From assembly GCF_014803405.1 (NCBI RefSeq), contig NZ_JACYFG010000051.1, forward strand, positions 186,001-250,000: DNA of 64,000 nt, written 5' to 3'. Below the pieces are notes generated by a model. It was not told the DNA's origin. It did no database searches and worked only from the letters and a program-made list of their open reading frames with translations. Source of the DNA: Pelagicoccus enzymogenes. GTDB lineage: Bacteria; Verrucomicrobiota; Verrucomicrobiia; Opitutales; Opitutaceae. A program made the position numbers and the translations under genes. This document shows, piece by piece, positions 1-64,000 of this stretch (the stretch's first letter is position 1; every line of letters begins with the position of its first letter).

Positions 1-1
1 A

Positions 2-1345
2 AAGTTCTTTGAGAACGCGGGGGCGAGCTGTACCGGAGTGGCGACTTTCGAGGAGGGAAAGAACGCGCTTGCGAATCTCGATTTCGACTACGCCTGGGTG
101 GATGTGCACCTGCCGGATGGCTTGGGCTTGGATTTGCTGGAAGTGGCAAAGGCCAACGGCGACATACCGGTAGTCATCATGACGGCGGCGGGCGGCGTGG
201 AGATGGCGGTCGATGCGATGCGCTTGGGGGCGGCGGATTACCTGACGAAGCCCTTCGATCCGCGGGAGGCGCCGCTGGTACTGGCTCGCGTGGAAGCGGG
301 ACGCCGCAGTTCGCGTTTGCAAAGCCATGCTCGCAAGAGCAACAACGTGTCCTCGGACGACGCGGGCCTGTTTTTCGGCTCGGCCTTGGAGGGATTTCGC
401 TCTCAGCTGGACAAGGTCTTGGCGGTGGAAGGGCGTTTGAAGTCGCAGCTGCCGCCGATCCTGATCGAGGGAGAAACCGGAACGGGCAAGACGACAGTGG
501 CCCGCTGGCTGCACGCCAACGGAGCCCGAGCGAACAAGGAGCTGGTCGTGGTCAATTGCGCGGCCCTGCCGGAGCAGTTGGCGGAGGCGGAGCTCTTCGG
601 ACACGAGAAGGGCGCCTTTACCGACGCCAAGCAGGCCCGCATCGGCTTGTTCGAGGCTGCAGACGGGGGGACCCTTTTTCTCGATGAGATCGCCAGCCTT
701 TCGGAGTCGCTGCAGGCGAAGGTGCTCACCGCCATCGAGGAATCTCGGATTCGCAAGGTGGGCAGCACCAAGGACATATCGGTGAACGTGCGCTTGATCA
801 CCGCCTCCAACCGTCCGCTCGAGCAGATGGTGAAAGAGGGATCTTTTCGCGAGGATCTCTATCATCGCCTGAACCTTTTGAAGTTCGAAATTCCGCCCTT
901 GCGCGAGCGTGGGGGCGATGCGGTTAGGCTTGCCCAACACTTGCTTGCCCAGTTGTGCCTCAAGTATCGCATGAAGAACGCGGCATTCTCGCCGCGCTGC
1001 ATCAAGTGGATCGAGCGGTACGAATGGCCGGGCAACGTGCGGGAGCTGCAGCACGAGATAGAGCGCGCCATGATCCTCGGCGATGCGGAAGCCTTGGAAT
1101 TCGTGGGCATCGGAGAACGGCTAGGGGACCAGCCAAGCCAAGCGCAGGGTGAAGGGCCGGTCTGGCTCAAGCCCGGTTGGAGCATCCCGCAGGAAGGCTT
1201 TTCGGTGGAAACGGCAGTTATCGAGTTTATCGAGCTCGCCCTCGCCCAGACTGGTGGAAATCGCACCCAGGCGGCCAAGCTCCTCGGAGTGAACCGCGAC
1301 TACATTCGCTACCGTTTGACCCGCAAGGACAAGGGCGCGGAATAG
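2..1345 (+). CDS. Sigma54-dependent response regulator (NtrC family), 5' end cut by window edge
   Basis: The reading frame is open from base 2, so the true start lies left of the window; the GTG at 38 is internal to the receiver domain. Domains in order: a receiver domain with the phosphorylatable Asp in the stretch WVDVHLPDG and the conserved Lys in LTKPFD; an AAA+ sigma54-activation domain with Walker A GETGTGKT, the sigma54-contact loop as GAFTDA rather than the usual GAFTGA, and Walker B GGTLFLDE; and a C-terminal Fis-type helix-turn-helix (GGNRTQAAKLLGVNRDYIRYRL). Family knowledge says such proteins bind upstream sites and remodel RNA polymerase-sigma54. The next gene has a sigma54 promoter, and a kinase lies at 3910-5328, so this is inferred to be a local regulator of that cluster. 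Confidence 0.93.
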   Translation, partial: KFFENAGASCTGVATFEEGKNALANLDFDYAWVDVHLPDGLGLDLLEVAKANGDIPVVIMTAAGGVEMAVDAMRLGAADYLTKPFDPREAPLVLARVEAGRRSSRLQSHARKSNNVSSDDAGLFFGSALEGFRSQLDKVLAVEGRLKSQLPPILIEGETGTGKTTVARWLHANGARANKELVVVNCAALPEQLAEAELFGHEKGAFTDAKQARIGLFEAADGGTLFLDEIASLSESLQAKVLTAIEESRIRKVGSTKDISVNVRLITASNRPLEQMVKEGSFREDLYHRLNLLKFEIPPLRERGGDAVRLAQHLLAQLCLKYRMKNAAFSPRCIKWIERYEWPGNVRELQHEIERAMILGDAEALEFVGIGERLGDQPSQAQGEGPVWLKPGWSIPQEGFSVETAVIEFIELALAQTGGNRTQAAKLLGVNRDYIRYRLTRKDKGAE

Positions 1346-1390
1346 TGCACGGTCGCTCCTTGCGCAGGCGGCGAAACCGCGGAATAGTGC
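1336..1390 (+). promoter_or_regulatory. Tandem 13-bp direct repeats, candidate activator sites
   Basis: CGCGGAATAGTGC occurs exactly at 1336-1348 and again at 1378-1390. The 42-bp period equals about four helical turns. The first copy overlaps the stop codon of the sigma54 activator, and both lie about 95-145 bp upstream of the sigma54 promoter at 1482. Spacing and placement suit enhancer-type sites for that activator, but this is inference. Confidence 0.4.
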
Positions 1391-1481
1391 GTGCCCTCAG
1401 GCAGCTATTGGCTGATTACAGAAAAAGCTTAATAATTGTAAGTCATTGAATAGTAATAGAATAAGTGCTTAATGCGAATGC

Positions 1482-1496
1482 TGGCGCGAGCCTTGC
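1482..1496 (+). promoter_or_regulatory. Sigma54 (-24/-12) promoter
   Basis: TGGCGCGAGCCTTGC gives the -24 GG at 1483-1484, exactly ten bases, then the -12 GC at 1495-1496. This is close to the consensus TGGCAC-N5-TTGC. The predicted transcript start near 1507 lies about 40 bases before the ATG at 1549, and the neighbouring gene encodes a sigma54 activator. Confidence 0.75.
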
Positions 1497-1548
1497 GATA
1501 GGGATGTCGGTCGCCAAAACCGATAACAAATACAAGGAGACTATAGAA

Positions 1549-2490
1549 ATGAATAAGACTAAGAGAATTTTGATCTGCGCGACAGGACTTGTTTTGGGAG
1601 CATTGAGCTCCAGCACGGCGTACGGGCAAGAGGCCGAAGCCGGAGTCGAAGCCAACGTCGACGTGCAGACCTCGTTGAATCTCGAGTCCTCGCTGCTCAA
1701 CTCTAACTTGAACCTCAACGCTTCCGAGAAGCTGATCGCCCGGGCGTCTGTGAACCGTGACCGTCTTTCTGAGGAAATGCAGGCCAACTTGACCGCCTTG
1801 GAAGAGGCCCAAGCCGAAATCGTGGCCACTTGGGAGAGCGAGTACAAGCCGGCGGTCGACGCGACCCAGGAGCAGATCCTAGAGGCGAGGGCCGCCTTCG
1901 AGGCGGAGATGAAAACTCAAATCGACGCAGCCTTGGAGCTGAGAAAGAGCTTGGTTGCAGGGCTGCGAGAGGATTTGCGGGCTCAGGTGGGATCCCGCGA
2001 CTGGAGCGGCGAAGCTCGGGCAAAGTTTCAGGCTTACGGCGAGATCAAGGCGCAGATCGGCAGCTCATGGGTAGAGGCCAAGGCGGAATTGGGAGAGGAT
2101 GCCACGCGTTCGGAGATTGCAGCCGCCAAGGAGGCCTTCTTGGAAGCCAACGCGGAATTGATAGCCCAGCAGAAAGCCCTGGCGGCTGAGCTCCGCGCCT
2201 TGGTGCGATCCGAAATGGCAGAGGAACGTCCGCAGATCGACCGCGAGGCGCTTCCGGAAGCCATCGCCGAGCTGCGGGCTGACATCCAGCTCGCTCGCGG
2301 AACCATGAGCGAACGCAAGGACGAGGTCCGCGAGGAGATGTCGAATCTTTCCGGCGAAGCCCAGGCGGAATTGCGCCAGGAAATCGCTTTGGAACTTCAA
2401 GCTTCATTCGATGAAATCAAGGAGAAGCGCCGTCAGCTGATCGATGATCTGAAGGACGAACAGGATGGCGACCGTCGTCAAGAGGACTAG
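1549..2490 (+). CDS. Secreted Ala/Glu-rich helical (coiled-coil) protein
   Basis: This is a 313-residue protein. I chose the ATG at 1549 because AAGGAG at 1534-1539 is well spaced and the protein then starts with a clear Sec signal peptide (basic MNKTKR, hydrophobic core, cleavage near AYGQ). The frame stays open upstream to 1465, but that part is probably leader. The mature protein is almost entirely Ala, Glu, Leu, Arg and Gln with charged heptad-like spacing and almost no aromatic residues except a few Trp. It should form a long helical rod or coiled coil in the periplasm or outside the cell. I recognise no family. It sits behind a near-consensus sigma54 promoter, between a sigma54 activator and an outer-membrane barrel gene, so its expression is probably signal-induced. 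Confidence 0.75.
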   Translation: MNKTKRILICATGLVLGALSSSTAYGQEAEAGVEANVDVQTSLNLESSLLNSNLNLNASEKLIARASVNRDRLSEEMQANLTALEEAQAEIVATWESEYKPAVDATQEQILEARAAFEAEMKTQIDAALELRKSLVAGLREDLRAQVGSRDWSGEARAKFQAYGEIKAQIGSSWVEAKAELGEDATRSEIAAAKEAFLEANAELIAQQKALAAELRALVRSEMAEERPQIDREALPEAIAELRADIQLARGTMSERKDEVREEMSNLSGEAQAELRQEIALELQASFDEIKEKRRQLIDDLKDEQDGDRRQED

Positions 2491-2531
2491 TTAGCGACGC
2501 GGATCTCCTATTGACGGATTCGTTGGATCTG

Positions 2532-2568
2532 GCGCGGGCGGCGCCGTCGAAAGCGCCGCCTGCGTCTT
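2532..2568 (+). terminator. GC-rich hairpin between the helical-protein and barrel genes
   Basis: GGCGGCGC and GCGCCGCC form a perfect 8-bp stem around an 8-base loop in the gap between the two genes. No T run follows, so it may weaken read-through or stabilise the upstream message rather than act as a strong terminator. A TGGC-N7-GCGC string overlaps the left arm and mimics a sigma54 promoter. I do not call it one, because it is explained by the GC-rich palindrome. Confidence 0.35.
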
Positions 2569-2624
2569 GGGTCCAGCGATGCTGAAACAAGCTGAAAATG
2601 CAAAGCCCACAAACGTGTATCCTG

Positions 2625-3890
2625 ATGAAAAATCGAAGAAATATTTTTTTGCTGATTGCGGCCCTATTGTCGGCCCTGACCTATGCCCTCGCTTCACAAA
2701 CCTTTGGCAACGACCAGGCTTGGCTGGGTAGCTTGCTTACGGAAGAAGACGACGAAGTGGTAGTGGATGACTTCCTGCTGGACGACTCTCTTTGGGCGAG
2801 CGATGCGAGCTCGAGCGGAGCGGAGGCGGCGGTGGCTCCCGCGCCCCAAGCCCTGAGTCCATGGAGTATGGAGTCCAGTGTCGGGGGCGGATTCGGCTAT
2901 CGCGAAAACGTGCTGTTCGGAGCTGACAACAAGCAAGTTGATTCCAGCTTCCAGCAGGTCGATTTCGACTACTTCGCCATGCGCTCCTTCCAAGAGGGTC
3001 GTGGGGACATTGCCACTGTTTTCTTTGGCGAGCTGCGGAACTACGACTCGGTTCCCGGTTTGTCTTCCGAGCATCTCCTGGCTATGAACACCCGTATTGG
3101 CATGGACTTCCTCGGCGACTATCGGGGAATCCTTCAACTGGAAGCGATGCATTCCGAGCAGGCGATCGACGCATCGGTAGACGATTTCGAGACGGAGGCG
3201 CTTGCGGTATCCGTTTTCCGGCCCGGCGTGGTATTGGGGCTTGAGCGTGCCTTTGATGGACTCGGCGCCTTTCAACTCACTTATGGGTATCGCAATTCCA
3301 AATACAGCGAGGATAGCGAAGACTTTGACTCCACGTTCTATGGATTAGAGTGGGAGAAACGGATCAGCGATCGATCGCAGCTGACGCTTGGCTGGGAGCG
3401 CTACAGTGAAGACTATGACCGCAAGCTCTCCCGCAGAGTTGGCGAGGCATGGGAAGACGCGCCTTTGCTTGAGCTGTCGGGGAATCGCTACGAGTTCGAA
3501 TGGCTCTGGTCGAATCGAGAAGGGGCGCTTCGCCGATCCCGCTTCACTGCTGACTACGAACGCGAAGAGGATCGCTACGGAAACTACTATGCGCGCTCGA
3601 AAATGAGATTGCGGCAGGGGTTCGAGTGGAGCTTCGGTCCTTGGGAACTGGATACGGGTGTATCCATGGATCAGCTCGACTACGATTTTCGCGCCTCCTC
3701 CGACGATCCCAGCGTATTGCGTTCAGACGACTCTTGGCGCTGGGATGTGGAGTTGTCCCGTAAAATGGGAGAGGACTGGAAAGCCTTTGTTCGCCATGAA
3801 AACTCCTTCAAGGATTCGTCGGACGCTCTTTACGAATATGATGCGGCCTCGACCTATATTGGGCTTAATTGGAACTTTTTGAGTCGGTAA
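2625..3890 (+). CDS. Predicted outer-membrane beta-barrel protein
   Basis: About 421 residues from the ATG at 2625; an upstream in-frame ATG at 2598 would add nine residues before the basic start of the signal peptide, and neither start has a clear ribosome-binding site. The N terminus (MKNRR, long hydrophobic stretch, ALAS) is an export signal. An acidic segment (EEDDEVVVDDFLLDD) follows. The rest is a run of alternating polar and aromatic strands rich in Tyr, Trp and Phe, typical of a beta-barrel. The family is not recognised. It lies between the sigma54-driven secreted helical protein and a histidine kinase, which suggests a shared envelope-related task. Confidence 0.7.
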   Translation: MKNRRNIFLLIAALLSALTYALASQTFGNDQAWLGSLLTEEDDEVVVDDFLLDDSLWASDASSSGAEAAVAPAPQALSPWSMESSVGGGFGYRENVLFGADNKQVDSSFQQVDFDYFAMRSFQEGRGDIATVFFGELRNYDSVPGLSSEHLLAMNTRIGMDFLGDYRGILQLEAMHSEQAIDASVDDFETEALAVSVFRPGVVLGLERAFDGLGAFQLTYGYRNSKYSEDSEDFDSTFYGLEWEKRISDRSQLTLGWERYSEDYDRKLSRRVGEAWEDAPLLELSGNRYEFEWLWSNREGALRRSRFTADYEREEDRYGNYYARSKMRLRQGFEWSFGPWELDTGVSMDQLDYDFRASSDDPSVLRSDDSWRWDVELSRKMGEDWKAFVRHENSFKDSSDALYEYDAASTYIGLNWNFLSR

Positions 3891-3909
3891 CGCGAATAGT
3901 CGCTAGGCC

Positions 3910-5328
3910 ATGTTTACTTCCTCTAGAAAACTAACTCTCAAGCGAGGCCGCGTTTTGGCCTCGCTCCTAGGAGGCGTTTCCCTCGCGACGATGCTCTGCG
4001 TTTTCGTCGGGATCGTTTTTTGGGTTTCCCTGACTCTGCGGGATGACCTGAGAGAGCAATTGACCTCGAGAGACGAATCGGTGCTGGGCATGTTGCTCTC
4101 GCATCAGATCAAGCAGAAGGAGGCTAGCACCTTGCTCTTCTCGTTCGAAGTCTTGGCGGAGGAAGACCTCTGGACTTCCTTGCTGGAAGTGGCTTCCGCG
4201 GAAGGTGTTTTCGCAGCGCAGCTCTACGACGAGGAAGGAACGCTTCTGCGATCCACATCTGAAGCCTTGAAACCGGTGGCGATCGCGGAGGAGGGATTGG
4301 TCTCCGCGATTTTAGGGGATGGGTGGACAGAGTTCAGCGATTCGGTTGCCTTGTCGGAAATCATGGACCTTGGCTACCGTCAGGATCAGCTGATTCCGGT
4401 GCAGACGGTGTACCTGCCCCTGCACTCCTCGCAAGGTGAGTTCTTGGGGATCGGTCGAGTGTTGATCGAAGGATCGGCCTTGCGTAGCTCGTTCGAGCTG
4501 CTCAACCAGCGAATCGTGACGCAGGCCTTGGTGGCTGGTGGACTGGGAAGCCTTTTGCTGGTGTTGCTGTTCTTCGTTGCTTGGACCAGCCTGAATCGTG
4601 CGAAGGAGGCAGTTGCCCGGCAGGCTCGAAGGCTCCGCAAAGCGAATGCTGAACTGGCGATGCTAGCTCGCACTTCTGCGCTTGGATCTGTAACCGCTCA
4701 CCTGATACACGGACTGCGTAACCCCTTGGCTGGAGTGCAGCAGGCGGTACGTGGCGGTGGCTTGGGGAGTGAAGGGGCTGCGGAAAACGATGAGTTGCGA
4801 GAAATTCGGGAGGCCTCGAGTCGCATGCAAGGCATGGTAGACGAGGTGGTTTCTCTGCTGCAAGGAGCGGAAGGGGGAGTGGACGATTTTGATCTGACCG
4901 TTTCGGAAATCGCGGACGACCTGAAAGCTAAGTTCGCAAATGTTTCGGAAAAAGGCAAAGTGCGCTTCGATTGGAACGCGGCTGGCGAAGGTGAACTGGA
5001 TTCGTATCGAGCGAGGGTTGTAATGCTTGTCGCGACAAACTTGATACAGAACGCAATCGATGCTTCGCCAGAGGACGGTTTGGTGCAGGTTACTTTAGTG
5101 GGCGAAGAAAAAGGCCTCGAAGTCACGGTCAAGGACGAGGGCAATGGAATCGCCGCGGATGCCATGGAAGAGATCTTCATGCCCAAGGTCAGCGCCAAGG
5201 AAGGCGGCGCAGGCATCGGGCTGCCGATCAGCTCGCAAATGGCGCGCTACCTGAAGGGTCGCTTGACTTGTCGCAATCGCGATTCGGTCGGAGCTGCCTT
5301 TAAATTGTTCGTTCCGTGGGAAGGGTAA
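3910..5328 (+). CDS. Membrane-bound sensor histidine kinase
   Basis: This is a 472-residue protein. It has a first membrane helix near residues 20-45, a periplasmic sensor region to about 195, and a second helix near 200-222. The HisKA box follows, with the phosphorylated His in LIHGLRNPLAGVQ (about residue 267), then the HATPase domain with N box NLIQNAIDAS, G1 box DEGNGIA and G2 box GGAGIGLPIS. It autophosphorylates and passes phosphate to a response regulator. The only regulator nearby is the sigma54 activator at the left end, so I infer that pair. The next gene starts 15 bases downstream and is probably cotranscribed. Confidence 0.9.
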   Translation: MFTSSRKLTLKRGRVLASLLGGVSLATMLCVFVGIVFWVSLTLRDDLREQLTSRDESVLGMLLSHQIKQKEASTLLFSFEVLAEEDLWTSLLEVASAEGVFAAQLYDEEGTLLRSTSEALKPVAIAEEGLVSAILGDGWTEFSDSVALSEIMDLGYRQDQLIPVQTVYLPLHSSQGEFLGIGRVLIEGSALRSSFELLNQRIVTQALVAGGLGSLLLVLLFFVAWTSLNRAKEAVARQARRLRKANAELAMLARTSALGSVTAHLIHGLRNPLAGVQQAVRGGGLGSEGAAENDELREIREASSRMQGMVDEVVSLLQGAEGGVDDFDLTVSEIADDLKAKFANVSEKGKVRFDWNAAGEGELDSYRARVVMLVATNLIQNAIDASPEDGLVQVTLVGEEKGLEVTVKDEGNGIAADAMEEIFMPKVSAKEGGAGIGLPISSQMARYLKGRLTCRNRDSVGAAFKLFVPWEG

Positions 5329-5343
5329 TGAGGAGAGTTTAGT

Positions 5344-6882
5344 ATGGTTTGGGCAAAGAAGTTGGGATGGCTTGCGGCTGCGTTTGTTTTGTTGGCGAAT
5401 TCGATTTTTGCAGCTTCAGGCGATGAGCTTTGGAGCTTCGAGACGGGCGACCAGATTTTTGGGTCGCCGACCCTAGACCGGAACGGCAATGTCTATTTCG
5501 GAAGCCGTGACAACTTTGTATACGCCTTGACGGGAGAGGGGGAGCTCCGTTGGAGCTTCGAGGCAGGGGATTGGGTCGACTCTTCGCCGACCTTGAGCTT
5601 TGACGAGAAGACGCTCTACTTCGGATCCTGGGACAACAAGATGTATGCCGTGTCCGCGGAGTCGGGCGCCCTGCAGTGGTCTTTCGAGGCCAAGAACCTG
5701 ATCGTGGCCTCTCCGTCCTTGGACGCGCAGGGGAATTTGTTTTTTGGGGCCTCGGACGGTTTTTTCTATTCGCTGACCGCGCAAGGCGAACTGCGCTGGT
5801 TCTACTTTGTGGGAGAGGAAATGGATTCGTCTCCTGCGATTGATGGATCGGGCAACGTCTACGTCGGAGCCTTCGACGGGCAACTGTACTCGTTCTCCAA
5901 CACGGGAGAATTGCGCTGGAGCTACGCCACCGGGTTGGATGTGGAGGAAGGGGACCGACGTATCAAGTCTCCTCCTACCATTGGCGAGAACGAAGCTGTC
6001 TATGTAGGAGGCGGGGACGGACGGCTGTATGCGCTGACGCTTGACGGGCAGTTGCTATGGCAGTTTCAGGCTCCGGAGAAGGTGGACACCGGGATTGCGG
6101 TCCGGGAGGACGGAAGCCTGGTTTTCGGAAGTCGCGATGGCTTCGTTTACGCTCTCGACGAAAACGGGGTCTACCTTTGGGAGAGCTATGTGGGAGACAT
6201 CTTTTATTCCACGCCTGCGGTGGACCGGGAAGGCGGTATTTACGTGGGATCCTACGTTGGAAATGGAGTGAGCGGGATCAGCGCTCTCTCGGAAAGTGGT
6301 GAGCTGGTATGGGAGTCATTGGTTCTTGGATACATCGACTCTTCTCCCCTGCTCAGTGGGGAGGGCCGCTTGTACTATGGTTCCTATGACGGCGCCTTCA
6401 GGGCGATCGAAGCAGACGTTCAGCCAGCGATATCCGTTTGGAACCGATTCGGGGCCGGACGGGCAAACCAATCCCTCTTCATCGATTTTCTGCTGAGCCA
6501 GGATTTTGAAGCGTGGCTGGCCGAAGAGGGCTTGGAATCCTACAAGGCGAATCCCTATTCCGATCTGGATGGAGATGGTTTCACTCTCTTTGAAGAGTAC
6601 TATTTTGGGGGCAATCCATCTCTGCCGGACGCAAGCCTGCTCGCCTTCCAGTGGACGGGCGCGGACTTGCAGCTGCAGTTCGTTCGGCTGGACCAAGCGG
6701 TGAGCCCTTACGTTTTTCATCTGGAAATTTCCAGTGACTTGAAGGCATGGATGCCGGTCGAAGCGGTGACCGAGGTGATGCTGGAGGAAAGCGTCGCAGG
6801 TGAATCCCGCTACGACAAGGTCCAGCTGGTCCTGCCCCAAGGTGCCTCGGGGAGCGCTTTCTATCGGTTGCGGGTTTTTTAG
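5344..6882 (+). CDS. Exported PQQ-type beta-propeller protein with Ca-binding-like tail
   Basis: This is a 512-residue protein with an N-terminal signal peptide (cleavage near FAAS). GAGGAG just upstream, overlapping the end of the kinase gene region, supports the ATG at 5344. Eight repeats of about 40 residues follow the pattern (E)LxWSF..G....SSPTLD..GNVYFGS.DG.xYAL, consistent with an eight-bladed propeller of the PQQ/BamB repeat type. Residues from about 370 hold DLDGDGFTLFEEYYFGGNP, a calcium-loop-like motif often seen near the C-terminus of secreted Verrucomicrobia proteins, then a beta-rich end. Catalytic PQQ residues cannot be assigned, so it may be structural or sensory. Placement directly after the kinase suggests a link to signal perception. 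Confidence 0.82.
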   Translation: MVWAKKLGWLAAAFVLLANSIFAASGDELWSFETGDQIFGSPTLDRNGNVYFGSRDNFVYALTGEGELRWSFEAGDWVDSSPTLSFDEKTLYFGSWDNKMYAVSAESGALQWSFEAKNLIVASPSLDAQGNLFFGASDGFFYSLTAQGELRWFYFVGEEMDSSPAIDGSGNVYVGAFDGQLYSFSNTGELRWSYATGLDVEEGDRRIKSPPTIGENEAVYVGGGDGRLYALTLDGQLLWQFQAPEKVDTGIAVREDGSLVFGSRDGFVYALDENGVYLWESYVGDIFYSTPAVDREGGIYVGSYVGNGVSGISALSESGELVWESLVLGYIDSSPLLSGEGRLYYGSYDGAFRAIEADVQPAISVWNRFGAGRANQSLFIDFLLSQDFEAWLAEEGLESYKANPYSDLDGDGFTLFEEYYFGGNPSLPDASLLAFQWTGADLQLQFVRLDQAVSPYVFHLEISSDLKAWMPVEAVTEVMLEESVAGESRYDKVQLVLPQGASGSAFYRLRVF

Positions 6883-6945
6883 GGCTGCCGCAACGATCTG
6901 GCCTTTAAGTTTGCAGTTCGAGCCCGCTCGCTGCATGTCGTTTCT

Positions 6946-9039
6946 GTGGACTGTTACCCCATTTGCCGTAGCCGGCTGCTTGCTGCGCTGGCCTGTACCC
7001 TAATTTCATCCTTCTCCCTTGCCTTTCTTGCGCAAGCGGCTTCACGGGAGCCGGTTTTGGCTGAGGCGGAGTTGAGGGATCGCTGGATGCAGCTCAAAGC
7101 GGAAATCGCATACCACGACGAACTCTATTACCAGAAGGCCGCTCCGGAAATTAGCGATGCTGCCTACGATGCCTTGAAGCAGGAGTTTCTCCGTTTGGAC
7201 GCCCTTTTCGGAGCAGAAGAGGGGCATCGCCGAGTGGGAGACGATCGAGGCAATGGACAGGGGACAGCTGTCCATTTGTCCCCGATGTTGAGTCTGGATA
7301 AAGCGTATTCAAAATCTGAATTGGAACGCTTTCACCATCAGGTTGCCGCTTTGGCGGGCCGAGAGGACATTTCTTATTCGATTGAACCCAAGGTCGATGG
7401 GATGGCGGTGAGCGTGTTGTTCGAGGATGGGAAATTTGTACGGGCGGTGACGCGAGGAGATGGCGAATCGGGAGTTATCGTTTCCGAAAATGTGAAGCGA
7501 ATCGATGGATTTAGAACTCAGTTGCTGGGGGATTCCCATCCGCGGCGGATGGAGTTACGAGGAGAAGTCTTTGTGCGTTTCGAAGACTTCGTGCGAATCA
7601 ACGAGAGGCGATTAGCCAGAGGGGAGGAGGCTTTTGCCCATCCACGAAGCGTGGCAGCGGGATCCGTGAAGTTGAGCGATCCTGCCGTGTTTGCGGACAG
7701 AGGCTTGTCGATCGTCTTTTTTGCCATGGGCGCTTGCGAACCGAATGAGGACGCTCCGGCCCGACAGGCTGACTTCTTCGAGCAGGCCAGGGCTTGGGGC
7801 TTGCCGGTTTTGGAGGAACGAATGGAAGTTAGGGGGAAGTTGGAGTTGCTGCAGTCGGCAGAAGCGATGCAAGACGAACGTTTGAACTATGCGTATCCAA
7901 CGGATGGAACAGTTGTTAAGGTCGATTCCTTCGCCTTGCAATCGCGGTTGGGAGAGAGCCGAGATGCTCCGCACTGGGCCTTGGCTTACAAGTCGAACGG
8001 AACTCAAGTCGAATCACGCCTTTTGTCTGTGACCTTCCAAGTCGGGCGCAGCGGAGCGCTGACTCCGGTGGCGGAATTGGAGGAAGTTCTCATTTCAGGC
8101 TCTAGGGTGTCGAGAGCGAGCCTTCATAGCCTTCCCGAAATCAGGCGCTTGGACCTCCGCGTGGGCGATTCCGTTTTTCTCAAGAAGGCAGGCGAAATCA
8201 TCCCGCAAATAGTGGCTGTCAACTATGCGAAACGCAATCCCTCCTCGCTGCCGATTGAAGCTCCGCTTCGTTGTCCCTCGTGCGCGACGCGGCTGGAATA
8301 CGAGGAGGGCCAAGCCAAGGCCTTTTGCCGAGCGAGCGCTTGTCCGGAGCGAAACAAGCGGCGCTTGGAGCACTATGTGTCTTCTGCAGCAATGGACTTT
8401 GAGGGATGGGGACCTGTAACGATTTCTTGCTTGGTGGACCGTGGCTACGTTCGCGACATCGCTGACCTCTATGGTGTGAGCCGCTCGATGCTAGGGGAGT
8501 TCGAGCACTTAGGCGAAGAGTCCGCTGCTGCATTGATCGAGGCAAGAGAGGCGAGCAAGCGCAGGGAGTTGTGGCGTTTCGTCTTTGGGATAGGCATACC
8601 GGGAATTGGAGAGGTCAGAGCCCAGAGTCTCGCGGCTCGGATCAGCGAGGCGAGTGATTTGCTCGAATCCGATGGGATCGATTGGATGCCTCATGAACGC
8701 AAGGCGCTGGAAGCCTATTTCGGCGAGTCCGGAAGGCGAAGGGAACTGGAAGCGTTGGTGGCAGTGGGGGCGTGTATTCGAGAAAACGTTACAGGAGAAC
8801 GGGGAGAGTTGCCCCTAGTGGGAAAGGTATTTGTCTTCACCGGGCGGCTGGACTCCTGCACGCGGGCGGAGGCTACGCGTTTGATTGAATCTGTGGGTGG
8901 AAGGGTGCGAAAGTCGGTAACGGAACTGAGCGACTATCTTGTGGTCGGGAGCTCGCCGGGACAAAAGCTGCAAGATGCGGAGAGTCGGGGAGTCTCTATT
9001 TTGAGTGAAGGTGAGTTCCTTGCTCTGGTGAGACCTTGA
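6946..9039 (+). CDS. ligA: NAD-dependent DNA ligase with export-like N-terminal leader
   Basis: This is a 697-residue protein that seals DNA nicks using NAD+. It shows domain Ia (HDELYYQKAAPEISDAAYD), the adenylation motif EPKVDGMA with the nucleotidyl Lys, an OB-fold region, a four-Cys zinc finger (CPSC...CRASACP), a helix-hairpin-helix region (GIGIPGIGEVRAQSLA) and a C-terminal BRCT domain (GKVFVFTGRLDSCTRAEA). The oddity is the first 31 residues, which form a basic-hydrophobic segment ending AQAAS, like a Sec signal. The start codon is GTG with no clear ribosome-binding site, so a later start is possible. However, domain Ia begins right after the leader and no in-frame ATG precedes it until Met at 7087, which would cut domain Ia. 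Confidence 0.9.
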   Translation: MDCYPICRSRLLAALACTLISSFSLAFLAQAASREPVLAEAELRDRWMQLKAEIAYHDELYYQKAAPEISDAAYDALKQEFLRLDALFGAEEGHRRVGDDRGNGQGTAVHLSPMLSLDKAYSKSELERFHHQVAALAGREDISYSIEPKVDGMAVSVLFEDGKFVRAVTRGDGESGVIVSENVKRIDGFRTQLLGDSHPRRMELRGEVFVRFEDFVRINERRLARGEEAFAHPRSVAAGSVKLSDPAVFADRGLSIVFFAMGACEPNEDAPARQADFFEQARAWGLPVLEERMEVRGKLELLQSAEAMQDERLNYAYPTDGTVVKVDSFALQSRLGESRDAPHWALAYKSNGTQVESRLLSVTFQVGRSGALTPVAELEEVLISGSRVSRASLHSLPEIRRLDLRVGDSVFLKKAGEIIPQIVAVNYAKRNPSSLPIEAPLRCPSCATRLEYEEGQAKAFCRASACPERNKRRLEHYVSSAAMDFEGWGPVTISCLVDRGYVRDIADLYGVSRSMLGEFEHLGEESAAALIEAREASKRRELWRFVFGIGIPGIGEVRAQSLAARISEASDLLESDGIDWMPHERKALEAYFGESGRRRELEALVAVGACIRENVTGERGELPLVGKVFVFTGRLDSCTRAEATRLIESVGGRVRKSVTELSDYLVVGSSPGQKLQDAESRGVSILSEGEFLALVRP

Positions 9040-9545
9040 GTCGGTGAGAGGGGGGCGGGGATTTATCTCGCCATGCGTACCGAGTGGAACCGGTCCCTCC
9101 AGATACGCTGGAATTGTTACGGTCCTTTTTTACCTGATCTTATGGGGAAAATTAGATTTTAGAAGGTTGCTGATTATCAGACGTTTGCCGGCTCGCACCG
9201 GATGCGGTTTCCTCTGCGGCACGGGGAAGTAGCCGCTTGGGAAAAGGAGGCGCTGGCATCTTCCCTTGCGTGCGCGAGCCCTATCGCTAAATCGAACAGT
9301 CGACGTGTTTGCCGTTCTCTCGGACGCTGGTTCGAAGGAATTCGGGAATCGCGTTTTTTAATTTGTATCCTTTTAATAATTACGTTTTCGGCCCCCAGTT
9401 GAACGCTTCGAGGTCCTTTGCCTTCCGGGCAAGGAATTCGGATCTTCACTAAGCTGCTAAGCGTCATCCGTTTAACCCGATCGTGCCAGCGCTCGAGAAA
9501 ATCGCACTGGGCTTGCGCGACCTAAATTGATATCTTCCCTACACT
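9040..9545. other. 506-bp intergenic region before nrdJ
   Basis: No credible gene is seen. The left end holds a member of the TCCCTCCA repeat family (about 9068-9105). The rest should carry the nrdJ promoter. I looked for a cobalamin riboswitch, which would be expected for a B12-dependent reductase, and did not find its conserved B12-box elements. Confidence 0.5.
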
Positions 9546-12500
9546 ATGAATTCTTTAGACGTCACTGATCCTCGCTCCGAAACCTGTCTCGATGTCGGGT
9601 TTGGCCAGACCCTTCTACTTGATCCGCGGGAGGATCTGTTGGGGGGATTGACGATAGAGCGCGTGTTCACCACTGACGGCAGGAATCCGTACGAAACGAT
9701 CACATGGGAGCGGCGCGACGTGGTGATCATGGATTGGAAGACCGGCAAGCCCAGCTACGAGCGCAAAGGAGTCGAGGTGCCATCCTTTTGGGCAGAGAAC
9801 GCCCTTAAGATTACGGCGAGCAAGTACCTGTTCGGTCGAGATCCGGAGACACCGGAGTATGAGGATTCCTTGCGACACGCTTTCGACCGCATCTCCAATA
9901 CTTACACGGTTTGGGGATGGAGGCACGGGTATTTCGCAACCGAGGCGGATGCCTTGGCCTACAATCACGAGCTCAAGTACTTGCTGGCCTTCCAGATGTG
10001 GGCGCCGAATTCGCCGGTTTGGTTCAATATCGGTCATTGGGAGCAATGGCGCTGGGGCCGGCCTGACCTGCGAAAGTCGATGGAGAATCGCGGGAACCGA
10101 GCGTTCAAGGCGATCCTGCCGGAGGATGCTGTTGACGATACGAATTTGGAGGTGAGAGAGGTATCCAACGCGTACATACACCCTCAGGCGTCGGCCTGTT
10201 TTCTGATGGGGATTGAAGACTCCATGGAGAAGATTCTCAGCCATCAAATCGCGGAAGGCGGAGTTTTTTCCAGCGGTTCGGGAATAGGAGTAAACCTCTC
10301 GTCGATTCGCTCCTCCAAGGAACCGATCGCTGGCAAGGGATTTGCCTCCGGGCCGATCTCTTTCGACAAGGGCTTTGATCGCATGGCGGGTGCCATCAAG
10401 TCGGGGGGTAAGACGCGACGTGCGGCGCGTATGGTTCTGCTCTTCGCCGATCATCCTGACATTTTCGAATTCATCTCCACCAAGAACCAGCAGGAAGACA
10501 TCGGTAAGATCGTGCTACGTGAGCACAACGTGTCGGTAGCCCTGAAGAAGAAGGCGGAAGAGTATGCGGTGAAGGGCTCGCCCGCGGAGCGCATGGCGGC
10601 TCGTATCGTGCTCGACATGCCGATGGTGACGGATCGTCAATACGATGCAGGGATGGACGATCTGCTCTACGGAGAGACCTTGGGGCACCAAAACGCGAAC
10701 CATTCGGTTTCGCTCAAAGGGGACTTCTGGAAGGCTTACCAAACGAAGGGGGAGTACGCGACGCGTTGGGTGAGCGATCCTACCAAGGTGGAGGATACCT
10801 TCAAGGCGGAGAGTATACTCGATGCGATTGCGGAATGCGTTTGGCACAATGCGGAGCCCGGCACCCACAACAACGATTTCATCAACATTTGGAATCCGGT
10901 GAAGTCGGATGGGGATATCTCTACCAGCAATCCTTGTTCGGAGTACCTGCACCTCAACTTCACCTCATGCAATCTATCCAGCTTCAATGTATTCAGGTTC
11001 TACGATCGTGACGCGAAGCAGATGAAGGTTGAGGAGCTACAGAAGGCGATCCGGCTCGCCATGATCGCTGCGGACCTGAACGTGGAGGAAGGAGGTTTCC
11101 CCATTCCGGAAATTGCGGCCGGAACCTATCGCTACCGCACCACGGGAATTGGCTATGCGAACGTCGGCGGTTTGCTCATGGCCTTGGGTATCCCCTACGA
11201 CAGTGACGAGGGGCGCTTGATTGCCAGCCAGCTCGTGAGCTTGCTGACTTCGACTTGCTGGAAAGCTAGCGCTGAGATGGGGCAGGAGCTAGGCGCGTAT
11301 CCAAGATTTGAATCTACCGAATCCGATTTGCGCGAAGTACTCGAGCTTCACAAAGCCGTGCAAGACCTTTCGGGTGCGTTCAGCGCAGGTAAGGACATCG
11401 AAAAGGAAGCGGAATCCATCTTCAAGAGATCCGGTTCGCGGCTGCCGATCGCTCAAGGTTTGACCGCTCTCGATGTGCTTAGAGGTTATGCCAAAAGTTT
11501 TGAGAATCACTCCGTAGATGCTCCAGTCATTGCCCAGCAACTGCAGGATGTGAACGCGGCGACTTGGAGCGAGGTTGTCGCTGCCAAGCGATTCCGCAAC
11601 AGCTTCACAACCGTGATGGCGCCGACGGGTACGATCTCAGCTCCCATGGGTGTCTACGACGAAGGCACTACCTCAGCCGAACCAGACTATACCTTGGTCA
11701 AGTACAAGAACTTGTCGGGAGGAGGCATGCTCAAGATGTTCAACACGCTGGCGCTTGAGGGGCTTCGTACCCAAGGTTACACTACGCAGCAAGTTTGCGA
11801 GGCAGCGTTAGAGGTGGCAGGTTTGGACGGGCTTTATACCGCCTGTGGCGCAAGTATGGCCAGAGTTGTGAAGCACCTCAGGCAATTCATCGACGAGAGC
11901 CAAATCGGACCGATCCGGCATCAACTCAACGAGCTTATCGGCTTCAAAATGGGAGACATTTCGAAGCTGGAAGCCTATCTCACGGAACTGAGGGAGAAAG
12001 GGCAGAACGGCTCGGCGGAACCAGAAGAAGCAGTCGTGTTGGCAGGAGCCAGCCACGTGGAGGACATTCCCTGGTTGAAGCCCGAACACGTTGCCGCCTT
12101 CGACTGCTCGGCAACTTCAGGAAGCGGCACTCGTTCAATTTTGGCGAAGGGCCACATGCGTATGCTTGGAGCGATACAGCCTTTTCTCTCGGGAGCTACG
12201 TCGAAAACGGTTAACTTGCCTTACTCTGCGACGCGGGAGGACATCAAGCAGTGCCTCGTAGACTGCCACGAGATGGGAGTTAAGTGCGTGGCGCTTTACC
12301 GGGCGGACTCGAAGGGTATTTCTGTTTTCAACGTCGATACGCCGGAAGGCCGGAAGTGGAATCCTGAATACGTTTGGAACAAGCTCGTGGAGGGCGTGCG
12401 AGAACAGGTGGGCGAGATCGTCAAGGAAGCCAGCAAGCCGCGTCGTGTCCGCTTGCCCGGTCGCCGTATTTCCCAGACCTTGAAGTTTGAAGTGGGGGGA

Positions 12501-13046
12501 GGATTGATGGAAGGCTTCCTCACGGTCGGGATTTATCCAGACGGAAGTTGTGGCGAAGTTTTCGGGCGGGTGGGCCAAGCCGGCTCTTTCGCTAACGGCA
12601 TGTTCGAGAGCTTCTGCAAGGCGTTTTCAATTTCGCTGCAGTATGGCGTGCCGCTTTCCAGTTTGATCGAATCCTTCCGCTACACGGCGTTTGACCCAAG
12701 CGGCTTCACTAAGGTGGGCGACCAGGATGGAGTGGCTGACCAAATCAAGACCTGCAAGAGCGTCGTCGATGCGATGATGCAGATTTTGCAGTGGCTCTTC
12801 CCGGAGTCCAACGGTGAAAAGCTAATTGATTTTGCGGGAGCTCCGGCTCCGGCGGTGGCTGCTCAGAACGGGGCGGTGACGATCAAGCCCGCAGATCCAG
12901 ACGGAATCAAGTCGTCGCTTTTTAAGAGTATCCAAAATAAAAGCGCAGAGTCTTGTCCCAAGTGTGGATCGATGGCCTACGTGCACGACGGGAAATGTCG
13001 TTCTTGCAGAGACTGCGGATTCAAGGATGGCGGCTGCGGCGAGTAG
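9546..13046 (+). CDS. nrdJ: Adenosylcobalamin-dependent (class II) ribonucleotide reductase
   Basis: This is an 1166-residue enzyme that reduces ribonucleotides to deoxyribonucleotides using B12. Seen: the substrate and active-site region GVFSSGSGIGVNLSSIR, the NPCSEYLHL signature with an active-site Cys, the finger-loop Cys/Glu region, a TSCPD-like region near the C terminus (LMEGFLTVGIYPDGSCGEVF), and a C-terminal zinc-ribbon/redox tail (CPKCGSMAYVHDGKC...CRDCGFKDGGCGE). Length fits the long NrdJ family and no intein is evident. It needs no oxygen or glycyl radical, so it supports growth with or without air. No class I nrdAB is in this window. A small unknown gene follows 57 bases later. 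Confidence 0.96.
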   Translation: MNSLDVTDPRSETCLDVGFGQTLLLDPREDLLGGLTIERVFTTDGRNPYETITWERRDVVIMDWKTGKPSYERKGVEVPSFWAENALKITASKYLFGRDPETPEYEDSLRHAFDRISNTYTVWGWRHGYFATEADALAYNHELKYLLAFQMWAPNSPVWFNIGHWEQWRWGRPDLRKSMENRGNRAFKAILPEDAVDDTNLEVREVSNAYIHPQASACFLMGIEDSMEKILSHQIAEGGVFSSGSGIGVNLSSIRSSKEPIAGKGFASGPISFDKGFDRMAGAIKSGGKTRRAARMVLLFADHPDIFEFISTKNQQEDIGKIVLREHNVSVALKKKAEEYAVKGSPAERMAARIVLDMPMVTDRQYDAGMDDLLYGETLGHQNANHSVSLKGDFWKAYQTKGEYATRWVSDPTKVEDTFKAESILDAIAECVWHNAEPGTHNNDFINIWNPVKSDGDISTSNPCSEYLHLNFTSCNLSSFNVFRFYDRDAKQMKVEELQKAIRLAMIAADLNVEEGGFPIPEIAAGTYRYRTTGIGYANVGGLLMALGIPYDSDEGRLIASQLVSLLTSTCWKASAEMGQELGAYPRFESTESDLREVLELHKAVQDLSGAFSAGKDIEKEAESIFKRSGSRLPIAQGLTALDVLRGYAKSFENHSVDAPVIAQQLQDVNAATWSEVVAAKRFRNSFTTVMAPTGTISAPMGVYDEGTTSAEPDYTLVKYKNLSGGGMLKMFNTLALEGLRTQGYTTQQVCEAALEVAGLDGLYTACGASMARVVKHLRQFIDESQIGPIRHQLNELIGFKMGDISKLEAYLTELREKGQNGSAEPEEAVVLAGASHVEDIPWLKPEHVAAFDCSATSGSGTRSILAKGHMRMLGAIQPFLSGATSKTVNLPYSATREDIKQCLVDCHEMGVKCVALYRADSKGISVFNVDTPEGRKWNPEYVWNKLVEGVREQVGEIVKEASKPRRVRLPGRRISQTLKFEVGGGLMEGFLTVGIYPDGSCGEVFGRVGQAGSFANGMFESFCKAFSISLQYGVPLSSLIESFRYTAFDPSGFTKVGDQDGVADQIKTCKSVVDAMMQILQWLFPESNGEKLIDFAGAPAPAVAAQNGAVTIKPADPDGIKSSLFKSIQNKSAESCPKCGSMAYVHDGKCRSCRDCGFKDGGCGE

Positions 13047-13103
13047 TAAGTCGAAGCCTTTCAAGCATTAATTTTCACCCAAAAATAAACCTTAAAGAAC
13101 CTT

Positions 13104-13505
13104 ATGAAAAGTGGAGATCCTGAACCTATAGATGATCTGTTGCTCGTGATGGCGGCGAAGCAGAGCTCGCCGTCTCGTACCTTGGAAGTCGTATCGAAAT
13201 CGGCTCAATGGCTGAAAGCTGCCCTAAAGGGAGCGGGTGTGACTTTCAGCTACTCTTCTTGCGAAGAGGAAAACCATTATGGCTACGCCGCGATTAGCAT
13301 CGTACGGAAGTACCGCGGCCAGCCGGCTTGTTTAGATATCAAGATAGCGGAGATTCGCGATGCGGCGTATATCTTTGCCGAGGTGCGCTCGCTGGGGAAG
13401 TTCGAGGGCACGATGTTCCCCTTTTTCGGCAATTTGCAATCGGACGACGAGCGAGACTTGCTGCTTCACTACATCGCGGACTTTGTGATCAGCGCGGACG
13501 ACTAG
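13104..13505 (+). CDS. Small conserved-looking hypothetical protein after nrdJ
   Basis: This is a 133-residue soluble protein without signal peptide or membrane helix. It opens with an acidic N terminus, then a helix (TLEVVSKSAQWLKAALKGAG) and several beta strands (YGYAAISIVRKYRGQPACLDIKI, AAYIFAEVRSL), ending in helical DDERDLLLHYIADFVISADD. I do not recognise a family. It lies 57 bases downstream of the reductase in the same direction with an A-rich gap and no terminator, so cotranscription with nrdJ is likely, and a role linked to the reductase is possible but unproven. Confidence 0.7.
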   Translation: MKSGDPEPIDDLLLVMAAKQSSPSRTLEVVSKSAQWLKAALKGAGVTFSYSSCEEENHYGYAAISIVRKYRGQPACLDIKIAEIRDAAYIFAEVRSLGKFEGTMFPFFGNLQSDDERDLLLHYIADFVISADD

Positions 13506-13662
13506 GGGATAGGGTAGGCCTCTCGCTGTCGTCCTGCGCTGGTTGGACCGATCCGCTGTCGACGGGCGCACCCTTTTCGCTTTCACGCGGTTACGGGCTT
13601 TTTAGAGTGCCGCGTCCTGCAAAATTCAACGGCAAGAATCGAGTCGCGAAGGCTCGAGGGTG

Positions 13663-13725
13663 CAACTTGCAAGATAGGAAGCCTGTCGCCCCGTGTGGGG
13701 CGGCTGGCACATGAATTGCAAGTTG
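13663..13725 (+). promoter_or_regulatory. Two-tier inverted-repeat leader before the DUF2383-type gene
   Basis: CAACTTGCAA (13663-13672) pairs perfectly with TTGCAAGTTG (13716-13725). Inside it, CGCCCC-GTGT-GGGGCG (13687-13702) forms a second stem. The structure ends directly at the GGAAGG before the ATG at 13732, so it could gate translation. The CCCCGTGTGGGG core recurs near 18120. Confidence 0.4.
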
Positions 13726-13731
13726 GAAGGC

Positions 13732-14178
13732 ATGAAAACGACAGAGATCAATCAAACACCCGTGGACATTTGCAACCAGCTGCTCAGGGGGGAGTTGTCA
13801 GCAGTGGAAACCTATGGCAAGGCGATCGAGAAGTTTGCTCGCGAGCCGGAGGCGACGGTCTTCATCCAAATTCGAGACCTCCATGAACGCAGCGTCGAGC
13901 AGCTACGAAGCCAAGTCGAGCTGATGTCGGGAGTTCCTAGCGATTCCTCCGGATCGTGGGGAATGCTCGTCAACGCGGTGCAGGCTACCGCGAACGTGAT
14001 GGGAAAAGGCTCCGCGCTCGAAGTGCTCAAGCGTGGGGAAGTCTATGGGATGAGGGATTACGAGGAAGCCTTGGGCAAGAGCGACCTAGACGAAGCATCC
14101 TCGAAGCTGATCCGCGACGTCTTGCTGCCGCGCTGCCGCGAGAACATCGTGGCATTGGACCAACTGGACGACAGCTAG
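13732..14178 (+). CDS. DUF2383/PA2169-type four-helix-bundle protein
   Basis: About 148 residues from the ATG at 13732; in-frame alternatives at 13711 (ATG) and 13693 (GTG) exist, but the family-like start begins MKTTEINQTPVDICNQLLRGELSAVETY. The pattern (long amphipathic helices, a helix with ELSAVETYGKAIEKF, IRDLHERSVEQL, MGKGSALEVLKRGE, RDYEEAL) matches the ferritin-like DUF2383 proteins, often stress-related and of unknown biochemical role. It is cytosolic, without membrane segments. A structured leader precedes it. The family call comes from the helical pattern and may be wrong in detail. Confidence 0.72.
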   Translation: MKTTEINQTPVDICNQLLRGELSAVETYGKAIEKFAREPEATVFIQIRDLHERSVEQLRSQVELMSGVPSDSSGSWGMLVNAVQATANVMGKGSALEVLKRGEVYGMRDYEEALGKSDLDEASSKLIRDVLLPRCRENIVALDQLDDS

Positions 14179-14266
14179 AGTTTTTTTTCGCTCGGGCAGG
14201 CGGGGCTTATCGCGGCACCGTCTCGGCAATCTCGAGGTCGTCGACAAGGTCGCTCGCCACAAAACT

Positions 14267-16210
14267 CTACTCGGCCGCGGCGATTTGGTCGGTGAGGTCG
14301 GACCACTCTTCGTAAGCGGTTTCGACCTTTGACTTGTTGGAGTCGTAGGTCGTGAGTACTTTCTGCGACTTGTTGGCGTCCTTGTAGAAGTCGGGATCAG
14401 CCATCAGATTTTCGTATTCAGATTGCTGCGACTCTAGTTCGGCGATGAGAGCTTCGACTTTCTTGAGCTTGTCTGTGAGCGGCTTGAGCTGGGCTTGCTT
14501 CTGGGCTTTGAGTCGTCGCAGCTCCTTGGGGTTCTGGGTATTGGTGCTTGGAGTCTGGGGTGCGGGCTTTTGTGGTCGGGTTGTGGCTTCGCGACTAGGG
14601 GCGCTCCTACTTGCAAGTCGTGTTAGGTAATCGGATACGTTTCCGGGGTGGAGGGAGAGTCCGTCTTTGCGGACTTCGAGGACTTTGGTGACGATGGAGT
14701 CGAGGAAGTCGCGGTTGTGCGAGACGATCAGGAAGGTGCCGGGGAATTCGTCGAGGGCGCCGCGCAGCACGTCTTGAGAGCGGATGTCGAGGTGGTTCGT
14801 GGGCTCGTCGAGGATTAGGAAATTCGCGGGTTGGACGAGCATCTTGGCAAGGGCGACACGGTTGCGTTCGCCGCCGGAAAGGACTTTCACTTTCTTGAAG
14901 ACGTCGTCGCCTTGAAAGAGGAAAGAGCCGAGAATGGTCCGCAGGCTGGTATTGTTGCCGACCTCGGCGACGCGTTCTATCGTCTCGAATATATCCAGTT
15001 CGGGATCGAGCTCGTCGGCCTGATGTTGGGCGAAGTAGGAGATGCTTGTATTGCCACCGACGATACGTTCTCCGGATTGGAAGGGTTCGACTCCGGCCAG
15101 GATTTTGGCGAGGGTCGTCTTGCCGGCCCCGTTGACGCCGACGACTGCGATGCGGTCGCCGCGTTCAATGCGAATATTTGCGGAGTGGATGACTTCGAGG
15201 TCGCCGTAGCACTTGCGCAGGTTTTTGACTTCGATGACGTTTTGTCCGGAGCGCGGAGGCTCGGGGAATGAAAATGCCACTTGGTCGGCTTCCTGCTCGA
15301 TCTCGATGCGATCTACTTTTTCTAGCGCCTTGATGCGGGACTGGACCTGACGCGCTTTGGTGGCTTTGGCCCGGAAGCGGTCGATGAACTGCTGGGTTTT
15401 GGCGAGTTCGCGTTGTTGCTTGGCGTACGCTTTTTCGAGCTGGGCGCGTCGTTCGACCGACTGCGTCTCGTACTTTGAGTAGTTGCCTGTGTAGACGGTG
15501 AGGGCGCCTTGGTAGACTTCGAAGGTGCGGGTGATGAGGGAGTCTAGGAACGCTCGGTCGTGCGAGACCATGAGGAGAGAGCCGTGGTAGCGTCTGAGAA
15601 AGTCTTCCAGCCAAGCTTGGGACTCTACGTCGAGATGGTTGGTCGGTTCGTCGAGAAGCAGTAGCGATGGCTGGGCGAGCAGGAGCTTGGCGAGGGCGAT
15701 GCGCATTTGCCACCCTCCGGAGAACTCGTCGGTCATGCGATGCATGTCGGTGGACTTGAAGCCGAGGCCGAGGAGTATGGATTCGATGCGGGAGGGAATG
15801 CGGGCGACGTCAAGGTCTTCCAGCTGGAGTTCCATCTCGCCGAGGAGCTCGAGGGTTTCGGCGTATTCTTCGGAGGCGGTATCCAGTTCGTTGAGACGGA
15901 TGTTTGCCGCATCAATCTTTTGCTTGAGCTCGATGACGTTTGAGAAGGCGGTATGAACCTCGTCAAAAAGCGTCTTTCCGTGGGCAGCGATACCGTCCTG
16001 AGGTAGGTATCCGATGGATACGTAGTTGGCTTTATCGATACCGCCGGAGTCGTAGGCTTCTACTCCGGCGATGAGCTTGAGAAGGGTCGTTTTGCCGGCT
16101 CCATTGGCTCCGACGAGTCCGATGCGGTCTTTGGCACCGATCGTTGCGGTGGCATCGCGGAATAGGTAACGTTCGCCGTATTGAAGGCAGATGTTGCGGA
16201 GAGTGATCAC
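14267..16210 (-). CDS. ABC-F family ATPase (ribosome-associated type)
   Basis: This is a 647-residue protein with two ABC ATPase domains and no membrane segment. The first has Walker A GANGAGKTT and signature FSGGWQMRIALAKLL followed by LLLDEPTNHLD; the second has GVNGAGKTT and LSGGERNRVALAKML followed by LILDEPTNHLD. A charged linker joins them (about residues 235-300), and a C-terminal helical extension of about 90 residues follows. ABC-F proteins act on the ribosome in translation control or antibiotic protection. Its ATG overlaps the sufU stop (TGA/ATG overlap), so it is the third gene of the sufS-sufU operon. The Ser/Arg-rich stretch before the C-terminal helix (SRSAPSREATTRP) is encoded by a REP-like element at 14588-14610. 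Confidence 0.93.
   Translation of the reverse strand: MITLRNICLQYGERYLFRDATATIGAKDRIGLVGANGAGKTTLLKLIAGVEAYDSGGIDKANYVSIGYLPQDGIAAHGKTLFDEVHTAFSNVIELKQKIDAANIRLNELDTASEEYAETLELLGEMELQLEDLDVARIPSRIESILLGLGFKSTDMHRMTDEFSGGWQMRIALAKLLLAQPSLLLLDEPTNHLDVESQAWLEDFLRRYHGSLLMVSHDRAFLDSLITRTFEVYQGALTVYTGNYSKYETQSVERRAQLEKAYAKQQRELAKTQQFIDRFRAKATKARQVQSRIKALEKVDRIEIEQEADQVAFSFPEPPRSGQNVIEVKNLRKCYGDLEVIHSANIRIERGDRIAVVGVNGAGKTTLAKILAGVEPFQSGERIVGGNTSISYFAQHQADELDPELDIFETIERVAEVGNNTSLRTILGSFLFQGDDVFKKVKVLSGGERNRVALAKMLVQPANFLILDEPTNHLDIRSQDVLRGALDEFPGTFLIVSHNRDFLDSIVTKVLEVRKDGLSLHPGNVSDYLTRLASRSAPSREATTRPQKPAPQTPSTNTQNPKELRRLKAQKQAQLKPLTDKLKKVEALIAELESQQSEYENLMADPDFYKDANKSQKVLTTYDSNKSKVETAYEEWSDLTDQIAAAE
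14588..14610. repeat. REP-like half element inside the ABC-F gene
   Basis: The bases from TTCGCG to GCTCCTAC match the arm of the REPIN at 25788-25843 at both ends, with a divergent middle. It falls in the low-complexity linker before the C-terminal helical domain of the ABC-F protein and stays in frame. Confidence 0.45.
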
Positions 16211-16689
16211 TTGGGCTCTTGCGTTGCGGGCGAGGTGGCGTCGAGCGAAGCGACACTTTCACTCGTCCCTCCAGATTTGAAGGCTGCCAGGTAGGCTTCG
16301 AAAGGCAGCGTGGCGCAGCGGATGCGGCTGGGAAAGGAGAGGACGCCGCTGAGGGCGGCGAGTTCGCCGGGAAGCTCTATGGAATCTGGTTTCGACTGGA
16401 ATTTGGATACGAAGACTTGGGAAAATGAGACGGCTTCAGGAGTGGGAAGCGTCGCTAGGTGCTGGGTCATCATGCTGGCGGAAGCGAGGCAGATAGTGCA
16501 GGCCTGGGCGGTGAAGGCGATCTGGCTTTTTTCGCCGTCGTTGGTTTTATGATACACTGTGATCTCGTCGCCGCAGAGCGGGTTACGCACGGTCGCAGAC
16601 GCGGCGTCGGGCAGTTCGCCGTTGTTGTGCGGCTGCTTGCTATGTTGGAGCAGCGTTTGCTGGTAGAGCTTTTTTAGGTCTGAATTCAA
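16207..16689 (-). CDS. sufU: SufU/IscU-like iron-sulfur scaffold or sulfur acceptor
   Basis: About 160 residues if translation starts at the TTG at 16689 (giving NSDLKKLYQQ, the usual start of SufU). The frame stays open to 16758, but those extra residues are encoded by a REP-like repeat. The three conserved Cys are present in NPLCGDEI, ACTICLASASMM and RIRCATLPF, with the Asp after the first Cys. SufU accepts sulfur from SufS for Fe-S cluster assembly. It lies directly downstream of sufS, supporting the pairing. The C-terminal tail (SGGTSESVASLDATS) is encoded by another repeat family (16241-16275). No sufBCD genes are in the window. Confidence 0.88.
   Translation of the reverse strand: MNSDLKKLYQQTLLQHSKQPHNNGELPDAASATVRNPLCGDEITVYHKTNDGEKSQIAFTAQACTICLASASMMTQHLATLPTPEAVSFSQVFVSKFQSKPDSIELPGELAALSGVLSFPSRIRCATLPFEAYLAAFKSGGTSESVASLDATSPATQEPK
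16241..16275. repeat. TCCCTCCAG-family repeat within the sufU 3' end
   Basis: CGAGCGAAGCGACAC, then TTTCAC, then CGTCCCTCCAGATTTG closely matches the element at 46343-46380 (CGAGCGGAGCGACAC...CTCCAGGTTTG). Here it is translated as the SufU tail. Confidence 0.5.
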
Positions 16690-16742
16690 GGGGGGATCTG
16701 GTTGTAATCGCGGCACAAGGCCGCTTCCCGCTTCGGTTTGCG

Positions 16743-16779
16743 ATCGCGTGACAAGCACGCTCCCACAGATCGCTCCTAC
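16743..16779. repeat. REP-like half element between sufS and sufU
   Basis: ATCGCGTGACAAGCACGC followed by TCCCAC is a diverged copy of the REPIN arm, and a second CGCTCCTAC follows at 16771-16779. The sufS stop codon lies inside the element. Confidence 0.5.
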
Positions 16780-18032
16780 ATGAAGAGGATGGCGGTTTTC
16801 TTCAGAGCGGCGGCGAGAGCGTCGACGTCGGCGGGCGTGTTGTAGAGCGAGAAGGAGGCTCTGGCGGTGGCGGGCACGCCAAGGCGCTTCATGAGGGGTT
16901 CGCAGCAGTGATGGCCGGAGCGGATAGCAACGCCTTCGGTATCGAGTACGGTGCCGATGTCGTGGGGATGGGCGTCGCCCATGGTGAAGGAGATGGCTCC
17001 GGATCGGAGGCGTGGATTGCCGACGATAGTGAGTCCTTCGATTTGCTGAAGCTTGGCGACGGCGTAGGCGATGAGGTCCGACTCGTAGTCGTGGATGGCC
17101 TGCAGGCCGATTCCGCTGAGGTAGTCGACGGCGGCGCCGAGTCCGATGGCTCCCTCGATGTGGGGCGTGCCGGCTTCGAAGCGGGAGGGTGGCTCCTTGA
17201 AGGTGGAGCCTTCGAAAGCGACGTGGGCGATCATGTCGCCGCCTCCCTGGTAGGGGCGCATGCCGTCCAGCAGGGAGCGGCGTCCGTAGAGGATGCCGAT
17301 GCCGGTGGGGCCGTAGATTTTATGGCCGGAGGCGACGAGGAAGTCGCAGCCGAGCTGTTGGACGTCGATCGGCATGTGTTGGATGGCTTGGGCGGCGTCG
17401 ACGAGGGTGGGGATGCCTTTGGCCTTGGCCTTGGCGAGGAGGGGCGCGATGTCGTTTACGGTACCGATCGCGTTGGAGACGTAGACGAGGGAAAGGAGCT
17501 TGGTCTTCTCGTTGAGGAGCTCGTCGAAATGGGTGAGGTCGAGGTCGCAGTCGTCGGTGACCGGGATGACCTTGAGCTTCGCGCCGACACGTTCGCAGAG
17601 CAGTTGCCAAGGTACGATGTTGGCATGGTGCTCCATGGCGGAGATGAGAATTTCGTCGCCGGCTTGGAGCTTGGGCTCGACGAAGGAGTGGGCGACGAGG
17701 TTGACGGATTCGGTGGCTCCGCGGGTGTAGACGATTTCGGAGTCGTCAGCTGCGTTGATGAAGGTGGCGATTTTGCCGCGAGCGGTTTCGTAGGCTCCGG
17801 TGGCTTCGGTGGAGAGCAGGTGAACGCCGCGGTGGATGTTGGCGTTTTCGTTGGCGTAGTAGCGGGTCACGGCGTCGATGACCACTTGCGGCTTCTGGGT
17901 GGAGGCGGCGTTGTCGAGGTAGACGAGGGGCTTGCCGTGCACGCTGCGTTGCAGGATGGGGAAATCGGCTCGCGCGTGGGCGAGGGCTGGGGGGATCGCT
18001 GGCGGTGTAGGCTGGCTGGTGGTTTGCGACAT
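16776..18032 (-). CDS. sufS: Group II cysteine desulfurase
   Basis: About 418 residues from the ATG at 18032 (MSQTTSQPTPP); the frame is open to 18140, but the added residues are not family-like. It takes sulfur from cysteine as a persulfide for Fe-S assembly. Seen: YLDNAASTQKP near the start, the PLP-binding Lys in ASGHKIYGPTGIG, the substrate His in AMEHHANIVPW, and the catalytic Cys in RSGHHCCEPLM. Here two Cys are adjacent; the first aligns with the usual RxGHHC. It is followed by sufU and abcF in the same direction. The next gene leftwards of its promoter region, the RNA helicase, is divergent. Confidence 0.94.
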   Translation of the reverse strand: MSQTTSQPTPPAIPPALAHARADFPILQRSVHGKPLVYLDNAASTQKPQVVIDAVTRYYANENANIHRGVHLLSTEATGAYETARGKIATFINAADDSEIVYTRGATESVNLVAHSFVEPKLQAGDEILISAMEHHANIVPWQLLCERVGAKLKVIPVTDDCDLDLTHFDELLNEKTKLLSLVYVSNAIGTVNDIAPLLAKAKAKGIPTLVDAAQAIQHMPIDVQQLGCDFLVASGHKIYGPTGIGILYGRRSLLDGMRPYQGGGDMIAHVAFEGSTFKEPPSRFEAGTPHIEGAIGLGAAVDYLSGIGLQAIHDYESDLIAYAVAKLQQIEGLTIVGNPRLRSGAISFTMGDAHPHDIGTVLDTEGVAIRSGHHCCEPLMKRLGVPATARASFSLYNTPADVDALAAALKKTAILFM

Positions 18033-18149
18033 GATGAGGGAGGCTGGAGAGTGAAAAGTGAATTGTGAAGAGCGAATGGCGGGTTTTAGGTGTTCGTGTC
18101 TGGGATTTGTTAGCTTGCTTCCCCGTGTGGGGATTCCCATATACGCTGA

Positions 18150-19349
18150 ATGCCATTTTCAGGACTTGGGTTATCGGAACCCATCAACAAGGCTCTCGCC
18201 GATCTCGGCTTTGAGAAGCCAACCCCAATTCAGGAACAGTCGATTCCTATCGTATTGCAAGGCAAGGACTTGATAGGATCAGCCCAAACCGGGACCGGCA
18301 AGACTGCCGCTTTTGGCCTGCCGATTTTGCAGCGCATCGTTCCTGGCAAGCCTTTCCAGTGCCTCATTCTTGAGCCGACCCGCGAGTTGGCGGCTCAGGT
18401 CGAGGAAGCTCTCAAGGTTTTTGCCAAGAACCTCGGTATACAGATCGGCCTCATTTACGGCGGCGTCAAGTACGGCGGCCAGATGAAGATGATCGAGAGC
18501 GGAGCGGAAATCATCGTCGCGACTCCAGGGCGTCTGCTTGACCATTTGAACCAGGGTAACCTTTCCCTGAAGGAGATGGACTTCCTGGTGCTCGACGAGG
18601 TGGATCGCATGCTGGACATGGGATTCTTGCCCGACGTGAAGCGGATCGTGCAGAACTACTGCTCCAAGGAGCGCCAGACCTTGCTCTTCACCGCGACCAT
18701 GCCGCCGGCCATCAAGACTTTGACCGGTTGGGTGCTGAACGATCCTGCGATCGTGGAGATCGGCAAGAACCGCTCTGCAGCGGAAACGGTGAGCCACGCC
18801 TTCTATCCGGTGGTGGAGCGACAGAAGTACAAGCTGCTGCTGGAGCTGCTGGAGCGCACTCACTACGAGAGCGTCTTAATCTTCACCAGAACGAAGTTCA
18901 ACGCGGACATGATCACGCGTCGCCTCGAGCGCTTGAACCACAAGGTCGCGGCCTTGCATTCCGATCGTTCCCAGTCGGAGCGCACCGAGGCGCTGAAGGG
19001 CTTCAAGGACGGCAAGTACGAGGTGCTGGTAGCGACCGACATCGCGGCGCGCGGTTTGGACATTGCTGGCGTAACCCACGTGATCAACTACGACGTGCCG
19101 CTGCACGCGGAGGACTACGTGCACCGCATCGGCCGTACGGGACGCGCTTCCCGCGAAGGCGACGCCTTCACGCTTTTGACCGAAGACGAGGTAAAGAACG
19201 CGGCAGCTATCGAGCACTTCATCGGCAAGAAGATAGAGCGCAAGAAGCTCGATGGCTTCAACTACATGTATTCGGCGCTTTTCAACGCTCAGGAGAAGTC
19301 GGCGGCGGCTGGACCTCGTTCCCGCTTGTTTGGGCGTTCCGGACGCTAG
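18150..19349 (+). CDS. DEAD-box-type ATP-dependent RNA helicase (RhlE-like) with DEVD motif
   Basis: This 399-residue protein unwinds or remodels RNA. It has a Q motif (FEKPTPIQEQSIP), motif I AQTGTGKT, motif Ia PTRELAAQ, motif Ib TPGRLLDHL, motif II as DEVD instead of DEAD, motif III as TAT instead of SAT, then motif IV region LIFTRTKFNAD, motif V ATDIAARGLDI and motif VI HRIGRTGRA. The C-terminal tail is short and ends in a basic RSRLFGRSGR. All other motifs are intact, so activity is likely. It is divergent from sufS, with 117 bp between the two starts. Confidence 0.93.
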   Translation: MPFSGLGLSEPINKALADLGFEKPTPIQEQSIPIVLQGKDLIGSAQTGTGKTAAFGLPILQRIVPGKPFQCLILEPTRELAAQVEEALKVFAKNLGIQIGLIYGGVKYGGQMKMIESGAEIIVATPGRLLDHLNQGNLSLKEMDFLVLDEVDRMLDMGFLPDVKRIVQNYCSKERQTLLFTATMPPAIKTLTGWVLNDPAIVEIGKNRSAAETVSHAFYPVVERQKYKLLLELLERTHYESVLIFTRTKFNADMITRRLERLNHKVAALHSDRSQSERTEALKGFKDGKYEVLVATDIAARGLDIAGVTHVINYDVPLHAEDYVHRIGRTGRASREGDAFTLLTEDEVKNAAAIEHFIGKKIERKKLDGFNYMYSALFNAQEKSAAAGPRSRLFGRSGR

Positions 19350-19399
19350 TTTGCTGTGGGCGACTGCCTAAGGATCGCCCCGGTTTAATGTCTTACGCT

Positions 19400-19942
19400 T
19401 CAAGCGTACCGGTTGTTCCAGCTGCTGACGAGATCGTAGGCCAGCTCGTATAATTCGGTAGGCTCGAAGGGCTTGTAGACCATGGTCACGGGCGTCCGCG
19501 CTCCGAGCTCCTGTTCGATCTCCTCCTCGGAGTAGTCAGAGTAGGCGGTCACGATAATGAAACGCATGGAGCTGTCGATTTCGCGCAGCTTCTTGATCGT
19601 TTCCAGGCCGTCCCAGCCCGGAGGCATTCTCATGTCGACCAATGCGAGGGGATACTTGATGCCCTTGGAGTGGTGGCGTTTCACTAGCTCGTAGGCCTCC
19701 TCTCCTTGGTAGGTGGACTGGATTTGGAAATTCCGTTCGCGGCGTTTCGCGGCATCTGTTCCGCTGTTGCCGAGCAAGAGGTTTTCGAGTTCGTCGAGCT
19801 TGGCCTCTCCATCATCCCGTTGGTCCGGACGAAGCACTGCGTTGTAGTCACGGTGCAGGGAATGATTGTCGTCGACTATGAGCAACGATCGGTTCTCCAG
19901 CTTGGACAAGTCGATATGGCTGTACTTCGAGGACATGGGCAT
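19400..19942 (-). CDS. Stand-alone response regulator with internal insertion
   Basis: This is a 180-residue single receiver domain. The acidic pair is in LLIVDDNHSLH, the phosphorylatable Asp is in ALVDMRMPPGWDG, the Thr is in IIVTAYSDYSEEE and the Lys is in VYKPFEP. An insertion of about 40 charged residues lies between the first helix and the second strand (DELENLLLGNSGTDAAKRRE), followed by NFQIQSTYQGEEA. I know this variant from receiver domains fused to kinases or EAL/GGDEF proteins in other bacteria. There is no output domain, so it probably works by protein contact. No kinase lies beside it. Confidence 0.85.
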   Translation of the reverse strand: MPMSSKYSHIDLSKLENRSLLIVDDNHSLHRDYNAVLRPDQRDDGEAKLDELENLLLGNSGTDAAKRRERNFQIQSTYQGEEAYELVKRHHSKGIKYPLALVDMRMPPGWDGLETIKKLREIDSSMRFIIVTAYSDYSEEEIEQELGARTPVTMVYKPFEPTELYELAYDLVSSWNNRYA

Positions 19943-20054
19943 GCTGACACAAGAGCGGTGCTGCCCACCTTGGGGCAGGCCGTCTTGATTTGCAATGAAC
20001 TGACAGCTTTTTTATGCCTCGTTTACGGAAAATACGGGAGTTTGCTAACGCTTT

Positions 20055-20993
20055 CTAGAACTGGGTGTCGAGCAGCTCGGCCCGTCCGGTTTTGCGCACG
20101 GAGACGAGCGCGGGGGGGAGGGGCTTGGTGGCATTGGAAGGGTAGGGCGAAAAGATAACCGTCGCGGAATCTGGCAGGGCGCCAGGGTCGATAATGCGAT
20201 GGCGGGTCACGTCATAGCGATTGTGGAGCTTGTTCCCGACGAGTTCGATTTGGGCGATGGATATGGCTTCATTGGCGGAGAGCCCGTCATCCAGGTTGAT
20301 CTGGCCGAGTTCCGCCGAGATCCGCTTGAAGTCCTCGTTGGAAATACCCCCGAACCCGGCGAGCCGGCTTTGTTCGATGGTTTGGCCCAGGTAGGCGAGC
20401 AAGCGAGGGATGTCGATGGAGCTGCCGAGTCGCTTCGCGGTGCGTATCTTGAGGATCTGGCTGTTTACTCCGGCGACGTAGAGTTCGCCTTGTTTGGGAA
20501 CAAGCCCCTCGGTGTACTGGAAAGTGGCGTGGTTGAACGCGGTGCCTCCGATTTTGTGAATTGTCGGAGGGGCGACTTCTAGCTGGCTGTAGATGCGCTT
20601 GGAAGTTGCGAGTTGGAGGTCTGCGAGGGCATCTTGGAAGCTCTTGCGGATCACTTCGGAATCGGTGCCGGAAGGGATGACGCTTGCTTGTAGGTCGTAG
20701 ACGAATACATCGATGCGGGCCTCAGGATTGCGGTAGCTTATGGCGAGTCCCAGTCCAGGTGACTTCTCTTCGAGTTCGATGACCGGGCGACGAAAGAGCG
20801 GGCCCAGGGCCCCGGGAAAGTAGATGCCCGTGGTGTCGTCGAAGTAGGGCGCTGGTGCAAGCTCGAGGTTGGTTTGCGGATTTACGACGTTTACTTGAGT
20901 GCAGGAAGTGAGCAGTCCGGCTAGCGCCATGAGGCAGCAGACTGCGCCGAGGAAACGGCTGAGGCTGCGGATGGGTTGGGATCGAGGAATCAC
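20055..20993 (-). CDS. Predicted lipoprotein of unknown function
   Basis: This is a 312-residue protein that starts at GTG 20993. The N terminus is basic then hydrophobic, with lipobox LLTSC (Cys about residue 31), so it should be lipid-anchored in the envelope. The mature part is mixed alpha/beta, with no recognised motif; it mentions no membrane helices and few Cys. It lies 103 bp downstream of ureD on the same strand, so it could be the last gene of the ureFGD unit, but there is no evidence for a role in urea use. Confidence 0.7.
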   Translation of the reverse strand: MIPRSQPIRSLSRFLGAVCCLMALAGLLTSCTQVNVVNPQTNLELAPAPYFDDTTGIYFPGALGPLFRRPVIELEEKSPGLGLAISYRNPEARIDVFVYDLQASVIPSGTDSEVIRKSFQDALADLQLATSKRIYSQLEVAPPTIHKIGGTAFNHATFQYTEGLVPKQGELYVAGVNSQILKIRTAKRLGSSIDIPRLLAYLGQTIEQSRLAGFGGISNEDFKRISAELGQINLDDGLSANEAISIAQIELVGNKLHNRYDVTRHRIIDPGALPDSATVIFSPYPSNATKPLPPALVSVRKTGRAELLDTQF

Positions 20994-21096
20994 TGCACTG
21001 CTAGTCTAAGAGGGGGAGGAGAGCTACCTACTGGGAAACGGATCAGGCCATAGAAAAACGGCAGCTGAATTTGTTCACTGGTTTCTTTTCCTTTCT

Positions 21097-21951
21097 TTAT
21101 CGTCGCAAGGCGGCTGCTTCGCGTTGGATTGCCCGATAGTATTGGCTGCGCACGGCTGAGCACGCCTTTCGAGCGGCGATGGGGTCTTGAGCGAGGATCT
21201 TCACGCACCAGCAGGAGGATTGGGCGAGCTGGCTGGATCCGATGCGAAACCCTGTGTCTTGCAGCTCATGTATCGCCTGCCAAAAGGCTTTGTTGTCCTC
21301 CAGCTTCTCGGAGACGAGCAAGATCGAAATGTAGAACGGGAAAGGAGCTCCCAGCTCATTGGTCCAGGCAGTAGCCGTTCCTTGGGACGGTTCAACGCAG
21401 TGCTTCTCCAGCAAAGCCAGCTTTCCGTCGTAGCGAAGGGAAAGGCGGTTGCGAAATTGGCGAAACGAGAAGGCCTCGTTGTGGGCGATGCGACCGGGAG
21501 CGATGGCTTCGATGAAAAAGAGTTCCGCCCCCTTGGCGAGCTCGATGGTCGTGCGTTGAGTGAAGGCGCTTTCGCCTTGGAGAATGAGCCACTCGGGATT
21601 GCTCTCGAGAAAGGCGTTTTTCTCGACGCGAAAGGATTGGATCCATTTCGCGTCGCTATCTCGATCCATTTTATGGATACGAAGCGAGGATGGATTGGAG
21701 AGGGTTAGCGATGCCTCCGCTTCTACGATAATCTCCAGGTCCGCTGAATCGCCCGCGAGCATCCCTGCGGTTGGACACATGAGGTTGAGCAAGAGGCTCT
21801 GCCCGTTCCAGTAGGGCTTGGAGATGTGCACGGGAGTCTTGAACTCCTTGCGGCTAAGGATGCATTTGCCGGTTTGGTCGCGCGAGCAGGTCGCGTAGAG
21901 GTGTCCGGCGACGTGCGGCCGTAGCATGGAGGGTGGCTCTTGAGTTTCCAC
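21097..21951 (-). CDS. ureD: Urease accessory protein UreD (UreH)
   Basis: About 284 residues from GTG 21951, or 276 from ATG 21927. UreD is the scaffold that contacts the urease apoenzyme and carries nickel from UreG/UreF. Family-like segments: KCILSRKEFKTPVHISKPYW, LMCPTAGMLAGDSADLEIIVEAEASLTLSNPSSLRIHKM, and the middle EAFSFRQFRNRLSLRYDGKLALLEKHCVEP. It is the last accessory gene of ureF-ureG-ureD. Usually ureD leads the operon; here it is the end. Confidence 0.9.
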   Translation of the reverse strand: METQEPPSMLRPHVAGHLYATCSRDQTGKCILSRKEFKTPVHISKPYWNGQSLLLNLMCPTAGMLAGDSADLEIIVEAEASLTLSNPSSLRIHKMDRDSDAKWIQSFRVEKNAFLESNPEWLILQGESAFTQRTTIELAKGAELFFIEAIAPGRIAHNEAFSFRQFRNRLSLRYDGKLALLEKHCVEPSQGTATAWTNELGAPFPFYISILLVSEKLEDNKAFWQAIHELQDTGFRIGSSQLAQSSCWCVKILAQDPIAARKACSAVRSQYYRAIQREAAALRR

Positions 21952-21978
21952 TAAGCAGGGAGTTCCGCGATGGAAGCG

Positions 21979-22587
21979 CTAGAAGAGATACTCCTTTTTC
22001 AACCAAGCGATGACGTCGTCGAGGCCTTTGTGAGACTTGAGGTCGCAGAAAAGGAAGGGTCGCTCTCCGCGCATCTTTTTGCTGTCGCGGTCCATAACGT
22101 CGAGATCGGCTCCGACGTATTGGGCGATCTCGATCTTGTTGATGATCATCAGGTCAGAGTACTGGATAGCGGGTCCCCCTTTGCGTGGGATCTTATCGCC
22201 TTCCGCGACGTCGATGACATAGATGAAGGCGTCGACCAATTCAGGTGAGAAGGTTGCGGAAAGGTTGTCGCCGCCCGATTCGATAAGCACGGCTTGAGTG
22301 TCGGGATGGCGCTCGAGCAGTTCGTCGATGGCTGCCATGTTCATGCTGGTGTCGTCGCGGATGGCAGTGTGCGGGCAGCCTCCTGTTTCGACTCCCATGA
22401 CGCGGTCTGCTTCGAGGGCTTTGTTGCGAACGAGGAACTCCGCATCTTCGCGGGTATAGATATCGTTGGTGATGGCTACGAGGTTGTATTCAGATTTCAA
22501 TGCTTCGCAGAGGCGGAGGAGCAGCATTGTCTTACCGGAGCCAACGGGGCCACCGATTCCGATACGGACTGGACGGGAGTTGTTCAT
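21979..22587 (-). CDS. ureG: Urease accessory GTPase UreG
   Basis: This is a 202-residue GTPase that delivers nickel to UreD-urease. P-loop [11 protein letters not shown], the metal-binding Cys-Pro-His in [13 protein letters not shown], the [17 protein letters not shown] switch region, and [13 protein letters not shown] for guanine recognition are all present. Length is normal. It is 27 bases upstream of ureD and 33 bases after ureF, all in one direction. Confidence 0.96.
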
Positions 22588-22620
22588 TTTCTGGTAAAGT
22601 GGTTTTTAGTTATTTGGGCC

Positions 22621-23310
22621 TTAGGAAATGAATAGGCGCGAGAAAGCTTGCTCGTGGCGTTGGGAGGCGATGTCAAGGTTTGGAAGGAAGGCGCCTGCGA
22701 AGTCGCGTTCGACTGGGAGCGATTTGGAAACGAGCATCTCGATGTCTTGTAGTGCGGAAGTGAGTACGCTTTGGGCTCCTTCCTGTCCGATACGGATCAA
22801 CTTCAGCGAAGCGGCGCAAGGAGCGGCCAGCGTCTGGTAGGCCCAAGCCGCCAAGGTGGGCTCGAGCGGGGTGCCGAGGTCGACGTTTTCGGCGGCGAAT
22901 ACGGTGAGGTGGTGGGGGGTGAGCCGCTTTACGTTTTTCAGTTCCTGCAGGGTTTCGAAGAGAGGAGTCGGTCGCAGCTTGCTGATCAGCCGTAGGCGCT
23001 GCTGGCCTTGGGCGGAGCTGGCGTTCCTGAGTTCCTTTGAGGGCTTGGATGCGCCGATTTCAGCGTCCAGCTCGCAGATGATCTCGGGATCAGGCTTCGA
23101 TGCCGATTCGTATAGGAACCTCAAATACGGGAGTTCGAATTCCTGAAGGTTAAGGTAGACGACCGTTTTTAGGTAGCGCAGGAGTGATTCGCCATCGCGC
23201 ACCTCACCTGTCGCGCAAAGCTCTTCGAGTCCATAGGAGTGCGCGTACGACCCGATAGGGAATAGCGGATCGGTAGTTTGCAGCATGCTGGGGAGCCAAG
23301 GGAGATTCAT
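22621..23310 (-). CDS. ureF: Urease accessory protein UreF
   Basis: This is a 229-residue all-helical protein that binds UreD and acts as effector of UreG during nickel insertion. The family start LLQTTDPLFPIGSYAHSYGLEELC-type motif is present (LQTTDPLFPIGSYAHSYG), as are C-terminal helices with IRIGQEGAQSVL. It is the first gene of the ureFGD unit and has a sigma54-type promoter at 23396-23410. Confidence 0.94.
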   Translation of the reverse strand: MNLPWLPSMLQTTDPLFPIGSYAHSYGLEELCATGEVRDGESLLRYLKTVVYLNLQEFELPYLRFLYESASKPDPEIICELDAEIGASKPSKELRNASSAQGQQRLRLISKLRPTPLFETLQELKNVKRLTPHHLTVFAAENVDLGTPLEPTLAAWAYQTLAAPCAASLKLIRIGQEGAQSVLTSALQDIEMLVSKSLPVERDFAGAFLPNLDIASQRHEQAFSRLFIS

Positions 23311-23395
23311 GGTGACTAAGGTTAGGCTTAGGGGTTTTGCAAAAATCTGGTGGATCAGACCAGCTTCTTCTTACCTTGGGCCCGAGTTAATTTCC

Positions 23396-23410
23396 GCACT
23401 TGTTTTGCCA
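23396..23410 (-). promoter_or_regulatory. Sigma54 promoter for ureFGD
   Basis: On the minus strand TGGCAAAACAAGTGC has -24 GG and -12 GC exactly ten bases apart. The expected transcript start near 23385 gives a 75-base leader to the ureF ATG. The same class of promoter precedes ureA and urtA. Confidence 0.65.
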
Positions 23411-23495
23411 GGGGGAAATTGGAATCTTTTGAGGATGGCAATACTCCGAGAAGGTGCCGTTAATAAATCCCGTCCACTTGATTCGTTCGCCCCAA

Positions 23496-25193
23496 ATGTT
23501 TCGTTTTGCCTTATTTTGCTTTTTCGTCGTTTCGATCTCGAGCTTCGATGCGTTTGCGCAGGCTTCAGCTGGCTACAGCCAGGAGCCAGAGTTGGTGCAG
23601 CGTGGAGAAGTCGTTTTCCAATCGCTCTGCGCGTCCTGCCATACGTTTGAGCGGAATGCGATCGGTCCCGAGTTGAGTCGGGTGTTCTTTCGCGCCGAAA
23701 AGCAATGGATCTTCAATTTCATCAAGGACCCGCAAGCGGTAATCGATAGCGGCGATGCTCGCGCTCGAGAGCTGCAAGAGAAGTACAGCAGCGTCATGCC
23801 CAGCTTCGGTTTGAGCGATGCCGACATCGAGGCGGTTTTGGCTTATATGTATGCGAACCGTAGAAAGCTTCGGAACAAGGAGTTGAAGGAGACTTCGAAG
23901 GGAAAGGGGCTGGAGGATCCGATTCCTGAAAAAATTGCAGACTCGGGAATCGTGCTTGAATTGGAGGCGTTTTGCGCGATCCCGCCGAGTTCTGAAACCT
24001 TGCCGGTGGCTCGCATCAATAAGCTGGCGGGCGTGCATGACAAGGGCGAGGAGCGGATATTCGTCAATGACCAGAGAGGCGTGCTGTACGAGATCGTGCA
24101 AGGCGAGGCTCGGGTTTTTCTGGATCTAGCAAAGAGGCGTCCGGAGTTTGTGCATACACCCGGTTTGGCGACCGGCTTTTCAAGTTTCGCGTTCAGTCCC
24201 GAGTTCGAAAGCGACGGCCTGTTTTACACGCAGCATGCGGAGTCCGGAGACGCTGCAGTTGCCGATATTCAATTGCCGCCAGGAAGAAAGGCTAAATTGC
24301 AGTATGTTGTTACGGAATGGCAAGTTGAGGCTGGAACCAGGGCATCCATCGAAGGCGAAGGGCGCGAGTTGCTGCGCATCGAAATGGTGGATACGTCGCA
24401 CGGAATGCAGGAGCTTGCGTTCGACCCATATTCTAGAAGAGGAGATCGTAACTTCGGTTTGCTTTACATTGGAGTGGGAGATGGCGGGGCTAGCTACATC
24501 GGTCGACCGGATCTGATCGAGGGTGCTGGCCTTGTTTGGGGAACGGTTTTGCGCATTGCTCCTCAGGGTACAAATAGCGGCAATGGTAAGTATGGGATTC
24601 CAGGCGATAATCCGTTTGCGGATGGGGCGGGTGGCTTGCCTGAAGTGTTTGCCCACGGATTCCGGAACCCGAATGCGTTGAGCTGGAGCTCGGACGGGAG
24701 TTTTTACGTCGCGGACATTGGACATTGGCAGATCGAGGAGCTAAACCGCGTGGAGGCAGGAAAAGATTATGGGTGGCCGAGGTTAGAGGGAACGTTCGAG
24801 ATCGACCTGTTGAACGACCAGTCCCAGGTGTATCCAAGAAATGGAGATTACGGCGATGTCGTCGACCCCTTGCTGCAGGTCGACCACGACGAAATGATGG
24901 CTATCGCCGGGGGATTTGTTTATGAAGGCTCGCAACTGCCGCTGCTGAAGGGAACTTATTTGTTTGGCGATATCGCCACGGGGCGAGTGTTGGTCGCCAG
25001 CGACTTGAATCGAGCGAAAGCGAAAGCCGAGGACGTTAAGCTTTCGATTGCTGGAAATATCACTTCTTTGACGGAGCTTGCAGGTAACGAGCGGGGTGAC
25101 TTGAGAGTGGGCAGGGACGCTGCAGGCGAGCCCTACTTTTTGAGCAAGACGAGCGGAACGATTTGGAAGGTCGTCGGTGCCAGCAGACCTTAG
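23496..25193 (+). CDS. Cytochrome c / glucose-sorbosone-type sugar dehydrogenase fusion
   Basis: About 565 residues from ATG 23496, which opens a signal peptide (MFRFALFCFFVV...AFAQ); the frame is open to 23454. An N-terminal class I cytochrome c domain has heme motif CASCH and a likely distal Met in SVMPSFG. A beta-propeller of the PQQ-dependent aldose/sorbosone dehydrogenase kind follows (HGFRNPNALSWSSDGSFYVADIGHWQIEELN...GKDYGWPRLEG). It would oxidise a sugar or similar alcohol in the periplasm and pass electrons through its own heme. It is transcribed against the urease genes on both sides and separates ureE from ureF. Confidence 0.85.
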   Translation: MFRFALFCFFVVSISSFDAFAQASAGYSQEPELVQRGEVVFQSLCASCHTFERNAIGPELSRVFFRAEKQWIFNFIKDPQAVIDSGDARARELQEKYSSVMPSFGLSDADIEAVLAYMYANRRKLRNKELKETSKGKGLEDPIPEKIADSGIVLELEAFCAIPPSSETLPVARINKLAGVHDKGEERIFVNDQRGVLYEIVQGEARVFLDLAKRRPEFVHTPGLATGFSSFAFSPEFESDGLFYTQHAESGDAAVADIQLPPGRKAKLQYVVTEWQVEAGTRASIEGEGRELLRIEMVDTSHGMQELAFDPYSRRGDRNFGLLYIGVGDGGASYIGRPDLIEGAGLVWGTVLRIAPQGTNSGNGKYGIPGDNPFADGAGGLPEVFAHGFRNPNALSWSSDGSFYVADIGHWQIEELNRVEAGKDYGWPRLEGTFEIDLLNDQSQVYPRNGDYGDVVDPLLQVDHDEMMAIAGGFVYEGSQLPLLKGTYLFGDIATGRVLVASDLNRAKAKAEDVKLSIAGNITSLTELAGNERGDLRVGRDAAGEPYFLSKTSGTIWKVVGASRP

Positions 25194-25346
25194 AGGCCTG
25201 CCCAATCAGCCCAACTCGTTCGTGGCTTCGGGCGCTTTCTTTTCGCTGCGTCGATATTCCCCTTGGGTATATATCAAGGCGATAGCTGAGATTCTGAGCT
25301 CGATTTGCCTATTGCCCGCTCCAAAGCGAATAATCGGACAGTAGTC

Positions 25347-25778
25347 CTAATGATGATGGTGGGCGGCTGCGTTGGAAGGAGGCTGGAAAACCGCTGTAGC
25401 CTCCTCAAACGCGATGTTGGAGCGTTCGAGCATTTGCCGCACTGCGGGATCGTCCTCCGCGAGAATGGCTCCTGCTTCGAAGGCGGCGGGAAAGTGCATG
25501 TTGCCAACCATCCATCCGTAGAGGGCAGCTTGCTCAGCGTCCTCAATGGGAATCCGCAGAACGGGTTCGGGAGCTTGTTCTATGAGGTAGACCGAGTCGT
25601 CTGTTTCGTAGAATGGAGTCTCGTGCTTGAGGGGGTGAGGCAAGTCGAAGCCGAAGTCTGTTCCATCGTCAGCGGTGGCGCGGAAGCGGCGTTTCGCGAG
25701 TTTGCGGCGGTCGATTTTTAGGTGTATCCGGCTTTTGGATTCGGGAATGTTGTGAAAGTGGGTGGTGATGAGTTGCAT
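25347..25778 (-). CDS. ureE: Urease nickel metallochaperone UreE
   Basis: This is a 143-residue protein that stores nickel and passes it to UreG. Seen: the N-terminal beta domain (RIHLKIDRRKLAKRRFRATADDGTDF), the conserved metal-site region GNMHFPAAFEAGAILAEDDP (GN.H motif), and a C-terminal short His cluster. It lies downstream of ureC, separated by a 56-bp REPIN, and is the last gene of the ureAB-GAF-ureCE unit. Confidence 0.92.
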   Translation of the reverse strand: MQLITTHFHNIPESKSRIHLKIDRRKLAKRRFRATADDGTDFGFDLPHPLKHETPFYETDDSVYLIEQAPEPVLRIPIEDAEQAALYGWMVGNMHFPAAFEAGAILAEDDPAVRQMLERSNIAFEEATAVFQPPSNAAAHHHH

Positions 25779-25787
25779 GCGAAGAAA

Positions 25788-25843
25788 GTAGGAGCGAGCT
25801 TGCTCGCGAAGCGTTGGGCTTTCGCGAGCAAGCTCGCTCCTAC
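25788..25843. repeat. REPIN: two perfect inverted REP arms
   Basis: Two 23-bp arms (25788-25810 and 25821-25843) are exact reverse complements around a 10-base spacer. Each arm reads GTAGGAGCGAGCTTGC on to TCGCGAA and itself folds (GAGC/GCTC). This equals, from memory, the common REP pattern of Pseudomonas. It lies between ureC and ureE and could stabilise or separate the two parts of the message. Confidence 0.85.
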
Positions 25844-25851
25844 CAATGGAA

Positions 25852-27585
<1,734 letters not shown>

Positions 27586-27645
27586 GGCAGTTCTTTTGGA
27601 ATCGGGAAGCGGGTCGGATCGCGGCTTGGTTGCGCGGGAGGGGGT

Positions 27646-28137
27646 CTAGTTGAAGAGGAAGGAGGTGAGGGTGGCGATGGTGCGGAGGTAGTCCTCGTTG
27701 GCCTTGTCCCACTGGCGTATGCCGCGGCGATTTTCGCAACAGATGATACCGATGGGGACGAGGTCTTTCTGAATGATGAAGTCTAGGAGGGAGTGAATCC
27801 CATTGGGGATGAAGTAAGGTTCCGTGAACTCGCGGGTTGCCTGTTGGGTGCGGGCGTGAGGAGCATTGACGATGTTGTCCTCCACGATAGCCTTGAAGTA
27901 GACTGGAAAGTCTTCGCGCTTGAGGACGAAGCCCTTGGTGAAGGATTTGTCCAGCGCGTCGTAGCAGCACTGGCATTCGATTTGCGAGAGTTCGCTGTCG
28001 AAGGTCCAAACGCTGGTGCGGTCCGCATCGACGCCTTCGGCGCTGTCCTGGCAGACGGCCTTGAAGATGTCGTATCGGTCGGCACTTGCCCGTTGGGCGA
28101 TGAGGCCCTTGGTGCGCAGCATGGAGGAGTGGGGCAT
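27646..28137 (-). CDS. GAF-domain protein encoded inside the urease operon
   Basis: This is a 163-residue protein made of a single GAF domain: DRYDIFKAVCQDSAEGVDADRTSVWTF, then FPVYFKAIVEDNIVNAPHA and the typical end IPIGIICCEN-like strand (LVPIGIICCENRRGIRQW) with a closing helix. GAF domains bind small molecules or serve as redox and light sensors. It contains two adjacent Cys pairs (CQCC, ICCE) that might be redox-active. It sits 11 bases after ureB and 61 bases before ureC in the same direction, so it must be cotranscribed with urease subunits. Function is unknown; a ligand-sensing modulator of urease is one idea. Confidence 0.85.
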   Translation of the reverse strand: MPHSSMLRTKGLIAQRASADRYDIFKAVCQDSAEGVDADRTSVWTFDSELSQIECQCCYDALDKSFTKGFVLKREDFPVYFKAIVEDNIVNAPHARTQQATREFTEPYFIPNGIHSLLDFIIQKDLVPIGIICCENRRGIRQWDKANEDYLRTIATLTSFLFN

Positions 28138-28148
28138 TGGGGTGTTTG

Positions 28149-28457
28149 TTAGAGGTGTCCGTCGATTTTGTTGTTAAGTCCGTAAACTTCTCTTTTCCCG
28201 GCCAAAGCGACGAGTTCGACTTCCTTGGAGTCGCCGGGTTCGAAGCGAACCGCGGTTCCGGCGGGAATGTTCAGGCGAAAGCCGCGAGCGGCTGCCCGAT
28301 CGAAATCGAGAGCGGAGTTGACCTCGAAGAAATGGAAGTGGCTGCCGATTTGTATGGGGCGGTCGCCGGTGTTGGTGACGGGAAGCGTGACGGTGGCAAG
28401 TCCGGTATTCGCTTCGAGCGGCTCCGCCTCGGCGGGTATGATTTCACCTGGTATCAT
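28149..28457 (-). CDS. ureB: Urease beta subunit UreB
   Basis: This is a 102-residue subunit. The ATG at 28457 overlaps the ureA stop by four bases (ATGA). Family markers: MIPGEI at the start, [40 protein letters not shown] and the end [10 protein letters not shown]. It packs with UreA and UreC to make the urease trimer unit. The longer open frame upstream to 28850 is a shadow of ureA. Confidence 0.96.
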
Positions 28458-28756
28458 TGGATCGGGTTGTGAACGGTTACGAGTTTGGTTCCGTCGGGGA
28501 AGGTGGCTTCCACTTGCACCTCGTGTATCATTTCGGGCACGCCGTCCATGACGTCGGAGCGCTTGAGCAAGGTCGCGCCATAGCTCATGAGTTCGGAGAC
28601 GGATCTTCCGTCGCGGGCTCCCTCGAAGATCTCGTAGGTGATGATGGAAACCGCTTCCGGATAGTTGAGCTTCAAGCCGCGCGCTTGACGGCGGCGGGCC
28701 AAGTCGGCGGCGACGACGACCATGAGCTTTTCTTGTTCGCGAGGGGTGAGGTGCAT
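28454..28756 (-). CDS. ureA: Urease gamma subunit UreA
   Basis: This is a 100-residue subunit starting [20 protein letters not shown], with [28 protein letters not shown] and a normal end (VTVHNPIQ). It is the first gene of ureA-ureB-GAF-ureC-ureE. A sigma54 promoter lies 80 bases upstream and the divergent urea transporter starts 338 bases away, so structural genes and transport share one control region. Confidence 0.96.
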
Positions 28757-28846
28757 AGAGGCTGGGTTGTGGTAAGGTTTTGCAGCCTAAGCTGTAGGGA
28801 AGTTTGCGAGGCTTCAAGAGCGGTAGGCGCTTTTTTGAGAGCATCA

Positions 28847-28861
28847 GCAATTCTCAAGCCA
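28847..28861 (-). promoter_or_regulatory. Sigma54 promoter for the ureA operon
   Basis: On the minus strand TGGCTTGAGAATTGC, followed by T, matches TGGC-N7-TTGCT with exact -24/-12 spacing. The predicted transcript start near 28836 gives an 80-base leader to ureA. Confidence 0.75.
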
Positions 28862-28893
28862 CTGAGGAATCGGCCAGCTCAATTTAAGGGTAA

Positions 28894-28913
28894 TACTTTT
28901 CGAGCGAAAGGTA
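28894..28913. promoter_or_regulatory. 20-bp palindromic candidate operator between ureA and urtA
   Basis: TACTTTTCGAGCGAAAGGTA is a near palindrome (two mismatched pairs plus the two central bases). It lies 44 bp from the ureA -24 element and 90 bp from the urtA -24 element, so one bound activator could serve both. It does not look like the classical NtrC site. Confidence 0.4.
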
Positions 28914-28992
28914 TGCTCAATATTGATCTCTTTTCATTCTTTGGATGCGTGAAATTCATGGAGTTGGAGGATTTTCACAAATTTTGAAAGGT

Positions 28993-29007
28993 TGGCCCAG
29001 CAGTTGC
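28993..29007 (+). promoter_or_regulatory. Sigma54 promoter for the urt operon
   Basis: TGGCCCAGCAGTTGC, preceded by T and followed by T, is close to TTGGCAC-N5-TTGCT with exact spacing. The transcript start near 29018 gives a 76-base leader to urtA. Confidence 0.78.
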
Positions 29008-29093
29008 TCATAGGGTGGAACTTGCAGCGCTGTTCGCGGCGATTGCAGAGCCTTGTTCAAAAGTAACACCTAACCCTCCTATTAGATTATCAA

Positions 29094-30344
29094 ATGAAGG
29101 ATGTTAAAAAACTAACCCTTGGCCTCGCCTCAGCGGCCGCCTTGTTCTCCTCCTCGCTTCTAGCTCAAGACACCGTTAAGGTCGGTGTCCTCCATTCGCT
29201 CAGCGGTACTATGGCAATCAGCGAAACCTCGCTGCGCGACATCTTGCTTTTTGCGTTTGACGAAATCAATGCCTCTGGCGGCGTTCTCGGCAAGAAGATC
29301 GAGCCGGTCGTAGTGGATGGCGCATCCGACTGGCCAACCTTCGCCGAAAAGGCGGAACAGCTGCTCGCTCAAGACGAGGTAGCGGTTACTTTTGGTTGCT
29401 GGACTTCCGTGAGCCGTAAGTTCGTGCTTCCTGTCTACGAAAAGTACGACGGTCTGCTTTTCTATCCCGTTCAGTACGAGGGCGAGGAAATGTCTCCCAA
29501 CATCTTCTACACGGCTGAGGCGGTTAACCAGCAGGCGATCCCCGCGGTGGACTTCCTTCTCGAGGAAGGCTACGAAAAGTTCTACTTGGTAGGCACGGAC
29601 TACGTTTATCCGCAGACTACCAACTTGGTGCTCTTCGAGTACTTGAAGTCGAAGGGCATCCCTGAAGAAAACATCGGTGGCGGACTTCGTAAGGAAAACG
29701 GCGAAGTGATCTCGGCTGGCAAGTACACGCCATTCAGCCACACCGACTACCAGCAGATCGTTGCTGAAATCAAAAACTTCTCCGCTGGTGGCGGGGCAGC
29801 GGTGATCAACACGATCAATGGCGACTCGAACGTATCCTTCTTCAAGGAGATTGCCGCTTCCGGTATCACCTCCGACACTACGCCGATCGTTTCTTTCAGC
29901 CTCTCGGAAGACGAGTTCCGCGCCCTCCCAACCGACGACCTCGTTGGTCACCTCGGTTGCTGGACTTACTTCATGTCTCTCGACACGCCTGCGAACAAGA
30001 AGTTCGTTGCGAACTTCCAGAAGTGGTTGAAGGAAAAGGCTCCCAGCAGCGTCGAGAAGGAAAACCGCGTGACCTGCTCGCCAATGGTTCTCTCCTACAA
30101 CGGCGTGTACCTCTGGAAGGCCGCCGTAGAAAAGGCTGGAACTTTCGATTATGCGGAAGTTCGTGACGCGCTTTGGTCCGGCGTTTCCTTCGACGGCCCA
30201 GGCGGGACGGTTACTACCCAACCGAACCATCACCTCACCAAGAACGTCTACATCGGCGAGACGCTCGAAAACGGCCAGTTCGAAATCCTTGAGTCTTTCG
30301 ACAACGTCTACGGCGAGCCATTCTTGAAGGGCACTTTCGAGTAA
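29094..30344 (+). CDS. urtA: Urea ABC transporter, substrate-binding protein
   Basis: This is a 416-residue periplasmic protein with signal peptide (cleavage near SLLAQD). It belongs to the Leu/Ile/Val-binding fold used for urea and short amides: [68 protein letters not shown] and the [13 protein letters not shown] motif are characteristic of UrtA. It binds urea outside the inner membrane and delivers it to UrtBC. First gene of urtABCDE, divergent from urease. Confidence 0.95.
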
Positions 30345-30366
30345 GCTCCATTTTCGCACTCTCTCG

Positions 30367-30401
30367 GGCTCGCTTTGGTACTCCTCGTTCCAAGGCGGGC
30401 C
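30367..30401 (+). terminator. Stem-loop in the urtA-urtB gap
   Basis: CGCTTTGG and CCAAGGCG pair with one G-T wobble, extended by GGCT/GGCC, around an 11-base loop. A short T/C run follows. Such hairpins after a binding-protein gene commonly stabilise its message and lower downstream expression. Confidence 0.4.
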
Positions 30402-30444
30402 TTTCCTCTGCCCTCCTATTATTCAGTTGATCTGAACTTCGATT

Positions 30445-32076
30445 ATGAAGAAGTCTCTTTTCGTCCTCCTATTTACCCTTGTCGCCAATCTTTGGGGACA
30501 AGACGACCCCAGAGTACGGCAGCTTCTTGAGGATCTTGCTCTTGAACGAGCGGATGACCAAGACGCGCTGCTGGATGAACTCGCTAATTCGGGGGATTCG
30601 TTTGTTACCAGCTTTGTCGATGCCTGGCGCACTGGCGAAGTTTATCAATACGCTCCAGATGGGAGCGACCCTATCATCGTTATTAAGGTATCCGAAGCTT
30701 ACATACAGCTTTCGACTTGGGAAGAGCTCGAGTTAACGCCCAGTCAAATCGAGGAGATCGAGGACAACAAGAGCCGTCCGTCTCGCCGTTTGCGTCGCAC
30801 CCTTTCCCGCGTCACGGATACAGTGGATTTGGCCTCCAAGGATGTCGGAACGCGAAAAGCTGCCGCGTTGAAGTTGGGTCAGAGCCAGAACCAAGAGTAT
30901 TTAGAAATTCTCAGGGCTCGTCTCGAGAAAGAGGAAAACAGCTCTGCTGCCGAAGCCTTGCGAGAAGCGATCGCCATCAGCTTGCTGGCAAACTATTCCA
31001 GTCCGGAAGAGCTGAAGGAAGCGATTGCGGCGCTCGGCGAGTTCCGCTCTATCGGGGCGAAAAGCAAAATAGAAACCATTCGCGACAAAGCCCTGGAAGA
31101 AGGGGATGAGGACCTTGCGGCGATCGCTACCCAATCCGTGAAGTATATCGAAGACCACGAAGCGATACTGCGGCACGCGGGCAGTATCTTCCGAGGGATT
31201 AGCACAGGTAGTATATTGCTAATCGTAGCGTTTGGTCTGGCCATCACCTTTGGCTTGATGGGGATCATCAACATGGCTCATGGCGAGTTTGTAGCGATCG
31301 GTGGATACACCTGCTACGTGATGAACCAGTTCTTTTCCGAAGCCTACGGGACTCAATCGGACGCGTATCAATGGTTTTTCTGGTGTTCGATTCCGCTTAG
31401 TTTTCTGGTTGCGGGAACGCTAGGCTGGCTGCTTGAGATCAGCTTTTTCCGCTTTCTCTACAAACGACCGCTCGAGTCGCTGCTAGCGACTTGGGGCCTC
31501 TCAATGGTCATGCGCCAGATGTTCCGACTCATCTTCGGAGCGGCCAACGTTCAGGTTGGAAATCCGGAAGTGCTATCTGGCAACGTCGAGTTCTGGGGCT
31601 TGGCCATGAGCGAGGCGCGTATCTTCGCCATCGGTTTCGCCGGTTTCGTGGCCCTGCTGACCTGGGCCTTGCTCACCAAGACGAATCTAGGACTTTTCAT
31701 CCGGGCGGTGATGCAAAACCGCAACATGGCTTCCAGCCTTGGTATCCCCGTCAAGCGAGTGAATTCGCTCACCTTCGCATTTGGCTGCGGCTTAGCGGCG
31801 ATGGCCGGCGCGGTCTTGTCGCAGATCGGAAACGTTGGCCCTGAAATGGGGCAAGCGTACATCGTGCAAAGCTTCATGGTGGTGGTCGTCGGAGGCGTTG
31901 GCAACCTGCTGGGAGCAGGACTATCGGCCTTGGGCATTGGCGTCGTCGACCAGATCCTGCAGCCTTTGATCGGTCCGATTATGGGAACGATCGCGGTACT
32001 GTTTATCATTATCCTGTTTCTTCAGCGGAAGCCCGGCGGGCTTTTCCCGACGAAGTCTCGCAGCATGGAAGACTAG
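30445..32076 (+). CDS. urtB: Urea ABC transporter, permease UrtB
   Basis: This is a 543-residue protein. Residues 1-20 are a signal peptide and about 20-250 form an extracytoplasmic helical region with HEAT-like stretches, as in the long form of UrtB. The rest is a LivH-type permease with several membrane helices ([27 protein letters not shown]; the INMAHGE motif is typical). Residues near the end, [28 protein letters not shown], are family-conserved. It forms the channel with UrtC. A 13-base gap leads to urtC. Confidence 0.94.
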
Positions 32077-32089
32077 AAAGGAGCGTACC

Positions 32090-33235
32090 ATGAAACTTTT
32101 CGATAATAAGATAGAATTCGGTGGCTTCTTGATGGCAGGGCTAGTCCTTGTTTTCGTGCTGCCTCTCCTGAACGCCTACGTGCCGGAGGGAAGCGCGTTA
32201 CATTTCTCCGAGTATCACATCGGTCTTTGGGGAAAGTATATTACCTGGGCGATCTTGGCGATGAGCCTGAACTTGCTTTGGGGCTACACCGGGCTGCTCT
32301 GCCTCTGTCAGGCATTGTTTTTCGCTTTGGGCGCTTACGCCTTTGGCATGTACCTGATGCTGCACGCTGGAGTGGATCCGGTTTATAATACGGCTTTGCC
32401 GGACTTCATGGACTTTCAGGGCTATACCTCGCTCCCGTGGTACTGGAAGCCTTTTGGCAGTGGAGCGTTCGCTATTGTCGCCTCTATGGTCATCCCGGGA
32501 TTGCTTGCTTTGGTTTTTGGATACCTTGCGTTCAGTTCGCGAATAAAAGGCGTCTATTTCTCGATCCTGACCCAAGCTTTGACGTATGCGCTGTCGCTGT
32601 TCTTCTTTATGAATACAGCTACGATCTTCGGAAAGAGCTTCATCCTTTTCGGAGGAAATAACGGGCTGAACAACTTCGGGGAGATCTTTGGCTTCGGCGT
32701 AAACGAGGCGTCCACCAAGCGCACGGTGTTTGTTGGAAGCGCCTTGTTGCTGTTGGTCGTTTATTTGCTGATCGCTTGGTTGATCAAGACGAAGTTTGGC
32801 ATGGTCCAGCAGGCGATTCGCGATAGCGAGAACCGCGTACGGTTTTCCGGGTATTCGACAACGAACTACAAGCTTCTCATTTTTGTGGGGAGCGCGATGA
32901 TCGCCGGCATTGCGGGAGCGTTCTACGTGCCGCAGGTTGGGGGTATCAACGCGAATGAAATGGTCCCTGCCAAGTCCCTTGACGTCGTGGTTTGGGTGGC
33001 CCTCGGCGGTCGCGGAACCAAGTTCGGCCCAGTGATCGGCGCTATTGTAGTGAGCGTGATAAAGAGCTATGCCCAAGTCGAGTTTCCCAACTCTTGGCTG
33101 ATCATACTCGGGGCGATCTTCATGTTCGTCGTGCTGTTCATGCCGAACGGCCTCGCCGGATTGCCCAAGCAATTGGCTCCGCTCTGGGCCCGTATCCGCG
33201 GCAACGCTTCAACCTCGGCAACCCCTGTTTCCTAA
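32090..33235 (+). CDS. urtC: Urea ABC transporter, permease UrtC
   Basis: This is a 381-residue LivM-type permease with about ten membrane helices. It has the [27 protein letters not shown] motif and the C-terminal [19 protein letters not shown] stretch characteristic of this family. It shares one base of its TAA stop with the urtD start (TAATG), showing tight translational coupling. Confidence 0.94.
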
Positions 33236-34026
33236 TGGCTCACATCCCTCCGGAAAAGCACACTCCACTTATTCTCAGCGTTGAAGGTGTCGACAAGTCT
33301 TTCGACGGTTTCAAGGCAATCAACGACCTGAACTTCTATCTCGAAGAAGGTGAATTGCGCACGGTGATCGGACCGAATGGCGCGGGCAAAAGCACCTTCA
33401 TGGATTTAATCACGGCCCGCACCAAACCGGACGCGGGCAAGATCCAGTTTCACTTGGACAATGGCCGAGACGTGGATTTGACGCGCGTTCGCGAGCACGA
33501 CGTGAGCCAGTTGGGTATCGGACGCAAGTTCCAGAATCCGACCGTGTACGGGTCTCACACGGTGTACGACAACCTGAAGCTGTCGCTAGCTGGCGAGCGT
33601 GGAATCTTTCACTCGCTCTTCTCTCGAGAGACAGCCGCGGATCGGGACAAGATTTTTAGCGTCCTGGAAACGATTCGTTTGGACAAGCATGCAGATTATT
33701 TGGCGGGTGCTTTGTCGCACGGTCAAAAGCAGTGGCTGGAGATTGGCATGCTGCTGGCTCAGGATCCCAAGATCATGCTGGTGGACGAACCTGCTGCCGG
33801 CATGAGCGACGAGGAAACGGAGCGAACGGGTGAGCTGTTGCTGAGCCTGCAGGGCAAGCACAGCTTAATCGTGATCGAGCACGACATGGAGTTCGTTCGG
33901 CAGATCGCAAGCCGTGTAACGGTGCTGCATCAAGGTCACGTTCTGAAGGAAGGCAGCTTTGATTTCGTCAAGAGCGACCCTCAGGTGATCGAAGTTTACC
34001 TCGGCCGCCAAACCCGCAAACACTAG
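33235..34026 (+). CDS. urtD: Urea ABC transporter, ATPase UrtD
   Basis: This is a 263-residue ATPase starting at the ATG at 33235, which overlaps the urtC stop by one base; the frame is open upstream only as a shadow. Walker A GPNGAGKSTFMDLI, signature LSHGQKQWLEIGMLL, Walker B KIMLVDEPAAGMS and switch His in IVIEHDMEFV are present. It powers urea import with UrtE. Confidence 0.95.
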   Translation: MAHIPPEKHTPLILSVEGVDKSFDGFKAINDLNFYLEEGELRTVIGPNGAGKSTFMDLITARTKPDAGKIQFHLDNGRDVDLTRVREHDVSQLGIGRKFQNPTVYGSHTVYDNLKLSLAGERGIFHSLFSRETAADRDKIFSVLETIRLDKHADYLAGALSHGQKQWLEIGMLLAQDPKIMLVDEPAAGMSDEETERTGELLLSLQGKHSLIVIEHDMEFVRQIASRVTVLHQGHVLKEGSFDFVKSDPQVIEVYLGRQTRKH

Positions 34027-34038
34027 GAGATTCAAAAG

Positions 34039-34794
34039 ATGGATACACAAGTTCAAGAGGCGGCGCCTGCCGCGCCGGCGAGCGATTCGATGCTCCTGTC
34101 CGTCAAGGACGTTTACGCTGGTTACGACGAATCGATGATTTTAAAGGGCGTGTCGATCGACGTGCCGGAAAAGAAGGCGGTTGCCTTGCTGGGACGTAAT
34201 GGGGTGGGAAAGACTACCTTGCTCAACACGATTCTTGGCATTGTGGCGACTAAGGCTGGCTCGATCGAGTTCACGGACCGTTCCATCGAGAAGATGGCTC
34301 CTGATGTGCGGGCTCGTCTGGGGATTGGATACGTGCCGCAGGGGCGCGACATCTTCCCGGGGCTGACGGTATGGGAAAATCTCAACGTCAGTTTGCGGGT
34401 CGCCAATGCGGGCAAGGACGCGGAGGCTCGCTTGGAGTCGGTATACGAGCTTTTTCCTGTTCTCAAGGACATGCTCAAGCGCAAGGGCGGGGTTCTCAGC
34501 GGCGGCCAGCAACAGCAGCTTGCAATTGGCCGCGCTCTGCTGCTGAAGCCAAAGCTCCTCATTCTGGACGAGCCGACGGAGGGTATCCAACCCTCCATTA
34601 TCGACCAGATCGAGGACGCGATCTATGCGATTCGCAAGAAAGGCGAGATGAGCGTGATCTTGGTCGAACAGTACATCGACTTTGCCCGCAACGCTTGTGA
34701 AAGCTTCTACATATTGGAGCGCGGTTCCGTGGTGCAGAAAGGTGAGATTGCGAAGCTAGACGACGACATGGTCGCAAAGTACCTCACAGTCTAA
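34039..34794 (+). CDS. urtE: Urea ABC transporter, ATPase UrtE
   Basis: This is a 251-residue LivF-type ATPase with Walker A GRNGVGKTTLLNTI, signature LSGGQQQQLAIGRALL, Walker B LLILDEPTEGIQPS and the closing VEQYIDFARNACESFYILERG typical of UrtE. It has an extra acidic/Ala-rich N terminus of about 15 residues. It is the last gene of the operon; only a weak hairpin (34852-34876) without T run follows. Confidence 0.95.
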   Translation: MDTQVQEAAPAAPASDSMLLSVKDVYAGYDESMILKGVSIDVPEKKAVALLGRNGVGKTTLLNTILGIVATKAGSIEFTDRSIEKMAPDVRARLGIGYVPQGRDIFPGLTVWENLNVSLRVANAGKDAEARLESVYELFPVLKDMLKRKGGVLSGGQQQQLAIGRALLLKPKLLILDEPTEGIQPSIIDQIEDAIYAIRKKGEMSVILVEQYIDFARNACESFYILERGSVVQKGEIAKLDDDMVAKYLTV

Positions 34795-34897
34795 GCGTAT
34801 CCAGATATTGGTACGAAGTGAATTGATAGCCTTTGCCTAGGCTCGAACCGTTGCAGCCCCATGGCAGGAGGCTGCAGCTGCTGAGTTCCGGATTCCT

Positions 34898-36361
34898 CTA
34901 GAGGTCGATGCCTTGGCTCTGGAGGGTGCTGCCTTTGACTTGGTGGTAACGGGCTACGGCGATGTTGTAGTTGGCGATCGATTCGAGCTCGCTCACTTGG
35001 GCGGCGGTAAGGTCCTCTTGGGCTTCAAGCACGAAGAAGGTGGTGCTTTGCCCGAGGTTGAGCTTGCGTTCTTCGGCTTCGAGGGAGCGTTCGGCGAACT
35101 CGCGACCTTGGCGGGCAAGCTCGCGGCTTTGGGCCTCGGACTCGATGCGGCGGGCGGCGTTGTCGAGCTGGATCGCGATGGCTTGCTGGAGCTGCTGGCG
35201 CACGAGGTGGGCTCTGTCTTTGAGGAGGCGGGCTGCAGCTCGGTCTGCTCCGGCGCTGCGGTTGAGCAAGGGGCGGCTGAAAGTGACGCCTACGAAAAGG
35301 TCGGTTTCGGCGGAGCTGAGTCCTTTGTAGCTGGAGGTGAAGGAGTCGCCGAAACTGGTGCGGAAGTAGCGGGCGTTGAGGTCGAGGGAAGGAAGCGCCC
35401 CGCTGTTGGCCGTTTGCTCGTTGATGACCGCTTTTTCGATCTCGAGCAGGGCTTGTTGGTAGTCAGGACGGTTCTGCAGGGCGTATTCAAAATCTTGGCT
35501 CAGGTTTCCGCTCCAATCTTGGGGAGCGGGCATGGCGCCGATCTCTACCTGCCAGTCGAGCAAGGGTAGCGCTTCGTTGGATACGAAACGTTTTAGTTCG
35601 TTGAGGGTGTCGAGATAGAGGCGTCGCTGCAGCACGACGTTGGCTTCGCGTTGGGCGAGGCGGGTCTCGGCGACTTCTACGCCTCGGGCTTCGATTGTTC
35701 CAAGCTCGGCTCGTTTGCGGGTGTCGGCTACCAGTTGGCTGGCGAGCTGGCGGGATTGCTCTGCGACGCGTAGTGAGTCCTTGCGCAGGGCGGTTTGGTT
35801 ATAGAGGGTGATGGCGTTGGTGACGGTGGTGATGGCTTGCAGGCGGAAGCTTTGCTCGGACTGCTGGTAGCTGCGTTGGGCGATCTTAATGAAGCTGCGG
35901 GAGTTGGCTCCGAAGTTTTTTAGCAGCGGTTGGTAGAGGGCGATGCCGGCGTTGGCCGCGTGAGTATCGGGGCCGCCGAAGTTGTTCTCGAAGCGACCGG
36001 TGGCAGCGTCGAGGGTGAGGCGTCCACCGGTGGGAATATTTTGGGAGATGGAGGCGGAGCTGACCTCGCCTTCCTGGGAGTTGAAGGACGAGGAGGCTCC
36101 CCCGCCGCCGCCTAGGGCTCCGTCGGAATGAGTGGCACCGATTGCGGGATCCCAGTAGCCGCGGGTGCTCCTCAGGTTTTGAGCGGACACATCCTTGTCG
36201 AGCTGCACGATGCGGATCTGGAAGTCTCGCTGGAGAGCGAGGGCGATGAGGTCCGGCAAATCGATCTCCTCGGGCACGTTGTCGGCGGCCCGCAGGGGGG
36301 GCAGGGCGAGGATGAGAGAAAGCAAGAGGGTTGAAGGACGAAAGGTAAAATTGCGTGTCAT
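34898..36361 (-). CDS. TolC-family outer-membrane efflux protein
   Basis: About 487 residues from ATG 36361, which begins a signal peptide (MTRNFTFRPSTLLLSLILALPPLRAAD); the frame is open to 36652 but that part is not family-like. The mature protein shows the two long helical repeats of the outer-membrane-factor family (IDLPDLIALALQRDFQIRI; RPDYQQALLEIEKAV; helical ELARQGREFAERSLEAEERKLNLGQ), forming a trimeric tunnel. It is the last gene of adaptor-ATPase-permease-TolC, which together would span both membranes. Confidence 0.9.
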   Translation of the reverse strand: MTRNFTFRPSTLLLSLILALPPLRAADNVPEEIDLPDLIALALQRDFQIRIVQLDKDVSAQNLRSTRGYWDPAIGATHSDGALGGGGGASSSFNSQEGEVSSASISQNIPTGGRLTLDAATGRFENNFGGPDTHAANAGIALYQPLLKNFGANSRSFIKIAQRSYQQSEQSFRLQAITTVTNAITLYNQTALRKDSLRVAEQSRQLASQLVADTRKRAELGTIEARGVEVAETRLAQREANVVLQRRLYLDTLNELKRFVSNEALPLLDWQVEIGAMPAPQDWSGNLSQDFEYALQNRPDYQQALLEIEKAVINEQTANSGALPSLDLNARYFRTSFGDSFTSSYKGLSSAETDLFVGVTFSRPLLNRSAGADRAAARLLKDRAHLVRQQLQQAIAIQLDNAARRIESEAQSRELARQGREFAERSLEAEERKLNLGQSTTFFVLEAQEDLTAAQVSELESIANYNIAVARYHQVKGSTLQSQGIDL

Positions 36362-36437
36362 TTTATGGGTCCCAGGTACCGGGATTTTGCGGAAATCGAT
36401 GAGTGGATCGGCTTGGGAAATGTGATCGGGTTGATGC

Positions 36438-36462
36438 GGACGGCGTGGAAGCCGTCCCTCCA
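36438..36462. repeat. GGACGGC/GCCGTCC repeat (TCCCTCCA family)
   Basis: GGACGGC-GTGGAA-GCCGTCC followed by CTCCA is a perfect 7-bp hairpin in the gap between permease and TolC genes. Related copies lie at 38966-39010, 46323-46380 and 16241-16275. Confidence 0.55.
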
Positions 36463-36468
36463 TTTGAG

Positions 36469-38925
36469 CTAGTCGCCGCGGAGGGTTTCGCTGAGGTTGG
36501 TGTTTACGACGTAGCGGGCCGGGGTGTAGATGGCCGCTGCAGAGACGGCAAGAATGAGGGCGATCGGGAGGAGGAAGATGAGGGGATCGGCAGTGGGCCG
36601 TGCCATCTGGTTTTCGGCCATGATGCCGAGTATGGCGTAGCCGAGGGCGCATCCCAGTCCGAGCCCGAGGGCGATTTGCCAGCTGCTCATCTTGAAGATA
36701 TGGCGGAAGATGGTGGCGGGCCCAGCTCCAAGGGCCTGGCGAATGCTGAATTCTTGGAAGCGTTGGCGTATCGAGAAATCCATGACGCCGTAGATTCCAA
36801 TGGAGGCGAGGATGAAGGCGGCGATGCCGAACATGCCGAAGAGGTTGCGAAAGAAGATGGGGCCAAACTGGTTTTCTTTGACGGCGGTCTCTACGGTTTT
36901 GACGCGGTAGAGGGCGAAGCTCTGGTCCTCCTCGTGCAAGATGGAACGGATGTGGCTGGCTTGCTCGGTGGGATTGCCGTTGGTCTTGGCGAATACGGTT
37001 ACATTGGCTTGAGGGTCGCCGCTCATGGGGCGGTAGACGCCGCCGAGCTGCTCGTCAGTCTGGTTGGCTCCGGGGCCAGCCATCTTGGTGTCGGGCACGA
37101 TGCCGATGATGGTGAACCAGGGGGTGCTGTCGGAGTACTCGTCGCGCAGTTGCTGGCCGATGGCGTCCTGGATGTTGTCGGGCCAAAGGCGTTTGGCGAG
37201 GAGCTCGTTGATGACGCATACCTTTTCGGCGTTGGGACCTTGGTCGAGACGTTCGAAGCCGCGACCGTAGAGGATGGGGATGTCGAGCAGTTCGAAGTAG
37301 TTGTCGGAGACGATCTCGTTGCGGGCGCGGAGCTCTTCGCCTTCGGGCACGGCCCGTCCGCGGACTTGCCAGCGGGAGTTCCAGTTGTAGAGCATGTCGA
37401 CGGAGCTGGTGAATCCGACGCCTTCGAGGGCGGGATTGTTTTCCATGAGCGTTTGCAGTCGATCGAGTCCGGCGGCGCGTTGGTCGCCCGGGTAGTAGTT
37501 TTCGGGCAGGTCGAAGCGAGCGGTCATGACTTTGGAAGGGTCGTAGGGCGGCTCGAACACGGCGGCGTCCTTGGCGCCGCTGACCATGGCGGAGGTGGCG
37601 ATGAGCAGGGCGCAGGAAACGGAGAGCTGGGCGAGCACGAGCAGCTTTGAGAAGATGCCCATCTTGAGGCTGGAGGCTCCGCGCGAGTTGTCCTTGAGGA
37701 TTTCGTTGACATCCGTCTTGGAGGCGCGAATCGCGGGCACGATGCTGGCGATGATGCTAGCCATGAGGGTGATGAGCGCGAGGTAGCCGACCGTTTGCAG
37801 GTCCACGTCCATGTTCATCCAGATGGGCGGATTGGCTTGTGCGGAGGCGAGCACGGAGGCCCAGATAGCCCGGCTGGTCCAGATGGCGATGATGAGTCCG
37901 CCGAGGCCGCCGAAGAAGGCGATGGCGAAGCCTTCCACGACCATCTGCATGATAAGGCGCTGGCGCTTGCCGCCGAGGGAAGCCCGGATGGCGAGCTCTT
38001 TGACGCGGGTGGTGGCACGGGATAGGGTGAGGTTCGCCACGTTGGTGCAAGCGATGAGCAGGACCATGAGAGAGCAGGCGAGCAAGAGGTAGACCATGCG
38101 GGGAAATTCGTCACCCATGAAATTCTCGCCGAGGGTTTCGATCTGCAAGGCTATGTACCCTGTATTTGTTTTTGGATACGCATCGGCCATGGTTTTCGCG
38201 ATCGTGTTCATGGCTGGGATAGCGGAGCCGAGGGTTTGCCCATCTTTCAAGGTGGCGAGCACGAAGAGACCATCGCCGTCGGCGCGGGACATTTCGACGT
38301 GGTTGGTGGTATCGTTGAGCCAGACGTCGTGGCGTGAGGGGAAGTCGACTCCCTCGGGGGCAACGGCAACGATGGTAGTGGGGATGCCGTTCATGTTGAA
38401 CGATTGGCCGATAACGGACTCGCGGCTATCGAAATGGTTCTTCCAGAGCTTGTAGCTGATGACGGCTTTCTTTTCGGCATCGGGCAGGTCGTCACCCTCT
38501 TGGAAGAAGGTTCCGATGTGGGGTGTGAGGCCGAGGGTTTGGAAGAGTGTTGCGGAGACGTAGCTGCCGTCGAAGCGTTCCGCGTACTTCTTGATGACCA
38601 CGCTGATGGTGGTGTTGGGCCGCATGAAGGCGAAGTGCTCGAAGACGTCCTGCCGCTCTTGCAGTTCCCGGAAGTCCTTGTGGCGAATGAATCCAAACTG
38701 AGCGCCGGACTCCCAGAGGTGCTCGGTGCTGGGGTCCCACTGGATGGCGTAGACTTTGTCGAAGTCGATGTCTTCCGGATGTCCCTTGATCACGCCGAAA
38801 ACGAGGGTGAGCATGAGGCCGACGAGTCCTAGTCCGAGGGAGAAGGCCATGATGGCGAGCAGCATGCTGCCGGGGTTGCGGCCGAATTGGCGGACGCCGA
38901 CTTTGAGATCGTTGGTAAAGGACAT
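36469..38925 (-). CDS. MacB/FtsX-type ABC transporter permease (duplicated domain)
   Basis: About 818 residues from ATG 38925 (MSFTNDLKVGVRQFGRNPGSMLLAIMAFSLG). It contains two MacB-like periplasmic domains alternating with two FtsX permease domains: membrane helix near residues 20-45, periplasmic domain, three helices around 280-420 (LACSLMVLLIACTNVANL; LGGLIIAIWTS), then a second helix-periplasmic-helix set ending GYAILGIMAENQM and ALILAVSAAAIYTPARYVVN. It works with the adjacent ATPase and adaptor to move a substrate out of the inner membrane or periplasm. Substrate unknown. Confidence 0.9.
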   Translation of the reverse strand: MSFTNDLKVGVRQFGRNPGSMLLAIMAFSLGLGLVGLMLTLVFGVIKGHPEDIDFDKVYAIQWDPSTEHLWESGAQFGFIRHKDFRELQERQDVFEHFAFMRPNTTISVVIKKYAERFDGSYVSATLFQTLGLTPHIGTFFQEGDDLPDAEKKAVISYKLWKNHFDSRESVIGQSFNMNGIPTTIVAVAPEGVDFPSRHDVWLNDTTNHVEMSRADGDGLFVLATLKDGQTLGSAIPAMNTIAKTMADAYPKTNTGYIALQIETLGENFMGDEFPRMVYLLLACSLMVLLIACTNVANLTLSRATTRVKELAIRASLGGKRQRLIMQMVVEGFAIAFFGGLGGLIIAIWTSRAIWASVLASAQANPPIWMNMDVDLQTVGYLALITLMASIIASIVPAIRASKTDVNEILKDNSRGASSLKMGIFSKLLVLAQLSVSCALLIATSAMVSGAKDAAVFEPPYDPSKVMTARFDLPENYYPGDQRAAGLDRLQTLMENNPALEGVGFTSSVDMLYNWNSRWQVRGRAVPEGEELRARNEIVSDNYFELLDIPILYGRGFERLDQGPNAEKVCVINELLAKRLWPDNIQDAIGQQLRDEYSDSTPWFTIIGIVPDTKMAGPGANQTDEQLGGVYRPMSGDPQANVTVFAKTNGNPTEQASHIRSILHEEDQSFALYRVKTVETAVKENQFGPIFFRNLFGMFGIAAFILASIGIYGVMDFSIRQRFQEFSIRQALGAGPATIFRHIFKMSSWQIALGLGLGCALGYAILGIMAENQMARPTADPLIFLLPIALILAVSAAAIYTPARYVVNTNLSETLRGD

Positions 38926-38965
38926 ATTTCTGGGAGCTTGTTTTTTGGGGATACAGGAAGTCGGC

Positions 38966-39010
38966 GGACGGCGTGGTACCGAACGAAATGGCACATTCAG
39001 CCGTCCCTCT
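38966..39010. repeat. GGACGGC...GCCGTCCCTCT repeat
   Basis: GGACGGCGTGGTACCGAACG leads to CAGCCGTCCCTCT. The ends form the same 7-bp hairpin as the element at 36438, with a longer loop. It lies between ATPase and permease genes. Confidence 0.5.
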
Positions 39011-39035
39011 GAGGGGAGCTTTTGTGGACTCGAGC

Positions 39036-39743
39036 TTAGTGGACGGCGGGAGCGGTGGCGACGGTCTCGTCCACGACCTTGCCGTCGAAGAGGTGCACGG
39101 TGCGGGATGCTATCTCGTTGTAGCGCTCGTCGTGGGTGACCATGCAGATGGTGGCGCCCTCCTTGTTGAGCTCCTGGAGCATTTCCATGACCTTGGTGCC
39201 GTTTTTGGAGTCGAGGTTGCCGGTGGGCTCATCCGCGAGCAGGATGCGTGGGGTGCCGCCAAGGGCGCGGGCGACTGCGACGCGTTGCTGCTGTCCGCCG
39301 GACAGCTGGTGCGGGTAGTGGTTTTGTCGGTGCGACATCTGCACCTTTTCGAGGGCTTCGACCACGCGGGTTTTGCGTTCGGAGGCCTTAAGGCCGCGGT
39401 AGACGAGGGGAAGCTCGACGTTTTCGTAGACGGTGAGGTCGCCGATGAGGTTGAAGGACTGGAAAATGAAGCCGACATCCAGGTTTCGGATACGGGAACG
39501 CTCGTTGTTGTTGAGGGTGGCGACTTCCTTGCCGGCGAGTGAGTAGGAACCGGAAGAGGGCGAGTCGAGCAGGCCGAGAATGGAGAGCAGGGTGGACTTG
39601 CCGCAGCCGGAGGGGCCGGAGATGGAGAGGAACTCGCCCTCCATGATGTCGAGGTTGATGCCTGAAAGGGCGTGGGTTTCGATCTCGTCGGTCAGGAAAA
39701 CTTTTGAGATGTCAGAGAGGTGGATGAGGGCTTCGGTGTTCAT
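39036..39743 (-). CDS. MacB/LolD-type ABC transporter ATPase
   Basis: This is a 235-residue ATPase with Walker A GPSGCGKSTLLSIL, Q loop IFQSFNLIG, signature LSGGQQQRVAVARAL, Walker B ILLADEPTGNLDS and switch His MVTHDERYNE. The pattern is that of ATPases paired with MacB or LolCDE permeases. The gene lies between the adaptor and permease genes of the export operon. A 180-base gap with a REP-like half element separates it from the adaptor gene. Confidence 0.94.
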   Translation of the reverse strand: MNTEALIHLSDISKVFLTDEIETHALSGINLDIMEGEFLSISGPSGCGKSTLLSILGLLDSPSSGSYSLAGKEVATLNNNERSRIRNLDVGFIFQSFNLIGDLTVYENVELPLVYRGLKASERKTRVVEALEKVQMSHRQNHYPHQLSGGQQQRVAVARALGGTPRILLADEPTGNLDSKNGTKVMEMLQELNKEGATICMVTHDERYNEIASRTVHLFDGKVVDETVATAPAVH

Positions 39744-39882
39744 TTCGTGGATGTTGAGTTTATTGGAAATCGATTTGGAACCGCAGATGGACGCGGATGT
39801 GTTTTTTGGGTTTTTGAGGGGGTTGGTTTTGCTGGATTGCTCTGATGAGCAAGGTGGCGTTGGTTGGAGGGGTGTATTGGCA

Positions 39883-39906
39883 ATCGCGAGACAAGCACGT
39901 TCCCGC
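39883..39906. repeat. REP-like half element
   Basis: ATCGCGAGACAAGCACGT followed by TCCCGC is a diverged copy of the REPIN arm at 25821-25843. It sits just beyond the adaptor stop codon. Confidence 0.5.
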
Positions 39907-39924
39907 GGATTTTATTGTAAGAAA

Positions 39925-41178
39925 TTATTGGATACGGATTTTGTCGTAGTCGTCCCAATCGGACATGTCTGAAAGGATGACGCGGTCGCCGGGCTGAAGT
40001 CCTTGCACGACTTCGATTTGGCTGACGGAGGCTTTGCCGTAGGTGATGGGGACGCGCAGGGCGATGTCGGAATCGGGAGCGAGCTTGAAGATAGTCATCT
40101 GCGCTTCGGGGCGGCTGGAGGCGGGGCGTTTGACTTTGACGACGTTGGCGAGGCGTTCGAACTCGACGACGCCCTCGACGGTGAGGTCTGGGCGAGCCCC
40201 GTCGGGAAGCTTTTCGCTGAATTTGATGTCGACGGCTACGGTGCCGTTTTCGACGTTGGGATCGACGCGGGAGATTTGGCCGCGGACTTTTCCGTTGCGG
40301 GTATCAACTACGGCGGGGAGCCCGATGATGAGGTCCTTGGCGTTTATCTCTGCGATTCGGACTACGGCTTTGAGGTTTTTCGGGTCGGCGACTTGGGAGA
40401 GGTTTTGTCCTATGCCCACCTGCATACCCTCTTCGACCGTCTGCTTTTGCAACACGCCAGCCACTCCGGCTACCACGGTTAGGCCGTCGTATTGGTCTTG
40501 CAGAAGGTCGAATCGGGCTTTGGCCTGGTTAACCGAGGCTTTTCGCGCAGACAACTGAGTATCCAAATTTTTCTGACTGAACTCGAGGCGTTGGCGCTCG
40601 ATGTCGAGTCGGGTGGTGAGCTGCTCGTGTCGCAGCAAGGAGCGTCGCATTTGCAGGTCCGAAACGAGTCCTTCCTTGTTGAGCTCGGTGTCGATTTCGG
40701 CGTCGAGGGCGGCTTCCTTTTGCTGAGCCTCGAGCTGGGCGAGATTGGCTTTGAGCTGCAGGATGTTGTTTTGCAGCTGGACGTCGTAGGTGAGGTAATC
40801 GGCCTCAGCGGCTTCGAAGGCGAGGCGGGCGTCGAGCGCTTGTTGCTCCAAGGTGGGATTGCTGAGCTCCATGATAGGGGTGTCGGGCTCGACCCACGCT
40901 CCAGGACGCACGATGATACGCTCCACGCGACCGGCGGTTTCGGAGGCGATCCAACGGAGGTCTTCAGGAACGAGGGTGCCGATTCCGCGAGCTTCGCGCA
41001 TCATTTCGCCCTGTTCGACGTCTCCGAGCCAGACTCGCTCCTCTTCGACAGTTGGAGTGGAGACGTCGAGCCCCATGAGCCACCAAACGGCAACGGCTAC
41101 CACGAGAGCAGCGCTTGAGCCGAACAGGATGCGGTTGCGGCGTTTCTTCTTTTTGATGTCGGAGCGTACGATGTCCAT
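39925..41178 (-). CDS. HlyD/MacA-like periplasmic adaptor (membrane fusion) protein
   Basis: This is a 417-residue protein with a basic cytosolic start (KKKKRRNR), one membrane helix near residues 20-37 and a lipoyl/barrel-sandwich part (GRVERIIVRPGAWVEPDTPIMEL). A long coiled-coil hairpin follows (about 105-225: EQQALDARLAFEAAEADY ... LDIERQRLEFSQKNLDTQ), then beta-barrel and membrane-proximal domains. It links the inner-membrane permease to the TolC-like tunnel. First gene of the export operon, downstream of a sigma54-like promoter at 41246-41260 and the palindrome at 41371. Confidence 0.92.
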   Translation of the reverse strand: MDIVRSDIKKKKRRNRILFGSSAALVVAVAVWWLMGLDVSTPTVEEERVWLGDVEQGEMMREARGIGTLVPEDLRWIASETAGRVERIIVRPGAWVEPDTPIMELSNPTLEQQALDARLAFEAAEADYLTYDVQLQNNILQLKANLAQLEAQQKEAALDAEIDTELNKEGLVSDLQMRRSLLRHEQLTTRLDIERQRLEFSQKNLDTQLSARKASVNQAKARFDLLQDQYDGLTVVAGVAGVLQKQTVEEGMQVGIGQNLSQVADPKNLKAVVRIAEINAKDLIIGLPAVVDTRNGKVRGQISRVDPNVENGTVAVDIKFSEKLPDGARPDLTVEGVVEFERLANVVKVKRPASSRPEAQMTIFKLAPDSDIALRVPITYGKASVSQIEVVQGLQPGDRVILSDMSDWDDYDKIRIQ

Positions 41179-41245
41179 GGGAGGGAAGCTGGGGAGGATA
41201 GAGGGTGAGGGATGATAGTTGCGGTCAGTCGTTTCCGTTGTGGTA

Positions 41246-41260
41246 ACACGTGGCGTGCCA
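41246..41260 (-). promoter_or_regulatory. Candidate sigma54 promoter for the export operon
   Basis: On the minus strand TGGCACGCCACGTGT has an ideal TGGCAC at -24, but GT instead of GC at -12. Its -24 GG is 120 bp from the palindrome centre at 41378.5, matching the 117 and 119 bp at the two sister promoters. The leader would be about 57 bases. Confidence 0.5.
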
Positions 41261-41370
41261 TATTGGTTACATAGTGTTTTAAGTCGTTGATTATCAGTTG
41301 TAAAAAATGTTAACCCGTTTCGGTGGGAAAGGCGCGCTCTTTTATCTGTCCCGAAGGCGAGACGGGGGGA

Positions 41371-41386
41371 ATCCCAGTTTTGGGAT
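41371..41386. promoter_or_regulatory. Palindromic activator site ATCCCA-N4-TGGGAT (copy 1)
   Basis: ATCCCAGTTTTGGGAT is a perfect 6-bp inverted repeat with a 4-base spacer, placed between the divergent adaptor operon and ompW-like gene. Copies occur at 44839-44854 and 47953-47968, each upstream of another gene of the same locus. I infer binding by the NtrC-like regulator at 46382. Confidence 0.7.
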
Positions 41387-41429
41387 TGGCGGGAGTGGGG
41401 AACGAAAGGGCAAGGAGTGCGGCATGAGG

Positions 41430-41444
41430 TGGCGTGATGCTTGC
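41430..41444 (+). promoter_or_regulatory. Sigma54 promoter for the OmpW-like gene
   Basis: TGGCGTGATGCTTGC has the -24 GG at 41431-41432 and the -12 GC at 41443-41444, ten bases apart. It lies 53 bp downstream of the palindrome at 41371. The leader to ATG 41544 would be about 90 bases. Confidence 0.72.
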
Positions 41445-41543
41445 GATTAGAGCTGCGAATAGCAGAGAAGGAATCGTCCTCGCTCCTTGACCGAGATCTA
41501 ATGAAGAATAAAAGGTAATTTAATAATCTAAAGATTGCTTATC

Positions 41544-42116
41544 ATGACTAAACCAATAACTTTGATGGCGGCGGCGATGGCTGCTGCGAGTCTTGTTTCC
41601 CCGATCGTTTGGGCAGCGCCTGCTGGAACAATCGAAGTGAAATATCGTATGGCCTACTTGGATACGGCCAATGAATCGGACGCTTTCTCCGCTCTCGGAA
41701 TCGATTTTGCGTCGGATGCGGTAACGGTAGAAAGCAAGTGGATTCCCGAGTTGGACATTGCTTATCATTTCACCGAGAACCTCGTTGGAGAATTGGTTTT
41801 GACCGTTCCGCAAAAGCACGACGTGTATTTAGCGGGAGTGGGTAAACTTGGCAGCTTGGAGCACCTTCCTCCAACCCTGAGCCTCATCTACGAGTTCCAG
41901 AACGAGAGCGGTTTTGTCCCGTACGTTTCGGGAGGTCTGAATTTCACTTGGATCACCAACAAGCGTCTCGCCGTTGCAGGCGTGGAGCTCGACCTTGAAG
42001 ACTACAGCGTCGGCTTGGCTCTGGGGACTGGCTTCAAGTACGAAGTCAACGAGAAGTGGGACTTGGATGCGAGCGTTAAGTGGATTGACCTAGAATCGGA
42101 TGTGATGGCTGGGTGA
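41544..42116 (+). CDS. OmpW-family outer-membrane protein, interrupted by in-frame TGA
   Basis: This 190-residue product has a signal peptide (cleavage near VWAAPAG), an internal TTG start at 41535 being less likely. Family markers are clear: TVPQKHDVYLAGVGKLGSLEHLPPTL is split here as VGKLGSLEHLPPTLSLIYEF, then FVPYVSGGLNFTWI and KWDLDASVKWIDLESDV. OmpW normally ends with a final strand and aromatic C terminus such as LDPWVF..GYRF. Here translation stops at TGA 42114-42116, but the same frame continues with the missing strand (see 42117-42182). The protein as written lacks its outer-membrane sorting signal. It has its own sigma54 promoter within the export locus. Confidence 0.88.
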   Translation: MTKPITLMAAAMAAASLVSPIVWAAPAGTIEVKYRMAYLDTANESDAFSALGIDFASDAVTVESKWIPELDIAYHFTENLVGELVLTVPQKHDVYLAGVGKLGSLEHLPPTLSLIYEFQNESGFVPYVSGGLNFTWITNKRLAVAGVELDLEDYSVGLALGTGFKYEVNEKWDLDASVKWIDLESDVMAG

Positions 42117-42182
42117 GCTCGTTTGACCACGGCTAAGCTAGATCCGCTTCTTTGGAGCTTTGGCGCTTCGTATCGATTCTAG
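42117..42182 (+). pseudogene. Stranded C-terminal strand of the OmpW-like gene
   Basis: Directly after the TGA, in the same frame, the sequence encodes ARLTTAKLDPLLWSFGASYRF and then TAG. This aligns with the usual OmpW end, including the final aromatic Phe. One base change would restore a 212-residue protein. Confidence 0.75.
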
Positions 42183-42223
42183 CAGTACGAAAAAGAATTC
42201 CCCTTCGTTTTATATTCCAGACG

Positions 42224-42252
42224 GGCTGCCTTCTTCGGAAGGCAGCCTTTTT
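42224..42252. terminator. Intrinsic terminator between convergent genes
   Basis: GGCTGCCTTC-TTCG-GAAGGCAGCC is a perfect 10-bp stem with a stable TTCG loop, followed by TTTTT. It ends the OmpW-like transcript; on the other strand an A-rich flank makes it less effective for the convergent permease gene. Confidence 0.9.
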
Positions 42253-42274
42253 CGGCTTCGCCGCTATCGGTCCG

Positions 42275-44668
42275 TCACTCTAAACGAAGGGCGACGGAAG
42301 GAAGGATCTTGCTGGCGGTGGTGGCGGGCCTCCAGCAGGCGGCGAGGGTGATGAGCAGGGTTAGCAAGCTGACTACTGCAAGGACGATGGGGTCGTAGGG
42401 CTCCACTTGATACAGGATGAAAGCGAGGTAGCGACCGATTCCAATTACGGCTACGATGCCGATGACTAAGCCAATCGCAGTTAACTTGAGCCCGCGTTTG
42501 AAGATCATGCCCACGATTTCGTTGGGCAGGGCGCCGATCGCGAGGCGGATTCCGATCTCTCGGTTCCTCTGCTCGACGAGGTAGGACATTAGGCCATAGA
42601 TGCCGGTGGCGGCGAGGATGATGGCGATGCCTCCGAAGATGCCGATAAGGGTGACCATGATGGTGCGGCCTTGCAGGGACTGTTTGACTGCTTGTTCCAG
42701 GGTTCTTACGCGGTCGATCGGTTGCTCGGAATCGACGGCAAGGACGGCTTCCTTTATCTGGTCCGTGAGCTGAAGGGGAGGTAGTTGCGTTTTGACTACA
42801 TAGCTCGTATGCCAAGGCCACTGAATCATCGGCTTGTAGACCATGGGTTGTTCGCCGCTGTCGAGGCTGAATCGGCTGATGTTTCCGACGACTCCTACGA
42901 CCTGCCATATCTCGTTGTCGTGGTGAATCATTTGCCCGAGCGGGTCGAGCCCGTCCTGAAACTTGTCCTCCACCACCTTTTGATTGATGACGACGACCTT
43001 GGGCGAATCCGGTTGCTGGTCGCGTTCGTCGAAGATACGGCCTTGTAGCAGCGGGATGCCCAGCGTCTTGAAGAGGTTTCCGTTGACGGAATCGAAACCG
43101 GTGAAGTAGGAGTTCGCCGTGTCAGGTTGGTCGTCTCTCCAGAAAGGGGCGCCGAAGAACTGGTTGCCGTTCATGGGGGTGGAAGATACCATCGCGACGC
43201 TTTCGACCCCGGGCAGCTCTCCGATTCTTTCGATGACGGCGCTGGAGAAACGGGTTCTGTCCTCGGGAGTGGGAGAGCGAGTGCCGCTGCGTTCGATCTC
43301 GAATGTGAGTACGTTTTCGTCGCTGAAGCCAGGGTCGGTTTCGAACGCCTTGAGCGAGCTTTTCAGTAGTAGTCCTATGGATACGAGTAGCACCACGGAT
43401 AGGGCGATCTCGGCGACGATGAGGGTGGACTGTAGCTTGTTGCCTTTGGCGCTGGTTGCGGAACGGGTCGAGTCCCGCAGGGCGGCGGCGGTGTTGAGGG
43501 TTTTGAGCGCGGGAAAGATTCCGAAGAGGATGCCGGTAAAGATGCTGATTGCTAGGGTGAAGAGGAGCACTCGCAGGTCGATGGACAGGTCGATGTTTGG
43601 CAGCTCTGCGAATCCGACGAGCTTGGCGAGTGGTCTGAGGGAAACGATGCCGATGAGCAGGCCTATGGCGGCTCCGACGAGGGAAAGCATGGTGCTCTCG
43701 ACGAGGAGCTGGCGCACGATTTGCCAACCGGAAGCTCCCACGGAGGTGCGCACAGCGATCTCGCCTTGACGGGCGGTCGCGCGGGCGAGCAAGAGGTTCG
43801 CTACGTTGGCGCAGGCCACGAGGAGCACCATGGCGACTGCGACGAGAAGGATGACGATGTAGGGGGTGGAGGAACCGAAGTAGGCGTCTTGCAGGGTGCG
43901 CACGGCGATGGTCCACTCCTTCATCATGTCAGGGTATTGCTCGTTGAGGCTGGCTTTGATGGCTTGCAGCTCTGCGGTCGCAGTGGCGGGGGTCGCTCCC
44001 TCTTTCAGTCGGCCGACGATGGAGCAAACGTAGTCGTACTTTCGCAGCTGCTTCCATTCGTTGGCCGCGATGGCGGCGGGCACGAGGAAGTCGACGCCAG
44101 TCGTCATGAACGTATTCGGCTTCAGAATACCGGAAATGGTGTAGCTCTGGTAATCGAGAGTGATGTTGCTTCCGACGATGGTTGGGTCCTCGCCGAATTG
44201 CGTCTTCCAGGCTGAATCCGAAAGCAGCACGACGCGATTGTTGCCTCCAGCGCTATCGTTTTCGGGCGTTATATCTTGGCCGAGGGCGACGGAAAGTCCG
44301 AATATTTGTAGGTAGGAGGCGGATACTTCGTAGCCATTGAGGCGAACAGGTTCTTCGATTCCGGTGAGATTGAGGCTGAGGTTGCGGAGGACGCTGAGGC
44401 TTTCGAATTGCTCGCTGGCGTTTTCGATATCGAGGAAGATGCCTCCGCTCATGGGGGCGAACGCGTTGGGGCCTTGGCCGGTGTCGAGATTGAGTTGTAC
44501 GATCTGGTCGGATTGCTCGTAGGGCAGGGGCTTGAGCAGGAGGGCGTTGATGAGGGAGAAGATGGCGGTATTGGCTCCGATGCCGAGGGCGAGGGTGATG
44601 GCTGCGAGCAGGGTGAAGCCGGGCGAGCGGACGATTTGTCGGAAGGAGAAGCGGAGGTCGTTAAGCAT
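42275..44668 (-). CDS. Second MacB/FtsX-type permease (duplicated domain)
   Basis: This is a 797-residue protein starting MLNDLRFSFRQIVRSPGFTLLAAITLALGIGANTAIFSLINALLL, the classic start of MacB-PCD/FtsX duplicated permeases. It has two repeats of helix, periplasmic domain and three helices (VACANVANLLLARATARQGEIAVRTSVGAS; REIGIRLAIGALPNEIVGMIFKRG). It is not next to its own ATPase, but has a promoter and palindrome of the same type as the export operon, so it may share the ATPase at 39036 or work alone. Confidence 0.9.
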   Translation of the reverse strand: MLNDLRFSFRQIVRSPGFTLLAAITLALGIGANTAIFSLINALLLKPLPYEQSDQIVQLNLDTGQGPNAFAPMSGGIFLDIENASEQFESLSVLRNLSLNLTGIEEPVRLNGYEVSASYLQIFGLSVALGQDITPENDSAGGNNRVVLLSDSAWKTQFGEDPTIVGSNITLDYQSYTISGILKPNTFMTTGVDFLVPAAIAANEWKQLRKYDYVCSIVGRLKEGATPATATAELQAIKASLNEQYPDMMKEWTIAVRTLQDAYFGSSTPYIVILLVAVAMVLLVACANVANLLLARATARQGEIAVRTSVGASGWQIVRQLLVESTMLSLVGAAIGLLIGIVSLRPLAKLVGFAELPNIDLSIDLRVLLFTLAISIFTGILFGIFPALKTLNTAAALRDSTRSATSAKGNKLQSTLIVAEIALSVVLLVSIGLLLKSSLKAFETDPGFSDENVLTFEIERSGTRSPTPEDRTRFSSAVIERIGELPGVESVAMVSSTPMNGNQFFGAPFWRDDQPDTANSYFTGFDSVNGNLFKTLGIPLLQGRIFDERDQQPDSPKVVVINQKVVEDKFQDGLDPLGQMIHHDNEIWQVVGVVGNISRFSLDSGEQPMVYKPMIQWPWHTSYVVKTQLPPLQLTDQIKEAVLAVDSEQPIDRVRTLEQAVKQSLQGRTIMVTLIGIFGGIAIILAATGIYGLMSYLVEQRNREIGIRLAIGALPNEIVGMIFKRGLKLTAIGLVIGIVAVIGIGRYLAFILYQVEPYDPIVLAVVSLLTLLITLAACWRPATTASKILPSVALRLE

Positions 44669-44716
44669 GGGAGCTTGGTTGGATTATTGGACGAAGGACG
44701 AGAGTGGAAGAGATTA

Positions 44717-44731
44717 TCAGGTATTGCGCCA
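44717..44731 (-). promoter_or_regulatory. Candidate sigma54 promoter for the second permease
   Basis: On the minus strand TGGCGCAATACCTGA has TGGC at -24 and GA, not GC, at -12. Its -24 GG is 117 bp from the palindrome centre at 44846.5. The leader would be about 38 bases. Confidence 0.45.
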
Positions 44732-44838
44732 GTGGTCGCTGGGGCGGTGTAAGCTTTTGTTTGTCAGACTGATAAAAGATCGGGGAATTTCGAGGTCACC
44801 AAGCCCGGTTCGATGTTCTCAAGTTTGGGATGCAGCGG

Positions 44839-44854
44839 ATCCCAAAATTGGGAC
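44839..44854. promoter_or_regulatory. Palindromic activator site (copy 2)
   Basis: ATCCCAAAATTGGGAC has the same arms and spacing as the sites at 41371 and 47953; an extra half site TTTGGGA lies at 44824-44830. It is upstream of the second permease. Confidence 0.68.
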
Positions 44855-44922
44855 GCTGGTGGGATGGGAGGCCCGTGGAGAGGGCGCTTCTGCTGGTCGG
44901 AACAGGGCCTCCGCGTGAGGGC

Positions 44923-46290
44923 TTACTGAGCCTTGGCTTGAGGTGCGATTCCCAGTTGGATGGTCACGCGACAGCCGGAGCGGTCTTGGCGGTTTGCGAG
45001 GGTGAGAGTACCTCCGACGGCTTCGATGATTTGCTTGCTGAGGGCGAGGCCGATACCGCTTCCTTGTGCCTTGGTGGTGTAGAAGGGGACGAAGAGGTTG
45101 TCCGGATTGGAGATGCCGGGGCCGTCATCTTCGATGCGCAGCAAGGAGATGCCGGCGATGGCTTCGATGGAGCAGGTGACGCTGCCGGGGGCGCCGCTGG
45201 AGGCTTCGGTGGCGTTCTTGAGCAGGTTGATGAGGGCTTGCTCGAATTGCGCTGGATCGATGGATACGGTGGGGTTGGAGGACGAGGGAGCGAAATGGAC
45301 CGTTTCGCCGAAGAGCTGGCAGGCTTTTTGGAAGAGAGGCGAGAGGGCGACGGAAACGGTTTCGGGCTCCGGAAGTTTGGCGAGCCGGGTGTAGTCGCCC
45401 ATGAAGCGGATGATGTTTTGGGAACGGTTGGTGATGGTTTCGAGTCCGTCGAGCAGGTCGGTCTTGGTTTCCTCGTCGATCTCGGCGGTCTTGGTGATTT
45501 TGGAGAGGGTGGAGGAGAGGGACGAAATGGGGGCGATGGAGTTGTTGAGCTCGTGACCGAGCACGCGCAGGAGGCGTTTCCAGGAGTCGCGCTCTTGCTC
45601 GGAGGCGGCTCGGGTGATGTCGGTGAGGAGGATGAGGTCGAAGCGTTCTCCATCGAGGATGAAGATGCCACGGCGGCCCTCGAAACGACGGTTTTGGTCG
45701 ACGAAGGAGAAGCGTGAAAAATCCTGGGAGGACTGGTCGAGCACGAAGGAGATGTTGAGCTCGTCGACGGTTTTAAGCTCGGGAATGGAATCCCAATGGT
45801 TAATGGAGGAGATGAGCCTTCTGGCGGCTTCGTTGGCCTGTGATACGACCCGATCTGAGCGCACGATGAGAGTGGCGACATCGATATTGGCGGTAATCTT
45901 GTCGATTACTTTTTGGGTTTCGATGCTGGTGAGTCGCGACTTCTCCATGAGCGCGGCGATGGCGTTGATTTCTTCATACAGCTCGACGATGGTGCCGGAG
46001 GCCTCGGAGATGCGGCGGGACCGAAGGGTAAAGTCGCCCTCTCGGATGGAGCTAATGACGTTGGCGGCGACGCGGAGGGGGCTGCTGATCCAGTTTTGCA
46101 GGCTCCATGCCATGAAGGGAAAGGGCAGGAGGATGAGGGTGAGGCAAGTGACCCAAAGCTCCCAGTTGGCGTCGGAGTGGATGAGCAGCGCCACGGCGAT
46201 GACCGTGGCGGGCAGGGCGCAGAGGGCGGCCCGGATGACGATGGTCGCCTCGTAGGAGAAACGGGAGGGGGTGCGGGGAGGTTGGGTCAA
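44923..46290 (-). CDS. NtrY-like sensor histidine kinase
   Basis: This is a 455-residue protein, TTG start at 46290 (no better ATG seen). It has two membrane helices near residues 18-65 with a very short loop, a HAMP-like segment (SPLRVAANVISSIREGDFTLRSR), and a PAS-like domain (about 125-215). The kinase core follows with H box RVLGHELNNSIAPISSL, N box NLLKNATEAS, G1 box EDDGPGIS and G2 box GSGIGLALSKQI. The ELNNSLxPI type of H box is typical of NtrY-like kinases that partner NtrC-type regulators. The regulator gene lies 91 bases upstream in the same direction. Confidence 0.92.
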   Translation of the reverse strand: MTQPPRTPSRFSYEATIVIRAALCALPATVIAVALLIHSDANWELWVTCLTLILLPFPFMAWSLQNWISSPLRVAANVISSIREGDFTLRSRRISEASGTIVELYEEINAIAALMEKSRLTSIETQKVIDKITANIDVATLIVRSDRVVSQANEAARRLISSINHWDSIPELKTVDELNISFVLDQSSQDFSRFSFVDQNRRFEGRRGIFILDGERFDLILLTDITRAASEQERDSWKRLLRVLGHELNNSIAPISSLSSTLSKITKTAEIDEETKTDLLDGLETITNRSQNIIRFMGDYTRLAKLPEPETVSVALSPLFQKACQLFGETVHFAPSSSNPTVSIDPAQFEQALINLLKNATEASSGAPGSVTCSIEAIAGISLLRIEDDGPGISNPDNLFVPFYTTKAQGSGIGLALSKQIIEAVGGTLTLANRQDRSGCRVTIQLGIAPQAKAQ

Positions 46291-46322
46291 GGGATGGTGA
46301 AAGGTGGAAGATTTGCTCGAGT

Positions 46323-46380
46323 TGATGCGGACGGGGTGGTGCCGAGCGGAGCGACACGTTCACCTGTCGCTCCAGGTTTG
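46323..46380. repeat. Repeat with perfect 9-bp hairpin between regulator and kinase genes
   Basis: GATGCGGACGGGGTGG precedes GGAGCGACA-CGTTCACC-TGTCGCTCC (46348-46373), then AGGTTTG. It shares its left end with the element at 36431 and its right part with the element in sufU. Confidence 0.55.
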
Positions 46381-46381
46381 C

Positions 46382-47752
46382 CTATAAGCCGTAGCGTTGC
46401 ATGCGACGGTAGAAGGCGGAACGGCTGAGGCCGAGCTCTTTGGCTGCATCGTTGGCTTTGCCGCCGCAGCGGGAAAGGGTACGGCGGATGAGGTAGGCTT
46501 CGACCTCCTCGAGACTCATGTCGTCCAGGTTGCTGCTGGCGGGACTGGCGGTATTGGCGCGCAGTCCCAGTTCGGGGACGCCGATCTCCTCTTTGCGGCT
46601 GGTGAGGACGGCCCGTTCGAGGCAGTGGTCGAGCTCGCGGATGTTGCCGGGCCACTCGTAGCTTTTCATGGTGTCGAGGGCGGTGGCGGAAAACGCGAGG
46701 CCGGACTTGCGGTATTTCTTCGAGTATTTCTTGAGGAAGGAGTTGGCGAGGGGCTCGATGTCTTCCACGCGTTCGCGCAGAGGCGGGAGGTGGATGGTAA
46801 TGGTGTTGAGGCGGTAGAGCAGGTCCATGCGGAAGCGACCGGCGTCGACTTCGGCTTGCAGGTCGGCGTTGGTGGCGACCACGAGCCGCGCATCGAATTT
46901 CTGGGTACGGGATGAACCTACGCGTTCGAACTCTCGAGTCTCTAGGGCGCGGAGCAGCTTTTGCTGTTGGGCGACGGGCATGTTGGCGACCTCGTCTAGG
47001 AATAGGGTCCCGGAGGCGGCGAGCTCGAAACGGCCGATACGGTTCTCCTTAGCGTCGGTGAAGGCCCCTTTGACATGCCCGAAAAGTTCGGATTCGAAGA
47101 CTCCATCCGGTATGCCTCCCATATTGACTGAGATAAAGGGGTGGTCCGCTTTGCCGGACTGCTGGTGTATTAGGTTTGCAATGACGCCTTTGCCGGTGCC
47201 GTTTTCGCCGGTGATGAGAATGGACGCGTCGGAGTCGGCCACGGATTCGATGAGTTCGAGAACGGGGCGCATGGCCCGTGACTGGGCGATGAAGCCGGAA
47301 GCCTTGTTGGGACGGAGGGTACGGTTTTCTTCTTTGAGCCTCTGGGATTGGAGCTGGGCTTGGTTGAGGCGTAGCTGCGTGCGCACGATGGCGAGCAGGC
47401 GCTCGTCGTCCCAAGGCTTTTGTAGGAAGTCGTTGGCCCCGTTTCTCATGCACTCTACAGCGACGTCGATACTGGCCCAAGCGGTCATCACGACGACAGG
47501 CAGGTCGGGTTCTTTCTCGCGAATCTTGCCGAGGAGTTCGATGCCTTCCTTGCCGGAGGTGGTATCCAGGTGGTAGTTGAGGTCGATGAGAGCGGTGGCG
47601 TATTCGTTTTGCTCGATGCGCTTGAGGGCGTCGGCGGGGTTGCTCACGCAGTCGGCCTGATAGCCCTCGGATTTCAGGGCGAGGCGGATGGCCTGGAGCA
47701 CGTCCTTGTTGTCGTCCGCGATGAGGATTCGCTGAGTCGCTGTATTTGGCAT
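46382..47752 (-). CDS. Sigma54-dependent response regulator (NtrC family)
   Basis: This is a 456-residue activator. The receiver has acidic pair IADDNKD, phosphorylatable Asp in ALIDLNYH and Lys in FLQKPWDD. The AAA+ domain has Walker A GENGTGKG (Gly where Thr is usual at the end), sigma54 loop GAFTDA, Walker B GTLFLDEVAN and the arginine-finger region FRMDLLYRLNTITIHLPPLRER. The Fis-type helix-turn-helix is at the end (GGKANDAAKELGLSRSAFYRRM). It is inferred to bind the three ATCCCA-N4-TGGGA palindromes, one of which lies upstream of itself, giving autoregulation. Confidence 0.94.
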   Translation of the reverse strand: MPNTATQRILIADDNKDVLQAIRLALKSEGYQADCVSNPADALKRIEQNEYATALIDLNYHLDTTSGKEGIELLGKIREKEPDLPVVVMTAWASIDVAVECMRNGANDFLQKPWDDERLLAIVRTQLRLNQAQLQSQRLKEENRTLRPNKASGFIAQSRAMRPVLELIESVADSDASILITGENGTGKGVIANLIHQQSGKADHPFISVNMGGIPDGVFESELFGHVKGAFTDAKENRIGRFELAASGTLFLDEVANMPVAQQQKLLRALETREFERVGSSRTQKFDARLVVATNADLQAEVDAGRFRMDLLYRLNTITIHLPPLRERVEDIEPLANSFLKKYSKKYRKSGLAFSATALDTMKSYEWPGNIRELDHCLERAVLTSRKEEIGVPELGLRANTASPASSNLDDMSLEEVEAYLIRRTLSRCGGKANDAAKELGLSRSAFYRRMQRYGL

Positions 47753-47828
47753 TTGGATAACCGGGGGATGGGGGCGAGGAGGAAGGTTGAAATAAAGGGG
47801 CTCTGAGCTGCTGTGATAGAAGCTGCTA

Positions 47829-47843
47829 TCATTTCACGCGCCA
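47829..47843 (-). promoter_or_regulatory. Candidate sigma54 promoter for the regulator-kinase operon
   Basis: On the minus strand TGGCGCGTGAAATGA has TGGC at -24 and GA at -12. Its -24 GG is 119 bp from the palindrome centre at 47960.5. The leader would be about 66 bases. Confidence 0.45.
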
Positions 47844-47952
47844 ATTGTATTTTGCTTACGAGTAAATTACTGAAGTTCAATTGTTTATGTTTTCGATTGG
47901 CAGCGCGTCCTTGTTTTGCCCGGGAAGGCGTACCGAAAACGGCACGTCGCTG

Positions 47953-47968
47953 ATCCCAGTTTTGGGAC
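47953..47968. promoter_or_regulatory. Palindromic activator site (copy 3)
   Basis: ATCCCAGTTTTGGGAC is identical to copy 1 except for the last base. It lies upstream of the NtrC-like regulator and 82 bp before the isomerase-like gene on the other strand. Confidence 0.7.
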
Positions 47969-48049
47969 AAAGGCGCCGCGTTCCGCTTAACTGCGTAAGC
48001 CAAGTGCGGACTTGAACGGGCAGCAGAAATGGGATCGTATTCAGCCCAT

Positions 48050-48871
48050 ATGCCCACGATCAAGTCACTCCCCTTGGCGCTTGCGTCACTCTCGATTTTA
48101 GTTGGCAGCCTGTCGGCTGCGCCGAAGCTTGGATTGCAGTCCTGGACTTGCAGGAACATGAGCTTCGAGGAAACGGTGGAGTTCGCGGCAGCGAACGGCA
48201 TCGAGTACGTACAGTTTTTCAGCCGTCATTTGGATCCCAACGATTCGGAGGAGGCGAACCTCAAGAAGCTGGCATTCCTCAACAAGCATGGCGTGAAGGC
48301 TTACACCATTGGAGTGAGCCGCACGACTTTGGAGAAGGAAGACAACCGCAAGCTTTTCGAGTTGGCCAAGCTTTTCGGCATGGAGCTGATCGTGGTAGAA
48401 CCTGGCGACCAGATGATCTGGGGAAACCTTGAGGAATTGGCGATCGAGTACGACATCAAGGTCGTGGTACACAATCATGGCCGTGGTTCGACCTATGGAA
48501 ACCCTTCCACGGTGAAGCATATTTTAGCGGAGCGGGATCACCGGATAGGAGTGTGCATGGATATCGGCTGGGTTACGGCTGCAGGCTTCGACGCGGCCGC
48601 GACGTATCGGAATTATGGGGACAGGATCTACGACATGCACTTGAAGGACAAGCGTTTGGACTATCCAGAAGGAGAACTGAAGTTGACCGATACATTCATT
48701 GGCTTGGGCAACAGCAACTACGACGAGCTTTTCGAGGAGATCTTGGAGGATGGCTGGTCAGGCGTGATGGCGATCGAAACGGACAGCAAGGAGTTTGCCG
48801 AAGACCCGACTGAATTCGTGAAGGCGGCCAAGCTCTTCTTCGAGTCTCACGTGCACGAGCACGCGCACTAG
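48050..48871 (+). CDS. Exported sugar phosphate isomerase/epimerase-like (TIM-barrel) protein
   Basis: About 273 residues from ATG 48050, which opens a signal peptide (MPTIKSLPLALASLSILVGSLSAAP); ATG 48029 is also in frame. The mature part is an AP-endonuclease-2/xylose-isomerase-like barrel: LGLQSWTCRNMSFEETVEFAAANGIEYVQF, VVVHNHG, GVCMDIGW, YDMHLKDK and VMAIETD supply the usual His/Glu/Asp metal ligands. Substrate is unknown, probably a sugar or cyclitol in the periplasm. A strong terminator follows. Control by the palindrome at 47953 is possible. Confidence 0.85.
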   Translation: MPTIKSLPLALASLSILVGSLSAAPKLGLQSWTCRNMSFEETVEFAAANGIEYVQFFSRHLDPNDSEEANLKKLAFLNKHGVKAYTIGVSRTTLEKEDNRKLFELAKLFGMELIVVEPGDQMIWGNLEELAIEYDIKVVVHNHGRGSTYGNPSTVKHILAERDHRIGVCMDIGWVTAAGFDAAATYRNYGDRIYDMHLKDKRLDYPEGELKLTDTFIGLGNSNYDELFEEILEDGWSGVMAIETDSKEFAEDPTEFVKAAKLFFESHVHEHAH

Positions 48872-48898
48872 GAGCCTTGAGGACAGGAAACATTTGGC

Positions 48899-48931
48899 GG
48901 CGTGCTTCCAGTGGGGAGCACGCCGTTTTTT
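48899..48931 (+). terminator. Intrinsic terminator after the isomerase-like gene
   Basis: CGGCGTGCT and AGCACGCCG pair perfectly around a 10-base loop and are followed by TTTTTT. Confidence 0.85.
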
Positions 48932-48956
48932 GGGGGGCGAGAAGTGGGAGTGATAC

Positions 48957-48984
48957 ATGACGCCCGCGGAGCGTCCGTCCCACC
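48957..48984. repeat. CGCCCGCGGAGCG repeat (copy 1)
   Basis: ATGACGCCCGCGGAGCGTCC leads to GTCCCACC. A close copy lies at 50348-50375, with 24 of 28 bases alike; both are in intergenic gaps flanking the MFS gene. Confidence 0.5.
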
Positions 48985-49117
48985 GAAGCCGCGTTGCTGT
49001 ACTGTTACTGTTTAGAGGGCAGCCTTCCGGAAATCTGCGTTGCGATTCTATTGTGTGAGAGAAGGGATGACATCTGGGGTTGCTATCAAAGCTGAATGGG
49101 AGTTCTAAGCAGTTCGG

Positions 49118-50281
49118 ATGCGCTCTCTTAACGCTCAGTTTTTTCTTTTGTTCGGCTCCTTTGCGGCGGTTCAGCCGTATATCGCTTTGCTGTTCAAGGA
49201 GCGCGGGTTGCACGAGGAGCAGATTGGCTATGCTCTGGGGATTTCCGGCTGGGCGATTATGTTGAGTCCAGCTTTGGTAACCTTGATCGCGGACACTCGC
49301 GTATCGCCGGGGCGGCTTCTAGCAGGCTTGAGCCTTTTGACGGCGGGCACGGTGGTCGCGATGCTGTTGTCGACAAGCTATTGGATGCTGGCGGCTTGTT
49401 ACTTTGCGATGACTCTTTGTGTTACGGCCATGATGCCCTTGCTCGACGGAGTGACCTTCGGCATTCAGAAACTGCAAAGGGAACTGGGTGAGAAGCCATT
49501 GGAATACAGTCAAGTGCGGGTGTGGGGAACTTATGGATACGTAGGGATACTTGCCTTGCTGTTTTTTCCGATCCGCATGACGGGAGATGTTAGCTTGCCG
49601 ATTTGGGCGGGCGTTTTTTGCTTTGGCATCCTTTTTGTGAATACGTGGTTTTTGCCTCAGCGGGGGAAACGGGAATTGGCGAAGCGTTCGAAGGGGCTTC
49701 CCACGGGAGAGGCGTTGAAGGCATTGTTCAGCAAGCGTTCCGCGTCGTTCACGGTCGCAATGTTTTTGCTGCTCTGCGCTTCCGCGGGCTATCATACGAT
49801 GTATCCCGTTTTTTTAGTGGAGGACCTGGGGCTTGCCCGGCATTGGCTGGGCATCGTCATTTTGTCGGGCGCATTGATCGAAGTGTTTTGCATCCTGGCC
49901 CTCACTCGTCTGGAAAAACGTTGGGGCTTGCGAGCGGTCATGTTGGGAGGGGTCGCGTTCACGGTCGTTCGTTTTTCGTTGATGTACGCTTTCCCGGTTT
50001 TGTGGGTGGCGATTGGCGCCCAGGTTTTTCACGGGGCCATGATCTGCTCGATGATGGTGATTCCGCCAAACGTTGTGAACGGGCTCGCGAACGAATCGAA
50101 CCGGAATTCGATTCAAGGCGTTTATACGATGCTGGTGGTGGGCAGTAGTCGTTTTGTGGGTACGGCGATTTCTGGCCATGTGGCCGGCGTCGATCAACGC
50201 CTGATCTATCTCATGTGCGCTGGTTTGGCTGTAGCTGCCTTCGCTTTGCTATGGAAAGGGTTTCGGCCGCAGGCGGCGTGA
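49118..50281 (+). CDS. MFS transporter (LacY/HcaT-like)
   Basis: This is a 387-residue inner-membrane protein with about twelve membrane helices. The opening (FFLLFGSFAAVQPYIALLFKERGLHEEQIGYALGI) and the loop YSQVRVWGTYGYVGI are characteristic of the MFS_1-like/HcaT and nucleoside-proton symporter group. The later ARHWLGIVILSGALIEV and HGAMICSMMVIPP also fit. Substrate unknown; no catabolic gene nearby points to one. Confidence 0.87.
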   Translation: MRSLNAQFFLLFGSFAAVQPYIALLFKERGLHEEQIGYALGISGWAIMLSPALVTLIADTRVSPGRLLAGLSLLTAGTVVAMLLSTSYWMLAACYFAMTLCVTAMMPLLDGVTFGIQKLQRELGEKPLEYSQVRVWGTYGYVGILALLFFPIRMTGDVSLPIWAGVFCFGILFVNTWFLPQRGKRELAKRSKGLPTGEALKALFSKRSASFTVAMFLLLCASAGYHTMYPVFLVEDLGLARHWLGIVILSGALIEVFCILALTRLEKRWGLRAVMLGGVAFTVVRFSLMYAFPVLWVAIGAQVFHGAMICSMMVIPPNVVNGLANESNRNSIQGVYTMLVVGSSRFVGTAISGHVAGVDQRLIYLMCAGLAVAAFALLWKGFRPQAA

Positions 50282-50315
50282 GCCGGGCAAATCCGAAGGG
50301 GGGGAGGCTGTTAAA

Positions 50316-50344
50316 AAGCCGCTGCCTTTTGGGGGCTGCGGCTT
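50316..50344 (-). terminator. Intrinsic terminator for the TPR gene
   Basis: On the minus strand AAGCCGCAGCC and GGCAGCGGCTT pair with one mismatch around CCCAAAA and are followed by TTTAA. It probably stops transcription from both convergent genes. Confidence 0.7.
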
Positions 50345-50347
50345 GCT

Positions 50348-50375
50348 TGTCGCCCGCGGAGCGGCCGACCCACCT
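50348..50375. repeat. CGCCCGCGGAGCG repeat (copy 2)
   Basis: TTGTCGCCCGCGGAGCGGCC leads to GACCCACC. The core can fold (TCGCCCGC/GCGGCCGA) with one mismatch. Confidence 0.5.
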
Positions 50376-50384
50376 TGGATCGAT

Positions 50385-51719
50385 TTAGGAGGCTTGTGCC
50401 TTGAGGGAGTCGAGAGTGCTTCTCAGGGCGTCTGCGACCTCGCTGTCTTTCGCATCGGATTTTTGGATACGGTCGATGGCTTCGGCCACTGTCTTCTCGG
50501 CGGACTGGCGCATGACGGGGTCCGGATTTTCGGCGTCGAGGTTCTCTTTGATGAACTCGGGCAAGAAGTGAGGTTGTTGGGTGCAGTAGAAGGCGCAGCC
50601 GAGGTGGAAGAGGTGTTGGGCGGCTTGGCGAAGGCCTTGGGCGCCTTTTTCTTCCCAGAATGCGACGAGCTTGAGGCCGTCTTCGAGGAGGTCGGAGGCT
50701 TTGTCGTGGATCTCCGCTTGGGCTTCCGGCGGCTGGTTGCCGATGAGCATGCCGAAGGCGTGGCAATAGGAGCGGCGAGCGCTGAGGGAAATTTCCGCGG
50801 CGCCGAGATGGGTCTTCTCGTTTGGTTCGGCGATCTTGAGGGCGAACTCGGAGGACTTGATGGTTTCCTGAACGGTTTCGTTCGTCGGTTGGGCCCTGCT
50901 GAAAAGGTTGGCTCGGTTGGCGTGGGCGGATCCCATCTCGATGACGAGGCGCGGGTCTTTCTTTTCCTTGATGCCGGCGAGCACTTTGATGGTTTCGTCG
51001 AAGGAGGCGATGGCGAGCTTGAGGTTGGAAGCGTCGGCGCTCCACATGAGAGCGCGGCCGAGGCTGGCGCGCACGCTGGCCACGAGGGCCCCGATGGGAG
51101 CTTCTTCGACGGGGAGGTCGCCAATGACCTCGAGGGCTTTTTCGTAGGCGTCTACAGTGCGTTGCTCCGGTTTTTGGGGATTGCTCTGTCGGGCGTAGAC
51201 GTTGCCGAGGTTGAGGTAGGTAGCGGCGAGCTGGTGGCGGTAGCGTGGGGTTTCCTTCCAGGGGAGTTCCTCGAGGATGACTGCGGATTGGCGAAAGCAG
51301 TTGGTTGCCTGTTCGAGCGTTTCCTTTGCGGGGACGCGGGATTGGGTGTGCCCGATGTTTCCCCAGACGGCGGCGATGTCGGCCTTGTGGGAGTCCTTTT
51401 GGTCCTCGATGGACTCGAAGTGCTTGAGGGCGACTTGGTAGCCTGCGATGGCCTTCTCGATACCTTCTTGGGTGTCGGAATTCGAGTAGGCGTTGGCTTT
51501 GCCCATCTCAGCCCATCCGGATAGGTGGCGTTTGGCGTCGGACTCCTCTACCTCGGGGGCGGCGAGGAGCTCGAGGGCGTGGTCGAAACCTTTGACGGCT
51601 TCTGCGTAGGCGTTGCGGTCGCGCTGGGCGATGGCGTCGGCCTTGGCGATGGCCTCCTGCACTGCTGCCAGTGGGTGCTTGGGAGATTCGTTGGTGTTTG
51701 GGTTTTCGGGAGTTTCCAC
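50385..51719 (-). CDS. TPR-like helical repeat protein of unknown function
   Basis: This is a 444-residue soluble protein with GTG start at 51719. It is almost wholly helical with TPR-like spacing: AYAEAVKGFDHALELL, GIEKAIAGYQVALKHFESI, AAVWGNIGHTQSRV, LAATYLNLGNVYARQ, TVDAYEKALEVIGDL, KLAIASFDETIKVLAGI. No signal peptide or catalytic motif. It is likely a protein-protein interaction scaffold. It is a lone gene with a terminator at its end. Confidence 0.8.
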   Translation of the reverse strand: METPENPNTNESPKHPLAAVQEAIAKADAIAQRDRNAYAEAVKGFDHALELLAAPEVEESDAKRHLSGWAEMGKANAYSNSDTQEGIEKAIAGYQVALKHFESIEDQKDSHKADIAAVWGNIGHTQSRVPAKETLEQATNCFRQSAVILEELPWKETPRYRHQLAATYLNLGNVYARQSNPQKPEQRTVDAYEKALEVIGDLPVEEAPIGALVASVRASLGRALMWSADASNLKLAIASFDETIKVLAGIKEKKDPRLVIEMGSAHANRANLFSRAQPTNETVQETIKSSEFALKIAEPNEKTHLGAAEISLSARRSYCHAFGMLIGNQPPEAQAEIHDKASDLLEDGLKLVAFWEEKGAQGLRQAAQHLFHLGCAFYCTQQPHFLPEFIKENLDAENPDPVMRQSAEKTVAEAIDRIQKSDAKDSEVADALRSTLDSLKAQAS

Positions 51720-51844
51720 GGCTTTCTAAAAGGGTTCGGTTTTCGAAAGTCGCAGAGGCTGGGGCGGAAAGATTGAAAAGTGAAGGGTGAAAGTTGGCGC
51801 GGTCGCCCCGGCTGGTTTGCTTTGGGGCAATGGGGACTGGCGCG

Positions 51845-52795
51845 CTAGTCTTTCGGGTGGACCTCGATGGTTACGTGCACGATGCCGAGGTCTTGCGGAA
51901 TGCGGGCTTTGTAGATGTTGGGCGTGGCGGGGCGCTCGGCTACGATGGTGAGCATGGCGCTGTAGATCCCTGGACCGATGGACCACAGGTGGAGGTCGGT
52001 TACTTTTTCGGTTTCGGTTTCGATCGCTTGACTCACGGCGTCGATCGCCTCTTGCGGGGCCTGGTAGTCAAGCAAGGTACGGCTGGAGCTGCGGATGAGC
52101 CCGATTGACCAGTTGGCAACGAGAGCGGAGCCGATGATGCCCATGACGGGGTCCATCCATATCCAGCCGAAGTATTTGGCTGCGAGGAGGGCGAATATGG
52201 CGGTAACGGAGGTCAAGGCGTCGGCCATGACGTGCAAGTAAGCGGAGCGCAGGTTTTGATCGTGCTCGTGGCCTTCGTGATGGTGGTCGTGGTGATGGTG
52301 CCCGTGGTGATGATGGTCGTGCCCATGCCCGTGGTGGTGGTGATGGTCGCCGAGGATGAACATGCTGGCTCCGTTGACGACAAGACCGATGATGGCGACG
52401 CCGATGGCCCAGTTGAATTGGATTTCTACTGGGTTGAGGAGTCGGTCGACGCTCTCCCATGCCATCATGAGGGCGAAGCCTGCGAGCAGCAGGGCGCCGG
52501 TGAAGCCGCCTAAGGAGTTCACTTTGCCGGTGCCGAAGCTGAACTTTGGATTGGCGGCGTTCTTGCGAGCGTAGATGTAGGCGAAGGCAGTGATGGCGAG
52601 GGCGGCGCTGTGGGAGGCCATGTGCAGGCCGTCGGCGAGCAGGGCCATGGAGCCGAAAACGGTGCCGGCGGTGATTTCGACAACCATCATCACCAAGGTG
52701 ATGGCGATGACGACCAGGGTGCGTTTCTCGCCGGACTTTTGCTTGTCTTGTCCGAAGGTGTGGGTGTGGGTGAGTGATGGGACGTGGTTGGCCAT
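51845..52795 (-). CDS. Cation diffusion facilitator (Zn/Co/Cd exporter)
   Basis: About 316 residues from ATG 52795; the frame is open to 53035 but that part is Pro-rich and not family-like. Six membrane helices carry the metal-binding HxxxD-type pairs (ALLADGLHMASHSAAL in helix 2 and HVMADALTSVTAIFALL in helix 5). A long cytosolic loop holds about 20 His residues (HHHHHGHGHDHHHHGHHHHD), and the C-terminal domain ends DLGIVHVTIEVHP. It exports zinc or similar metals, proton-coupled. The His count is high even for this family and could also hold nickel, useful near a urease locus, but the genes are far apart. Confidence 0.92.
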   Translation of the reverse strand: MANHVPSLTHTHTFGQDKQKSGEKRTLVVIAITLVMMVVEITAGTVFGSMALLADGLHMASHSAALAITAFAYIYARKNAANPKFSFGTGKVNSLGGFTGALLLAGFALMMAWESVDRLLNPVEIQFNWAIGVAIIGLVVNGASMFILGDHHHHHGHGHDHHHHGHHHHDHHHEGHEHDQNLRSAYLHVMADALTSVTAIFALLAAKYFGWIWMDPVMGIIGSALVANWSIGLIRSSSRTLLDYQAPQEAIDAVSQAIETETEKVTDLHLWSIGPGIYSAMLTIVAERPATPNIYKARIPQDLGIVHVTIEVHPKD

Positions 52796-53033
52796 GGCTT
52801 GGGTCGAGTCTTTGGTAGACGGTATGGCGCGGGAGTTCGGATTGGCAAGGTTTGCTCTGGCCTTGCTCGGCTTGGCTATCTGGGGCTGGGGAGAGTTCCT
52901 TAGTCGGGGCGATTTATTCGATAAGAGCTTGTTAATCGATTGCTTGAGGGGTGGTGGCGGTTTGATTTCGGGCTTTCGTTTGTCGAATGGTGGAATGTGC
53001 TCGGGCGGTCTTTGTTGGGACCATTCGGGAGGC

Positions 53034-54755
53034 ATGCCCTGTTTTTTTACCCCAGAGATGATTGATAACGGAAAGGATTACGGAGCTCCCGACGGGGGTG
53101 TGTGCGGTACGGCGGATGCTCGCTTGGTGCAGTGTATGAGTTCGCTCTTGGAAGGGCGGGGCGTATTAGGAGACAGTTCCTTGGGGCTAGTTTTTTCTTA
53201 TCCGGACCTGAGGGTCGCCTTCGTGAACGCGATCGGGCAGAAGATTTTGAGCCCGGTTTTCGAGGGCGGTAGCTTGTCGGAGGATTTCGTTTTGTCGGAT
53301 GTGGTTTCCTTACAGTCGCGGCGGATCTTCGACTCGCAGGTTTTTCCGATGCTGCAGGTTTCGGGAGCTTGGAGCGGAACGCTTACCTTGCGGGATTTGT
53401 GGGGCGGGGACATTCCGGCGGAGGTTACTTTTTGGCGGAATTCGCCGGATGACGGGCTGGAGGGGCGATACCTTTTCCTGCAGGGAGAGCCGCTGACGCA
53501 TTCGACTTTCAAGACGATGAGAGGGTGGAAGGAGAGAGAGCTCTTGTTCGCTCTGCTGGGGCACACGAAGGACGCCATTTACTTCAAGGACAAGGAGAGC
53601 CGCTTCCTGCGGGCGAGCGATAGCCTGATCCGGCGCTTCGGGCTGAAGTATCCGCACGAGGTGATTGGCAAGACTGACTTCCATTTTTTTGGGGTGGCCC
53701 ATGCGTCCGCTTCCTACGAGGACGAGCAGAGGATCCTCGAAACGGGTGAGCCGATACTGGACAAGGAGGAGAAGGAAGTCTGGGGGGACCAGTCGGTCAC
53801 TTGGGCTTCTACCACGAAGCTCCCGTTTTACGATGCGGAAGGAAATCTAGTGGGGACCTTTGGCATTTCGCGGGACATCACGCGCAAGAAGTGCGAGGAG
53901 GAGGTACGAAAGGACTTGGAACTTCGATTACAGCTGGCCCAGCGATTAGAGGCTATCGGGTCTTTGGCGGCGGGTGTCGCCCACGAGATTAACACCCCGA
54001 CGCAGTTCGTTGCCGATAACGTGAAGTTTCTGGGCGACGCATTTGCGGACATCGGGAACGTGTTCAGTTGTGTAGATAGTTTGCTGAATCGCGTGAAGGG
54101 TATCCAGGAGGTGGATGCAGAGAGGGTGGCTCTGGAGGAGGCAATGGAATTGGCCGACATGGGATTCCTAAAGGAGGAAATTCCACAAACGATCGAGCAA
54201 AGCTTAGCTGGACTGGGGCAGATCGCGAAAATTGTTGGATCGATGAAGGAATTCTCGTATCCGTCCTCTCCGGAAAAGACTAAGTCGGACTTGAATCGGG
54301 CGATCGAAAACACCTTGAACGTTTCGCGGAATGAGTGGAAAGGAGTGGCGGAGATCGATCTGCAGTTGGATGCGGATTTGCCGGAGGTTTCGTGCATTGT
54401 AGACCAGGTTAATCAAGTGGTGTTGAACTTGCTGGTGAACGCGGCCCACGCTATCGCGGCGACGGATTCGCGGGTGGGCGCTATTGGTCTAAAGACGCGG
54501 GTGGAGGGAACCTGCGTTTGTATTGAAGTGAGCGATACGGGGATCGGGATGGCGGAAGAGGTGAAGTCACGCATCTTTGAGCCGTTTTTCACTACGAAGG
54601 ACGTGGGCAAGGGGACAGGGCAAGGGCTTGCGATGGTACGTAATATCGTAGTGAATACGCATGGGGGAAGGATCGATTGCGAAAGCGAAGTGGGCAAAGG
54701 TTCCACCTTTCGGGTGTTCTTGCCGATCGAGGACGTGGATTCGAGCGCAGTCTGA
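53034..54755 (+). CDS. PAS-domain sensor histidine kinase
   Basis: About 573 residues if started at ATG 53034 (GGGAGG sits immediately before it, rather close); ATG 53058 is also possible. The open frame to 52590 runs antisense to the CDF gene and is not credible. A first PAS-like region is at about residues 30-140 and a clear PAS/PAC at 170-290 (HTKDAIYFKDKESRFLRASDSLIRRFG; GTFGISRDITRKK). The kinase core follows with H box GVAHEINTPTQFVADNVKFL, N box NLLVNAAHAI, G1 DTGIGMA and G2 GKGTGQGLAMV. It has no membrane helix and no HAMP, so it is a cytosolic sensor. It is 24 bases upstream of a response regulator, likely its partner. Confidence 0.88.
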   Translation: MPCFFTPEMIDNGKDYGAPDGGVCGTADARLVQCMSSLLEGRGVLGDSSLGLVFSYPDLRVAFVNAIGQKILSPVFEGGSLSEDFVLSDVVSLQSRRIFDSQVFPMLQVSGAWSGTLTLRDLWGGDIPAEVTFWRNSPDDGLEGRYLFLQGEPLTHSTFKTMRGWKERELLFALLGHTKDAIYFKDKESRFLRASDSLIRRFGLKYPHEVIGKTDFHFFGVAHASASYEDEQRILETGEPILDKEEKEVWGDQSVTWASTTKLPFYDAEGNLVGTFGISRDITRKKCEEEVRKDLELRLQLAQRLEAIGSLAAGVAHEINTPTQFVADNVKFLGDAFADIGNVFSCVDSLLNRVKGIQEVDAERVALEEAMELADMGFLKEEIPQTIEQSLAGLGQIAKIVGSMKEFSYPSSPEKTKSDLNRAIENTLNVSRNEWKGVAEIDLQLDADLPEVSCIVDQVNQVVLNLLVNAAHAIAATDSRVGAIGLKTRVEGTCVCIEVSDTGIGMAEEVKSRIFEPFFTTKDVGKGTGQGLAMVRNIVVNTHGGRIDCESEVGKGSTFRVFLPIEDVDSSAV

Positions 54756-54779
54756 TTTGTTATTTGGAGAGGTAGCTTT

Positions 54780-55937
54780 ATGAAAGTGCTTTTTGTAGAC
54801 GACAACGCGAGTGTCCTGGCGGCCTTTCGCAGGAACTTGCGCAAGCGATTTGATCTGTCGATGGCTGACTCGGCCAAGGCGGCCTTGAAGATTTTGGAGA
54901 AGGAAGGACCCTTTGGGGTGATCGTTTCCGACATGAAGATGCCGGGGATGAACGGTATCGAATTTTTGGAGAAGGCGATCGAGATGTCGCCGGATTCGGC
55001 TCGCATCATGTTGACGGGCAATGCGGACCAGGAGACGGCGACGGAGGCGGTGAACCGTGGGCACGTGTATCGGTTCTTGAACAAGCCTTGCTCGGTTGAG
55101 GATTTGATCGGTGCGATCAACGATGCGGGGCATCACTACGAGTTGATGAAGCTCGAGCACAATGACCTGCAGCGCACGGTGGCGGGCTGCGTGAAGGTGT
55201 TGACGGACGTTTTGGGGATGGTGGCTCCGTTTGCCTTGGGGCGGGGGCAGAGGCTGAAGGCGAGTTTGATTCCGTTTATGGAAGTCTTGAAGATGAAGAG
55301 TCCGTGGCAGTACGAAGTCGCGGCGTTGTTGTCTTCGATTGGATACACTTCTTTGCCCTCAGAGCTAATTTCGAAACTGGAGTCGGGCGAGAGCCTGACG
55401 GGACACGAGTCTAGTGTGGTTCGAGGTGTTCCAGTTATTGGATACGATTTGGTTTCGGGAGTGCCGAAGCTTGGGAAGATCGCCAACATGATCAAGTACC
55501 AGCGGAAGAACTTCGACGGGACAGGCTTTCCGAAAGACGAGGTCGCGGGGCAGTCGATTCCTTTGGGGGCTCGTTTGCTGCGGGTATTCGAGGATCGGAT
55601 GGAGCTGGAGCGGGAAGGCGTTTCAGGTGCCGCGGCACATGAAAAGATGCGTTCGCGGACGGGGCATTACGACCCGCAGGTTCTGGAGCTTTGTTTCAAG
55701 TATTATCCCGACTATCTCTCGACTTCGATCTCCAAGGAGAAGCCAGTTCATTCGCTGGAGCTGGACAGTTTGAAGCCGGGGCATGTGGTGCTTTCGGACA
55801 TCTACACGGTGAACGGCGTGCTCCTGGTGGAAGCGGGGAATTGGCTCACGGCAGCGACGATCCAACGTATTCGCAACTACGCGGTTCTCGAGCAGGTGTC
55901 CGGTCCGTTTTACGTGCAGGTCGAGGAGGAATCCTGA
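54780..55937 (+). CDS. Response regulator with degenerate HD-GYP output domain
   Basis: This is a 385-residue protein with ribosome-binding site GGAGAGG before the ATG. The receiver has pair FVDDNAS, Asp in VSDMKMPGMNG and Lys in LNKPCS. The output part follows HD-GYP order but lacks its metal ligands: where LHDIGK is usual the protein reads LLSSIGYTSLP, and where HH..DGSGYP is expected it reads YQRKNFDGTGFP. A C-terminal domain (LDSLKPGHVVLSDIYTVNGVLLVEAG) is like that of RpfG-type proteins. It probably no longer cleaves cyclic di-GMP and may act by protein contact. Encoded just after a PAS kinase. Confidence 0.87.
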   Translation: MKVLFVDDNASVLAAFRRNLRKRFDLSMADSAKAALKILEKEGPFGVIVSDMKMPGMNGIEFLEKAIEMSPDSARIMLTGNADQETATEAVNRGHVYRFLNKPCSVEDLIGAINDAGHHYELMKLEHNDLQRTVAGCVKVLTDVLGMVAPFALGRGQRLKASLIPFMEVLKMKSPWQYEVAALLSSIGYTSLPSELISKLESGESLTGHESSVVRGVPVIGYDLVSGVPKLGKIANMIKYQRKNFDGTGFPKDEVAGQSIPLGARLLRVFEDRMELEREGVSGAAAHEKMRSRTGHYDPQVLELCFKYYPDYLSTSISKEKPVHSLELDSLKPGHVVLSDIYTVNGVLLVEAGNWLTAATIQRIRNYAVLEQVSGPFYVQVEEES

Positions 55938-56011
55938 GAGGCTAGGGATTACATTTTTGTAATGTTGGCTTTTGCTTGCAACGGCTTGAGTTGAATCGGG
56001 TCGGGTGGGGG

Positions 56012-56818
56012 ATGAAATCTCCTCTCGTCTTTCTCTGTTTCGTTTTTTTGTCTGGGGCTTTGTTCGCGCGGGCGGACGAGCCGTTTGTGGGCCGTATCGA
56101 TTATGCGGTGAACAGTGCTGGCATGGATATGACCTACACGATTTGGCTGAAGGGGCAGTCTTGGCGGTCGGAGCTGCGGAGCGGGCCTCAATTATACGAG
56201 TTGCGCATGGGAAATCTCGAGACGGGCGAGGCCTATTTGGTGAACGAGGGCGGAGAGAGCTATCGTCGCTTGGGCGGGATGCGACGGATGGGGCCGGGAG
56301 GTCCGCCGCCGGGGGGCATGAAGAAGAAGGGGGAGAAGGGTTTGGATCTTGGCAAAGCGCTTTCGCGAGATGAGGAGCCGGTGACTTTGCTCGCCTTCGA
56401 GCTGGCGGTGGAGGAATTGCGGGGACCCGGCAAGAAGCTGCTTTTCGCTTGGACGGATGAGTTGGGGGAGATTCCGTTTGAGGCGTTGCCTCGATTGCGT
56501 GGTTTTGAGGGCAAGGAGCAGTTGTTGGCCCTTTACTTCCGGAGGCGGGAGGGAGGAATCCCGCTCTCGATCGAAGTTCCGAAAGGGAAAGGCAAGAACG
56601 CTTTTTCGATCGTTGCCAGCAAGGTGGAAGCCTTGGAGCTAGAGGTGTCGTTTTTGACCTTGCCAGGTGCTTACAAGCAGGAGGCGGGCGGGCGTCCTAT
56701 GGGAGGCGGCATGGGTGGCGGGCGTAGGCCAGGTGGCGGCGGCAGTCGTGGTGGACCGGGGGCGGTCCGCCTCCGATGTAAAGAAAAAGCGCCGCTGGCG
56801 GGCGGCGCTTTGAATTAA
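56012..56818 (+). CDS. Secreted protein of unknown function with Gly-rich end
   Basis: About 268 residues from ATG 56012 (GGGGGATG, with the signal peptide following: KSPLVFLCFVFLSGALFARAD). The mature part resembles DUF4412-type periplasmic proteins in outline (FVGRIDYAVNSAGMDMTYTIWLKGQSWRSELRS... NEGGESYRRLGGM), with a Pro/Gly/Met-rich loop. The Gly-rich C terminus (GGGMGGGRRPGGGGSRGGPG) is followed by RLRCKEKAPLAGGALN, which is translated from the terminator hairpin. One extra G in the G run near 56758 would instead end the protein GGGPPPM at TAA 56779-56781. The 3' end is therefore doubtful. Confidence 0.72.
   Translation: MKSPLVFLCFVFLSGALFARADEPFVGRIDYAVNSAGMDMTYTIWLKGQSWRSELRSGPQLYELRMGNLETGEAYLVNEGGESYRRLGGMRRMGPGGPPPGGMKKKGEKGLDLGKALSRDEEPVTLLAFELAVEELRGPGKKLLFAWTDELGEIPFEALPRLRGFEGKEQLLALYFRRREGGIPLSIEVPKGKGKNAFSIVASKVEALELEVSFLTLPGAYKQEAGGRPMGGGMGGGRRPGGGGSRGGPGAVRLRCKEKAPLAGGALN
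56786..56811. terminator. Bidirectional hairpin terminator overlapping the 3' end of the secreted-protein gene
   Basis: AAAGCGCCGC-TGGCGG-GCGGCGCTTT is a perfect 10-bp stem. On the minus strand it is followed by TTTTTCTTTA, so it ends the ferritin transcript. On the plus strand it lies within the last codons of the annotated frame. Confidence 0.75.
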
Positions 56819-56842
56819 ATGCTTTGAGTTCGGTCGCTGCGC

Positions 56843-57346
56843 TTATTCGGCTTCGGGGGTGCGTTCGCCGGCGAGGCGGTCCAGCATGAACATGGCCTCC
56901 GTATTGCCCTCGGCTCGCTTCAGCTTGTCGATCATGTCGCCGACGCTCTTTTCCTCTTCGACCTGTTCGTCGATGAACCACTTCAGGAAGGAGACGGTGG
57001 CGTAGTCGTCGCAGCTGTGGGCGATCTTGTAGAGCTTGTTGATGGAGGCAGTGACTTTCTTCTCCTGGGCGAGGCTGGCCTCGAAAACGGAGAGGGGAGT
57101 GTCGAAGTCCTTCTTTGGCGCTTCGATGGCGGGCAAGGAGACGGTGGCTCCGCGGTCGAGCAGGTAAGCGTAGAACTTCATGGCGTGCACGCGCTCCTCG
57201 TCGCTCTGGGTGGACATCCAGCTAGCGAAACCGTCCCAGGCGTTGGCTTCGAAGTAGGAGGCCATGGAAAGATAGGAATAGAAGGCCTGGAATTCCATGC
57301 CGATCTGTTCGTTGAGGGCGTCGGTAAGTTCTTTGGAAAGATTCAT
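56843..57346 (-). CDS. ftnA: Ferritin (non-heme, FtnA-like)
   Basis: About 167 residues from ATG 57346 (MNLSKELTDALNEQIGMEFQAF); the TTG at 57361 is less likely. It is a four-helix iron-storage protein. Ferroxidase ligands are visible: the first-helix Glu in EQIGMEFQAF, the second-helix pair in SDEERVHAMKF and the later Glu/Gln in FLKWFIDEQVEEEKSVGDM. It stores iron as a 24-mer mineral cage. Neighbours are a small Cys-rich protein and an iron-type AraC regulator. Confidence 0.93.
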   Translation of the reverse strand: MNLSKELTDALNEQIGMEFQAFYSYLSMASYFEANAWDGFASWMSTQSDEERVHAMKFYAYLLDRGATVSLPAIEAPKKDFDTPLSVFEASLAQEKKVTASINKLYKIAHSCDDYATVSFLKWFIDEQVEEEKSVGDMIDKLKRAEGNTEAMFMLDRLAGERTPEAE

Positions 57347-57406
57347 GTTCTCAGGGTGCAACGAGCCGGGCGGCTTGTCGAGTGCTCGGAAGTGAATCTT
57401 GCGCGG

Positions 57407-57574
57407 CTAGGCGCTGAGCTTGCGGGCCTTGCAGAGGTGGCTGCCGCATCCGGCGACGCGGGCGCACTTGCTGCAGACGTAGCGCGGACGGGCGACCAGA
57501 AGCTGGATTTCTTCGAAGTGTTCTTTGATGGCGGCTTTTTTGAGGCCGCAGAGTGACTTGATTTTTAGCTTCAT
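57407..57574 (-). CDS. Small Cys-rich basic protein next to ferritin
   Basis: A 55-residue protein starting at ATG 57574 (MKLKIKSLCGLKKAAIKEHFEEIQ). It ends CSKCARVAGCGSHLCKARKL, giving four or five Cys that could bind zinc or an Fe-S cluster. It is strongly basic. The longer frame to 57724 runs through repeats and is not credible. I recall similar small ORFs in other bacteria but cannot name the family. It lies 60 bases upstream of ferritin in the same direction. Confidence 0.62.
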   Translation of the reverse strand: MKLKIKSLCGLKKAAIKEHFEEIQLLVARPRYVCSKCARVAGCGSHLCKARKLSA

Positions 57575-57590
57575 CTCAGATGCTAGAATG

Positions 57591-57614
57591 GACGGTTCGC
57601 GCCAACGAACCGTC
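57591..57614. repeat. Perfect 9-bp hairpin upstream of the Cys-rich gene
   Basis: GACGGTTCG-CGCCAA-CGAACCGTC folds perfectly. It lies 17 bases before the small gene's start, in its probable leader. Confidence 0.5.
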
Positions 57615-57683
57615 CCCTCTAATGACATAGTGTTTCCGAAAAATGTGAGTGCAGTATGCCTGATTTTTTTGGGTCTCGCCACC

Positions 57684-57723
57684 CCGAGCGGGATTTGGGC
57701 AGCTCCGAGCGGGATTTTGGGCA
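57684..57723. repeat. 21-bp tandem direct repeat
   Basis: CCGAGCGGGATTTGGGCA (57684-57701) is repeated as CCGAGCGGGATTTTGGGCA (57705-57723), differing by one T. It lies just downstream of the AraC gene stop. Confidence 0.6.
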
Positions 57724-57744
57724 AATAAAGTCGGGGTCATGGGA

Positions 57745-58677
57745 TTAGCTAGCGATGGCTTCGCTGGGGTTGATGCCGAAGGCTTGCTTGAAAGCGCGGG
57801 CAAAGTGGCTGGGGTTGGAGTAGCCGACGGCGTTGGCGGTTTCGATCACGGAGGCGTTGGGGGATCGCAGCATCTCGCGGGCTTTTTCCATGCGGACTTT
57901 GCGAAGGTAGCCGAAGATGGTGGTGCCGTAGTGTTCCTTGAAGCCGCGCTTGAGCTTGAACTCGTTGAGGTGCACGGCGCGGCTGAGATTGGCGATGGAA
58001 TGTTCCTCGGAGTAGCGTTGCTCCATGAGGCGAGCGGCGGCGGCGAGGGCGTTTGCCTCGCGGGCGTCGCGCAAGGGAGCGATGGCCCGGCAAGGGGAGA
58101 AGACAGGTTGGTCGAGAATGAGGGCTAGCCATTCCAGCGACTTGGACTCGATGAGGAGGCGTTCGCGGGTATTGTCGCCTTCGAGGGCGGCGAGCTCCAG
58201 GGCGATGGAGAGGAGTCGCCCGGTGCTGGGGTGGTTGCTGAGGTGTGGGGTGCTGGAGTCTATCAGCTTGGGTGAAAGCGTGTCGGAAAAGCCGGTGAGC
58301 CCTTGGCTGGCTTGCTGGTCGAAGCCGATCCAGAGCAGCTGAGTGGGCTCGAGGGGGCGGAACGTCAAGGGGACCTGCGCTGGCTTGATGAGTAGCCAGT
58401 CGCCTGCCTGGCAGCTCTTTTCGTCCTCGCCTCCTTGGAGGACAAGGAGCGAACCTCGCGCCACGAAGGCGATCTGCAGGAAGGAGCGGGCGGGCCAGTC
58501 GATGGCGGTGGCGAGCGCGTCGGAGACGGTGGCCCGCACGAAGCTCATGCCGGGCCGTTGCTCGAAGCGCTTGAGCTCTACGGGCGAACCGCTCGAAGGG
58601 GCGAGGGAGCGCGACGGAGCCTTGAACGGGCAATAGGTCGTCTCTTTGGTCAAGGCGCTCTGAATCGGTTCCTCCAT
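57745..58677 (-). CDS. AraC-family regulator (PchR-like)
   Basis: This is a 310-residue regulator with an N-terminal cupin-like sensor domain (GSLLVLQGGEDEKSCQAGDWLLI) and a C-terminal double helix-turn-helix. The latter reads VHLNEFKLKRGFKEHYGTTIFGYLRKVRMEKAREML then VIETANAVGYSNPSHFARAFKQAFGINP, the pattern of the PchR branch that senses ferric siderophores. It likely controls iron genes, perhaps the TonB receptor at the right end or ferritin. It is divergent from acnB. Confidence 0.88.
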   Translation of the reverse strand: MEEPIQSALTKETTYCPFKAPSRSLAPSSGSPVELKRFEQRPGMSFVRATVSDALATAIDWPARSFLQIAFVARGSLLVLQGGEDEKSCQAGDWLLIKPAQVPLTFRPLEPTQLLWIGFDQQASQGLTGFSDTLSPKLIDSSTPHLSNHPSTGRLLSIALELAALEGDNTRERLLIESKSLEWLALILDQPVFSPCRAIAPLRDAREANALAAAARLMEQRYSEEHSIANLSRAVHLNEFKLKRGFKEHYGTTIFGYLRKVRMEKAREMLRSPNASVIETANAVGYSNPSHFARAFKQAFGINPSEAIAS

Positions 58678-58973
58678 CTCAATTTAGCGAAAAAGCCGAT
58701 GTAGCTTGAGCCGAAATTACTGTCAAATGCAAATGAGACACGTTCGCAAATAGGACGCCGTTCTGGTCTGAGCTCCGCGTGCGGGAAGGGGGAGGTGGCG
58801 AGGTTAGGATGCTTGCTCCTCGCCAATCGCTGGGAACAGTTGGTGGGAGGTATGGGTGTTGCGTGGGTGGATGGGGGCCTGGCGTTTTCGTCTGCCCTGT
58901 CCTCGCTACGCTCCGGGTGTAGGCAAATTCTGCTTGAACATATCTCGGTGGATAGGCATTTGGCATAGCGCAA
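58678..58973. other. 296-bp divergent gap between the AraC gene and acnB
   Basis: It must hold the promoters of both genes. I see no RNA gene, repeat or convincing operator. Confidence 0.4.
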
Positions 58974-61742
<2,769 letters not shown>

Positions 61743-61767
61743 GCGATCGAAAATCGATTTCGAAACG

Positions 61768-61801
61768 GAGGATGGCGTTGGTTCGCCATCCTCTTTTTTT
61801 T
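61768..61801 (+). terminator. Intrinsic terminator after acnB
   Basis: GAGGATGGCG-TTGGTT-CGCCATCCTC is a perfect 10-bp stem followed by eight T. Confidence 0.93.
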
Positions 61802-61838
61802 GTTTGGGAAGTAGGGTGGGTTGTGGGAAGTGGCAAAG

Positions 61839-61914
61839 GTAGCGCCGCGCTTTAGCCGGCGTTTCGCGCTGAATGATCCGACCACTGCGGTCGCTGGCTG
61901 AAGCTCAGCGCTAC
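61839..61914. repeat. REPIN-like imperfect inverted repeat
   Basis: GTAGCGCCGCGCTTTAGCC at the left pairs with GGCTGAAGCTCAGCGCTAC at the right (5 mismatches in 19) across a 38-base middle. It is a different family from the element at 25788. Confidence 0.55.
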
Positions 61915-61950
61915 GTCGCATGCGACATTCGACGCTTTCCACGGGACTGA

Positions 61951-63090
61951 CTAGCGGAAGAAGCGGCGGTAGCTGAGGGCGAATCCGGTGTATACGAGAA
62001 CCAATGACGCGGCGGTGAAGAGGCTGGCGATAACTTTGCCCCAGAAGCCGAAACCGGCGCCGGTGTGGATGAAGCGTACCCAGACGCGTGCTCGCAAGCC
62101 GGGGCTGCGTTCGTAGAAGTCAATGGCTTTGAGAATCTTGCCGGTGTAGGGATCAACCTCCACAGGAGTCCACGCTCGGTTGGGCATGTAGTCGGGCTCG
62201 ACGAGATTGAGGGTGACGGGGCGGGAGACTTCGCCATCTGCAGCGGGCTTTGGGAGGGCGAAACCGATGCTGGTCCACTCGGGGTAGGCGTCTTTGGTGG
62301 ATTGGATGAGCTGGTCGAGTGGGATGGGCTGCGCTCCTTCGGGAGGCGTTGGGGTTTGGGCGGGTTCGGCTTTCATCATGTTGAAGGCGCGGCCTTCGGT
62401 GGCTTCTTCGCCGAAGAGGGCGAAGGGGATTTTATGGCCCCATTCGTAGGAAATGACGACGGCGGTGGCGGAGAGGACGACAAGTCCAGGCAGGCTCCAA
62501 AACCCGAATACGTTGTGCCAGTTCCAGTCGCGGGCTTTTCCGGAGGACTTCTTTTTGAGAAAGAGTCCGTTTTTGAAAAGGCGCCACTTCAGGACGCGGG
62601 GCGTCCAGAGGTAGAGGCCAGTGAGGCAGAGGAGAAGAAAGGCGAGGTTGGCGGCTCCGTTGATGTGGCGGCCGATGATCCACGTTTCTTCGCCGTGGAA
62701 TCCGAAGAATCGGTGGAGGACTTCCATGACTTGGATGATCTCGTGTGCCGTCTCGGTTTTGGTGTAGGCGAGCTCTCCGGTGTATTGGTTGACGTAGAGC
62801 GGGTCGCCGTAGCTGACCATGAATTGGTAGGCGGCGTCCGAGGCGCTGGGCACGCGGATGTAACCTGTTTTAAAGTCGGGCTCTTTTTCGGCGACGATTT
62901 GCAGAAGATCTTCGAGAGGCTTGGCCTGAGCGTTGGCAGGCGCTTCGACTTGGGAGATGTCGCGGTCGATCCAAGCGAAGATCTCCTCCTCGAAGGCGAT
63001 GCCGATGCCGGTGATGGACATGACGGCGATAACGATGCCGGAGATCAAGGCGGATACGAGGTGTATCCAGAATATGGTTTTTCGGAACAT
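61951..63090 (-). CDS. PepSY-associated membrane protein (iron-uptake linked)
   Basis: This 379-residue protein has four membrane helices: IFWIHLVSALISGIVIAVMSITGIGIAF near the start, INGAANLAFLLLCLTGLYLW, LPGLVVLSATAVVISY and SLFTAASLVLVYTGFALSY at the end, with two periplasmic PepSY-like domains. Paired His residues in HLVSAL, HRFFGFHGEETW, NWHNVFG and IHTGAG suggest heme ligands, as in PiuB-type ferric-siderophore reductases. It lies downstream of a TonB receptor in the same direction, supporting a role in reductive release of imported iron. Confidence 0.88.
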   Translation of the reverse strand: MFRKTIFWIHLVSALISGIVIAVMSITGIGIAFEEEIFAWIDRDISQVEAPANAQAKPLEDLLQIVAEKEPDFKTGYIRVPSASDAAYQFMVSYGDPLYVNQYTGELAYTKTETAHEIIQVMEVLHRFFGFHGEETWIIGRHINGAANLAFLLLCLTGLYLWTPRVLKWRLFKNGLFLKKKSSGKARDWNWHNVFGFWSLPGLVVLSATAVVISYEWGHKIPFALFGEEATEGRAFNMMKAEPAQTPTPPEGAQPIPLDQLIQSTKDAYPEWTSIGFALPKPAADGEVSRPVTLNLVEPDYMPNRAWTPVEVDPYTGKILKAIDFYERSPGLRARVWVRFIHTGAGFGFWGKVIASLFTAASLVLVYTGFALSYRRFFR

Positions 63091-63112
63091 GGAGGTTACT
63101 TGGACAGAGGAT

Positions 63113-63136
63113 ATCGCGTGGCAAGCACGCTCCTAC
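63113..63136. repeat. REP-like half element
   Basis: ATCGCGTGGCAAGCACGC followed by TCCTAC is a close relative of the element at 16743 and of the REPIN arm. It lies in the gap between PepSY and TonB genes. Confidence 0.5.
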
Positions 63137-63148
63137 AAGGGGTTGAAA

Positions 63149-63174
63149 AAGCCGCCTCTAAGTCGAGGCGGCTT
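63149..63174 (-). terminator. Intrinsic terminator for the TonB receptor gene
   Basis: AAGCCGCCTC and GAGGCGGCTT pair perfectly around six bases. On the minus strand TTTTTC follows, so it ends the receptor transcript or attenuates into the PepSY gene. Confidence 0.82.
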
Positions 63175-63207
63175 GGGATCAATGAATACAGCCTAATCTG
63201 TTTCTCA

Positions 63208-64000
63208 CTAGAACTTGTAGGAGGCCGAGAGGCGGATGTCGCGGCCGGGTTCGTAGGCTCCGATGATGGACTCGTAGTCGGGGATGTGGGAGAAGTCTTC
63301 CATGCTGCCGTGGCTGCGGTAGAGCTTGTCGAAGACGTTCTTCACGGTGAGGTTGAGCGTCACGTTTTCGACGAAGCTTGGCGTCCAGCCGAGGTAGAAG
63401 TCGTGGGTGCTGTAGCCGGGCTTGTCGATGCTGCCGGTGGTGTCGCCGTAGGCGGTGGAGGGGATCAGGACTTGGATGTCGTCGACTCCTTCCACGAGGC
63501 GTACGTTCCAGCCGAGGTCGAGCTGCGGGCTGGCTTTGTAGAAAGCGTCGAGGACCCAGGTGCTGCCCATGGTGGCGGCGATGGAGCCGTACTGGTAGCG
63601 GGTGGCTTGGTGTCCGTTGACGGTTGTATCCGCATTGTCATACAGGAGGCTTATGTTGTAGTTGTCGGCGCTGTAGCTGGTGCGGGCGTAGAAGCCTTCG
63701 GTCTCGAGTTGTCCGAGGTTGGTGTAGAAGGTGCCCCAGGGGACGGAGCGGAGCGCGTCCTTGTCGGCTTCTTCGGTGTTTACGATGATGTCGTCGATCT
63801 TGTTCTTGAAGAGTCCGAACTCGAAGGAGAATCCGTCCTTGGCGTAGTTGATGGCGACTTCGTTGTTGCGGGCCGACTCGCCTTTCAGGTCGGGGTCGTT
63901 GTTGGAACCGTAGCGGCCGTTCCATTCCCAGAGCTTGAAGGCGTCGTTGATTTCTGGACCGCGGAAAGCGCTGGCTGAGCCGGCGGTGATGGTGACTTCG
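63208..64000 (-). CDS. TonB-dependent outer-membrane receptor, C-terminal part; gene cut by window edge
   Basis: The frame is open from the right edge to the stop at 63208 (I read it through to 64000 without stops), so only about 263 residues are present. Segments typical of the barrel end are seen: EVTITAGSASAFRGPEINDAF, NNEVAINYAKDGFSFEFGLFKNKIDDII, ETEGFYARTSYSADNYNISL, VTLNLTVKNVFDKLYRSHGS and a final GRDIRLSASYKF with aromatic C terminus. It imports a siderophore or similar ligand. The gene is followed by a terminator and the PepSY reductase-like gene. Confidence 0.9.
   Translation of the reverse strand, partial: EVTITAGSASAFRGPEINDAFKLWEWNGRYGSNNDPDLKGESARNNEVAINYAKDGFSFEFGLFKNKIDDIIVNTEEADKDALRSVPWGTFYTNLGQLETEGFYARTSYSADNYNISLLYDNADTTVNGHQATRYQYGSIAATMGSTWVLDAFYKASPQLDLGWNVRLVEGVDDIQVLIPSTAYGDTTGSIDKPGYSTHDFYLGWTPSFVENVTLNLTVKNVFDKLYRSHGSMEDFSHIPDYESIIGAYEPGRDIRLSASYKF

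Follow-up and report, generated by a model that had tools for sequence, protein, structure and literature searches.

The locus of the marine bacterium Pelagicoccus enzymogenes studied here encodes a two-component system beside the parts of an ABC exporter, and it raises the question of which regulator controls these genes, and through what kind of promoter. The window is the whole stretch of DNA that was analysed, 64,000 nucleotides long. An earlier note had proposed an autoregulated sigma54 regulon in which palindromes of the form ATCCCA-N4-TGGGA(T/C) are bound by the NtrC-like regulator encoded in the locus. We found that three matching palindromes are present, at 41371-41386, 44839-44854 and 47953-47968, and this observation is confirmed. 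In the genome of 6.2 Mb, a scan for ATCCCA-N4-TGGGAY returned three places, all in this locus, and the reversed control gave 0 matches over the whole genome. The relaxed form, TCCCRN4YGGGA, occurred at 39 places (13 for the control). The palindromes were also expected to cluster near promoters. The compound pattern (relaxed palindrome, with TGGCR-N7-TG 95-114 bases downstream) was found at four places in the genome (control, 0), three of which are the sites of the locus. Thus, the full arrangement in this genome is confined to the locus, save one match on contig C37, which was discarded because it lies within an open reading frame and has a near-identical match in the congener G180, which lacks the regulator. 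When two mismatches were allowed in the window alone, there were 14 matches, and 9 of 100 shuffles reached 14, which is not beyond chance. The strength of the palindromes therefore lies in their exact form and their conservation. In addition, one more compound match was seen at G147:C209, and a palindrome with one mismatch lies within the regulator gene (46565).

The genes and sites are listed in table 1. The domain set of the regulator (receiver, AAA+ sigma54 domain, and Fis-type HTH) fits the NtrC family, and the protein has a GAFTDA loop and the recognition helix SRSAFYRR. GAFTDA was present in all 39 regulator rows surveyed (36 distinct loci), among which the exact GAFTGA did not occur. 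In a simple hydropathy scan, the kinase has two predicted membrane helices with 7 residues between them. The same type of scan gave 6-16 residues between the first two helices in 36 of the 37 kinase rows, three of the 37 rows being duplicate loci and 7 having a further weak segment. The first permease scores just below the TIGR03434 cut-off, with a start judged by eye nearer 38925, and the open reading frame of the TolC-like protein overlaps it, with a start by eye nearer 36361. The best NCBIfam model of the ATPase was DarD, at a score under its cut-off. The ATPase is separate from the permeases, and the best score to the MacB model NF007826 was 227.1 (cut-off 966). Furthermore, the ends of the operons rest on gene spacing, because a sigma70 and terminator scan of the region yielded no promoter-like site and about as many terminators as expected (17 against 17.2).

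Table 1. Genes and candidate regulatory features of the locus (positions in the window)
Feature	Position	Strand	Evidence
TolC-like outer membrane protein	34898..36652 (ORF limits)	-	PF02321
First permease, ADOP-like	36469..38994 (ORF limits)	-	TIGR03434 601.2 bits, cut-off 622.3
MacB/LolD-type ABC ATPase	39036..39743	-	PF00005
HlyD-type periplasmic adaptor, first gene of exporter run	39925..41178	-	PF13437, PF16576
Sigma54-type promoter TGGCACGCCACGTGTT, adaptor	41245..41260	-	aligned in two congeners
IHF-like core, adaptor promoter, 9/9	41280..41292	-	
Second, degenerate palindrome, adaptor promoter	41346..41362	-	
Predicted upstream activating site, adaptor promoter	41372..41385	-	palindrome scan, spacing
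OmpW-side promoter match, probably chance	41430..41445	+	absent at aligned place, L162, L164
OmpW-family gene, divergent	41544..42116	+	PF03922
Second permease, ADOP family, own promoter	42275..44668	-	TIGR03434 815.6 bits, cut-off 622.3
Sigma54-type promoter TGGCGCAATACCTGAT, second permease	44716..44731	-	
IHF-like core, second permease promoter, 8/9	44750..44762	-	
Second, degenerate palindrome, second permease promoter	44815..44830	-	
Predicted upstream activating site, second permease promoter	44840..44853	-	palindrome scan, spacing
Histidine kinase, H-box GHELNNSIAPISSL	44923..46290	-	PF02518; hydropathy scan
Response regulator: receiver, AAA+, Fis-type HTH	46382..47752	-	PF00072, PF00158 (217 bits), PF02954; orthologs
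Sigma54-type promoter TGGCGCGTGAAATGAT, regulator	47828..47843	-	
IHF-like core, regulator promoter, 7/9 to WATCARNNNNTTR	47863..47875	-	
Second, degenerate palindrome, regulator promoter	47929..47944	-	
Predicted upstream activating site, regulator promoter	47954..47967	-	palindrome scan, spacing

The distances reported before from palindrome to promoter (120, 117, and 119 bp for the adaptor, second permease, and regulator) hold when measured to the middle of TGGC. When the T of TGGC is taken as the end point, the distance from the palindrome centre is 118 bp at site 1, 115 bp at site 2, and 117 bp at site 3. At the locus, the upstream sites are paired and lie about 100-150 bp before the predicted start. 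Across the locus and its relatives, a second, degenerate palindrome lies 22-24 bp closer to the promoter in 52 of 69 sites (those with a mismatch left out), whereas eight control offsets gave 1-8 of 69. In addition, an IHF-like core lies 30-32 bp upstream of TGGC in three groups of sites (permutation p <= 0.002), for a pattern that was picked after the consensus of the short-spacing group had been seen. In a wider stretch of the long-spacing group outside Pelagicoccus, the best offset of this pattern was -11, which overlaps TGGC, and -30/-31 came next. The genome encodes one IHF-like and one HU-like protein, both scoring under the curated cut-offs. The earlier note mentions neither the second palindrome nor the IHF-like element, and it does not report that the spacings fall into two classes or that the regulon is broader in relatives.

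An orthologous regulator (at least 55% identity) was listed in 17 of 177 genomes of the order. This line was drawn after the list of orthologs had been seen, and a difference in the recognition helix agrees with it. The compound pattern was found in 16 of the 17 regulator genomes, with 52 matches and none in the reversed control; G062, whose regulator is 58% identical, had 0 matches. Among the other genomes it occurred in 17 of 160 (17 matches; control, 4), and 7 of these matches lie at 109-114, four of the 7 resembling one orthologous sequence. Relatives with such a regulator mostly keep TCCCR-N4-YGGGA before the regulator, adaptor, and permease genes. In the Pelagicoccus genomes with the regulator, site and -24 element were found at the adaptor in 5/5, at the regulator in 4/5, and at the permease behind the kinase in 4/4. 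Since relatives keep the same switch layout, the palindrome finding is real. The sites, their spacings, the -24 elements, and the gene content all rest on sequence and conservation. No regulator-side palindrome was found within one mismatch in L053/L164 (P. mobilis), and no convincing local site in L069, L073, L075, and the short L084. Remote sites were also retrieved from relatives, 34 in all: 16 lie before homologues of the adaptor (3), ATPase (4), permease (6), or TolC protein (3), and 18 before other genes or none assignable.

The spacing from palindrome centre to the -24 element falls into two classes, with 40 sites at 103-108 bp, 0 at 109-114 bp, and 31 at 115-120 bp. These 71 sites (at most one mismatch, TGGCR-N7-TG at 102-121 bp) are not phylogenetically independent. 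Two sites were removed from them by hand, namely L074 11271, where the palindrome pair of locus L074 is read in the direction of the other strand, and L063 9663, whose sequence departs from the consensus. The latter was kept in the count of the -12 element, which is why that count has 72 sites. None of the three counts includes promoters that lack TGGC or TG (e.g., L063 8854, L065 18419, and L068 17167, and further L070 4601 and L072 4032). The survey behind the 71 sites left out L051-L053 as duplicates of L162-L164; L061 and L062 were outside it, and L059, L060, L078-L083, and L085 entered only the local palindrome scans and the surveys of regulator motifs and kinase helices. Outside the two classes, an exact palindrome has TGGC at 127 bp (L074 8135), and a site with one mismatch has it at 128 bp (L130 1042).

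All three promoters of the locus have GG at -24, and their -12 dinucleotides are GT, GA, and GA, as noted before, so GC occurs in 0/3. This departure had been taken as the weak point of the proposal. However, it is common to all 13 counted Pelagicoccus promoters (GC in 0/13, vs 55/59 in other genomes), so that it is a feature of the regulon in this genus and not by itself counter-evidence. In all 13, the dinucleotide is GA, GT, or GG and is followed by T; a fourteenth Pelagicoccus promoter (L220) has GT. Because TGGC and TG were required for a promoter to be counted, these numbers do not show how frequently the two elements disappear. An RpoN domain was found in 25 of 25 genomes searched, and rpoN is present in this genome. 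An altered RpoN as the cause of the odd -12 element was rejected, as the RpoN box ARRTVAKYREE is identical in 25/25 sequences. The HTH core VGVHETT(V/I)SRA is likewise kept in 25/25, save the residue before the core. Matches to the canonical TGGCAY-N5-TTGCW number 14 in the genome (control, 5); six of the 14 are outside a rough gene mask, and three of these six read TTGCTTAG and precede genes judged by eye to be flagellar.

The lack of GC at -12 in Pelagicoccus and the GAFTDA loop in place of GAFTGA would suit a regulator that binds the palindromes but uses a sigma70-type polymerase or represses, with TGGC unused and the -12 element decayed in this genus. We consider this quite unlikely, for site and TGGC recur together at the orthologous promoters of the congeners, the other genomes' promoters mostly have GC, and the Pelagicoccus -12 letters stay within one narrow set. 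An E. coli-type sigma70 scan of the region also gave 0 matches (3.1 expected), and GAFTDA is named among the loop variants that should stay active (PMC4641369). It is very unlikely, moreover, that another regulator binds the palindromes and the encoded NtrC-like protein is merely a neighbour. Palindromes of such a kind can be bound by many factors; however, the arrangement tracks the regulator (16/17 genomes vs 17/160). Furthermore, where the recognition helix is SRATFYR(R/K), four of six loci carry another tandem site before the adaptor or ATPase gene (T[AC]TCA-N3-TGA[AGT]A), and GTGCCA-N4-TGGCAC is found with a paralog of 55% identity whose helix is SRSAFYRR.

The OmpW gene had been placed in the regulon through a fourth promoter. 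Its full TGGC-N7-TTGC match is there, about 100 bp upstream of OmpW and 53 bp from the centre of site 1 to the middle of TGGC. Its distance differs from those of the other promoters by about 67 bp, or 6.4 turns of 10.5 bp, which is not a whole number; about six turns had been given before. The match is probably chance, because an alignment of the OmpW-adaptor interval with two congeners (L162 and L164) shows no counterpart in either. What is conserved there is a block, TTGAC ... AAAAGGTAATTTAATA, immediately before OmpW, and no other site with a top-two match near 53 bp was listed (7-330 bp scored). OmpW is thus unlikely to be a member, and the predicted membership otherwise stands: sensor, regulator, permeases, ATPase, adaptor, and TolC.

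Palindrome, spacing, and -24 element recur with orthologous regulators, and the encoded regulator is the likely binder. An autoregulated NtrC-type two-component sigma54 regulon thus very probably drives the exporter genes. In the mechanism that we infer, the regulator would be phosphorylated by the kinase, and its dimers would occupy a pair of palindromes in tandem: the strong TCCCA-N4-TGGGA and, 22-24 bp closer to the promoter, its degenerate copy. About 31 bp before the -24 element, the DNA would be bent by an IHF-like protein, so that the AAA+ ring could reach the sigma54 polymerase. Three promoters would be opened in this way, those of the regulator-kinase operon, of the orphan ADOP permease, and of the adaptor-ATPase-permease-TolC genes, the last presumably co-transcribed.

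NtrC-family sigma54 regulons (of the NtrBC, ZraSR, and AtoSC type) have a receiver-AAA+-Fis regulator, tandem palindromic upstream sites, -24/-12 type promoters with an IHF-like site between, and a site before the regulator's own operon. The locus resembles them in these respects, its promoters by the -24 element but without GC at -12. However, it differs by the GAFTDA loop, the short-loop kinase, the exporter targets, the two discrete spacings, which are set apart by roughly one helical turn, and the weak -12 element in Pelagicoccus. Its permease scores, adaptor, ATPase, and TolC-like parts resemble ADOP (TIGR03434) and MacB/DarBCD-type tripartite exporters, whereas here the ATPase is separate and the second permease is a solitary gene under an enhancer-type promoter of its own. 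The BceS kinase has two membrane helices and hardly any loop. The BceRS-BceAB systems are described as flux-sensing modules (PMC6978683). The locus likewise has such a kinase beside an ABC exporter, whereas its output is a sigma54 enhancer-binding regulator and it has an adaptor and TolC in addition. VfmI-VfmH of Dickeya, compared by description only, is also a kinase with a Fis-family GAFTDA regulator, but its targets differ. RpoN was reportedly not recovered in a pull-down with VfmH, which weighs against the sigma54 reading of a GAFTDA regulator, and the sigma54 dependence of VfmH was left open (PMC10714721).

These features also allow a joint reading, which is tentative and rather doubtful as a whole. 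The short-loop kinase might read the state of the MacB/ADOP permeases and not a ligand, and the regulator might raise exporter production through a rigid enhancer-IHF-promoter cassette, whose two spacings across Opitutales differ by one helical turn. Other half-sites may have been acquired by paralogous modules as they diverged, and Pelagicoccus may have tightened the off-state by giving up the C at -12.

No title describing this regulon was found among the literature matches listed (best 15 of 16,143; best 10 of 103). ADOP permeases seem to be known chiefly as a family name, and "duplicated orphan permease" was found in one paper, a taxonomic description. Through the shared enhancer, one regulator is linked to permeases, adaptors, ATPases, and TolC proteins that lie dispersed in the genomes of relatives, and thus the function of these scattered exporter genes becomes testable. 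Furthermore, the regulon offers natural material on the sigma54 activity of GAFTDA regulators, on the role of helical phase in enhancers that have an IHF-like site, and on the tolerance of a weak -12 element.

The window belongs to a Pelagicoccus genome (Opitutales), and the genes of its regulator and exporter locus are listed in the table. The NtrC-like response regulator was found at 84-90% identity in Pelagicoccus sp. SDUM812002, P. mobilis and strain DG1235, and the genomes G182, G178 and G179 are of the same genus. A second sigma54-activator domain is present at window 404-883 (G000:C50:186404-186883). In addition, a 10-bp hairpin with a T-run was seen by eye where the OmpW gene and the second permease gene converge (window 42224-42252); it was missed by the terminator scan and is probably a terminator.

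The genome-wide scan for the palindrome that the earlier note had proposed was run. Across the 6.2 Mb genome, ATCCCA-N4-TGGGAY gave three matches, every one in this locus (control, 0), and the relaxed form (TCCCRN4YGGGA) gave 39 (control, 13). The compound pattern, with TGGCR-N7-TG 95-114 bases downstream of the palindrome, was found at four places, namely the three of the locus and one on contig C37. The C37 match was rejected; it lies inside an open reading frame and has a near letter-for-letter copy in a congener without the regulator.

Regulators of at least 55% identity were listed in 17 of the 177 genomes of the order (that of G063 is partial). The compound pattern was present in 16 of these 17 genomes, with 52 matches and none in the reversed control, whereas 17 of the 160 remaining genomes had 17 matches (control, 4). 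The 52 matches comprised 16 in the regulator's locus, 34 remote ones that were examined, the C37 match and one in G147:C209; G062 was the regulator-bearing genome with no compound match. Furthermore, five of eight Pelagicoccus genomes carried the regulator at E <= 1e-120 and had 2-4 matches each, and the other three had 0, 1 and 1. Among the five, the palindrome with its -24 element (TGGC) was kept at the adaptor in all, at the regulator in four (one with a palindrome mismatch), and at the permease behind the kinase in all four that have this permease there. No regulator-side site was found in P. mobilis (L053/L164), and no convincing local site in L069, L073, L075 and the short stretch L084. 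Judged from these sequences, the core of the sigma54-type regulon that the earlier note had proposed is real and conserved. No paper title found in our literature searches describes it.

Coordinates of the locus genes, the best IHF-like core and the tandem sites of paralogous modules
Feature	Position	Strand or orientation	Detail
Response regulator	46382-47752	minus
Histidine kinase	44923-46290	minus
ADOP-family permease	42275-44668	minus
Adaptor-ATPase-permease-TolC run	41178 down to 34898	minus
OmpW gene	between exporter run and permease	divergent
Best window IHF-like core	41280-41292		AATCAACGACTTA, 9/9 letters
T[AC]TCA-N3-TGA[AGT]A tandem site	L079:7734-7768	regulator-sense	-12 GA
T[AC]TCA-N3-TGA[AGT]A tandem site	L081:7571-7605	regulator-sense	-12 GG
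T[AC]TCA-N3-TGA[AGT]A tandem site	L082:7486-7520	regulator-sense	-12 GT
T[AC]TCA-N3-TGA[AGT]A tandem site	L083:7679-7712	regulator-sense	-12 GC

The design is classical for a sigma54-type regulon; its rigidity and its targets are unusual. Among the 71 sites counted with 102-121 bp between palindrome centre and TGGC, 40 lay at 103-108 bp (median 105), 31 at 115-120 bp (median 117) and none at 109-114 bp, where 7 of the 17 matches of the remaining genomes fell (four of the seven resemble one orthologous sequence). Outside this range, we found an exact palindrome with TGGC at 127 bp (L074) and a one-mismatch palindrome with TGGC at 128 bp (L130). A second, degenerate palindrome stood 22-24 bp downstream of the first in 52 of 69 sites, against 1-8 of 69 at eight control offsets. 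The core consensus of IHF is WATCARNNNNTTR. In all three groups of sites, namely short-spacing (40 sites), long-spacing (18) and Pelagicoccus (13), an IHF-like core was located 30-32 bp ahead of TGGC; a permutation test gave P = 0.0005, 0.002 and 0.0005, respectively, when it was restricted to the stretch ending before TGGC; in a wider stretch, the pattern of the long-spacing group was best at -11, overlapping TGGC. At least 7 of the 9 core letters were at -31 or -32 in 11 of 13 Pelagicoccus sites, and the three window promoters alone gave P = 0.097 (0.008 with a one-base shift allowed). Alongside the core there was an AT-rich tract at about -48. Both kept the same distance to -24 in the two spacing groups; thus, the extra turn lies between the enhancer and the IHF-like site. 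The genome encodes one IHF-closest and one HU-closest protein, both under the curated model cut-offs.

The -12 dinucleotides of 13 Pelagicoccus promoters were GA (8), GT (3) and GG (2) but never GC, which was found in 55 of 59 promoters of the other genomes; since these counts required TG at this place, the comparison concerns the last letter alone. A fourteenth Pelagicoccus promoter (L220) has GT. Meanwhile, across 25 sequences (25 genomes) the RpoN box was identical and the HTH core conserved, and canonical TGGCAY-N5-TTGCW occurred 14 times in the window's own genome (control, 5). Thus, in Pelagicoccus this regulon is associated with a weak -12, which we conjecture to tighten the off-state. 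Three of the canonical sites, outside the rough gene mask on contig C5 (L169, L170, L171), read TGGCAY-N5-TTGCTTAG and stand ahead of genes that by eye resemble flagellar ones.

GAFTDA is present in each of the 39 regulator rows, which represent 36 distinct loci; PMC4641369 places it among the loop variants expected to stay active. Dickeya VfmH likewise has GAFTDA, and RpoN was not recovered in its pull-down, according to PMC10714721. In this regulon, conservation of the -24 elements favours the use of sigma54. The recognition helix was SRSAFYRR in 30 rows; the six loci with 49-52% identity carried SRATFYR(R/K). In four of the latter, a TGGCA promoter is preceded by a pair of T[AC]TCA-N3-TGA[AGT]A sites spaced by 21-22 bp; the first lies 104.5-106.5 bp from TGGC in three loci and 112.5 bp in L083, and exporter genes of the same kind stand behind them. 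In P. mobilis (G178), a second regulator (L166, 55% identity) has the helix SRSAFYRR, with GTGCCA-N4-TGGCAC at L166:6497-6512, 94 bp from TGGCACATCTAATGC, a canonical TGGCAC-N5-ATGC promoter. Thus, the half-site is not fixed by the helix core alone. A half-matching site was also noticed ahead of the regulator of this second system (L166, 3549).

Sixteen of the 34 remote sites precede exporter homologues, namely adaptor (3), ATPase (4, in two cases as the second frame), permease (6) and TolC (3). Others precede TonB_C-like proteins (L129 over the cut-off, L144 under it), a DUF6016 protein (L130), an oxidoreductase (L137), DUF5916 proteins and small exported or membrane proteins, or nothing to which an assignment could be given. 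In three genomes (L158, L159, L160; family f5), the enhancer arrangement stands before a 752-757 aa protein, with a DUF5916 match in L158, the one tested. Small exported or hydrophobic proteins follow the enhancer sites in L148, L151, L135, L141 and L157, and those of L141, L148 and L157, the three tested, had no Pfam match.

The earlier note had also counted OmpW as a member through a fourth promoter, 53 bp from the palindrome when measured to the middle of TGGC; our own count, made to its T, gave 51 bp. This promoter was absent at the aligned position in the congener loci L162 and L164, although both loci retained the adaptor promoter as well as a TTGAC ... AAAAGGTAATTTAATA block directly ahead of OmpW, and we dropped this claim; on the alignment, the fourth promoter is taken as a probable chance match. 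No OmpW match was found within the stretches examined of G179 and G181.

Of 37 kinase rows (three duplicate loci included), 36 showed two helices separated by 6-16 residues in a simple hydropathy scan, and seven rows showed a further weak segment as well. According to PMC6978683, BceS reads BceAB, that is, a partner membrane protein, and by analogy the kinase here, of such a short-loop build, may do likewise. Thus, sensing may be a function of the exporter itself.
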